35,531 bases of DNA from a virus, in IMG/VR virus record IMGVR_UViG_3300025383_001390, positions 1 through 35,531 of that record. One strand, 5' to 3'. The notes beneath the pieces are model-generated. The model searched no databases. It was not told the origin of the DNA and was given only the letters and a program-made list of their open reading frames with translations. Shown one piece after another: positions 1 through 35,531 of this stretch. The position numbers and the translations under genes were made by a program. Each line of letters begins with the position of its first letter. Position 1 is the first letter of the stretch.

Positions 1-468
1 AGTTCGTTTATTCTTGGACAAGCCTCGCCTTCAGTTGAACCTCTCAACTCTAACTACTTTGTGAAGGACTTAGCTAAAGGCAAGTTTACGTATAAGAACC
101 CTTATCTCGAAGCTTTACTTGAAACCAAGAAGAAAAACACTGATGGTGTTTGGAAGTCTATACTTGTAAAAGGTGGTTCAGTACAACATCTCGAATTCCT
201 TACGTCTGAAGAAAAAGGCGTATTTAAAACCTTTGGTGAAATTAGTCAAAAAGAAATAGTGATTCAAGCTGCTGCACGTCAAAAGTATATTGATCAAGGC
301 CAATCATTAAATTTAATGATTCCACCTAGCACTAAACCAAAAGACGTTAACGAACTAATAGTATTTGCTTGGGAGAACGGCATTAAGAGTCTTTACTATC
401 AACGTTCTGCTAACCCTGCACAAGAACTAGCACGTTCCATATTAACCTGTTCAAGTTGTGAGTCGTAA
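1..468 (+). CDS. nrdA: Ribonucleoside-diphosphate reductase large (alpha) subunit, C-terminal part (5' end outside window)
   Basis: The frame is open from base 1 and gives 155 residues of the C-terminus of a class I ribonucleotide reductase alpha chain, which reduces ribonucleotides to deoxyribonucleotides for phage DNA synthesis. Visible marks are the S-x-E-P-x-x-S-N segment near residues 11-18, the conserved helix with RQKYIDQ-x-QSLN (about 93-104), and SLYYQRS at 130-136. The Tyr-Tyr pair there matches the radical-transfer tyrosines of the family. The tail ends in CSSCES (150-155), the mobile C-terminal cysteine pair that is re-reduced by thioredoxin or glutaredoxin. A GTG at 61 is only an internal codon; the true start lies upstream of the window. 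The stop codon overlaps the start of the next gene by 1 nt, so the two are co-translated. The beta subunit is not in the window. Confidence 0.93.
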   Translation, partial: SSFILGQASPSVEPLNSNYFVKDLAKGKFTYKNPYLEALLETKKKNTDGVWKSILVKGGSVQHLEFLTSEEKGVFKTFGEISQKEIVIQAAARQKYIDQGQSLNLMIPPSTKPKDVNELIVFAWENGIKSLYYQRSANPAQELARSILTCSSCES

Positions 469-662
469 TGGAGCTCAAGCTAAGACATACTCATTGTGTT
501 TGCAATAATCTATCTTACAAAGAAATTATACATCTTGTTGATAAACATGATGATATAAAAACAATAAAAGACTTGCAACAGTACTGTACATGCGCTGATA
601 GATGCAACCGTTGCAAGTCTGATATACAAAAAATTATTGATTTTTTTAAAAACGAAAAATAA
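468..662 (+). CDS. Small BFD-like [2Fe-2S] protein
   Basis: A 64-residue protein with the layout of bacterioferritin-associated ferredoxin (BFD) domains: C10-x-C12-N near the N-terminus and C46-x2-C49 about 33 residues later. In BFD domains these four cysteines hold a [2Fe-2S] cluster. Two further cysteines (C40, C42) lie just before the second pair. The ATG overlaps the nrdA stop (taATG), so it is probably translationally coupled to the reductase. In E. coli a small [2Fe-2S] ferredoxin, YfaE, is encoded beside nrdAB and helps maintain the diferric-tyrosyl radical of NrdB. This protein sits in the equivalent place but belongs to a different iron-sulfur fold. A role in supplying iron or electrons to the reductase is inference. 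Confidence 0.75.
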   Translation: MELKLRHTHCVCNNLSYKEIIHLVDKHDDIKTIKDLQQYCTCADRCNRCKSDIQKIIDFFKNEK

Positions 663-676
663 CCGTAAGTACTAGT

Positions 677-1642
677 ATGAAAAAATGTTTTGTACTAGTA
701 TTAGCATCTTTATTTTTCACAGGATGTGTAGGGTTTCCTAAATTTAATTTCGGATCAAGTTCCAATAAAGTTGACACTACTACATCTGCAGCAGCTGTAA
801 TTAAAGCTGAAACAACAGTCAAGCAAGTCGACCAACTAGCTGAAGCTAATAAAAAAGTTGATGATGCACGTAATCAATTAGAACTACAATATGCAAAGTT
901 TAGAACAGATTTACAAAAAGCATACAACGACGAAAAAAAGAAAGATGATGAGAATTTTGCTAAAATTGGTTCGTTAAATTATGGTATTTATCTTGTTACA
1001 CAAGAAAAGAAAAAACAAGATATCAATACTCTTATAGCACATTTAAGAGCAAAAGAAGTAATGGCCCGTACAGATAAATTAAATACAGAAGATAAAGCAA
1101 AAGTTACCAAAGAGATAGACGAAGAAAAGACTAAAACCATTGATCAATTGTATGAAAAGTACAATGCGAGTGTAGAGTTAGCTATTAGTCAAAAAGCTGA
1201 TTTAGATAAAGCTGAAGCACTTATAGAGCAGAAAGAAAGAGAAAAACAACAAATACGTGAAGAACAACGTATAACAATTAATAAGTTGGAAGCTGATCAA
1301 AAAGCACAGTTAGAAAAAATTAAAAAAGATACTGCTGATCAAGTTGAAATTGCTAAGGCTAATCAAAAAGCAGAAATGTTAGGTTATATAATTAAAGCTT
1401 TAGTGGGTGTAGGTATTATATTTTTAATTTTAGCAGTATTGTTAAAGAGTGTTACACTCGGTATAGGTTGTGTAGCTTCTTTAGGTTTAGCTTACGTAGC
1501 TGCTACCATACCAATGTGGGTAGTAGGTGCAGTTGTGGGCGGGTTAATATTGTTAATGTTAATCAACGCACACTATAAAGCTGTTAAAGACAAGCTTACA
1601 AAGCAGGTGGTGGTTGTGGATCAACCCCCGACACCTCAATAA
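677..1642 (+). CDS. Lipoprotein-like coiled-coil membrane protein
   Basis: A 321-residue protein of unknown function. The N-terminus (residues 1-17) has Lys-Lys, a hydrophobic core and F-T-G-C at 14-17, which reads as a lipoprotein signal with C17 as the lipidated residue; the -3 position is Phe rather than the usual Leu. Residues about 45-230 are highly charged and rich in Lys, Glu, Gln and Ala, as expected for a long coiled coil. Two or three hydrophobic segments follow (about 237-256, 259-278 and 281-298), then a short tail. Lipid anchor, long coil and membrane helices in one chain could bridge the two membranes, as spanins do in lysis, but spanins are normally much smaller. There is no Shine-Dalgarno. 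The 3' end overlaps the convergent minus-strand gene by 47 nt. Confidence 0.7.
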   Translation: MKKCFVLVLASLFFTGCVGFPKFNFGSSSNKVDTTTSAAAVIKAETTVKQVDQLAEANKKVDDARNQLELQYAKFRTDLQKAYNDEKKKDDENFAKIGSLNYGIYLVTQEKKKQDINTLIAHLRAKEVMARTDKLNTEDKAKVTKEIDEEKTKTIDQLYEKYNASVELAISQKADLDKAEALIEQKEREKQQIREEQRITINKLEADQKAQLEKIKKDTADQVEIAKANQKAEMLGYIIKALVGVGIIFLILAVLLKSVTLGIGCVASLGLAYVAATIPMWVVGAVVGGLILLMLINAHYKAVKDKLTKQVVVVDQPPTPQ

Positions 1643-2162
1643 CATTAGTTTCTAGAGCTTTGCTTTTAGCTTTACCTGTTAGTTGAGCTATTATTTCTTC
1701 ACGAGTAGCTACTAGTATGTTTGTGTTACCTTGCGGTAAATTAAGGTAACCATCATTTTTAAGTTTTTGAATTTCCTTCTTGCCTTCAATTTCGATTTTC
1801 TTAAGCTCTTTATTAGCTTCAGCTTTTTTATGCTGTATATTCAATTTATTAACTGTTTCTATAGCGCCTGTACTTGCAGCAATCAAGCTAGCTAACCCTG
1901 CCATCATTTCTGGATCACCAGTAGCAACCGTTAATTTTTGTAATTCCATAATACTTTTAACACTATTTTCTACTAATTGGGCAGAGTGTTGTAATACAAA
2001 TGCCTGCATTTCATCTGTTGTTGTAGGTGGCTTCACCTTTGCAACAGGTTCTATAGCTTTAGAAGTATTTTCTTGCACATCTAACCCAGCTATAGCAGCA
2101 TCAAGCTGATCTATGATAGTTTGGTTATCAGTAGTAGTATTACTAGGTAATGAAGGATTCAC
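1596..2162 (-). CDS. Possible terminase small subunit (T4-like marine phage type)
   Basis: A 188-residue protein on the strand opposite to its neighbours. After a low-complexity N-terminus (1-55) it is mostly helical: residues about 56-105 form a small Ala/Leu/Met-rich helical region, about 110-135 a Lys/Glu-rich coil, then comes a short segment with NTNILVATREEIIAQL (about 147-162). Small terminase subunits of T4-like marine phages, as I recall them, have this order: helical hairpin, charged coil, then a C-terminal Asn-x-x-(F/L)-V-(G/A)-(S/T)-x-x-(E/D) motif. This is a resemblance by eye and not proof; the large subunit is not in the window. The C-terminus overlaps the convergent lipoprotein gene by 47 nt. 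If the call is wrong it is a coiled-coil protein of unknown role. Confidence 0.45.
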   Translation of the reverse strand: MNPSLPSNTTTDNQTIIDQLDAAIAGLDVQENTSKAIEPVAKVKPPTTTDEMQAFVLQHSAQLVENSVKSIMELQKLTVATGDPEMMAGLASLIAASTGAIETVNKLNIQHKKAEANKELKKIEIEGKKEIQKLKNDGYLNLPQGNTNILVATREEIIAQLTGKAKSKALETNVIEVSGVDPQPPPAL

Positions 2163-2183
2163 TAAGAATACTTAGGCTATCAG

Positions 2184-2211
2184 TTGAGTTATCAAGTTTA
2201 TATAATATAAT
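2184..2211 (+). promoter_or_regulatory. Sigma70-like promoter ahead of dut
   Basis: TTGAGT at 2184-2189, a 16-nt spacer, then TATAAT at 2206-2211 (a second TATAAT overlaps at 2201-2206). The -10 box ends 8 nt before the dut ATG, so the transcript would be almost leaderless. It lies in the divergent gap between the minus-strand gene and dut. Confidence 0.5.
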
Positions 2212-2219
2212 CACCCATT

Positions 2220-2777
2220 ATGTTCCCAGTCACAATTAAATTCGTAAAAACAGCAGATAATGCTGTATTACCTTCGTTTAATCATTCAGATCCTTATACA
2301 GGAGATTCCGGTTTAGATCTTACATGTACAGATGTAGTAGTTGTACCCGCTAAAGGCTGGGCTGTAGCACCTGTAGGTCTTAAACTAGCTTATATTACAC
2401 CTGGTTATTGGATTCGTGTTGAAGGTCGATCTGGTGTAGGCTTTAAAAAGAGTATATTCCCTCATTTCGGTATTATTGATAATCCGTATAGAGGTGATAT
2501 GGGTATTAAGTTGTACAACTTTAGCGACGTACCGCAAACATTTATTGCTGGTGATAAAGTAGCACAACTTATTGTATATCCTTTAATTCAAGCAGATGTG
2601 GAATGGGCTGATCAGGTAACTGAAACTAAACGTGGCGATAAAGGTTTCGGTTCATCTGATAAACCAGCTAATGCTGCAGAAGTTTATAACAAAAAGGCAA
2701 GCGGTCTTAAACCTACAGAGGTTGAAATAGTACCAGATCCAGATGGTGGTTTTTCAGTTAAACCAAAAAACAAATAA
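2220..2777 (+). CDS. dut: dUTP diphosphatase (dUTPase), trimeric type
   Basis: Hydrolyses dUTP to dUMP and pyrophosphate, keeping uracil out of DNA and feeding dTMP synthesis. All five dUTPase motifs are present in order: DSGLDL at 29-34 (motif 1), GRSGVGFK at 69-76 (motif 2), GIIDNPYRGDMGIKL at 84-98 (motif 3, with the catalytic-region Asp and the substrate-binding Tyr), GDKVAQLIVYP at 111-121 (motif 4) and RGDKGFGSS at 138-146 (motif 5, the P-loop-like lid that closes over the phosphates). At 185 residues it is slightly longer than usual because of a tail of about 35 residues after motif 5. The stop overlaps the next start by 1 nt (taATG), so it is coupled to the clamp loader. Nearby nrdA fits one nucleotide and replication module. 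Confidence 0.95.
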   Translation: MFPVTIKFVKTADNAVLPSFNHSDPYTGDSGLDLTCTDVVVVPAKGWAVAPVGLKLAYITPGYWIRVEGRSGVGFKKSIFPHFGIIDNPYRGDMGIKLYNFSDVPQTFIAGDKVAQLIVYPLIQADVEWADQVTETKRGDKGFGSSDKPANAAEVYNKKASGLKPTEVEIVPDPDGGFSVKPKNK

Positions 2778-3718
2778 TGTCAATAACTGAACAGTTAATG
2801 AATGTGTGGGTAGAAAAGTATCGACCATCTAAACTGGCTGATATGGTTCTATCCGACCATTTACGTGCTTTTGTAGAAGAATGTAAACGTAAAGGTGAAA
2901 TACCTAACATGTTACTTGTAGGTAATGCAGGTACTGGTAAAACTACATTAGCTAAAGTAATAATAAACGAAATACTAGATGCACAGTACCTCTACATTAA
3001 TGCAAGCGAAAAGAACGGTATCGATGAAGTCCGTACCTCTATTCTTTCGTTTGCTCAGACTAAAAGCTTGGATGGCAAGATTAAGGTTATCTTTCTGGAC
3101 GAGTTTGACAACTTTAGTGATGCAGGTCAAAGAGCTTTGCGTAACGTTATGGAGGAGTACGCTGGTAATACCCGTTTTATCCTCACTGGCAACTATCTAC
3201 ATCGTATTATCCAACCGATTCAGTCTCGATGCCAAGTTTTCACTGATTTTACTCCTCCTATTGGAGAATACGCTAAACGAATAAAATACATTTTACAGCA
3301 AGAAAAAATAGCTGTAGGTGCTGGTCAAGTAGAGCGTATTAAGGAAGTAATAAGGTTTTATTATCCTGATTTACGTAGAATTATTAACTACATACAACGT
3401 AGTGTAATAGATAATACGTTGCTTATACAAGACACTATCAGTAACGAAGGATTCGCACAAGAGATCCTTGATAAAACGTTAAACAAAGAAGATCTTATGT
3501 CTATACGTAAATTTGTTATAGAATCAGAGCAAACCTTTGGAAATGATTATCCTAAGTTAATGAAAGATCTTTTTAACGCAGTGTATAAGAGTTCTATAGC
3601 AGAAGATAAAAAAAGACTTGCATTGTTGCAAGTCTCTGAATATCTTTATCGTAGTGCTTTAGTAATGGATCAAGAAATTAACTTTTTCTCTTGTCTTATA
3701 GCGTTAGTTCAATTGTAA
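2777..3718 (+). CDS. Sliding-clamp loader ATPase subunit (T4 gp44 / RFC small-subunit type)
   Basis: A 313-residue AAA+ protein that would open and load the DNA polymerase sliding clamp at primer-template junctions. It has the RFC-box-like start W-V-E-K-Y-R-P (11-17), Walker A GNAGTGKTT at 49-57, Walker B VIFLDEFD at 104-111, a sensor-1 Asn in ILTGN (135-139) and the SRC arginine-finger motif at 150-152, which is diagnostic for clamp loaders. The region from about 160 onward is helical and fits the lid and collar domains. Length agrees with T4 gp44 (about 320 residues). It is the downstream partner of dut with a 1-nt overlap. The small accessory subunit (gp62-like) and the clamp (gp45-like) are not visible here. 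Confidence 0.93.
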   Translation: MSITEQLMNVWVEKYRPSKLADMVLSDHLRAFVEECKRKGEIPNMLLVGNAGTGKTTLAKVIINEILDAQYLYINASEKNGIDEVRTSILSFAQTKSLDGKIKVIFLDEFDNFSDAGQRALRNVMEEYAGNTRFILTGNYLHRIIQPIQSRCQVFTDFTPPIGEYAKRIKYILQQEKIAVGAGQVERIKEVIRFYYPDLRRIINYIQRSVIDNTLLIQDTISNEGFAQEILDKTLNKEDLMSIRKFVIESEQTFGNDYPKLMKDLFNAVYKSSIAEDKKRLALLQVSEYLYRSALVMDQEINFFSCLIALVQL

Positions 3719-3736
3719 AGTACTTTAAACTTTACA
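3714..3736. terminator. Hairpin between convergent genes
   Basis: TGTAAAGT (3714-3721) pairs with ACTTTACA (3729-3736) around a 7-nt loop. It covers both convergent stop codons, as bidirectional terminators often do, but the stem is AT-rich and there is no clear T-run, so termination is uncertain. Confidence 0.35.
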
Positions 3737-4730
3737 TTGGACCGTCTTCTAACGTGCCACTTTCTTGACCGGTACTTAAGTTAACGCCATCGTTACCAGG
3801 CATACCTTCTGCGCTTTCTTCTTCCATTCTCCAGCATTCTTCTTTAATGTTGCCATCTTCATCCCAACATTCGTCAACTACTTTGTTTTCTTCAGGGTTC
3901 CAACATTCATCTTTTACATGATGTGGTTCAATATGTAATTTTCCGGAATCAAGTAATTGTTTGTGAGAACAACCGCAAACTTCTCTACCGCAAACTGGAC
4001 AAATTTCTTCTTCGTTATGTTCTTCTTCATAACTTGATTCAGCTCCGGAACCAGCCATACCAACATCTTCGTTAAGAATGTTAATATATAAGTTTTCTAG
4101 TATTTCTTCTGATTCTTTTAAAGTTGCTGGTTTTAATTTATTTTTTGGTAAAGGTTTGTATTTTGTAGATGGCTTAGTATCATCGTAATCATTAGCGCCG
4201 ACACTAGGTTTTTTATTTTTTTCTGCTAATTCGTAATCACCTTTCTTGACCCAGTTTTCTTCGTGACCTAAATGATTTTGATCTTTTGTTGCAGGAGTAT
4301 CTGAATTAGCTTTCCATTTGCCTGCTTTTTGATATTGACCGCTTGAACGTTTATTGTTAGCGGAAACCGGAGAAAGATTTACACCTGTATCTATTTGTTC
4401 GAAAAGGTCGATTGGTACTGTCATTAAACCACCGAAGTTGCCTGGGGACATTTCTAGATATACGTCTGCATGGGTAGCTGGTAAATTAGGATTAATACCT
4501 AATGAACCTGCGCTATTGTTAGGTGTATGTAAACGACCTAAACGTATGTTATAACCGGATGCTTCTGCTGTTTCAACACGATTTTTTAATGTGTCGTTAA
4601 GCGACTTGTAAGCTTCTGTCGACTTATAATTGGATTTAAGCTTGACTAGATCTCCCTCTAAAAAGCCATGACCTTGACTGTAACGGTTGTAAATAGTTTC
4701 GTATAGAGGGATAAACTTACTGTTCTTCAT
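3732..4730 (-). CDS. Hypothetical protein with Cys4 zinc-ribbon-like motif and triple Glu-Cys-Trp repeat
   Basis: A 332-residue protein I cannot assign. The N-terminus (1-60) contains IPLYETIYNRY (7-17) and a GDLVKLKSNY segment (26-35). The middle (about 115-205) is polar, Lys/Asn/Pro-rich and probably disordered. A Leu/Glu-rich helix follows at about 203-222. Next is C244-x2-C247-x4-C252-x-C254, which could bind a metal. After it, E-C-W occurs three times (275-277, 287-289, 298-300), each following an Asp/Glu/Lys stretch. The C-terminal 100 residues are strongly acidic. It is divergent from the baseplate operon and separated from it by about 50 nt. A structural or assembly role is possible, but nothing in the sequence proves it. 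Confidence 0.75.
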   Translation of the reverse strand: MKNSKFIPLYETIYNRYSQGHGFLEGDLVKLKSNYKSTEAYKSLNDTLKNRVETAEASGYNIRLGRLHTPNNSAGSLGINPNLPATHADVYLEMSPGNFGGLMTVPIDLFEQIDTGVNLSPVSANNKRSSGQYQKAGKWKANSDTPATKDQNHLGHEENWVKKGDYELAEKNKKPSVGANDYDDTKPSTKYKPLPKNKLKPATLKESEEILENLYINILNEDVGMAGSGAESSYEEEHNEEEICPVCGREVCGCSHKQLLDSGKLHIEPHHVKDECWNPEENKVVDECWDEDGNIKEECWRMEEESAEGMPGNDGVNLSTGQESGTLEDGPM

Positions 4731-4781
4731 AAAAGATATATTATTACTTATGTTTTTATACTCTATTCCTAAGTAATTAAC

Positions 4782-5222
4782 ATGCCAAGTATCACTTTTA
4801 ACGGGTTACAAAAAGTAACATCTAAAACTAATAATAGTTTTGTGGATGTGAAATTAGATTTTAGTAATCCGATACAAAGAGATGTGGATGCAAGTTATGA
4901 CGGGGATGCAATAGCAAACTCATTAACAAATCTATTTAACACAATACCCGGACAGAACTTATTAAATCCGCAATATGGTTTGAATTTACTAAAATACGTT
5001 TTTGAACCTGCTACTGACACAACTGCTTATTTAATAGGTAAAACTATAATGGATCAGGTACCTAACTTTGAACCACGTGTTATAGTACAAAATGTCAATA
5101 TAGACGTTAACGCAGACGAGCAAACCTTTACTATTGTATTAAGTATTTTGATACCTGCAATTAACAAGCAAATTAAAATCCCAGGTACATTAACTAAAAA
5201 CGGATATACACTTCTTACATAA
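4782..5222 (+). CDS. Baseplate wedge protein, T4 gp25-like
   Basis: A 146-residue protein with the gp25/GPW pattern: an N-terminal strand region, then the helical segment with DAIANSLTNLFNTIPGQ (about 40-56) and the following NPQYGLNLLKYVFEP (about 60-74), the family's Arg/Gln-x-x-x-P-x-(F/Y)-G signature. Beta strands finish the fold (about 95-146). gp25-family proteins link the tail sheath to the baseplate wedge in contractile tails, so this is the main evidence for a myovirus-type virion. It is the first gene of the tail block on the plus strand; the next gene starts 2 nt after its stop. There is no Shine-Dalgarno before the ATG, only an A/T-rich run. Confidence 0.88.
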   Translation: MPSITFNGLQKVTSKTNNSFVDVKLDFSNPIQRDVDASYDGDAIANSLTNLFNTIPGQNLLNPQYGLNLLKYVFEPATDTTAYLIGKTIMDQVPNFEPRVIVQNVNIDVNADEQTFTIVLSILIPAINKQIKIPGTLTKNGYTLLT

Positions 5223-5224
5223 CT

Positions 5225-7069
5225 ATGAATACAGCTTCAGACAATAAAGATCTTAATATAGCAGCAAACGAATACGTCGCGTTTGATGCGCTTTCGTTGA
5301 GAAGCTTTATTACTAGTCGTTTAAATGCAAACGGTAATTTTACAGATCAAAACTATGAAGGTTCTAACATAACAGCTATAAACAACATTATAGCTTATGC
5401 CTTCCATGTATTACTTTATTATCAAAATCAAACAGCTACAGAGTCCTTGTTTAGTGAAGCTCAGCTTTACGAAAACATGAACCGTATTGTTAAGGCATTA
5501 AACTATTCCCCTATAGGTGCTCAAACTTCAACATTATCGTTTGATGTTTCAGCAACAGCTAATCTACCAGTAGGTACATATACTATACCTCGTTACACTT
5601 TTATAAGAGCTGGCAACATATCTTACTCTTTTAACGAAGATATAACATTTACTAAAACAGTTTCAGGTGTACAAGAACTAAGTGATGTAGCTAATCAATA
5701 CCTATTATATCAAGGTAGTTATATAGAGTACCCTCTCTATACTGCCCGTGGAGAAGTTAATGAAATTGTCTATTTAGTACCTGGCACAAACGTTGTAGTA
5801 GATCATTTTAATATAGATGTATATGTTTTAAATACGGGTACTAATGGTACAAACAACGCTACATGGTCGAAATGGACTAAAACTGAATCTCTTTACCTAC
5901 AAAACGCGACAGACAAAACTTATGAGTTACGTTTAAATAGTAATAAAAACTATGAAATTAAGTTTGGTGATGGTATTAATGGCGCACAATTAAATGCTAA
6001 CGACGTTGTTGCTATTTACTATCTACAAACTGCAGGTACAGACGGGCAAGTCGGTGTAAATGCTATTAACGGTAAAAATGCAGCTTTATATACTACCGCT
6101 CAATTTACTGAAATACAACCTAACGTTACAAGTAGTGATTTAAATTTATTGGACGATGTTAATATTTTAAATTTAAACTTTTCTAATAGTAACATTTCCA
6201 CTACTTTTACAGGTATTGAAAGTGTTGATAGTATGCGTAACAACGCACCTGCATCTTTCAGAACACAGTATAGAATAGTAACCACTAGTGATTATGTGTC
6301 TTACATTAAAAATAATTTTGCAAATATTATTAACGACGTGGCAGTTTTAAACAACAATGATTACGTTAATAAACATTTACAATATCTTTATAATATAGGT
6401 TTAACCAACCCAGGCACAGATTATAGAGTATTGTACAATCAAATGGCTTTTGCGGATGCATGTAACTTTAATAACGTATATGTTTATGTTTTACCTAAAG
6501 CTACAGCATTACTCACTAACAACTATATAAACTATTTAACACCTGCTCAAAAACAATTAATCATATCGACTGTTAGTGGTTTAAAAACCTTAACATCAGA
6601 AGTCGTTGTTATGGACCCTGTATATTTGGCTGTTACAGTGGGTGTGAGTATTAACAATACAGTCAGTACTTCAGATATAGCAACATCTAAATTGATTGTC
6701 ACTTTACAACGTGGAGCACAAACACCTATAAGTGTTATACAAAGCAACATACAAGCTATATTTGAAAATTACTTTAACCCATCAAACATTACATTAGGAT
6801 ACACAGTAAACGTTCCTGATATAACAGGTGATATATTAGCTTTACCAGACGTACAATCAGTACAAACAGTTAACGGTACAGAAACTGTCAATGGTGTATC
6901 TCTTATAGTATATAACCCATCTTATCCTAATAATGATATTAGTTTTACGTCAAAAACATTTACAGTGTTACCATTTCAAACTGTTTATTTAGACAATATA
7001 AACGATATACTTTCTCGGGTAGTAGTACAACAATCTGTTTCCCAAAGTGCTTCTATCGTAAACTTCTAA
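5225..7069 (+). CDS. Baseplate wedge protein, T4 gp6-like (gpJ family)
   Basis: A 614-residue protein. The N-terminal region has the pattern known from gp6 homologues of marine T4-like phages: F-T-D-Q-N-Y-E-G-S-N (about 38-47), then a long helix with A-Y-x-x-x-x-L-L-Y-Y-Q-N (about 57-68) and the ENMNRIVKALNY-SP segment (about 82-95). In T4, gp6 forms the inner ring of the baseplate together with gp25 and gp53, and this gene follows gp25 directly. The middle is beta-rich (about 100-300), and the last part has alternating helices and strands as in gpJ-like proteins. It is tightly coupled to its neighbours, with gaps of 2 nt before and 1 nt after. Confidence 0.85.
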   Translation: MNTASDNKDLNIAANEYVAFDALSLRSFITSRLNANGNFTDQNYEGSNITAINNIIAYAFHVLLYYQNQTATESLFSEAQLYENMNRIVKALNYSPIGAQTSTLSFDVSATANLPVGTYTIPRYTFIRAGNISYSFNEDITFTKTVSGVQELSDVANQYLLYQGSYIEYPLYTARGEVNEIVYLVPGTNVVVDHFNIDVYVLNTGTNGTNNATWSKWTKTESLYLQNATDKTYELRLNSNKNYEIKFGDGINGAQLNANDVVAIYYLQTAGTDGQVGVNAINGKNAALYTTAQFTEIQPNVTSSDLNLLDDVNILNLNFSNSNISTTFTGIESVDSMRNNAPASFRTQYRIVTTSDYVSYIKNNFANIINDVAVLNNNDYVNKHLQYLYNIGLTNPGTDYRVLYNQMAFADACNFNNVYVYVLPKATALLTNNYINYLTPAQKQLIISTVSGLKTLTSEVVVMDPVYLAVTVGVSINNTVSTSDIATSKLIVTLQRGAQTPISVIQSNIQAIFENYFNPSNITLGYTVNVPDITGDILALPDVQSVQTVNGTETVNGVSLIVYNPSYPNNDISFTSKTFTVLPFQTVYLDNINDILSRVVVQQSVSQSASIVNF

Positions 7070-7070
7070 T

Positions 7071-9389
7071 ATGGCTACACCGCTAAGTGCTTTTCAAGGT
7101 ATTTCAGTCAGTGGGTTAACTGCTAACTCACTTAGCGGTTTTACTTTAGCTACACCTTTCAATTGTTCGTTAGTAGTGCCTGCTTCAGCAGGTATTACAC
7201 AGGCCGCCATTACATATGATTATAATTTAATTTGGTGGTTTGGTGATGGTACATATAGTACTGAGTACTCTCCTACACATGTATATAATTGGCCAGGTGT
7301 ATACGAAGTTAAGCTTGGTATATTTAATAACAACACTGGTGTACAACCATTAACATTTTCAGTACTTGTTACTGCTAGTAATTATATAACTGATAATTTA
7401 AAGTGGGATTATAGTAAATGGCCTGATTTAAATGCAGGACAACCAACAAACGGCGCGTGTTTTCATGGTTATCAATCTTGTTATTCTGGTACTTCAGCAG
7501 GCCCTATACCGTTAACTATTAACTATCAAACTAGCATACTAGATAGTAGTACATTAAATTTTTCTTTTTACGCAGATAATTCTTTATCTCAACCAGCAAC
7601 TCAAGTATTACCAAATCAGTTATCTGATTTGCGACCGCAGTGGCGTTTTACAACGGCATCTGCTATGCCTTTACTTGAAAACGAAGCAATTATTTCCACA
7701 TATCAACCAACAAACAGTACACCTATATTGATTGATGCTAATGGTAATATATCTTCTACTGGCACTTTAGTTGGTCTTTCCGGTTCGTTTAACTTTTTTT
7801 ATATAGATGATATACCTTCAATGGTTACCAACTATACTAGTGCATTGGTATTGTCTGCTCAACCAACTACAATTTGGGTAACATTAGATACTACTAATGT
7901 GGCAAACCTACCATCATTTGATTATACAAAAGTACCTTCATATTCAAACTCTTTAGTAAGTTTGTCTTCTTATTATTACGTACAAAGTTTTAATCCAGAT
8001 CATATTGACATTACAATAAACGGTACTGTACCTTTTAACAGTGTGTACTGGCCTGGAGTAGAAAGTAGATTTGTAACTACAGTAAATAGCCCTCTTTCTT
8101 CTGGTAATGCATCTTATCTTTCAGATGTAATATTATTAAATTACCCGTTACATATTTCTACAGATAATACAGGTAATACATTTGTAACTACTCTTTCAAC
8201 TTATACAGGTGTAGTGAGTGCTGATTTCAATCTCAGTACTTCTCCAGTTACAGGCAATTACCTTTATTATAGTTTAAATAGAACAGATTCATTAGGTAGA
8301 GATACTGGTGGTTATTATTTAGGTACTTTCACGCCTTACGTTACTGGTACAACAGTATTAGTAGCTACATATAACCGTACAGATGGTGTAACTGGTATTG
8401 GTTATGTTAATGATCTTATACCTGACCCGGTAACCGGGTACAATCCTTTATATATTAGTGTACCTGCAACGCCTACCGTATCATATATACCTGTACATGG
8501 TACTAGTGCAGCGTTTAAAGTAATAGATTTTAATAGTACGTTTTTTGCTCGTAAAATTAATGGTGGTTTTGATTTTGGAGCACAATTGTTTTCATATGCT
8601 TTACAACCAACTATAGCACAAAACACTAATTTGTTTGAAAATTATTTAGCCGCTGTAGCTGGTACTAGTGCTACTAATGAAGATACATATGGTGGGGTTG
8701 TATATGAAAAGGCGTCAAATTTTGTACGTAATGTAGCTGATCCTTCTTCAGCTAATGTTAATGCGTTTTACTCTATAGCTCAATCATTAGGTGTTACATT
8801 AGATAATTACAATTATGGCTATAACATACCACCTGCTCTAGGTAGAGTTGTAGATTTGTATTCTACCCAGCAAAGTGTGGTTTGGGGTGCACGTTCACAG
8901 TTTGCACGTAATTTTGCCCTACCCACAGGTCACACCAATTTAGGTAATAGTTTAACTGCTTATGATATAGCTACAACAATGGTTACTGCAGGTCAATTAA
9001 TTGTAGCTAATGATTTGTTTAACACTCAATATTATGAGCTACTTGAAGTGCCACCAATTAATTCATATAGCTCGCTAACAGCGCGTGGTTTAAGCGCACT
9101 GTTACCTTTAAAAGCATATCCTCTTTCTTCTTATCCTTTAAACGTTTACCCTTTAAGTGCGTTTTTTGGTTGGGGATTAATAACACCAGTACAATACAAT
9201 TATAGATTTTTTGTTTATAATAATACTATAGACAATCAACAGGTAGAGGGTTTAATTAATTGGGATGACCCATTAACTACATTACCTGAATTATCCGGTT
9301 CTAATCACGCACAATGGGTTGCTGATGAAGGTACATTAGAAACTATATTTAACTATTACATACACAAAGGATTAGGATTAATTAAGTAA
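7071..9389 (+). CDS. Large baseplate/tail structural protein with N-terminal PKD-like domain
   Basis: A 772-residue protein without a sure family assignment. Residues about 44-102 look like a PKD (immunoglobulin-like) domain: WWFGDGTYS at 55-63, then the S-P-T-H-x-Y-x-x-P-G-x-Y-x-V core. The rest is rich in Ser, Thr, Asn and Tyr and predicted beta-rich. Near 575-660 there is a more conserved-looking helical part with an NIPPALGRVVDLYS segment and WGARSQFARNF. Its place between gp6-like and gp8-position genes suggests a wedge component in the role of T4 gp7, possibly carrying fibre attachment sites. That is inferred from order only. The start follows the gp6-like stop by 1 nt. Confidence 0.75.
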   Translation: MATPLSAFQGISVSGLTANSLSGFTLATPFNCSLVVPASAGITQAAITYDYNLIWWFGDGTYSTEYSPTHVYNWPGVYEVKLGIFNNNTGVQPLTFSVLVTASNYITDNLKWDYSKWPDLNAGQPTNGACFHGYQSCYSGTSAGPIPLTINYQTSILDSSTLNFSFYADNSLSQPATQVLPNQLSDLRPQWRFTTASAMPLLENEAIISTYQPTNSTPILIDANGNISSTGTLVGLSGSFNFFYIDDIPSMVTNYTSALVLSAQPTTIWVTLDTTNVANLPSFDYTKVPSYSNSLVSLSSYYYVQSFNPDHIDITINGTVPFNSVYWPGVESRFVTTVNSPLSSGNASYLSDVILLNYPLHISTDNTGNTFVTTLSTYTGVVSADFNLSTSPVTGNYLYYSLNRTDSLGRDTGGYYLGTFTPYVTGTTVLVATYNRTDGVTGIGYVNDLIPDPVTGYNPLYISVPATPTVSYIPVHGTSAAFKVIDFNSTFFARKINGGFDFGAQLFSYALQPTIAQNTNLFENYLAAVAGTSATNEDTYGGVVYEKASNFVRNVADPSSANVNAFYSIAQSLGVTLDNYNYGYNIPPALGRVVDLYSTQQSVVWGARSQFARNFALPTGHTNLGNSLTAYDIATTMVTAGQLIVANDLFNTQYYELLEVPPINSYSSLTARGLSALLPLKAYPLSSYPLNVYPLSAFFGWGLITPVQYNYRFFVYNNTIDNQQVEGLINWDDPLTTLPELSGSNHAQWVADEGTLETIFNYYIHKGLGLIK

Positions 9390-9393
9390 TAAT

Positions 9394-10389
9394 ATGCCTG
9401 TTTTTAATACAATCAACACATTAGCAAGTGCCACAAGTGTATCGGGTGGTGGTGATATCTCTCAGCCATATTCATTTCAAGATTGGAGAGCTCGTAATAA
9501 TAGTATATCACCTGTAGATGCGACCGCTCAATACAACGCTTATGTGACTGGGTGGTATTTAAATCAGAGTTTATCAAATGCAGTTTCAGTAAACTTTGTA
9601 AAAAACTATTATATTAATTTTTTACAAATACTAGGTATAACAGCTCGTACCCCACAAGAACAAAAATTCTTCACAAGTGTGGATATAAACGATGATATAA
9701 GTTTACAAGCCACTATTATAGGTTATGCCCGTAGGTTAAAAGATGTAGCTGTGTATTTAGCTAATAAACGTAATAGTGTTGTTTATACTAAATTAAAAAG
9801 TAACCTTACAGGTACAAGTACTTCCTTAGAAAGACTTTTTTATAACTATCTTTTAACTGCATTTACACGTAAAATTACACCTGATGGGGTAATAACTACA
9901 AGTTTTGCTATTACAGACCCGGATATTTTAACATCGTTACCGTATTTAAATGTTATTTCAGGAAATTTCAGTATAGAAATACAAGAACTTTACGATACTA
10001 GCAATTATTTTGATAGAGACCCAACAATGCCTATAAGTACTTATGCTACTGTAGCTTCTGGTACTCCTGAGGCGCTTTATACTGCTGGCGAATATAGTAT
10101 TCCTGAAGAATATTTAATTGCTAGTGTTATAGAAGCAGTTGCAACAGCAAACTCACTTTCAATGGCAACAACTTTACCAACATATTGGACATTTATATCT
10201 GATGGTGCTACTACCACATACACTTTAACGGGTATTACTTCTTCCCGGGCAAGTGACTATCAGGTAACGGTAGATGGTGTTACACAAACACCAGATGATT
10301 CATACACTATAAATGTACTCAACCAAACAATTACATTCAGCAACCCACCACCCCCGGGCAATGTAATATTAATCGTAATTCGTTACTAA
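9394..10389 (+). CDS. Baseplate/tail structural protein with C-terminal beta domain
   Basis: A 331-residue protein. The N-terminal two thirds are mixed helix and strand, with SFQDWRARNN (about 27-36), NAYVTGWYLNQ (about 48-58) and an RRLKDVAVYLANKRNSVVYTK segment (about 112-132). I recall similar segments from baseplate-region proteins of pelagic T4-like phages. The last 65 residues (about 265-331) form a separate beta domain with the pattern F-x-x-D-G-x-T-T-x-Y-x-L and V-T-V-D-G-V-x-Q-x-P-D, then ITFSNPPPPG. This is the short domain found at the ends of many phage tail and receptor-binding proteins. It sits between the PKD-containing gene (4-nt gap) and the collagen-like fibre (1-nt gap), so it may connect fibre to baseplate. 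Confidence 0.75.
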   Translation: MPVFNTINTLASATSVSGGGDISQPYSFQDWRARNNSISPVDATAQYNAYVTGWYLNQSLSNAVSVNFVKNYYINFLQILGITARTPQEQKFFTSVDINDDISLQATIIGYARRLKDVAVYLANKRNSVVYTKLKSNLTGTSTSLERLFYNYLLTAFTRKITPDGVITTSFAITDPDILTSLPYLNVISGNFSIEIQELYDTSNYFDRDPTMPISTYATVASGTPEALYTAGEYSIPEEYLIASVIEAVATANSLSMATTLPTYWTFISDGATTTYTLTGITSSRASDYQVTVDGVTQTPDDSYTINVLNQTITFSNPPPPGNVILIVIRY

Positions 10390-10390
10390 T

Positions 10391-12682
10391 ATGTCTATAG
10401 TAAAAGTAAACCAAAACATGCTAGTTGATCCTGCTTTTAGCGGGTATTCAGGTATTTCCGGTTATAGTGGTAATGCTTCTGGTTATAGTGGTTATTCTGG
10501 TTTTTCTGGTACAGCTGGCGCATCTGGTTATTCTGGTGCTACAATTATAGGCCCATCAGGGTATTCTGGTTATAGTGGTGCCGGTACTTCAGGTTTTAGT
10601 GGTTATTCAGGTATTTCAGGCGCTAATGGGGCTACCGCTGCATCTGGTTACTCCGGTTATAGTGGTTTGTCTGGTTATAGTGGTTTATCAGGCACTTCCG
10701 GGTATTCTGGTACGAGTGGTTATTCTGGCGCAAGTGGTTATTCTGGTGTCTCAGGTTTTAGTGGTTGGTCTGGTAAATCAGGTTATAGTGGTTTATCTGG
10801 TTGGTCAGGTATATCTGGCTGGTCTGGTATTTCAGGTTTTTCTGGTTCAGGTGTTTCGGGTTATTCCGGCACTTCTGGTTTTAGCGGTACTTCTGGTTTT
10901 AGTGGTGTATCTGGTTGGTCAGGTGTATCCGGTTATTCTGGTACATCTGGTACATCAGGCTTTAGTGGTTACTCAGGATTGTCCGGCTATTCCGGTACAT
11001 CGGGTTTTAGTGGTACGTCAGGCTTTAGCGGTACGTCAGGTTATTCTGGTACCTCAGGTTACTCTGGTACATCGGGTTTTAGTGGTACTTCTGGTTTTAG
11101 CGGGGTTTCTGGTTATTCTGGCACATCTGGTTACAGTGGTACATCTGGTACTAGTGGTATATCTGGTTTCAGTGGTACGTCAGGTATATCTGGTTATAGT
11201 GGTATAAGTGGTTTCAGTGGTACCTCAGGTACTAGTGGTGTATCGGGTTGGTCTGGTGTATCAGGCCTTAGTGGTACGTCTGGTTATTCTGGCACTTCAG
11301 GTTTTAGTGGTACATCTGGTATTAGTGGTATTTCTGGTTACAGTGGTATTAGCGGTACATCAGGTATTTCTGGTTTTTCAGGTCCAGCTGGTATCCCTTC
11401 ACCGGTACCTTATTTTAGAGGTAGTAAAACTAACGGTCAAGGTTTCACTGCTACTGGTCAAATATTAAAATTTAATTCAGCTGATGCTGATCTTGGTTTA
11501 GGTGCTATTACGCTCAATACATCAACCGGTGTTATTACTTTATCTTCTGGTTATACATATTCATTAAAAGCTCAAGTCCCTTCACTTTCTGCTACCGGTG
11601 GTACCAATCGACCAGGTTTCGGTTGGTACAATGTAACATCTTCTACAGCTATAGGTAGTGTTGCTGATGTATACAGTGCTTCTGATGCAGCTGGTTATAT
11701 AGCTTTCGGTGGTATAGCTCAAGCAACAATCACACCGGGTGTAAATACGCAAGTCGCATTGCAATTAACAAGCTTTAACGGTGGCACTATCGGTGTAAAC
11801 GCTAATACAGATTTTACCGGTAATGATGACCCTTGGTTTGAAATAGAAGTAGCTGGTAAAGGTGGTCAATCAGGTTATTCTGGTGTATCAGGTGTTAGTG
11901 GCACTTCTGGATGGAGCGGTACTTCAGGTATAAGTGGTTATTCCGGTACTGGTATATCTGGCTACTCCGGTACATCAGGCTTTAGTGGTATATCTGGTAC
12001 AAGTGGTATATCAGGTTATAGTGGTGTATCAGGAGTCAGTGGTACGTCCGGTTGGTCTGGTGTATCAGGTTATTCTGGTGTATCAGGTTTTAGTGGCACC
12101 TCTGGTTGGTCCGGTACATCTGGTTATTCTGGTATATCAGGTTATTCTGGTATATCAGGTTATTCGGGTCCAGGTGCTAATCAAACACTCAATACTACTA
12201 GTAACGTAATACATCAAAGTTTATCAGCATATTCATTATCTGCTGTCAACTATAATGGTACAAATGCAACCTATACTGGTACTGTTACAGAGTCTACTAT
12301 TTTAGAGAATACAGTTAATACGGCAAGTGCTCCAAGCGTTACAATTAATTATGATACATTAAATCAGGGTATACAGTATTATACTGCTAATACAGCAAAC
12401 AATTGGACTCTCAATTTAAGAGGTAATAGTACTACTACATTAAATGCTACTTTAGGTGTAAATCAAACCATAACAGTAGCACTGTTAGTTAAAAACAACT
12501 CAACACCGTATTACCAAACAGTATTACAAATTGACGGCACGCCTGTTACACCGTCTTGGCAAGGCGGTTCAGCTCCTTCATCTGGCAACTCTTCATCATA
12601 TGACTGCTACACAGTATCTGTAACTAAGATAGATAACACTCCAACTTATATTGTTCTAGAGTCTCTTGCAACATTTAAGTAA
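10391..12682 (+). CDS. Collagen-like tail fibre protein with C1q-like domain
   Basis: A 763-residue fibre. Residues 18-335 are near-perfect Gly-X-Ser triplets in which X is Tyr, Thr, Phe, Trp, Ile, Val or Leu, so the repeat reads G-Y-S-G-T-S and so on. Residues 336-490 are a compact beta-rich domain that resembles C1q/TNF-like jelly rolls and ends in D-P-W-F-E-I-E-V-A-G. Residues 491-594 are a second Gly-X-Ser tract, and 595-763 form a C-terminal domain of a kind common at the end of marine phage fibres (T-I-T-V-A-L-L-V core, then Q-I-D-G-T-P-V-T-P-x-W-Q-G-G). Collagen-like tracts in phages form trimeric rods. Proline is nearly absent from these tracts, so any triple helix would not be stabilised in the usual way. 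No signal peptide. Confidence 0.88.
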   Translation: MSIVKVNQNMLVDPAFSGYSGISGYSGNASGYSGYSGFSGTAGASGYSGATIIGPSGYSGYSGAGTSGFSGYSGISGANGATAASGYSGYSGLSGYSGLSGTSGYSGTSGYSGASGYSGVSGFSGWSGKSGYSGLSGWSGISGWSGISGFSGSGVSGYSGTSGFSGTSGFSGVSGWSGVSGYSGTSGTSGFSGYSGLSGYSGTSGFSGTSGFSGTSGYSGTSGYSGTSGFSGTSGFSGVSGYSGTSGYSGTSGTSGISGFSGTSGISGYSGISGFSGTSGTSGVSGWSGVSGLSGTSGYSGTSGFSGTSGISGISGYSGISGTSGISGFSGPAGIPSPVPYFRGSKTNGQGFTATGQILKFNSADADLGLGAITLNTSTGVITLSSGYTYSLKAQVPSLSATGGTNRPGFGWYNVTSSTAIGSVADVYSASDAAGYIAFGGIAQATITPGVNTQVALQLTSFNGGTIGVNANTDFTGNDDPWFEIEVAGKGGQSGYSGVSGVSGTSGWSGTSGISGYSGTGISGYSGTSGFSGISGTSGISGYSGVSGVSGTSGWSGVSGYSGVSGFSGTSGWSGTSGYSGISGYSGISGYSGPGANQTLNTTSNVIHQSLSAYSLSAVNYNGTNATYTGTVTESTILENTVNTASAPSVTINYDTLNQGIQYYTANTANNWTLNLRGNSTTTLNATLGVNQTITVALLVKNNSTPYYQTVLQIDGTPVTPSWQGGSAPSSGNSSSYDCYTVSVTKIDNTPTYIVLESLATFK
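10442..11393 (+). repeat. First collagen-like repeat tract (Gly-X-Ser coding)
   Basis: About 950 bases of a 9-base periodic coding repeat of the form GGT-NNN-(TCN or AGY). Glycine is nearly always GGT, while serine switches freely between the two unconnected codon families. The DNA repeat is therefore diverged although the protein repeat is kept. It creates long spurious open frames in the other plus-strand frames. Confidence 0.9.
11862..12172 (+). repeat. Second collagen-like repeat tract
   Basis: The same Gly-X-Ser coding repeat resumes after the C1q-like domain, for about 310 bases, and ends at a Gly-Pro-Gly before the C-terminal domain. It is similar enough to the first tract for homologous recombination between them to be possible. 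Confidence 0.88.
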
Positions 12683-12723
12683 ATGGTTGGCAGTTAATAT
12701 GCTTATGATAAGTAATAACATTA

Positions 12724-14223
12724 ATGGCTAACGGTATTACAGTTGTAGATAGTTTTACTACAGAAAATCAAATAAATTCTTATCTAAATACTTTATCTCA
12801 AAAGTACTTAGCTAACAATGAGTATGTTATTTCTGCAACTAATAACGGTTTAGTTTCTGCTAGTGTTACGGCTTTAACTCCGTACGCTAATTTAACTAAT
12901 AGGTATTACCCAACAGTAGCTACATTACCTAGTACTAATGCTAACTTACTTACATTGAACCAGTTAGGTGGTTATTTTGTACCAAGTAATTTAGGTGCTT
13001 CAATATATTTAACTAAAAATATAACATATAGTTTAAACACTAGTCAGATACGATTAGGTTCTACATACCATTACATAGAACCCACTAGATTCAATAAAGG
13101 CCGCGGATTAACTCAAAAAGATCAAGGTAATATAATAAACCATGCAGTTGATATTAACTGGATGAAATCCACTAATACATCTGATTACTTTGATGGTAAT
13201 ATTATTAATGCTGACACGTATCAAAAGTTCATACCATATCAGTCAGCTTTTGAAACAACTAAAACAGATAGTAATGGAGTTGTTAATGCGCGTTATGATT
13301 TTGAGTTCTGGACAGGTGCTACTAAACAAACGTGGAGTGCTTTTAATTCTACAACTCAATTAAACAATTTAGGTTATTTTGATTTAAACGCTAGAATACA
13401 AAGCTTAGTATATACCCCTGCTTCTGCGTTGTATTCTTGGAACACGGACGTTTTTGGTAATCAATACGCGCTGTATAAACCTGTTAGTGTCCCGCATTCA
13501 TTATACAAAGATATGAATGCTATTGGTAATCTTTGGGTAAAAACTATTGATAGTACTATATATACAGGCCCATCTGCTTTAAATTTAATCTACAGTAGTT
13601 ATATCAACACTCCTAATATATACAATCAGTTAATTAGTAACAACATTATTAATTTTGAAGTGTTTTTTGATACATTAGTTATACAACTATCTAGTACTAT
13701 ATTATACGAAAAAATTACATTTGATTATAATACATATTCAATTAGTAATTCTTTACAAAACTTTTTATCATTATCACTTTTATCTGCTAGTGCGTCAACG
13801 TTCGATACAGATAAATTTAGATATGGTATTGGGTTAGTTACACCTGCTGCTGAAGTATATTATGGTGGTAATTGGTTTGATTCAGATGCTAAAACAATTA
13901 CTATTTGTACTATATTATCTTCTACTTTTTATGGTAACTCTACCTCTTTAGTTTCATCAAGTGGTTTATGGAGTGTAGTAATACCTGTTTTATACAAACT
14001 CGATCTTAACAATCCTCGGGAACGTGTAAAAATATACCCTACAAACAGTACTACCGCTAATGAAATGTTAGAGTATGTATATCCTGTAGGTAATATAAGT
14101 CATATGGAACCGCCAGTGTTTTGCTATAATGAAGATACTAATAAATATTCTACAGCGTTTTTAGCTTTTTCAGCTACAGCGCAGCAAATAAGCCTCATCA
14201 ACTATAAAATCACCACCAACTAA
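12724..14223 (+). CDS. Hypothetical tail/fibre-region structural protein
   Basis: A 499-residue protein I do not recognise. It lacks a signal peptide and membrane segments. It is rich in Asn, Thr, Ser and Tyr like its neighbours, with a short N-terminal helix (about 14-28: Q-I-N-S-Y-L-N-x-L-S-Q-K-Y-L) and a mostly beta-like remainder. An [20 protein letters not shown] segment (about 128-147) and an aromatic R-Y-D-F-E-F-W stretch (about 195-201) are the most distinctive parts. Its 3' end overlaps the next gene by 1 nt (taATG), and it lies inside an uninterrupted run of fibre genes, so a virion role is likely. A 41-nt gap separates it from the collagen-like fibre. Confidence 0.7.
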
Positions 14224-16439
14224 TGTCATTATCAACATATACATTCCCGGTTTCTGATTTAGGTGGTACTATTAATATTGCAGGCTATGCACCATTTACT
14301 GTTGTGTTTCAACCAAGTGCTATTAACTTTGGAGAAAATATAGTTGATAACATTACATATAGTATAGCCGGTTCGGCCCTATCTGGTACAGTAGTTACAC
14401 AAGAACCTATAACAGTAGTAAGAAACTTTACATATAGTTCATTACAAGATGCGTTAACTGGCTATACTCAAAACATTGACAGTAGAAGTAACTTCAGTTA
14501 TACATTTTATAATTCAACTTACGGTGAAACAACAAACACAATAGTGGTTTCTGCTTTATTGTTTCCTAGCTTAAAAACTATAAGCTATACAGTTAATGCA
14601 ATTGTTTTCACGCCGTACTTAACTGTTAACCCTGCCGTTTCTGGTACTGGTAATATATTTGATTCAGTACATTTAATAAAGAGTAGGTCTTGGGGTACAA
14701 ACAATAATCAAATAATAGTTGCAGAAGGTATAAAAACTGGTAGCCACGGACAATTAATATTTTTTAATACATCTGATTTAACATCTGCAACAGCCCTTAA
14801 ACCTGTTAATTTAAATCTACCTACCCCTACTCCTACTCCTTCTCCTACACCAACTCGTACGCCGACACCTACCCCTACCGTAACACCTACACCTACTGCA
14901 ACACCTACACCTACACCTACAATCACGCCTACACCGACTCGTACACCTACACCAACACCTACAATTACACCAACCCCTACGGTAACGCCTACCGTTACAC
15001 CTACAATTACACCAACACCTACGGCAACCCCAACTGTAACTCCGACCCCTACAGTCACTCCTACTTTAACTGTAACACCGACACCTACCCCGACCGTAAC
15101 ACCTACTCCTACGGTAACTCCTACTGTAACACCTACATCAACACCTACCCCGACTTCAACAGTTACACCAACCCCTACGGCTACACCACTTCCAGCTACA
15201 CCTACTCCTACCCCAACAATAACACCAACAGCAACACCTACTCCAACACCTACCCTTAATCCATGCGCTGGATGCCCTCCAGCTGGGTTTAACGGTTATT
15301 TCTGTGTAGGTACTACCAAGTATGCTTCTTATCATGATGGTTGTTGTGGTACATACGATGTATTAGTTGAGTATAATTCAACATATTGTGGTTATGCTAC
15401 ACCTACACCAACACCTACAATTACACCAACCCCTACGGTAACACCAACCCCTACTTCAACAGCTACACCTACTCCGACACCAACAGTTACTCCAGCACCT
15501 ACATATAATGTTACTCTTTCAGTAGACCCAATAGGATACGGTGGTACAACAGGTGGTGGTTCTTATCATTTAAACGACTCAGTATCTATTCAAGCATATC
15601 CAGTAGTTGGAGTGACGCGTTTTGATCATTGGGAAAATACAACAAATCACCTCTTTATATCTTCTAGTAACCCATATTCGTTTAATATGCCTGCAGCTGA
15701 TTTACCAATCACTGCAGTATTTACGTTAATTCCGACACCTACTCCTACACCAACTGCAACACCTACACCTACTCCATGTCCACCTAACGGTACATATCTA
15801 GGTAGTGGTTGTATTGGTTATGAGTTGATATATACATATGCAGATGGAGATTGTGGTACGTACAATGAATCACAAGGGTTAGTTGACGGACAATGCGGAT
15901 ATCACGCGCCTACTCCTACACCTACCCCGTTACCACCACCTCCACCTGATACACCTACTCCAACTCCGCAACCACCTCCTCCACCACCTGATACTCCAAC
16001 ACCTACACCACAACCACCTCCTCCACCTCCACCTGATACTCCAACACCTACACCACAACCCCCTCCACCACCACCACCTGATACTCCAACACCTACACCA
16101 CAACCGCCTCCTCCACCTCCACCTGATACCCCGACTCCAACACCACTACCACCACCGCCACCTCCACCTGATACCCCGACTCCAACACCACTACCACCAC
16201 CGCCACCTCCTGGCCCGCCACCTCCTCCACCACCACCTGCACTGTTGTGTTTCTTGGTTGATCTGTACTACGATGAAAACGGTCAAGTCACAGTTAATAC
16301 AAACAGCTGTGGCGGCGGTGATGCATCGTTTGACACCGGTGAAGGCGCTGGTAACCCAGGCGACTTCTATGGAGAGTTATGTTTTGCCGATGGTTTCGAC
16401 ATTATACATGGCGGATTCAACATAGTAGATTACTGTTAA
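14223..16439 (+). CDS. Modular Pro-Thr-linker fibre/adhesin with InlB-like and Cys-rich modules
   Basis: A 738-residue mosaic. Residues 1-199 form a beta-rich head. Residues 200-345 are almost pure Pro-Thr repeats. Residues 346-389 are a Cys-rich module, followed by a second Pro-Thr linker to about 425. Residues 426-503 resemble the divergent InlB B-repeat (Y-N-V-T-L-S-V-D-P start, F-D-H-W in the middle, I-T-A-V-F end). Residues 518-561 are a second copy of the Cys module. Residues 562-672 are poly-Pro blocks alternating with D-T-P-T-P-T-P, and 673-738 form an acidic Cys-containing end. Both Cys modules share the order C-P-P, C-x-G, Y-x-D-G-x-C-G-T-Y and C-G-Y. Pro-Thr linkers act as stiff spacers, so this looks like a long adhesive fibre. 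It overlaps the preceding gene by 1 nt. Confidence 0.85.
14818..15258 (+). repeat. Pro-Thr coding repeat tract
   Basis: About 440 bases of near-periodic CCN-ACN codons coding (Pro-Thr)n with occasional Val, Ile, Ala or Ser. Third positions vary widely, so the protein repeat is conserved better than the DNA. The complementary strand is left open by chance. Confidence 0.9.
15906..16236 (+). repeat. Poly-Pro / Asp-Thr-Pro-Thr-Pro coding repeat
   Basis: Repeated units of five to seven Pro codons followed by D-T-P-T-P-T-P-(Q or L), about six copies. Neighbouring units are nearly identical in DNA (for example around 16128-16200), which points to recent local duplication. Confidence 0.85.
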
Positions 16440-16451
16440 ATCTTATAAAAT

Positions 16452-16655
16452 ATGTTAACATTTAACGAAATAAAAACGGCTTTAATTAACGACAGACATG
16501 TTCCAAGCAAGGTAAACTTAACACTTGACGGTGTGAACACTCCTATATCTGGTGTACGTGCACTTAGTGGTGGAGAGATTATGTGCTTCCCTGTAGATAA
16601 AAAAGTCGCTCAAATACAAGTAACATCAAACCATACCATTACAGTGTTACCATAG
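16452..16655 (+). CDS. Small hypothetical protein within the fibre cluster
   Basis: A 67-residue protein with no recognised family. A short helix (1-15) is followed by beta-rich sequence with SGVRALSGGEIMCF (about 33-46). Its position between two large fibre genes, on the same strand with gaps of 12 and 20 nt, suggests a small fibre or baseplate accessory such as a connector or tip. That is inference from order. The preceding bases TTATAAAATATG are A/T-rich with no Shine-Dalgarno. Confidence 0.6.
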   Translation: MLTFNEIKTALINDRHVPSKVNLTLDGVNTPISGVRALSGGEIMCFPVDKKVAQIQVTSNHTITVLP

Positions 16656-16660
16656 TCGTA

Positions 16661-16667
16661 CTAAATA
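16661..16667 (+). promoter_or_regulatory. Late-promoter-like CTAAATA
   Basis: CGTACTAAATA lies 8 nt before the ATG at 16676. It matches the core of T4-type late promoters (TATAAATA) loosely, and CGTACTAAAT occurs again before the gene at 34009. Confidence 0.4.
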
Positions 16668-16675
16668 ATATATAT

Positions 16676-19600
16676 ATGATACTAAGCGCTGCACCAGTTA
16701 TTTTAAAATACGGATACGATAATAATATATCGTTTAAGGGTGGTGTTGTGCATACATTTGACGGTTTAAATTACAGTGATAGTCCTTTTTTAGCCAGTGC
16801 AACGGATGTTGCTCTTAACAACGAACAATTATTAGTATTAACAAGTAGTATAAAACTTAGCGATTGTGTATTACCTGTAACTGTACCTGCACCTGAAAGT
16901 TACATTTATAGTACTTTAATACAAGATTATGCAGGTAATTACTTATATTCTACAAGTAATGCTATAACAGGTAGTACAATAGGTCTTACAACTAATATAA
17001 ACTTAGCTACAGTATTTAATTTTTACTTCCCTTTATCTGCTAAAACCATACAAATATTTTACACCGTACCAAACAATACCAGTACAAAAAATATATATCT
17101 AGTATGTAATAACAGTCTAAATAGTGTTTCAGGATGTCCTATAGATAATATTAACGATCCAAGCTACTACACGTATTATTATATGTTAAGTGGAGCAGCG
17201 TTTTCACTTATAACAGTTGCTCCTGGTATACAAACACAATGGCTATATAATAACAGCGGCACTTTACAGTTTCATGGTCTATCAGCTGATACACCTAATA
17301 ATATAACTGTACCTGCTAATTTTATATTCTACGCTACACGTTTAAACAATAACAATATAAACAATCAGTTGCAGGCATACGGTCAGTCAGATTTAATTAA
17401 GTATCAAAACGTTAATAACGAACTTATTGTTGGAAACGACACTGGTAATACTAAGTTTAATTACCTTATTAGTAGTGCTTTTAAGACACTTTCATCTGAT
17501 CAAACAGTTAATGCAAATGCTAATATATTAAAGAACTACTATTCCCCAATGCACAATCAAAGTGCGGTACTTAGTTCTTCTCTTAGGTATTACACAAAGC
17601 TGTATACTGGTCTTAACGAAACCACTGGTTTTGATAAGATTTATTTAGGTTATAATGCAAGCACGTCAAACATAATTTTTACAAAAGATACTAGCACATA
17701 TTTTCATTACCCATACGGTACAAATACATTACCATTAAGTTCTTCAACGTTGATAGATTACGGTGCAAGGGCAGACATTACACCTTACCGTTCTGATAAA
17801 ATATTTAAAAAAGTAGCTGATTATAAAAATTACAGCAATTGGGGTAATAGTACAAATAGTTCTCGTAGCGGTATGTATTTTTGTTCTTGGTTATCGGCAG
17901 GTAATATCGGTACTGGTAACGGACGTCCAGTTTGGGTGGATAGATATTATAATCCAAGATATGTAAATGTACAGTCTTTAACTGAAAGTGCCCCTAATAT
18001 ATTAACTAACAGTTCTAATAACTATCCTAACTTAATATGGGATGTACCTTCAACTTTAACATTCGATCCAGGTGTATTGTATTATTACGACCGTGTAGGA
18101 GATGTTGATAACAACACTATAGTAGAAAGTATTACAGGTTTAACCTATAATATTAATAGTTGGAATACGAACTTAATTAATAATGTAACAGGTTTAACAG
18201 CTGGTCAAATTGTAAATTATACGAGTGCTAATTCAGTTACAGATGATAATTTAAGAACGCCTTATTATGATGTTGGTACTACGTATGGTTTTATAGACAC
18301 TAAAAACACTGATTTTAACTCTAATCAAGGTAACACATTATCATTTTTTGCTTATCAAACAGACTGGACTAATGTAATTGGTGATCAGATTGTAGGTAAT
18401 TACTTTAATGGTGGTATAGGCGTATTTAACAATAATAAAATATTAACACCTTATTTTACTGTTTGTTCGTACACAAGCAACGGTAGTACAGTACAAACTT
18501 ACAACACCGAACTAAGTTTAATTAACACAGAAACATTTACTACACTTAGCGCTACTTCTCCTGCTTTAAGTAGTATTTGGGACACACCAGCGTTTACATT
18601 AAAGGGTACATACGATAACAATTATTATATTGTAGATAACTTCCCTAATAAAAAATATATCTCTACATTCGACCCGGGGGATTTAATTACAAATAAATCA
18701 CCATTAAGTTCTTATATTACATTATCATCTTCAAATATAGTAGATGCGTATACAGTACCTACAAGTTCTGGTAACATTAATATCGTTACTAAAACTCATC
18801 CATCAAATACAAAGGTAACTTATAACTTATTCACTACTACGGGTACTTTACTTTCTTCATTCACTAATACTTCATATAACAATTTCGTATTAGATCTTTC
18901 TGGTAACCCTATTTATTATAACTCTAATATACCTACAACCACTACCGCCACTATGAGTGGTTATGAACTATGGGTAGGTACAAACGGTTGTGTAGATAGT
19001 AATAGTAATGTGTTTACACTTTCCGGTAACGGTATACAAGGTACTGCTGCTAATAGTTGGGTGTTAACTAAAAACGGAACACCTATATTAAGTATAAACA
19101 AGCCTGAATATATTAATTGTGACGGAAACAATAATATATGGATTGCGTATAACACTTATTATGTAGCTAAGGTAGATAATAACGGTAATGTAATTTGGAG
19201 TAAGCAAGTAAATACAACAGATACTGTTGCTACAAATTTCAGCACAAGAGTTATTAACTTTTTAGCTGAAAACACTGCAAGCGGTGTAACTTATTATGGT
19301 TTAGTGATAGATGGTAAGTCTCAATCCTTATACAAAGTAGACAGTAACGGTAATGTTATTAATAAAACATTTGTACCAGGGTTAATACCAGGTGGAGATA
19401 GTTCGGGGTTTGATTATCAAAGAAAGTATATAGCCCCTAAAATAACTACACCTAGTATTCAGGCTAAATTAGTAGTACAAGATTCTACATTAATTAACCC
19501 AGTACCTAATTACATTACTCTAAATTACGGCACTTCTGCATTAGAAACCGGTTGGCATCACTTTGCATTAACATTTGATCAAACCAACACTGCAAAACTC

Positions 19601-20092
19601 TATGTAGATGGTAAAATAGTAAATCAAACAACTATAGTTACACCTACTTCTTCTATATTGTATACTGTTTATAACTATAAAAACAATCCACAAATAGCTA
19701 TCGGTACGAGTAATTTTAAAACAGGTCGTTTAAATGAATGGATATTATTACCAGAAACTTATTTGTTTAGTGGTTATATAGCTGATATACGGTTCTACAA
19801 TATAACACTTAATGCGTCGGATATAAAAGCGTTATCTAAAAACTATTTAAGTAATGAATTTGATAACCTCTCTTGGGTAATACCTACCGGTACACGTGGG
19901 TATATAGAGGAAATCGAGAGATTCTTCTTACATAGATTGCCTGGATCAAAATCTCAATTTTACGATATCAAGATTAAAAACTCTACTATAGTAGATCCTA
20001 ATGTAAGATCTATAGTAGAAAGTAACATAAGAACGGCTGCCACTGCAACTGCTCCTGCATATGCTCAATTGCGTTCCATTATCTGGGAGTAA
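16676..20092 (+). CDS. Very large fibre protein with propeller-like and LamG-like domains
   Basis: A 1138-residue protein, predicted beta-rich throughout with no signal peptide. Residues about 640-900 hold repeating strands with motifs such as G-N-I-N-I-V-T-K, L-D-L-S-G-N-P-I-Y-Y and C-D-G-N-N-N-I-W-I-A-Y, which look like beta-propeller blades. Residues about 905-1065 resemble a laminin-G/concanavalin-like domain: T-G-W-H-H-F-A-L-T-F-D followed by K-L-Y-V-D-G-K and G-Y-I-A-D-I-R-F-Y-N. LamG domains commonly bind sugars, so the protein may recognise host glycans. The end (about 1070-1138) has E-R-F-F-L-H-R-L-P-G-S-K-S and may be the part that attaches to the virion. This is the second largest gene in the window. 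Confidence 0.82.
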   Translation: MILSAAPVILKYGYDNNISFKGGVVHTFDGLNYSDSPFLASATDVALNNEQLLVLTSSIKLSDCVLPVTVPAPESYIYSTLIQDYAGNYLYSTSNAITGSTIGLTTNINLATVFNFYFPLSAKTIQIFYTVPNNTSTKNIYLVCNNSLNSVSGCPIDNINDPSYYTYYYMLSGAAFSLITVAPGIQTQWLYNNSGTLQFHGLSADTPNNITVPANFIFYATRLNNNNINNQLQAYGQSDLIKYQNVNNELIVGNDTGNTKFNYLISSAFKTLSSDQTVNANANILKNYYSPMHNQSAVLSSSLRYYTKLYTGLNETTGFDKIYLGYNASTSNIIFTKDTSTYFHYPYGTNTLPLSSSTLIDYGARADITPYRSDKIFKKVADYKNYSNWGNSTNSSRSGMYFCSWLSAGNIGTGNGRPVWVDRYYNPRYVNVQSLTESAPNILTNSSNNYPNLIWDVPSTLTFDPGVLYYYDRVGDVDNNTIVESITGLTYNINSWNTNLINNVTGLTAGQIVNYTSANSVTDDNLRTPYYDVGTTYGFIDTKNTDFNSNQGNTLSFFAYQTDWTNVIGDQIVGNYFNGGIGVFNNNKILTPYFTVCSYTSNGSTVQTYNTELSLINTETFTTLSATSPALSSIWDTPAFTLKGTYDNNYYIVDNFPNKKYISTFDPGDLITNKSPLSSYITLSSSNIVDAYTVPTSSGNINIVTKTHPSNTKVTYNLFTTTGTLLSSFTNTSYNNFVLDLSGNPIYYNSNIPTTTTATMSGYELWVGTNGCVDSNSNVFTLSGNGIQGTAANSWVLTKNGTPILSINKPEYINCDGNNNIWIAYNTYYVAKVDNNGNVIWSKQVNTTDTVATNFSTRVINFLAENTASGVTYYGLVIDGKSQSLYKVDSNGNVINKTFVPGLIPGGDSSGFDYQRKYIAPKITTPSIQAKLVVQDSTLINPVPNYITLNYGTSALETGWHHFALTFDQTNTAKLYVDGKIVNQTTIVTPTSSILYTVYNYKNNPQIAIGTSNFKTGRLNEWILLPETYLFSGYIADIRFYNITLNASDIKALSKNYLSNEFDNLSWVIPTGTRGYIEEIERFFLHRLPGSKSQFYDIKIKNSTIVDPNVRSIVESNIRTAATATAPAYAQLRSIIWE

Positions 20093-20105
20093 GTAATATA
20101 CAAAC

Positions 20106-23100
20106 ATGGCTAATTGCTTAAACTATCAAATCAATTACGTAGCATACGGCACAAACAATTGGGCTGCAATATATACGTATACTGATTGCTATGGTAACTT
20201 TACTTCCGTTAACAATCAAGGTCCTGGCGATGAGGGAGGTACAGATCTTATTTGTGCAATTGAAGGTTCTTTAAGTATTAGTGTTGGTTCTTTAGCTTAT
20301 ACAGGGCCATCATGTGGTACATACACACCACAATCTCAATCACCGATAGGTAGTTTTGATTCATTAAGCAATGGAACAGTACAAGCTGGTGAATCGTTTT
20401 CAGGTAATGGTTGGGCAGGGTATATAAATGCTGTAGGTGGGTTTCAAAACGCAAATCAAGTTGGTGGTGAAATACGCGACAGTTCAAATAATGTATATGC
20501 TACATTTTCACCTAATTTAGGGGATTCACGTCCTGATGTTAGTCAAAATTTAGGTCTAGGTAATTGTACAGGTAATGATGCTACTGGTTATGGTGTATCT
20601 TGTAATCCGGGATGGGACTTTACAACTAGTATAGGCGATCCAGGTTCATATACTATTATTATCTATGCAAATAATGATAATTTAGTAACAGTTGCAATAG
20701 GTTCTCAATCAATACAAGTAGTAGCTGCTCCCCCACCCCCTCCATCTACTCCAACACCAACACCAGTACCGCCTACTCCTACTCCAACCCCGCCGCCACC
20801 TACTCCTACCCCTACCCCTTCACCTACATATACGGTAACAATTAATACTGACCCAGCTAATACTGGTATAGTATCAGGTGCAGGTACGTACACACAAGGT
20901 GCACAACCTTCTATTTCTATTGATACAAGAGGTTCCGGGTACAATTTCTCGTATTGGTCTGCTGACCCGGGTGTTGTAAACAACATATACTCGCCGTCTA
21001 CTTTTGTTAATACTTTATATAGTAATGTAACAGTAACTGCCGTATTAACACCTGCAGCACCACCACCACCCCCTCCTCCTTCAACACCTTCTTATTACTG
21101 TAATTTAACAATATTTCCAACGTCATTAGGTGGACTTACAACACCTATATTTGTATCGACTGGTACAAACACAGGTACGTTTTTACAAGGTTCTACCCCA
21201 GAAATATATGTAGATAATAGAGTTCCAGGTAGTTTCGGTTATCAATTTGTTCGTTGGGACACTAATGGCACAGGTTCAGTAGTTAACCCGTATGGTAGGG
21301 ATACATTTGTTAACTATATTAGTCAAAACATGACTATTACGGCGGTATTTCAAATACCGCCAACTCCAACACCTACACCTACCCCTACCCCGCCACCACC
21401 ACCACCGGCAACACCTACTCCGACTCCGACAGCAACTCCTCCACCGCCTCCTCCAGGGTCTACACCTACTCCGACTCCTACGGCTACGGCTACTCCTACC
21501 CCGACTCCTACTCCTACGGTAACACGTACACCTACTCCGACTCCTACAGGTGCCCCTACTGCTACGCCTACAATAACTCCAACTCCAACACCTTTACCAC
21601 CCGGTACATTAGCTGTTTATACACCATGGGTTGTTGCACTTACTAACACACCAGTATGGATTGAAAGTATATACCCTGTTTCAAAAGGTGTTACTAAGTA
21701 CGGAATACTTTGGGGAGATAACGGCACAAACCTTACTACATATTCAGTATTACCTAGTGCAGAGAATTTCTTATTATATACATATAGTACACCAGCTTCT
21801 GGTGTCTCTTATTATTCTGTATCAGCTGCAGCCCTAGGTGGTGTAACTGCATTCCCGCGTACACTTTCAAGAGGTTTATCATCAGATTTAACGTATATAC
21901 CGGGATTGTATGTTAAAAACACCTTACCTACATATGATATAGTTAACTATTTTGATCCTACTACACAAACACCAACATTACCTTGGCAGTTAACAGATGT
22001 AAAAGTAGGTTCTAACGAATGGGCAGTTAGCGATGTTATTAATAGTTCGTTTACTAAACTATACGATAATTTTAATTACATTAGTAACATATCTCAGGTT
22101 TTAAATCTTAACAATAAGTTAACACTAATTGAGTGGTGTGCACAACTTTGTGCAAACACGTATTCTACAAGTGTAACAGGTTCCTCTGCATTTGCATGGA
22201 ACACTAATATAGTAGGTTTACCTAATCAAAATAATTTTAATAGTATAAGTGCAAACGGTGTAGCAGATGGTATTATAAAAGATATTAAATCTTATAGATT
22301 TACATCTAATACAGCTCCTGATTATTATACATACATTGCATATAGTTTATCAGGTAGCATACCAGATCACATACAAGTACGTACTAATGATTGGCGTAAT
22401 ACATTGGTGTTGAGCGCAACGAATCTTGGTTATAACTTACCACCATTTACAAGTATTAGCGCTATAGATGTGATTAACAATCAGTTATACATTCTTGATA
22501 ATACAACAGTATATAAAGCTGACTTAGTTGTAACCAATGCGCTATCGAGTTCCGGTTTAGCTAGTTTACAACAAGTTGGTGGTGTATCGGGTACAAGAAC
22601 CAATACAAACGCTTTCAACGTACCTACAGAAATTAAAGCATGTAACGACCTGTTATATGTTTGTGATAGTTTAAACAGTTGTGTAAAAGTTTATAATACA
22701 GCATTAAGTTGGGTGAACACATTGTATGTTGATGTGTTAAGTGCTTATAGTGCACAACGCATTGAGGTTAATCCAATAACTAACAATGTATATGTGTTAG
22801 GTGAATCATTTGCACCTGTCGCTCCAGTCTTAACTAACGTCAATCTTGTTACTGCATTTAAGAGTACGAGTTCATTAACCGAACCGGACACTACAGTTTA
22901 CACTATATCTTGGTCTCACGACGGAGAAAGATTATCTACTACAAACACAAACACGTTATCTTCATTTGCACTTTATGGTTTAGTTGCAGGCGGTCAGAGT
23001 TACTCTTTATTAACAAGTGCGGTCACGTTAAGTACTGCTGCAGTTAATCTTTACGGTTCTATTTATTACCAAACACAAACTGTAACATATGCTGCTGCTT

Positions 23101-23990
23101 CAGGTATTACGTATTCAAATTTTGCAGTACAGGCATTAGGTGGTAACGGTTTTAATTCGAACCTATCTAATACAGTACCAGTACCGGGTAATTTCTATTT
23201 TGATTCTCCTTATGAAGTGTTTGAAATAGATAGTGGTAGTAATTTAGTTAATTCATTTAAATTACCAAGTAATACAAAACATATTACACCAGCTGGTAAC
23301 ATACAATCTACAACAAACATAAACAAGATTGTCATTGACCCTACTGGCGTGTTCTTGTATTTTATCACTGACTACTACATATATAAATATCTTTCAAACG
23401 GTATTGCTTTAAACCGTATGGCAGATCCAACTGCAGACACGTTAGTTGGTGCAGGTGCAACTTCACCAAATGAGGAAAAATTTAAAACCGCATTTATTGA
23501 TAATAGATTAAACTTCTTTATTTGTACAGATAAGAGAATATTCAAATATATTGATATACCAAGTACATTGAACCTGTACAACACAGGAATAGATTCATTA
23601 TTCATACCTCTTTCTTCAATAACAATTGATCAAAACGAATTCATACAAGACTGGGTTTATAATAAGAGTGTTTTACGTTTATTACAAAACCACGAAATAC
23701 TTTACAAAGCAATACAAAGCAAATACCTAGTAAATCTTGACTCTAACGGTAACCTTATATCTACATTAAACAATTCAGTAGGCTTTACAACTACATCTTT
23801 AAGTAGTATAGATATTGTTACACCTTATTACGTAGACCAAAACTTCTTCATACATAGTAATGAATTTGTAACATCTGACGTAGTTAATAGAGCACTAACT
23901 AACATCTACAACTTACAGCTTAACATGTTAAAGTTAGTATCCCCGGTAATTAATAAACAATTACCATCTCCTATTACTAACAGTATTTAA
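20106..23990 (+). CDS. Giant modular fibre/adhesin with two InlB-like domains and a propeller-like region
   Basis: The largest gene in the window, 1294 residues. Residues 1-205 are a Gly/Asn-rich beta region. After a Pro-Thr linker (about 208-238) comes an InlB-like repeat at 241-318 (Y-T-V-T-I-N-T-D-P start, F-S-Y-W-S-A-D-P), then a poly-Pro linker. A second InlB-like repeat follows at 329-415 (F-V-R-W-D-T-N-G, then I-T-A-V-F). A long Pro-Thr linker covers about 416-500. The remaining 790 residues contain strand repeats of NHL/beta-propeller style (for example E-V-N-P-I-T-N-N-V-Y-V-L-G near 896-908 and D-P-T-G-V-F-L-Y-F near 1079) and a helical C-terminus. It shares linkers and the InlB-like module with the gene at 14223, which points to module exchange. 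The stop overlaps a convergent gene by 4 nt. Confidence 0.85.
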   Translation: MANCLNYQINYVAYGTNNWAAIYTYTDCYGNFTSVNNQGPGDEGGTDLICAIEGSLSISVGSLAYTGPSCGTYTPQSQSPIGSFDSLSNGTVQAGESFSGNGWAGYINAVGGFQNANQVGGEIRDSSNNVYATFSPNLGDSRPDVSQNLGLGNCTGNDATGYGVSCNPGWDFTTSIGDPGSYTIIIYANNDNLVTVAIGSQSIQVVAAPPPPPSTPTPTPVPPTPTPTPPPPTPTPTPSPTYTVTINTDPANTGIVSGAGTYTQGAQPSISIDTRGSGYNFSYWSADPGVVNNIYSPSTFVNTLYSNVTVTAVLTPAAPPPPPPPSTPSYYCNLTIFPTSLGGLTTPIFVSTGTNTGTFLQGSTPEIYVDNRVPGSFGYQFVRWDTNGTGSVVNPYGRDTFVNYISQNMTITAVFQIPPTPTPTPTPTPPPPPPATPTPTPTATPPPPPPGSTPTPTPTATATPTPTPTPTVTRTPTPTPTGAPTATPTITPTPTPLPPGTLAVYTPWVVALTNTPVWIESIYPVSKGVTKYGILWGDNGTNLTTYSVLPSAENFLLYTYSTPASGVSYYSVSAAALGGVTAFPRTLSRGLSSDLTYIPGLYVKNTLPTYDIVNYFDPTTQTPTLPWQLTDVKVGSNEWAVSDVINSSFTKLYDNFNYISNISQVLNLNNKLTLIEWCAQLCANTYSTSVTGSSAFAWNTNIVGLPNQNNFNSISANGVADGIIKDIKSYRFTSNTAPDYYTYIAYSLSGSIPDHIQVRTNDWRNTLVLSATNLGYNLPPFTSISAIDVINNQLYILDNTTVYKADLVVTNALSSSGLASLQQVGGVSGTRTNTNAFNVPTEIKACNDLLYVCDSLNSCVKVYNTALSWVNTLYVDVLSAYSAQRIEVNPITNNVYVLGESFAPVAPVLTNVNLVTAFKSTSSLTEPDTTVYTISWSHDGERLSTTNTNTLSSFALYGLVAGGQSYSLLTSAVTLSTAAVNLYGSIYYQTQTVTYAAASGITYSNFAVQALGGNGFNSNLSNTVPVPGNFYFDSPYEVFEIDSGSNLVNSFKLPSNTKHITPAGNIQSTTNINKIVIDPTGVFLYFITDYYIYKYLSNGIALNRMADPTADTLVGAGATSPNEEKFKTAFIDNRLNFFICTDKRIFKYIDIPSTLNLYNTGIDSLFIPLSSITIDQNEFIQDWVYNKSVLRLLQNHEILYKAIQSKYLVNLDSNGNLISTLNNSVGFTTTSLSSIDIVTPYYVDQNFFIHSNEFVTSDVVNRALTNIYNLQLNMLKLVSPVINKQLPSPITNSI
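20730..20827 (+). repeat. Pro-rich linker repeat
   Basis: About 100 bases coding poly-Pro and Pro-Thr repeats, the first linker of the giant fibre gene. Confidence 0.8.
21357..21600 (+). repeat. Pro-Thr linker repeat
   Basis: About 240 bases of Pro-Thr and poly-Pro codons between the second InlB-like module and the C-terminal half of the giant fibre. Composition matches the linkers at 14818-15258. Confidence 0.85.
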
Positions 23991-24202
23991 GGTAAAAAAC
24001 CTTTTTGAAAATCAAATCCAAGTCTGCGGTTATCTGTATAATACAAACGAAGAACTAGTTGATTTTCTTGCAGATTGCACTTATATAGGGCTTCTTTATG
24101 TGCTTGGTATATGTCCGTAGCAGTTACTATAATTTCCTTGAGAGCTATTTGCTCTGTAGTAACTTCATCGTACAGACCTATAACAGCAATAAATTTCTTC
24201 AT
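23987..24202 (-). CDS. Small hypothetical protein
   Basis: A 71-residue protein on the minus strand. It has a start-like MKKFIAVIGLYDE and an ordinary mix of charged and hydrophobic residues, with a T-A-T-D-I-Y-Q-A-H-K-E-A helix at about 27-38. I prefer it to a plus-strand frame at 24098-24286 because that frame has an odd composition rich in Tyr, Asn and Phe. No family recognised. Its 3' end overlaps the giant fibre stop by 4 nt, so it may mark the boundary between late and early transcription units. Confidence 0.6.
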   Translation of the reverse strand: MKKFIAVIGLYDEVTTEQIALKEIIVTATDIYQAHKEALYKCNLQENQLVLRLYYTDNRRLGFDFQKGFLP

Positions 24203-24264
24203 GTAATGTTCAATTATTTATTGTTGGATACCATAAAGCAAGTGGAATTTTATTTTAACTATAT

Positions 24265-24270
24265 TATAAT
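24265..24270 (+). promoter_or_regulatory. Consensus -10 box (TATAAT)
   Basis: A perfect TATAAT ends 12 nt before the ATG at 24283. No good -35 is seen at the right distance. The leader would be only a few bases. Confidence 0.4.
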
Positions 24271-24282
24271 ACACAGGTTAAT

Positions 24283-24522
24283 ATGAAAACATCATCAAAA
24301 AACACAATCGTACGTGAGTTCAACAATAGAACTATTGGTAATAAGCCAGCTTCGCAACGTTTAACTGCTGCCCTAGCATCAGCTAAGCGCCAAATCAACC
24401 TTTCCAGGTACAGCGTTGTTGGTTTTGATGAACAATATAGCAAGGTATACTTAAAGCCACGTTTCTACAATATTCGTGACACTAAAGGCCGTTTTGCTAG
24501 AGTTTCGAAGTCTCGTCGATAA
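24283..24522 (+). CDS. Small basic protein, possible nucleic-acid binding
   Basis: A 79-residue protein rich in Arg, Lys, Ser and Asn, strongly positive, ending in R-F-A-R-V-S-K-S-R-R. Its composition suggests binding to nucleic acid (histone-like or ribosomal-like) but no family is recognised. It is preceded by a consensus -10 box and followed by a strong intrinsic terminator, so it is a single-gene transcription unit. That setting is typical of highly expressed early phage proteins that act on host transcription or DNA; this role is inference. Confidence 0.72.
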   Translation: MKTSSKNTIVREFNNRTIGNKPASQRLTAALASAKRQINLSRYSVVGFDEQYSKVYLKPRFYNIRDTKGRFARVSKSRR

Positions 24523-24531
24523 TATACATAC

Positions 24532-24572
24532 AGAGCCCTGCATAAATATGCAAATATGCAGGGCTCTTTTTT
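24532..24572 (+). terminator. Strong intrinsic terminator
   Basis: AGAGCCCTGCAT (24532-24543) pairs perfectly with ATGCAGGGCTCT (24556-24567) around a 12-nt A/T loop and is followed by six T. It closes the unit of the small basic protein. Confidence 0.9.
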
Positions 24573-24579
24573 ACAAAGT

Positions 24580-24786
24580 ATGGAAGAGATAGATTTTTTA
24601 GATATAGCATTTCAATGCCGTATGACCTGCGATCAAATAGAAAATACATACGCGGTGCTTGACTTTTTTAATAAAGAAGATCAAATAATAGAAGCTTCAA
24701 CACTTAAAGATATAAAAGCAGAATTACCTGAAAATTTTAAAAATTGGTTAGTTAATTGTAAAGATAAAGTAAATATTATTTTTTAA
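24580..24786 (+). CDS. Small acidic hypothetical protein
   Basis: I place the start at the ATG at 24580 (68 residues). The in-frame ATG at 24556 lies in the descending arm of the terminator and would add MQGSFLQS, which looks like read-through sequence. The protein is acidic with helical stretches (E-E-I-D-F-L-D-I-A-F near the N-terminus and T-L-K-D-I-K-A-E near 38-45). No family recognised. It starts 7 nt after the terminator T-run, so it depends either on read-through or on a promoter I cannot see. Confidence 0.6.
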   Translation: MEEIDFLDIAFQCRMTCDQIENTYAVLDFFNKEDQIIEASTLKDIKAELPENFKNWLVNCKDKVNIIF

Positions 24787-24815
24787 ACAACGCAAATATC
24801 CTATAGCAGAATTAT

Positions 24816-25067
24816 ATGAACCTTACTTTGATTGGTAATGTTACTGAACTTACCGCAGTCGAGCAAAAAGCTCTCTACACAGATGGTGCAGACATTTATA
24901 CAAGTGTGTTTTATTTGGTTGCAGAACCAGAACACTTCACACAAAACGGTAAAGACGTTATACCTAATTCCCCTGCATTAAGAGCTCTCTCTAGAGATGC
25001 AAGCATAAGTTGGATTTTAACCAACTTTAGAGGCAAAAAAGTTGCATTCGGCTCAGCAACAAATTAG
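24816..25067 (+). CDS. Small hypothetical protein
   Basis: An 83-residue protein with a normal composition and no recognised family. The N-terminus M-N-L-T-L-I-G-N-V-T-E-L resembles a short beta strand followed by a turn. A helix is likely around 54-69 (S-P-A-L-R-A-L-S-R-D). No transmembrane segment. Same strand as, and 29 nt after, the acidic small protein. Confidence 0.6.
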   Translation: MNLTLIGNVTELTAVEQKALYTDGADIYTSVFYLVAEPEHFTQNGKDVIPNSPALRALSRDASISWILTNFRGKKVAFGSATN

Positions 25068-25089
25068 ACAAAATACTTAAATATTTTAG

Positions 25090-25118
25090 TTGAAAAAAAT
25101 AAAATAGTGTACTAGTAT
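25090..25118 (+). promoter_or_regulatory. Sigma70-like promoter
   Basis: TTGAAA (25090-25095), a 17-nt spacer, then TAGTAT (25113-25118), ending 7 nt before the ATG at 25126. The leader would be nearly absent, as at dut. Confidence 0.45.
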
Positions 25119-25125
25119 TGGTTTA

Positions 25126-25440
25126 ATGAAAAAGAAAAACAAACAAACAACTGGTTGGGTCGAAGTAGGTGGTGGTTGCTGGGAATACTGGAACTACAAG
25201 AGCTGTTATCTTACTATACGGGAAGAAAACGGTAAGTACATTCCAGCAGTAAATGGTAGTACTGATATACATCATACAAAAGCAATAGACCATTCACCAG
25301 TTATTTGTGATACTGTAGAAGAAGCAAAGCAAAAAATATACGACTATATTGATTGGGTACGTAATATATATAGCCCTGAATACGCAAAACAACAGTATGC
25401 ACAGTTGAATACATTACGTCCAGACGTATATATTGTTTAA
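25126..25440 (+). CDS. Hypothetical protein
   Basis: A 104-residue protein with a Lys-rich start, then an aromatic stretch (C-W-E-Y-W-N-Y-K-S-C, about 18-27) and a helical C-terminal half with T-V-E-E-A-K-Q-K-I-Y-D-Y-I-D (about 63-76). The last feature resembles small phage proteins that fold as a strand-strand-helix domain. No function recognised. The stop overlaps the start of the next gene by 1 nt (taATG), so the two are coupled. A sigma70-like promoter lies just upstream. Confidence 0.65.
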   Translation: MKKKNKQTTGWVEVGGGCWEYWNYKSCYLTIREENGKYIPAVNGSTDIHHTKAIDHSPVICDTVEEAKQKIYDYIDWVRNIYSPEYAKQQYAQLNTLRPDVYIV

Positions 25441-25793
25441 TGAGTATCACACAAATAGTATGGGCAACGCTTATATGGGCCGGTATGATTACGGCTTTAT
25501 ATTCTTTTATTAGTTGGAAGCATGTTAAAGAATGTTATGCAATGTGGTTTGAAAAAAGTTACTGGACTGATTTTAACATTATCGAATTTGTTTCCTGGAC
25601 TGCTAAAGCTATCATTATTATCCCAGGTTTAATATTTGGAATTAATATTTGGCAGTTTTATTATTTAACTTTAATTACTAGCGCTACATTAATCTGGGCT
25701 AGCCGTAAAAAATCACTACCAACGTTAGTCGGGTTTAATACTATGTGGTTGTGGTTAAGTTTGATGGTATTAGCACAACATTGGGTACATTAA
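25440..25793 (+). CDS. Small multi-pass membrane protein
   Basis: A 117-residue protein with about four hydrophobic segments (about 6-24, 52-69, 71-86, 93-113), rich in Trp. It is an inner-membrane protein of unknown role, translationally coupled to the preceding soluble protein. Trp-rich small membrane proteins encoded beside early genes may modify the host envelope or block other phages, but I have no direct evidence for either. Confidence 0.65.
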   Translation: MSITQIVWATLIWAGMITALYSFISWKHVKECYAMWFEKSYWTDFNIIEFVSWTAKAIIIIPGLIFGINIWQFYYLTLITSATLIWASRKKSLPTLVGFNTMWLWLSLMVLAQHWVH

Positions 25794-25811
25794 TTTAATT
25801 GTATAGTCTTT

Positions 25812-26720
25812 TTACAGATCGTTACCGGTATTAGGAGCGTGTTTATGCTTTATATACATAGATGTTTGTTTGTGTGGAAACGCGCCTAAGAATGTATCGT
25901 CTGGTAATGTGTATGGTATAAGTTTAGTGTCCTGTATTACTTTAGGAAAACCAACTTGATCTTGTGTGGTATATTTAAGGGTTTGTAAATACCATAAATC
26001 TAGAAATTTTTTCACTTCTTCGCTTTTATTGTTGAATGCAACAAAACAAGTAATCCACATTCCGAAATGGGAACAATCGCTTGGTGTATTATTAGGACAA
26101 CCCCTTCCTTCTTTACGGGATACAGTTTTCCAAAACTTTTCATCATACCCCTGTTCAATATAATCGTGATACTGTCGGTATATGTCTTGATACGGTTGGT
26201 GTACACCGTTATATTTTAAATCATGGTATCTACCTAAATCTGAACCAAATACTTCCCAAGCTAGATTTCCAGCTCTAAACTCATGCATCCAACTAACAAT
26301 TTTATATTGTTCACACATTTTAATCATGTATTCAGCTACATTTGGAGATATAATTTCTAACGTACCATCCATCCAAATAACAACATCATATTCTTTTAAC
26401 CGGGGTATGTTTTGCCAGTTTTGTTTATAATATTTTGCAATATTGAAAGGATGTCTATTGCTTGTTAATGGTGAACCGGAAGACGGAGCATAATCTGTAA
26501 TAACTTTAAGCTTATGAATAGAATTAATATAATACCCTTTATCTACAGGACTAGGGTATGTCAAATGATAAGGGGTATTATCTATGATCCAACCATTACT
26601 TGGTATGCTGGGGTTATCTGTAAAACAAATAAAGTCTGAATCTATAGTTTGTTTTACAAAAGGTTTGCACTCTAAATCATAACCCCCCATTATTGCTGTA
26701 ATAAAAGCTACTTTAACCAT
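25812..26720 (-). CDS. Glycosyltransferase-like protein, DUF616 (TOD1/MUCI70) type
   Basis: A 302-residue protein. The start V-A-F-I-T-A-I-M-G-G-Y-D (4-15), D-F-I-C-F-T-D-N at 29-36 and G-W at 43-44 match the N-terminal signature of DUF616-family putative glycosyltransferases. The later K-Y-Y-K-Q (97-100 region) and Y-D-V-V-I-W-M-D-G-T-L-E-I (111-123) match the conserved segment in which the Asp is thought to bind the sugar-nucleotide metal. A W-M-H-E-F-R segment follows at about 144-149. It probably transfers a sugar to a host or virion acceptor; donor and acceptor are unknown. It is the only gene on this strand for several kb and looks like cargo acquired from a cellular host. Confidence 0.72.
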   Translation of the reverse strand: MVKVAFITAIMGGYDLECKPFVKQTIDSDFICFTDNPSIPSNGWIIDNTPYHLTYPSPVDKGYYINSIHKLKVITDYAPSSGSPLTSNRHPFNIAKYYKQNWQNIPRLKEYDVVIWMDGTLEIISPNVAEYMIKMCEQYKIVSWMHEFRAGNLAWEVFGSDLGRYHDLKYNGVHQPYQDIYRQYHDYIEQGYDEKFWKTVSRKEGRGCPNNTPSDCSHFGMWITCFVAFNNKSEEVKKFLDLWYLQTLKYTTQDQVGFPKVIQDTKLIPYTLPDDTFLGAFPHKQTSMYIKHKHAPNTGNDL

Positions 26721-26754
26721 TTGATATTCGTTATTTACTTTCTATATTATTGGA

Positions 26755-27186
26755 ATGCAAACGTTCATGCCATATTCAACTTTCAGAGATTCTGCAAAAG
26801 TGCTTGATATGAAGCGACTTGGCAAGCAGCGTGTTGAAGTGCTGCAACTCTTAAACTCTTTACATAATCCTGATTACAAAGGATGGAAAAACCACCCTGC
26901 CCGGGAAATGTGGCGTGGATATGAACAAGCTTTAGTTAGCTATGGGTTAACTATTTGTTTAGAATGGAAAGCACGAGGATATAAAGATACTTGTTATGAG
27001 AAGATATCTAAATACGCGGATATAACTAAACCACTATCGTACCCTAAGTGGATCGGTGATGAGCAGTTACATCTTAGCCATAAATCAAATCTAATACGAA
27101 AATATCCGGAGCATTATAAGCCTATGTGGCCTGATGTACCAGATAATATCGAATATAAGTGGCCAACAGTAAATAATAATGTATGA
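26755..27186 (+). CDS. Pyrimidine-dimer DNA glycosylase family protein (Pyr_excise, MSMEG_6728-like)
   Basis: A 143-residue protein with the family signature: M-Q-T-F-M-P-Y at the start, S-A-K-V-L-D-M-K-R-L-G-K-Q-R-V-E (13-28), W-K-N-H-P-A-R-E-M-W-R-G-Y (44-56), E-W-K-A-R-G near 70-75 and S-H-K-S-N-L at about 108-113. The Pfam group that includes T4 endonuclease V (DenV) excises UV-induced pyrimidine dimers. Bacterial members like this one are less studied and may act on other substrates. UV repair would suit a phage of sunlit water. The stop overlaps the next small gene by 4 nt (ATGA). Length is normal for the family. Confidence 0.75.
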   Translation: MQTFMPYSTFRDSAKVLDMKRLGKQRVEVLQLLNSLHNPDYKGWKNHPAREMWRGYEQALVSYGLTICLEWKARGYKDTCYEKISKYADITKPLSYPKWIGDEQLHLSHKSNLIRKYPEHYKPMWPDVPDNIEYKWPTVNNNV

Positions 27187-27302
27187 AAACACTTATTATC
27201 GTTCTCGTAGTATTAGCTGCAGGTTTTTTAGCTTATAAGAAATTCTTTGCTAAAAAATCCGCACCAGCTGCAACAACTGATACTACTACAACACAACAAT
27301 AA
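27183..27302 (+). CDS. 39-residue single-pass membrane microprotein
   Basis: A short gene whose ATG overlaps the preceding stop (gtATGA). The product starts MKTLIIVLVVLAAGFLAY, a single hydrophobic helix of about 17 residues, followed by K-K-F-F-A-K-K and an Ala/Thr/Gln tail that ends in T-T-T-T-Q-Q. It is probably an inner-membrane protein with the basic side facing the cytoplasm, or an uncleaved signal anchor. The overlap and the coherent architecture support a real gene. Function unknown. Confidence 0.6.
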   Translation: MKTLIIVLVVLAAGFLAYKKFFAKKSAPAATTDTTTTQQ

Positions 27303-27309
27303 TTAAACA

Positions 27310-27339
27310 TAGTGCTTGATCTTAATCGGTCAGGCACTA
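27310..27339 (+). terminator. Hairpin after the membrane microprotein
   Basis: TAGTGCTTGA (27310-27319) pairs with TCAGGCACTA (27330-27339) with one G-U pair around a 10-nt loop. No T-run follows, so termination is doubtful. The same bases can be read as a promoter (next entry). Confidence 0.4.
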
Positions 27340-27343
27340 TAAT
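27316..27343 (+). promoter_or_regulatory. Sigma70-like promoter for the candidate RNA
   Basis: TTGATC (27316-27321), a 16-nt spacer, and a perfect TATAAT (27338-27343). A transcript would start near 27350, where no gene begins. It overlaps the hairpin at 27310-27339. Confidence 0.4.
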
Positions 27344-27349
27344 GATCTT

Positions 27350-27517
27350 CGTTCTTTAAACATTTTGTAGACTAACCATCTACATTACCAAAGATTCTTC
27401 TCAACAGAGCATGAGGCTTTGTCAGAGCCTGATCCCCGCGCAATAACGTATACCTTCGCGATGCAACTATAGCAAAAATACGGGGCTGTAGAATTTCATA
27501 AAGGCCTTCATTTTTTT
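27350..27517 (+). ncRNA. Candidate structured non-coding RNA
   Basis: The 278-nt gap 27303-27580 has no plausible gene but is locally richer in G and C than its surroundings and has consistent folding. TGTAGA (27366-27371) pairs with TCTACA (27379-27384). AGGCTT (27414-27419) pairs with GAGCCT (27425-27430), with one G-U pair. CCCCG (27434-27438) pairs with CGGGG (27481-27485) and encloses two small hairpins, a three-way-junction shape. A second TGTAGA at 27487-27492 could pair with the same TCTACA, so two structures are possible. A run of seven T (27511-27517) could end the RNA. It is not a tRNA, and I do not recognise it as tmRNA or another known family. Confidence 0.4.
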
Positions 27518-27518
27518 A

Positions 27519-27546
27519 TTGACTTATTGTTAATTCGTGCTATTAT
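27519..27546 (+). promoter_or_regulatory. Sigma70-like promoter
   Basis: TTGACT (27519-27524), a 16-nt spacer and TATTAT (27541-27546), 34 nt before the ATG at 27581. This is the best -35/-10 pair in the window. Confidence 0.5.
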
Positions 27547-27580
27547 TGTTTTGTTAACTTAAATTAAAAGATAATAAATT

Positions 27581-27826
27581 ATGCAAACAGTCGCTTCAAT
27601 GCGAGAATATATTAACGTTTATGTTCGTAATCAAACTACTGATAAGATTGGAACTGATCTACTGAACAAGTACTTCGGTATACCATTTAGCAGGGATAAA
27701 AAGGGTGTATATTACATTAATAATATTCCTATGTCAGAAAGTGACGTAAAAGATTATAATAAAGAATTCTTTCAAGAACTAGACACACATGCTGTTTTAG
27801 ATTTGTATCACCGTATTGCGGTATAA
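27581..27826 (+). CDS. Small hypothetical protein
   Basis: An 81-residue soluble protein with no recognised family. A helical N-terminus (M-R-E-Y-I-N-V-Y-V-R) is followed by K-Y-F-G-I-P-F-S-R-D-K-K-G (about 29-41) and an acidic helix with S-E-S-D-V-K-D-Y-N. The sigma70-like promoter at 27519-27546 serves it, and the next gene begins 1 nt after its stop. Promoter type and size suggest an early gene. Confidence 0.65.
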   Translation: MQTVASMREYINVYVRNQTTDKIGTDLLNKYFGIPFSRDKKGVYYINNIPMSESDVKDYNKEFFQELDTHAVLDLYHRIAV

Positions 27827-27827
27827 T

Positions 27828-28049
27828 ATGGATCCAAGAGTACAGAAGCTTATTGAAATGGGCATCTTACCAGACCCGAATTATGTTTCAAGAGAAAAGG
27901 TAGCAAATAGATTCGGTGTGATGGTGTGGGATCATAAAACTGCAGGTACATGTCAAGTTATGACAGGTGATAGTTTTAAACAAGCAAGTCAGTATATGGC
28001 ACAGCCTGGACATCGCTCGGGTATACGTAAATATGGTTTTAGAGGATAA
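27828..28049 (+). CDS. Small hypothetical protein
   Basis: A 73-residue protein read from the ATG at 27828, one base after the preceding stop. A TTG 12 bases upstream is a less likely start. MDPRVQKLIEMGILPDP looks like a short N-terminal helix; V-S-R-E-K-V-A-N-R-F-G-V (about 19-30) may be a second one, and the end is basic. No family recognised. The following outer-membrane gene starts 4 nt after the stop. Confidence 0.6.
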   Translation: MDPRVQKLIEMGILPDPNYVSREKVANRFGVMVWDHKTAGTCQVMTGDSFKQASQYMAQPGHRSGIRKYGFRG

Positions 28050-28053
28050 AACC

Positions 28054-29115
28054 ATGAAAAAATTACTTGCATTATTGTTATTAAATTTACTTTTAGTTAA
28101 GTATGTTTCCGCTCAAGGATGTGTAGTTGCACACGGCACAGGAATGCCTAACTGTACACTCGAAGATGATAATAAGTACTCATACGAGTCTTCTATATCA
28201 TATCGATGGTTTGAATCTAACAGAGATTATATAGGTACAAACTATAATCCACTACGCAACATTATAGGTGATCAAATTATCAACCATTCACATTTTGTAG
28301 ATATAAGTTTAAAATGCAATATATTCTTATCATCAACTGTTGATGTCACTGTACCATTTGTTTACCATACACGCTCTCAAGCTGTTAAAAATTCAAGCGG
28401 AGTGGTTATCGGGCGATACACTAATACATCATCTGGCATTGCAGATATCACCATTATAGCTAAGCATTTATTGTTACCGTCTAACCCTAAAGGTAATATT
28501 CAGTTAGGTGTTGGCGTGTCTCTACCTTCTGGAAACGATGCAACACAAGGCACGTTTCAATCTTATAACAATACCACTAAGACAATTACATATACAACGC
28601 ACGCTAACGACCAATCTATTCAACCTGGTAGTGGTGGGTACGGTATTGTTACAAGCTTTTATGGTTATCGTAAGATAAGCTCTTTTACGTTTTATATTGA
28701 CGGTACATACACTATGACACCTCAAAGTATCAACAATGTACAAACAGCCCGTTCCAACACATATGAACAAGTTATGTCAATACCTGACTTTTATCAAGGT
28801 AGGGTAGGTGTTGAATATAATTACCGCAACGTTACTCTAAGTTTAGGAGAGCGTATTGAAGGTGTGCCTGTATATGATTTAGTTGGTTATAGTAGTGGGT
28901 TTCGTCGTCCGGGTTATTCATTAGACTTAGATCCTGGTATTAGGTATAACGGTAGACGTTGGACTACGAGCATATATACACCTATTTCTCAAAGAGCAAA
29001 CCGTTTGCAAAGTAGAGCAGATAAATTAACTACAGCTTTAACTGGTAAGTACACACAAGGAGATGCTTTTTTTGCTCCTTACGAAATTATTGGTAGTGTA
29101 AGTTATAAGTTCTGA
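28054..29115 (+). CDS. Outer-membrane beta-barrel protein
   Basis: A 353-residue protein. The ATG at 28054 is chosen because it begins a clear Sec signal peptide: M-K-K, a Leu-rich core and V-S-A at 18-20 with cleavage before Q21. An upstream ATG at 27967 would bury this signal. The mature part is rich in Tyr, Ser, Thr, Gly and Asn with alternating strands, and it ends in G-S-V-S-Y-K-F. A C-terminal aromatic residue is the recognition signal for outer-membrane insertion. It resembles small bacterial transporter-like barrels, such as the phenol-degradation MetA type, but I cannot assign the family. A phage gene for an outer-membrane barrel is unusual. It could change surface receptors or import substrates. 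The 3' end overlaps a convergent gene by 13 nt. Confidence 0.75.
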   Translation: MKKLLALLLLNLLLVKYVSAQGCVVAHGTGMPNCTLEDDNKYSYESSISYRWFESNRDYIGTNYNPLRNIIGDQIINHSHFVDISLKCNIFLSSTVDVTVPFVYHTRSQAVKNSSGVVIGRYTNTSSGIADITIIAKHLLLPSNPKGNIQLGVGVSLPSGNDATQGTFQSYNNTTKTITYTTHANDQSIQPGSGGYGIVTSFYGYRKISSFTFYIDGTYTMTPQSINNVQTARSNTYEQVMSIPDFYQGRVGVEYNYRNVTLSLGERIEGVPVYDLVGYSSGFRRPGYSLDLDPGIRYNGRRWTTSIYTPISQRANRLQSRADKLTTALTGKYTQGDAFFAPYEIIGSVSYKF

Positions 29116-30626
29116 TTTTTATTTTTAAGCTTAGCTTCTTTTTCTGCAATATGAGCTCGTTGTTCTTCGAGTATATTTTCCAATCTCAACACCTCACCTG
29201 CTGGTGGTGGTAATGGTTCTTTAGGTTTATTGAATATTATTTCGCTTGATTTCATAATAATTGGTTCCGGGGTTGCTATCAATGTAGGAGTCGGTGTTAC
29301 AGTTAACGTAGGAGTTGGTGTAACCGTAGGTACCTCTGCAGCTACAGGTTCTATAATTAATTTTTTATATTCTTTTTTTTTCGTTGATTCGTCTTTAATA
29401 AGATAGTTAAAACATAACACAAGACATACAGCTAACGGATCAAACACAGACATAATTAACCAAATAAAGTATATTACTGTTTTATCTAACCCTAGACCTA
29501 AGCTATTAGCAACAAATCTAAAAGTACCTACATCTGTGTGCAATATTTGTTCTTTAATTTGATTATCTGTAATTAATAGTTTTTGTATTTGATCTAGGTT
29601 TGACTGTATTGTAGCTCTATTGCTTTTTAGTATTTGTTGTTTTTTACTGATTAAATTGTTTATATTATCGTTTGTATCTTTATTGTACTTTTCAATATTG
29701 TTCCTAATAGTATCAATTTCTTTTTCGAAAGTACTGATTAGTTTTTGATCATACGAGGTTTGAAAATTAAGACGTATAGCCACGTTACTAATTTTAGTGT
29801 TGTAATCTTCTACACGTTGCTTGTAATCGTTTCTCAACCCTTCCATTCTGTTTTGACATTCTTTAATTTGAGCATCTATTTTATCTCTTTCACTTTGTTG
29901 TTGTTCTTTTACGGTACGTGCTTTATCCAGGCCACTTTTCTTAAACAAACTACCATCACCTTGATTGAGCCAGGTTTGTACTTCTTTGTCCAATATCTGT
30001 AAACGGTTATTGTAAAGTTCTATTTGAGATAGTTCTTTGTTAATGTTACTATCTATTTCTGCTTTCTCTGCATCTAAGGCAGCTTTAGCAGCAGCCGTGT
30101 CTTCAGTAGCTCTTATGTTTTCGCTATTATCTGATTTTATTAATTTTATTTTAGCTTCTTTTTGATCTATTTGACGTAGTTGTTCTTTTATGAAATTTTC
30201 TTTATCTACATTAATAGTATCTATTTCATTTTGATTAGCTGTATCTTGAGAGAGTTTTACATTTTCTATTTTTAATTCTTCTATTCTCTTTAAATTGGTT
30301 TCTATTTGCTGTTCGTAGCCTTGTACTTTTACTGTTGTAGCATTATACCCAGAACTTAAATATCCGTATATACCTATAGATGTTATTGCCATTAACATCA
30401 TTGTTGCAAAAATTAAATATATTTTAAGTGCAGCGCTTATTTCGTTCCATTTATGGTGTAAAAAGGTAACCACTATAACTTTGCCAACTTCTAGGGCAGC
30501 TCCCATAACAACTATAGAAACGCCTGCTCCAACGAACAATAATGTTAATCCGACTATACTAAAATATGCAGCGCATCCAGCAATTGCTAATGCGGATAAT
30601 AGTATTAAAAATGCTAAAAAATACAT
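29103..30626 (-). CDS. Membrane protein with long coiled coil and Pro-Thr tail linker
   Basis: A 507-residue protein. Residues about 2-20, 24-47 and 66-90 are hydrophobic membrane helices. Residues about 100-370 form a long charged coiled coil rich in Gln, Glu, Lys and Ile. Another hydrophobic segment or pair lies at about 382-407. The C-terminal tail contains a Pro-Thr linker (about 431-455) and a charged helix at 480-507. It resembles membrane proteins I remember from marine T4-like phage genomes, function unknown. Several membrane passes on either side of a coil suggest a scaffold or membrane-shaping role. The Pro-Thr linker is of the same type as in the fibres, which is unexpected in a membrane protein. 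No signal peptide. Confidence 0.75.
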   Translation of the reverse strand: MYFLAFLILLSALAIAGCAAYFSIVGLTLLFVGAGVSIVVMGAALEVGKVIVVTFLHHKWNEISAALKIYLIFATMMLMAITSIGIYGYLSSGYNATTVKVQGYEQQIETNLKRIEELKIENVKLSQDTANQNEIDTINVDKENFIKEQLRQIDQKEAKIKLIKSDNSENIRATEDTAAAKAALDAEKAEIDSNINKELSQIELYNNRLQILDKEVQTWLNQGDGSLFKKSGLDKARTVKEQQQSERDKIDAQIKECQNRMEGLRNDYKQRVEDYNTKISNVAIRLNFQTSYDQKLISTFEKEIDTIRNNIEKYNKDTNDNINNLISKKQQILKSNRATIQSNLDQIQKLLITDNQIKEQILHTDVGTFRFVANSLGLGLDKTVIYFIWLIMSVFDPLAVCLVLCFNYLIKDESTKKKEYKKLIIEPVAAEVPTVTPTPTLTVTPTPTLIATPEPIIMKSSEIIFNKPKEPLPPPAGEVLRLENILEEQRAHIAEKEAKLKNKNQNL

Positions 30627-30710
30627 TGTCTATACTTATAATACATTACACTGTTATACTAATTTTAGCAATGTGTTGATTTCTCGAGTAACTAATATAA
30701 GTCCTAACAA

Positions 30711-30914
30711 ATGACACAAGAAAACTCACTATTAATAGCAGCTGTGCTTATTATTGTGTCGTTTGCTGTATTTGCTCCATTAGTGTTTTTAGCGTCTCTC
30801 AATACTTTATTTCCTGTGTTAGCTATACCATACACGCTAAAGACTTGGGCAGCAACATTTTTCTTACTTTTTATATTTGGTAGCCCGCTAGCTATCAGAG
30901 CTCGGGTTAAGTAA
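30711..30914 (+). CDS. Small two-helix membrane protein
   Basis: A 67-residue protein with two hydrophobic segments (about 8-29 and 33-58, separated by a short polar turn) and a basic end R-A-R-V-K. It could be a holin-like or envelope-modifying protein; size and topology fit class II holins, but no endolysin is visible nearby, so this is only a possibility. It is divergent from the 507-residue membrane protein and followed by a long hairpin. Confidence 0.6.
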   Translation: MTQENSLLIAAVLIIVSFAVFAPLVFLASLNTLFPVLAIPYTLKTWAATFFLLFIFGSPLAIRARVK

Positions 30915-30919
30915 AATTT

Positions 30920-30973
30920 TGGCGTACTTGGATGTGTATTGGGGTGTTTTCAGGGTGTTGTCCAAGTACGCTA
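30920..30973 (+). terminator. Long stem-loop with G-rich loop
   Basis: GCGTACTTGGA (30922-30932) pairs perfectly with TCCAAGTACGC (30961-30971), extended by one G-U and one T-A pair to 13 bp. The 28-nt loop contains GGGGTG and AGGGTG. CTTTTATTT follows. It may end transcription of the gene before it, but the loop is far larger than in a usual terminator and could be a regulatory RNA element. Confidence 0.5.
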
Positions 30974-31002
30974 CTTTTATTTATAATATTACTACTCAAG
31001 TA

Positions 31003-31010
31003 AGTAAATA
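31003..31010 (+). promoter_or_regulatory. Late-promoter-like AGTAAATA
   Basis: AGTAAATA ends 5 nt before the GTG start at 31016 and fits the TAAATA core of T4-type late promoters. Similar elements lie before 16676, 31808, 32673 and 34009. Confidence 0.35.
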
Positions 31011-31015
31011 TATTT

Positions 31016-31501
31016 GTGAAAAAATACGACCAACATTTTGATTTTTTATTAGAAAAACACTGTTGGACTGGATATCATAAAGTAGGTACCAAGATGAAAG
31101 GTGGTAAGCGTGTTAATAATTGTGTTAAGAACGAAAACATTGAAGGTACAGAATTAGAAAGTATTGTGAAAGACTTTATTGAGTATACTGTAAAAAAACT
31201 AGGTATTGAAACAGTACCAAAAATAATATTAGACAAAAATAAAGAAACGGTGTTACAGCTTAAAGCAATGGGTGGTTATATGCCCGATCTTCATAAAATT
31301 TGGATATACACTGGTAATAGAAACACCGCTGACGTTTTACGTACAATTGGTCATGAACTAATGCATGCTAAGCAGAGAGAACAAAGTAAAGGTAAACCAC
31401 TTGACGGTACTACAGGTTCACCTCATGAAAACGAAGCAAACGCAATGGCAGGTATTTTGTTAAGAACGTATGGTAAGATGAATCCTGATATATACAATTA
31501 A
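31016..31501 (+). CDS. Zinc metallopeptidase (HExxH) with N-terminal KGY-like motif
   Basis: A 161-residue protein starting at GTG. HELMH at 113-117 is a zinc-binding HExxH helix; E140 in E-N-E-A, 23 residues later, is a likely third ligand, as in gluzincins. The N-terminus has C-W-T-G-Y-H-K-V-G-T-K-M-K-G-G-K (16-31) and N-N-C-V (34-37). I recall this short Cys-x-Gly-Tyr...Asn-Cys-Val segment from many uncharacterised proteins of marine phages. Its role is not known to me. The domain is compact and could cut virion precursors or host proteins. The stop overlaps the next start by 1 nt, so it is coupled to the next gene. Confidence 0.8.
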   Translation: MKKYDQHFDFLLEKHCWTGYHKVGTKMKGGKRVNNCVKNENIEGTELESIVKDFIEYTVKKLGIETVPKIILDKNKETVLQLKAMGGYMPDLHKIWIYTGNRNTADVLRTIGHELMHAKQREQSKGKPLDGTTGSPHENEANAMAGILLRTYGKMNPDIYN

Positions 31502-31797
31502 TGAATTCTTTTAACAAACAAGCTAATCGTATTGTATCGGGTATTTTAAATGAAACAAAATATCATATAAAAGCTACTGTAATGCCTTGGGGCAATACAC
31601 AAAAACGTCTTGAAGGGTATGAAACAGCTGACACGCCCAATGCTGCACTGTTAAATTTTATACGTAAAGAAGCTTTATTAATAAAAGGAGACAAAAGACC
31701 TTGGAGAGTGCTTTACAGGCAAGCAGAAGAAAACGCCATTATTACACCTGTTGTAGAACCTGAAAAGAAATATTGGTATCAAGATAACGAACTCTAA
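31501..31797 (+). CDS. Hypothetical protein coupled to the metallopeptidase
   Basis: A 98-residue protein that starts inside the preceding stop (taATG). It has an N-terminal helix (S-F-N-K-Q-A-N-R-I-V-S-G-I-L-N), then beta-like sequence Y-H-I-K-A-T-V-M-P-W-G and a helix with N-A-A-L-L-N-F-I-R-K-E-A (about 47-58), followed by W-R-V-L-Y-R. This is an alpha-beta layout like small phage-encoded regulators. No family recognised. Coupling suggests it works together with the metallopeptidase, for example as its inhibitor or targeting partner; this is not tested by anything in the sequence. Confidence 0.62.
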   Translation: MNSFNKQANRIVSGILNETKYHIKATVMPWGNTQKRLEGYETADTPNAALLNFIRKEALLIKGDKRPWRVLYRQAEENAIITPVVEPEKKYWYQDNEL

Positions 31798-31800
31798 ATA
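31794..31800 (+). promoter_or_regulatory. Late-promoter-like CTAAATA
   Basis: CTAAATAATATATTATG runs directly into the ATG at 31808, almost the same string as CTAAATAATATATATATG before 16676. It includes the preceding stop codon. Confidence 0.4.
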
Positions 31801-31807
31801 ATATATT

Positions 31808-32653
31808 ATGCCCTGGAAAGTACGAGGAAAATGTGTTTATAAAAAAGATACCGGTAAAAAGGTAGGTTGTACGAAAGGCTCTGTAAAAAAGTACCTTGCA
31901 GCATTGCACATAAATGCGCATGAGTCTACTAAACCTAAAACTTTTAAAGAATTTTATAACAGTGTAATAAAAGAAGACCCTGCATATGCACCTAACATGC
32001 CCGGTATGAATGGTGATCAAACGGGTGTACAAGAAGGTGAATATGCAGATGAAAACGACGAAACAACTGATATTGGAGTAGTTGATGAGGAAATTGATAA
32101 AAGACAAATTATATATGACGTTATAGGAGATTTAGAAGATCTAGCGGTTAACCACAATTGGAGTAAACCTGTTGATAAAGATTTAGTGAAAGCAATGGCA
32201 GATTCGATTAGAGATGCAGGTATAGAGCCTACAGATTTGGATGCAGCGGTTAATGCCACCCCTGAACTACAGTATCAATATTTAATAACCGGCCCTAGTG
32301 CCTGGAAAGGTGGTAGTGGTGCTCTAAAAGATTTAAAAGCAATTTTAGCAGGTAATGAACCAGAAGAACTCGATGAAGATGACGCTGACCCTTCTAGTGC
32401 TACTAGTGAAATCGCGCCTGACGTGAACGCGGATGGCGGTGCAGCAGCTTCTGTAGGAGATAATATTGGAGAAAACTTTTTAAATCATAAAGGACCGGGA
32501 CGTCCTGGTGATAGTAAAAGACACGGTATTAAGAAACATACTACTTTAGCAGCATTAGACAAAATAGTACATAGCAAAACAGCTAGCCCTCGTAAAAAAC
32601 AACTCGCACATTGGCAAGCTAATATGCGTAGAGGCAAAGCTGGCAAAAAATAA
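31808..32653 (+). CDS. Acidic phage protein with Cys-containing N-terminal motif and basic C-terminus
   Basis: A 281-residue protein. The N-terminus has M-P-W-K-V-R-G-K-C-V-Y-K-K and V-G-C-T-K-G-S-V-K-K-Y-L-A-A-L (about 19-33), a short two-Cys module also seen, to my recollection, in other marine phage proteins. Residues about 35-90 and 180-215 are acidic and disordered. A helical domain lies in between (about 95-178). The last 60 residues are basic with G-P-G-R-P-G and S-P-R-K-K-Q-L-A-H-W-Q-A-N-M-R-R-G. An acidic body with a basic tail is found in scaffold or DNA-binding virion proteins, but no function is established. It follows the metallopeptidase pair. Confidence 0.65.
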   Translation: MPWKVRGKCVYKKDTGKKVGCTKGSVKKYLAALHINAHESTKPKTFKEFYNSVIKEDPAYAPNMPGMNGDQTGVQEGEYADENDETTDIGVVDEEIDKRQIIYDVIGDLEDLAVNHNWSKPVDKDLVKAMADSIRDAGIEPTDLDAAVNATPELQYQYLITGPSAWKGGSGALKDLKAILAGNEPEELDEDDADPSSATSEIAPDVNADGGAAASVGDNIGENFLNHKGPGRPGDSKRHGIKKHTTLAALDKIVHSKTASPRKKQLAHWQANMRRGKAGKK

Positions 32654-32660
32654 CTAACAA

Positions 32661-32667
32661 ATAAATA
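32661..32667 (+). promoter_or_regulatory. Late-promoter-like AATAAATA
   Basis: AATAAATA ends 5 nt before the ATG at 32673. ATAAATA matches the T4/cyanophage late-promoter core directly. Confidence 0.45.
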
Positions 32668-32672
32668 CTTGT

Positions 32673-33329
32673 ATGCAACAAGTAGAAACAGGGTGTAAAA
32701 CTATTTTTAGATTTGATGATGTTTTAGACAGAGAAACATGTGCACAAATATGTAATGAAATGTACAAAATAAAGAATATTTCAATTAAAGATTATAATGC
32801 GAATTCTTTGCCATGGGTTGATGAAAAAGTAAAAGTAAATGCTAAAGGAGACACGTTTGATTGGGTTAATTTTACAGATATTGAATTGAAGAAAAAAATA
32901 AACAAACATAGAAACTACGTAGTAGAGTTAGCAAGTAAAGTGTATAACAAGTCGCTTTACCCAAGATTTACAGATCTCGTGTTGTGGAGAGAAGGTAGAT
33001 TTATGTTAAAGCATAAAGACAACGGTTATTCAGATGGCAAAGACCAACAACAAATGGCTTCAAGAAAAGTGAGTACTGTAACATACTTAAACGATGACTA
33101 TACAGGGGGAGAAACTTTTATTGCAAATGAAACTGGTACAGATTATATTAGTTCTCCAAAAACCGGTTCAGTTGTGTTTTTTTTAAGCGATGAAACTAAC
33201 GAACACGGGGTAAATAAAGTAGTTGGTGGTAATAGGGTAACGTTACCTATATGGGTTACAGATGATAAACTATTAGATGAAAACAGATCGAATTGGTTAA
33301 TATCTCACCTAGTTCAACTAGGTTTATAA
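32673..33329 (+). CDS. 2-oxoglutarate/Fe(II)-dependent oxygenase (prolyl 4-hydroxylase type)
   Basis: A 218-residue member of the 2OG-Fe(II) dioxygenase fold, which hydroxylates substrates using O2, iron and 2-oxoglutarate. The iron triad is visible: H114 and D116 (F-M-L-K-H-K-D-N) and H178 (E-H-G-V). R188 (G-G-N-R-V-T-L-P-I-W) binds the 2-oxoglutarate carboxylate. The L-N-D-D-Y-T-G-G-E-T-F strand (139-149) is typical of P4H-like enzymes. The substrate cannot be read from sequence. A sulfotransferase and an APS-kinase fusion follow directly, and repeated Pro-rich and collagen-like fibres are encoded upstream. It may modify one of these fibres, a host protein, a glycan or a nucleotide. Confidence 0.87.
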   Translation: MQQVETGCKTIFRFDDVLDRETCAQICNEMYKIKNISIKDYNANSLPWVDEKVKVNAKGDTFDWVNFTDIELKKKINKHRNYVVELASKVYNKSLYPRFTDLVLWREGRFMLKHKDNGYSDGKDQQQMASRKVSTVTYLNDDYTGGETFIANETGTDYISSPKTGSVVFFLSDETNEHGVNKVVGGNRVTLPIWVTDDKLLDENRSNWLISHLVQLGL

Positions 33330-33332
33330 GTA

Positions 33333-33986
33333 ATGAATGTGTCACGCACACACAAATGTGTATGGTGGGCACTACCACGTTGTGGTACAAGACCGGTGTG
33401 GAAGATATTTGAACATTACGGGTTTAAGCCTATGGATCCTGAAATGCAACATATTTCTATGCCTGAAGGTTATGAATACGTACATACTATAGGTTTTCCT
33501 GAAAACACACAAAACTATACATTAATAGTAAATATTCGTAATCCGTATTCCCGGGCTGTTTCGTTGTGGTATTGGAGTTGTTGGCATAATAATTTAAACA
33601 TTAATACGTTTACTTTTAATGATTTTATAAAAAGAGGTATTATTGATCCTTACGGTGAAGAACGTTTATTAACACACGCAAAAAAGCTTACCGCTGAACC
33701 ATATATAGCTATTAGATATGAATTTTTAGAAGATGATATAAAAAAAATACCATTCTTAGATTTAAACAACCCTGTAATTGCAAACGCGTATAAAACATAC
33801 ATTTCCAAAAATTATTATTGGGCTCAAAAAGGAGTCGGTGTATTAAAAAAAGATATAAATTCAGATAAAAAAATTACAGATTGGCAACATTATTATAATC
33901 AAGAAATAGCAGACTTTGTTTATAGTAAATGTACAAATCAATTTAATTTATTTGGTTACGATAAAGACAGCTGGAAAACTAACTAA
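33333..33986 (+). CDS. Sulfotransferase-like protein
   Basis: A 217-residue protein with the two PAPS-binding motifs of sulfotransferases: the 5'-phosphosulfate loop P-R-C-G-T-R at 15-20, which normally begins the fold, and the 3'-phosphate motif R-N-P-Y-S-R-A-V-S-L-W-Y at 69-80. The rest fits a small family-type sulfotransferase with a helical C-terminus. It would transfer a sulfo group from PAPS to a hydroxyl or amine of a protein, glycan or small molecule. It starts 3 nt after the oxygenase stop and is followed by an APS-kinase-like fusion that could make PAPS. The acceptor is unknown. AT-rich codon use matches its neighbours. Confidence 0.8.
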   Translation: MNVSRTHKCVWWALPRCGTRPVWKIFEHYGFKPMDPEMQHISMPEGYEYVHTIGFPENTQNYTLIVNIRNPYSRAVSLWYWSCWHNNLNINTFTFNDFIKRGIIDPYGEERLLTHAKKLTAEPYIAIRYEFLEDDIKKIPFLDLNNPVIANAYKTYISKNYYWAQKGVGVLKKDINSDKKITDWQHYYNQEIADFVYSKCTNQFNLFGYDKDSWKTN

Positions 33987-33991
33987 TACGT

Positions 33992-33998
33992 ACTAAAT
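33992..33998 (+). promoter_or_regulatory. Late-promoter-like CTAAATC
   Basis: CGTACTAAAT (33989-33998) ends 10 nt before the ATG at 34009 and is identical over ten bases to the element before 16676. Confidence 0.35.
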
Positions 33999-34008
33999 CG
34001 TATATATT

Positions 34009-34782
34009 ATGAAAAAAATACTAATCATGGGATTACCTGGTGCCGGTAAAACTACACTCGCTAAAGAGTTGTCTAAAATGTTAGGGGCTGTGTGGTTTAA
34101 TGCAGATGAAATTCGTAAGGAAATTAATAAAGATTTAAAGTTTAGCCCAGAAGATAGAATCGAACAAGCCCGTAGAATGGGTGTGTTATGCGATATTGCA
34201 GTGCGATCTGGTCAATATGCAATTGCTGATTTTGTATGTCCTATTCCTGAAACAAGAGCTGCTTTTGGTACAGAAAACATATTCACTGTTTGGATTAACA
34301 GAACACCTGTTAGGGATTTTGCAGATACGACAAAGTTATTTGTTGCCCCTGAAAACCCTGACATTACTGTAACAGATGAAGGCACACCTTTATATTGGGC
34401 TAACAAAATAAAGAAAGCATTAGTACCTACATTTAATTCAAAAGCCCCTACAGCTTTCATGCTTGGTCGTTATCAACCTTTCCATGATGGTCATAGAACT
34501 CTTATTTTAGAAGCTCTTAATAGAGTCGGTCAAGTATGTATAGCTATTAGAGATACACAAGGTACAGATGAAAAGAACCCGTTCAATAATGATGAAGTAG
34601 AAGCTAATATACGTACAGGTATGAGGGGGTACGAAGGTAAATACACTATTGTTAGAGTACCTAATATTACTAATATCTTTTACGGTAGAGATGTAGGATA
34701 TAAAATTGAGCAAATAGACTTAGATAAGGCTTTACAGGATATTTCTGCTACTAAGATACGTAACGAAATACTTAAAGCTTAG
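34009..34782 (+). CDS. APS kinase-like / nucleotidyltransferase fusion
   Basis: A 257-residue fusion of two P-loop/Rossmann-type domains. Residues 1-140 are an APS kinase-like domain: Walker A GLPGAGKTT at 8-16, then N-A-D-E-I-R-K-E-I-N-K-D-L-x-F-S-P-E-D-R (31-50), which follows the CysC pattern, and D-F-V-C-P-I-P-E-T-R at 74-83. Residues about 148-257 are a cytidylyltransferase-fold domain with G-R-Y-Q-P-F-H-D-G-H at 153-162 (HxGH) and I-S-A-T-K-I-R at 245-251. APS kinases convert APS to PAPS, the donor for sulfotransferases, and the gene before it is such an enzyme. The HxGH domain looks closer to NMN adenylyltransferase-like enzymes than to true ATP sulfurylase, so whether it makes APS is open. 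The order resembles animal PAPS synthases. Confidence 0.82.
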   Translation: MKKILIMGLPGAGKTTLAKELSKMLGAVWFNADEIRKEINKDLKFSPEDRIEQARRMGVLCDIAVRSGQYAIADFVCPIPETRAAFGTENIFTVWINRTPVRDFADTTKLFVAPENPDITVTDEGTPLYWANKIKKALVPTFNSKAPTAFMLGRYQPFHDGHRTLILEALNRVGQVCIAIRDTQGTDEKNPFNNDEVEANIRTGMRGYEGKYTIVRVPNITNIFYGRDVGYKIEQIDLDKALQDISATKIRNEILKA

Positions 34783-34793
34783 TAAGTATATGG

Positions 34794-35192
34794 ATGCGTG
34801 GTTCGTACAAAATCTTATCTGAAATATATAGTGGTTTATCTGGAGTAGAATACACTCCAGATATAACGGTACGTCAAGTGCCTTTCAGTGAAGATGAAAT
34901 GAAAGTGCTGACAGTCATATACGATTTTCAAAAGATTAAAACCGACCCTCTACGTCTAGCTAGAATTGTTGCAGCAGGAGAAGTAGAAGACGTAGCAAAA
35001 TTTAGTGATAACACTTATGTGCGTATGACAGATGATGCCCGAGGTGTGACTAAACACACTTACAAGTCGTTTTTTGAAATGACTAAAATGTTACGTAAAG
35101 AATATAAGGCTAACAGAGAAGCTGATTTAAAACAAAACCCGAAAGGTAAATCAATGCCTTCAGGTTCTGATTTAATACCTGGTGGTCAATAG
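34794..35192 (+). CDS. Hypothetical protein
   Basis: A 132-residue protein with no recognised family, starting at ATG 34794, 11 nt after the preceding stop; an ATG at 34790 gives only a ten-residue peptide. Residues about 28-60 (V-P-F-S-E-D-E-M-K-V-L-T-V-I-Y-D-F) and 85-110 are helical. The C-terminal Lys/Asn/Pro/Gly-rich tail (about 108-132) looks flexible. It is the last gene of the plus-strand unit, followed by a strong terminator. Confidence 0.65.
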   Translation: MRGSYKILSEIYSGLSGVEYTPDITVRQVPFSEDEMKVLTVIYDFQKIKTDPLRLARIVAAGEVEDVAKFSDNTYVRMTDDARGVTKHTYKSFFEMTKMLRKEYKANREADLKQNPKGKSMPSGSDLIPGGQ

Positions 35193-35202
35193 CATTAGTA
35201 CA

Positions 35203-35232
35203 AAAAAACCCGCTTATTAAAGCGGGTTTTTT
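35203..35232. terminator. Strong bidirectional intrinsic terminator
   Basis: AAAAAACCCGCT (35203-35214) pairs with AGCGGGTTTTTT (35221-35232) around TATTAA. A-run on one side and T-run on the other let it work for both the plus-strand unit and the convergent minus-strand gene. Confidence 0.92.
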
Positions 35233-35244
35233 ATTCGTTAAAGA

Positions 35245-35531
35245 TTAACGGTGCCAGTGGTGACGGTACATATCTTCACGGAATGCATAACCGTAACGGT
35301 GTTGGTACCAACCTAAAAACATTCTATAATCATAATAGGTTGTAATCCATTGCGTGCCGTTCCATTCCTGTACATATACATATTGAGGGTGACCCCAACG
35401 ATCTAATGGACCCCAAACATATTGTATTGTAACAGGTACTGGAGGAGGTGGTGGTGCTTGTACTACTACCGGAGCAGGTGCTGGTGGGGGTGGTGCTTGT
35501 ACTATCACCACTTTAGGTTGATCATTAGCAT
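35245..35531 (-). CDS. Exported-type Pro-rich protein, partial (5' end outside window)
   Basis: The frame stays open to the right window edge, so the start is not in the window; a GTG at 35511 is probably internal. The visible 95 residues begin A-N-D-Q-P-K-V-V-I-V-Q and continue with two Pro-Ala-Val-rich stretches, then an aromatic, His/Arg/Tyr-rich C-terminus (V-W-G-P-L-D-R-W-G, F-L-G-W-Y-Q-H-R-Y-G-Y, and the end M-Y-R-H-H-W-H-R). A-N-D next to the edge could be the end of a signal peptide, as in small secreted or lipoprotein-type proteins, but this cannot be confirmed. Function unknown. It ends at the shared terminator. Confidence 0.6.
   Translation of the reverse strand, partial: ANDQPKVVIVQAPPPPAPAPVVVQAPPPPPVPVTIQYVWGPLDRWGHPQYVYVQEWNGTQWITTYYDYRMFLGWYQHRYGYAFREDMYRHHWHR

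Follow-up and report, generated by a model that had tools for sequence, protein, structure and literature searches.

A predicted [2Fe-2S] protein of the BFD family encoded directly behind nrdA in a phage: a candidate helper of class Id ribonucleotide reductase

The nrdA-bfd locus

The window, that is, the whole stretch of DNA analysed here, is a 35.5-kb virus record whose left end lies inside nrdA, the gene for the large subunit of a class I ribonucleotide reductase (RNR). The 3' part of this gene (positions 1-468, plus strand), truncated by the window edge, encodes the C-terminal 155 aa of a subunit of the NrdE-prime type; this fragment matches the NrdA C-terminus family of Pfam (Ribonuc_red_lgC, E 3.4e-26) and ends in a CxxC tail (ILTCSSCES). 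The last codons of nrdA are GAG TCG TAA, and the stop codon (466-468) has one base in common with the ATG (468-470) of the next gene on the same strand, as the initial annotation had pointed out. This gene, denoted bfd (468-662, with the TAA at 660-662), encodes a 64-aa BFD-domain protein, a predicted [2Fe-2S] carrier according to Pfam, an AlphaFold model and a match to the structure of Bfd. The TAATG overlap (466-470) is the same in many relatives (e.g., L001-L011) and likely couples the translation of nrdA and bfd. The bfd product contains a C-x-C...C-x2-C pattern that consists of two putative pairs of cluster ligands, Cys10-x-Cys12 (495-503) and Cys46-x2-Cys49 (603-614), all four of which are invariant in 20 homologues. 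The additional Cys40-x-Cys42 (585-593), which had been said to set the protein apart from ordinary BFD domains, is indeed an unusual and well-conserved feature: Cys42 is invariant in the alignment of the 20 homologues and Cys40 is present in 19, the exception being L018.

Given that nrdA is truncated by the left window edge, nrdB falls outside the window and was read from relatives instead. Downstream, the window encodes a T4-type clamp loader and a dUTPase. The gene directly after bfd (677-1642) encodes a lipoprotein-like protein with an LFFTGC lipobox, a coiled coil and C-terminal membrane segments; this protein shows weak holin-like similarity and has look-alikes in L010, L006 and L064.

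Family assignment and predicted fold

The only Pfam match of the 64-aa protein is to Fer2_BFD (E 2.6e-7; 31.3 bits, with a curated cut-off of 26). This family scores above the cut-off in nine of the 35 records searched, which are only those with the nrdA-linked gene. Thus, the BFD-type domain that had been proposed from the cysteine pattern is recognized by profile comparison, and the structure prediction suggested as a check yielded a BFD fold. Specifically, in a search of the PDB with a template-free AlphaFold2 model (pLDDT 79.7), the best four matches are all Pseudomonas aeruginosa Bfd (TM 0.61-0.69), with E values near 1, as expected because the protein has only 64 residues. A second structure aligner gives Z 6.8 for P. 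aeruginosa Bfd (1.9 A over 55 residues) and Z 2.1 for the next non-Bfd entry. Membership of the modelled protein in the BFD fold appears to be well supported, and we infer from the sequence that Cys10, Cys12, Cys46 and Cys49 bind a [2Fe-2S] cluster. No match was found in a phmmer search of PDB sequences, and the sole PDB profile matches, to Fpg zinc fingers (E 0.2 and above), were taken as chance; a BFVD fold search with the model gave no significant match.

The phage protein and P. aeruginosa Bfd (PDB 4E6K, 6E6R) have the BFD domain, four equally placed ligand cysteines and the same predicted fold in common but show only 11% identity. The conserved glycine beside the third ligand cysteine is lost in the phage protein, which on the other hand has the near-invariant Cys40 and the invariant Cys42 as extra residues. 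The gene neighbourhood differs as well, phage bfd adjoining nrdA rather than bfr. Furthermore, the 64-aa protein scores 21.2 bits with the NCBIfam model PRK10509 (the Bfd equivalog), below the cut-off of 75. The hot spots by which Bfd docks to bacterioferritin (Bfr) are Tyr2 and Leu5, the latter being Leu, Ile or Val (PMC12363616, PMC13136788). The place of Tyr2 (position 8) is occupied by T or G, with Tyr in none of the 20 homologues, and the place of Leu5 (position 11) is V in some homologues and S, T, G, N or Y in others, whereas the cellular Bfd of Veronia retains MYVCLC. Judged by the missed PRK10509 cut-off and by the docking hot spots, which are not kept, the phage protein is not Bfd proper.

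Distribution and conservation of the phage gene

Scans of viral contigs identified bfd in 32 further contigs, that is, 33 including the window. In every carrier, the gene lies directly after nrdA (62 of 62 fetched copies, several contigs having been fetched repeatedly), and in the operons that are visible in full, nrdB (323 aa) comes first, followed by nrdA (550 aa) and then bfd. The TAATG overlap is retained in one clade, and in another clade the apparent start is a GTG 12 or 24 bases later. The gene is under purifying selection (median dN/dS 0.18, highest value 0.49, in 46 pairs with dS between 0.1 and 1.5). A chance open reading frame is ruled out by the conservation, the dN/dS values and the Pfam score; bfd is a genuine conserved gene.

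The expectation of the initial annotation that related phages would have the gene in their nrd loci holds for these 32 contigs but not for many other close nrd loci, from which bfd is missing. When the presence of bfd is mapped on an NrdA tree (46 sequences), at least five state changes are needed, and phages with near-identical RNRs differ in this respect (L013 has the gene and L037 does not). In L006, bfd is located between nrdA and an SGNH-like gene, which in L034, L040 and L042 directly follows nrdA. Because so many close nrd loci, including those of phages with an almost identical RNR, are devoid of bfd, the gene is accessory and not an obligatory partner of the RNR.

No significant homologues of the 64-aa protein were detected in isolated phages or plasmids. 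Among 80 bacterial loci around class Id nrdB, none contains a small BFD-like CxC...CxxC gene, and bacterial class Id operons were accordingly rejected as the source of bfd. The 398 genomes searched from the phylum of Veronia pacifica yielded just two weak matches, both within proteins longer than 900 aa. In the open-licence literature, we found no report of an nrd-linked BFD protein or of a phage-encoded BFD.

The partner enzyme is a class Id ribonucleotide reductase

In the PDB, the relatives' NrdB finds its best matches in two class Id proteins, from Leeuwenhoekiella blandensis (6sf4) and from Flavobacterium johnsoniae (6cwo). Each of the 108 relatives' loci in which these positions are covered has Glu66, Lys70, Tyr103 and Thr190, which correspond to the class Id features of a Tyr/Glu pairing, a lysine close to the metals and a threonine as partner of the tyrosine; the other metal-site residues checked in NrdB are likewise invariant across the alignable loci, phage and bacterial. 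The four residues are the counterparts of Glu67, Lys71, Tyr104 and Thr191, the published class Id hallmarks of F. johnsoniae (PMC8463856), which assigns the relatives' NrdB to class Id. The full-length NrdA of a relative (L002:4349-5998) matches TIGR02510 (NrdE-prime) above the cut-off, with 746 bits; the relatives' NrdA proteins consist of 550 aa, align to NrdE-prime nearly end to end and lack an ATP cone. By sequence, then, the RNR paired with bfd is class Id, as read from the NrdB of relatives, the window's own nrdB being out of view, and the phage enzyme is predicted to use a Mn2(III/IV) cofactor. In L125 and L130 (Veronia; two Vibrionaceae), the class Id nrdA is followed on its 3' side by a second gene, the product of which begins like an ATP cone (MIHGINQIQKRDGSIVAFKQEKIS).

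Class Id RNRs, which use a Mn2(III/IV) cofactor, are activated by superoxide (PMC8463856, PMC6754362). These enzymes reportedly need no activase, Mn(II) and superoxide suffice for assembly of the beta subunit in vitro, and no NrdI was found to be encoded near class Id genes (PMC8463856).

The class assignment affects the comparisons with known RNR helpers. The parallel drawn in the initial annotation was with YfaE of the Escherichia coli nrdAB operon, which resembles the phage protein in being a small [2Fe-2S] protein (a prediction in the case of the phage) whose gene adjoins class I RNR genes. YfaE belongs to the plant-type Fer2 family, distinct from the BFD family, and maintains the diferric-tyrosyl radical of a class Ia NrdB; no Fer2 match was found on 15 phage contigs. 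Given that the relatives' NrdB is the manganese enzyme of class Id and not the di-iron enzyme of class Ia, the parallel does not carry over directly as it was put. NrdI, the class Ib activase, is another small redox protein of nrd operons, and in supplying the oxidant for a Mn2 cofactor it plays the role proposed below for the phage BFD protein. The folds of the two are unrelated, however, NrdI being a flavodoxin-like flavoprotein.

Occupants of the slot behind nrdA in other class Id phages

In class Id phages of other clades, the gene right after nrdA often encodes an acidic protein of 45-70 aa with a CxxC...CPxCG pattern and frequently overlaps the nrdA stop codon. Proteins of this kind are encoded in L206, L209, L210, L213, L215, L217-L223, L226-L228, L230-L233, L239, L242, L255, L265, L270, L272, L273, L278, L280 and L283; no named phage family fits them well. 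Pfam detects only weak zinc-ribbon and rubredoxin-like similarity, and the matches of a structure of this family, to MCM zinc domains and to HypA, are weak as well (best E 0.3). With one representative per nrdA type, controls from the same loci and simple gene calling, two cysteine knuckles are encoded by 15 of the 20 small slot genes but, among the 177 small genes elsewhere in the loci, by only 8 (Fisher p 5e-13), a ratio that is indicative only, having been obtained on the loci where the pattern was first noticed.

In phages of Rhizobiales and Rhodobacterales with a class Id RNR, the slot or the next one is occupied by a glutaredoxin. The glutaredoxins of Agrobacterium phage Atu_ph07 and Sinorhizobium phage Phosso share their place after class Id nrdA with the BFD protein but belong to an unrelated family; they are thiol-disulfide enzymes for NrdA and not Fe-S electron carriers. 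Other genes after nrdA vary widely and include those for Hsp20, SGNH-like, lipoprotein and radical-SAM-like proteins. Considering the enrichment of cysteine knuckles and the glutaredoxins of other phages, the slot after nrdA is likely tied to the redox or metal chemistry of the RNR.

Possible function of the phage BFD protein

Several roles can be envisaged for the 64-aa protein. The BFD fold itself, with P. aeruginosa Bfd as the closest solved structure, would fit a phage Bfd that frees iron from host bacterioferritin for the benefit of the infected cell. The missing Tyr2 and the poorly kept place of Leu5, where cellular Bfd retains its motif, argue against such ordinary release from iron stores, as do the predicted use of manganese by the paired RNR and the lack of ferritin-family matches on 15 phage contigs, so that this role appears distinctly improbable. 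A protein that resembles BFD in shape but binds zinc and has a structural or regulatory task in place of a redox function is brought to mind by the zinc-ribbon-like protein in the same slot of other class Id phages and by the five or six cysteines of the BFD protein. The spacing of these cysteines and the fold fit a [2Fe-2S] BFD rather than a ribbon, which makes the zinc alternative very improbable.

A role closer to the RNR would be to reduce or protect the thiols of NrdA, with its C-terminal CxxC tail, in place of glutaredoxin, perhaps via Cys40-x-Cys42. The glutaredoxins in the same or the next slot of Rhizobiales and Rhodobacterales phages, the invariance of Cys42 and the failure to find thioredoxin or glutaredoxin on the BFD-phage contigs (mostly fragments) are compatible with this notion. 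Nevertheless, BFD has not simply replaced glutaredoxin, which the BFD-less freshwater relatives do not have either; furthermore, a [2Fe-2S] carrier handles one electron whereas a disulfide needs two, and Cys40 is lost in L018. We consider the thiol role improbable. Finally, bfd might be a generic accessory gene that is carried along in the RNR operon with its high expression, and its Fe-S product might deliver electrons to a different enzyme, of the host or of the phage; the slot after nrdA would then be no more than a variable site. Such a carrier would be patchily distributed among near-identical RNRs, as is observed on the NrdA tree, and would be at home among the diverse genes found after nrdA; yet all BFD copies were found behind nrdA and none elsewhere, and the slot is enriched in small cysteine proteins. 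On balance, a generic carrier seems unlikely.

The explanation that we tentatively favour, although we would place it a little short of probable, is that the BFD-fold protein is a [2Fe-2S] one-electron carrier that serves the phage class Id RNR as a helper in building up or restoring the Mn2(III/IV) cofactor. A T4-like freshwater phage would make the protein from an nrdB-nrdA-bfd transcript; the protein would bind its cluster through Cys10, Cys12, Cys46 and Cys49 and would presumably be reduced by a host ferredoxin reductase. It could then donate electrons to Mn clusters of NrdB that are inactive or too far oxidised or, alternatively, react with O2 to produce superoxide beside NrdB. Reduced Bfd readily loses electrons to O2 (PMC12363616), and the activator of class Id NrdB is superoxide; hence a BFD protein could supply superoxide locally or reset the Mn clusters. 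In either case, it would be a conditional booster and not an essential subunit. The BFD fold, the constant adjacency to nrdA in 33 contigs, the dN/dS well below 1, the class Id NrdB and the enrichment of the slot in small cysteine-knuckle proteins speak for a carrier that serves the RNR. In Pseudoalteromonas, a host nrdA-nrdB-ferredoxin operon is the most induced one on phage infection (PMC7082346), which would be in keeping with a need of infected cells for a helper of this kind. Against this explanation stand the self-sufficiency of class Id enzymes in vitro, the 80 bacterial loci without a BFD-motif gene and the absence of bfd from phages with a nearly identical RNR. In addition, Bfd clusters are damaged by reactive oxygen species, mainly peroxide, a sensitivity that would be awkward for a maker of superoxide.

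As to how class Id RNR acquires and renews its manganese-oxidant cofactor in the cell, the literature states a requirement for Mn(II) and superoxide alone. The 64-aa phage protein, the gene of which has a constant place behind class Id nrdA, is a simple, testable candidate helper. The evidence suggests that a familiar domain may have taken on a role that is new and linked to RNR, and that the phage would bring a helper of its own for an enzyme that supposedly requires none. If this is the case, the protein would be, as far as the present searches go, the first BFD-type protein with a link to RNR, and no other accessory protein would have been proposed for class Id before it. The recurrence of small cysteine-knuckle proteins after phage nrdA suggests a common need that can be tested across several phages. 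The more general proposal, that class Id RNRs have dedicated phage activators in the same coupled slot, of the BFD type here and non-homologous metal-knuckle proteins elsewhere, we regard as clearly unlikely.

Two further observations concern other genes of these loci. In many relatives, a gene for an Hsp20-type small heat shock protein follows bfd or nrdA (L002:6207-6614, L012:6200-6616 and L080). In Rhizobium phage RHph_Y65 (L124:3468-3731), the slot is taken by an unrelated gene that starts inside the nrdA stop codon and encodes an 87-aa protein with a YCHDC motif.
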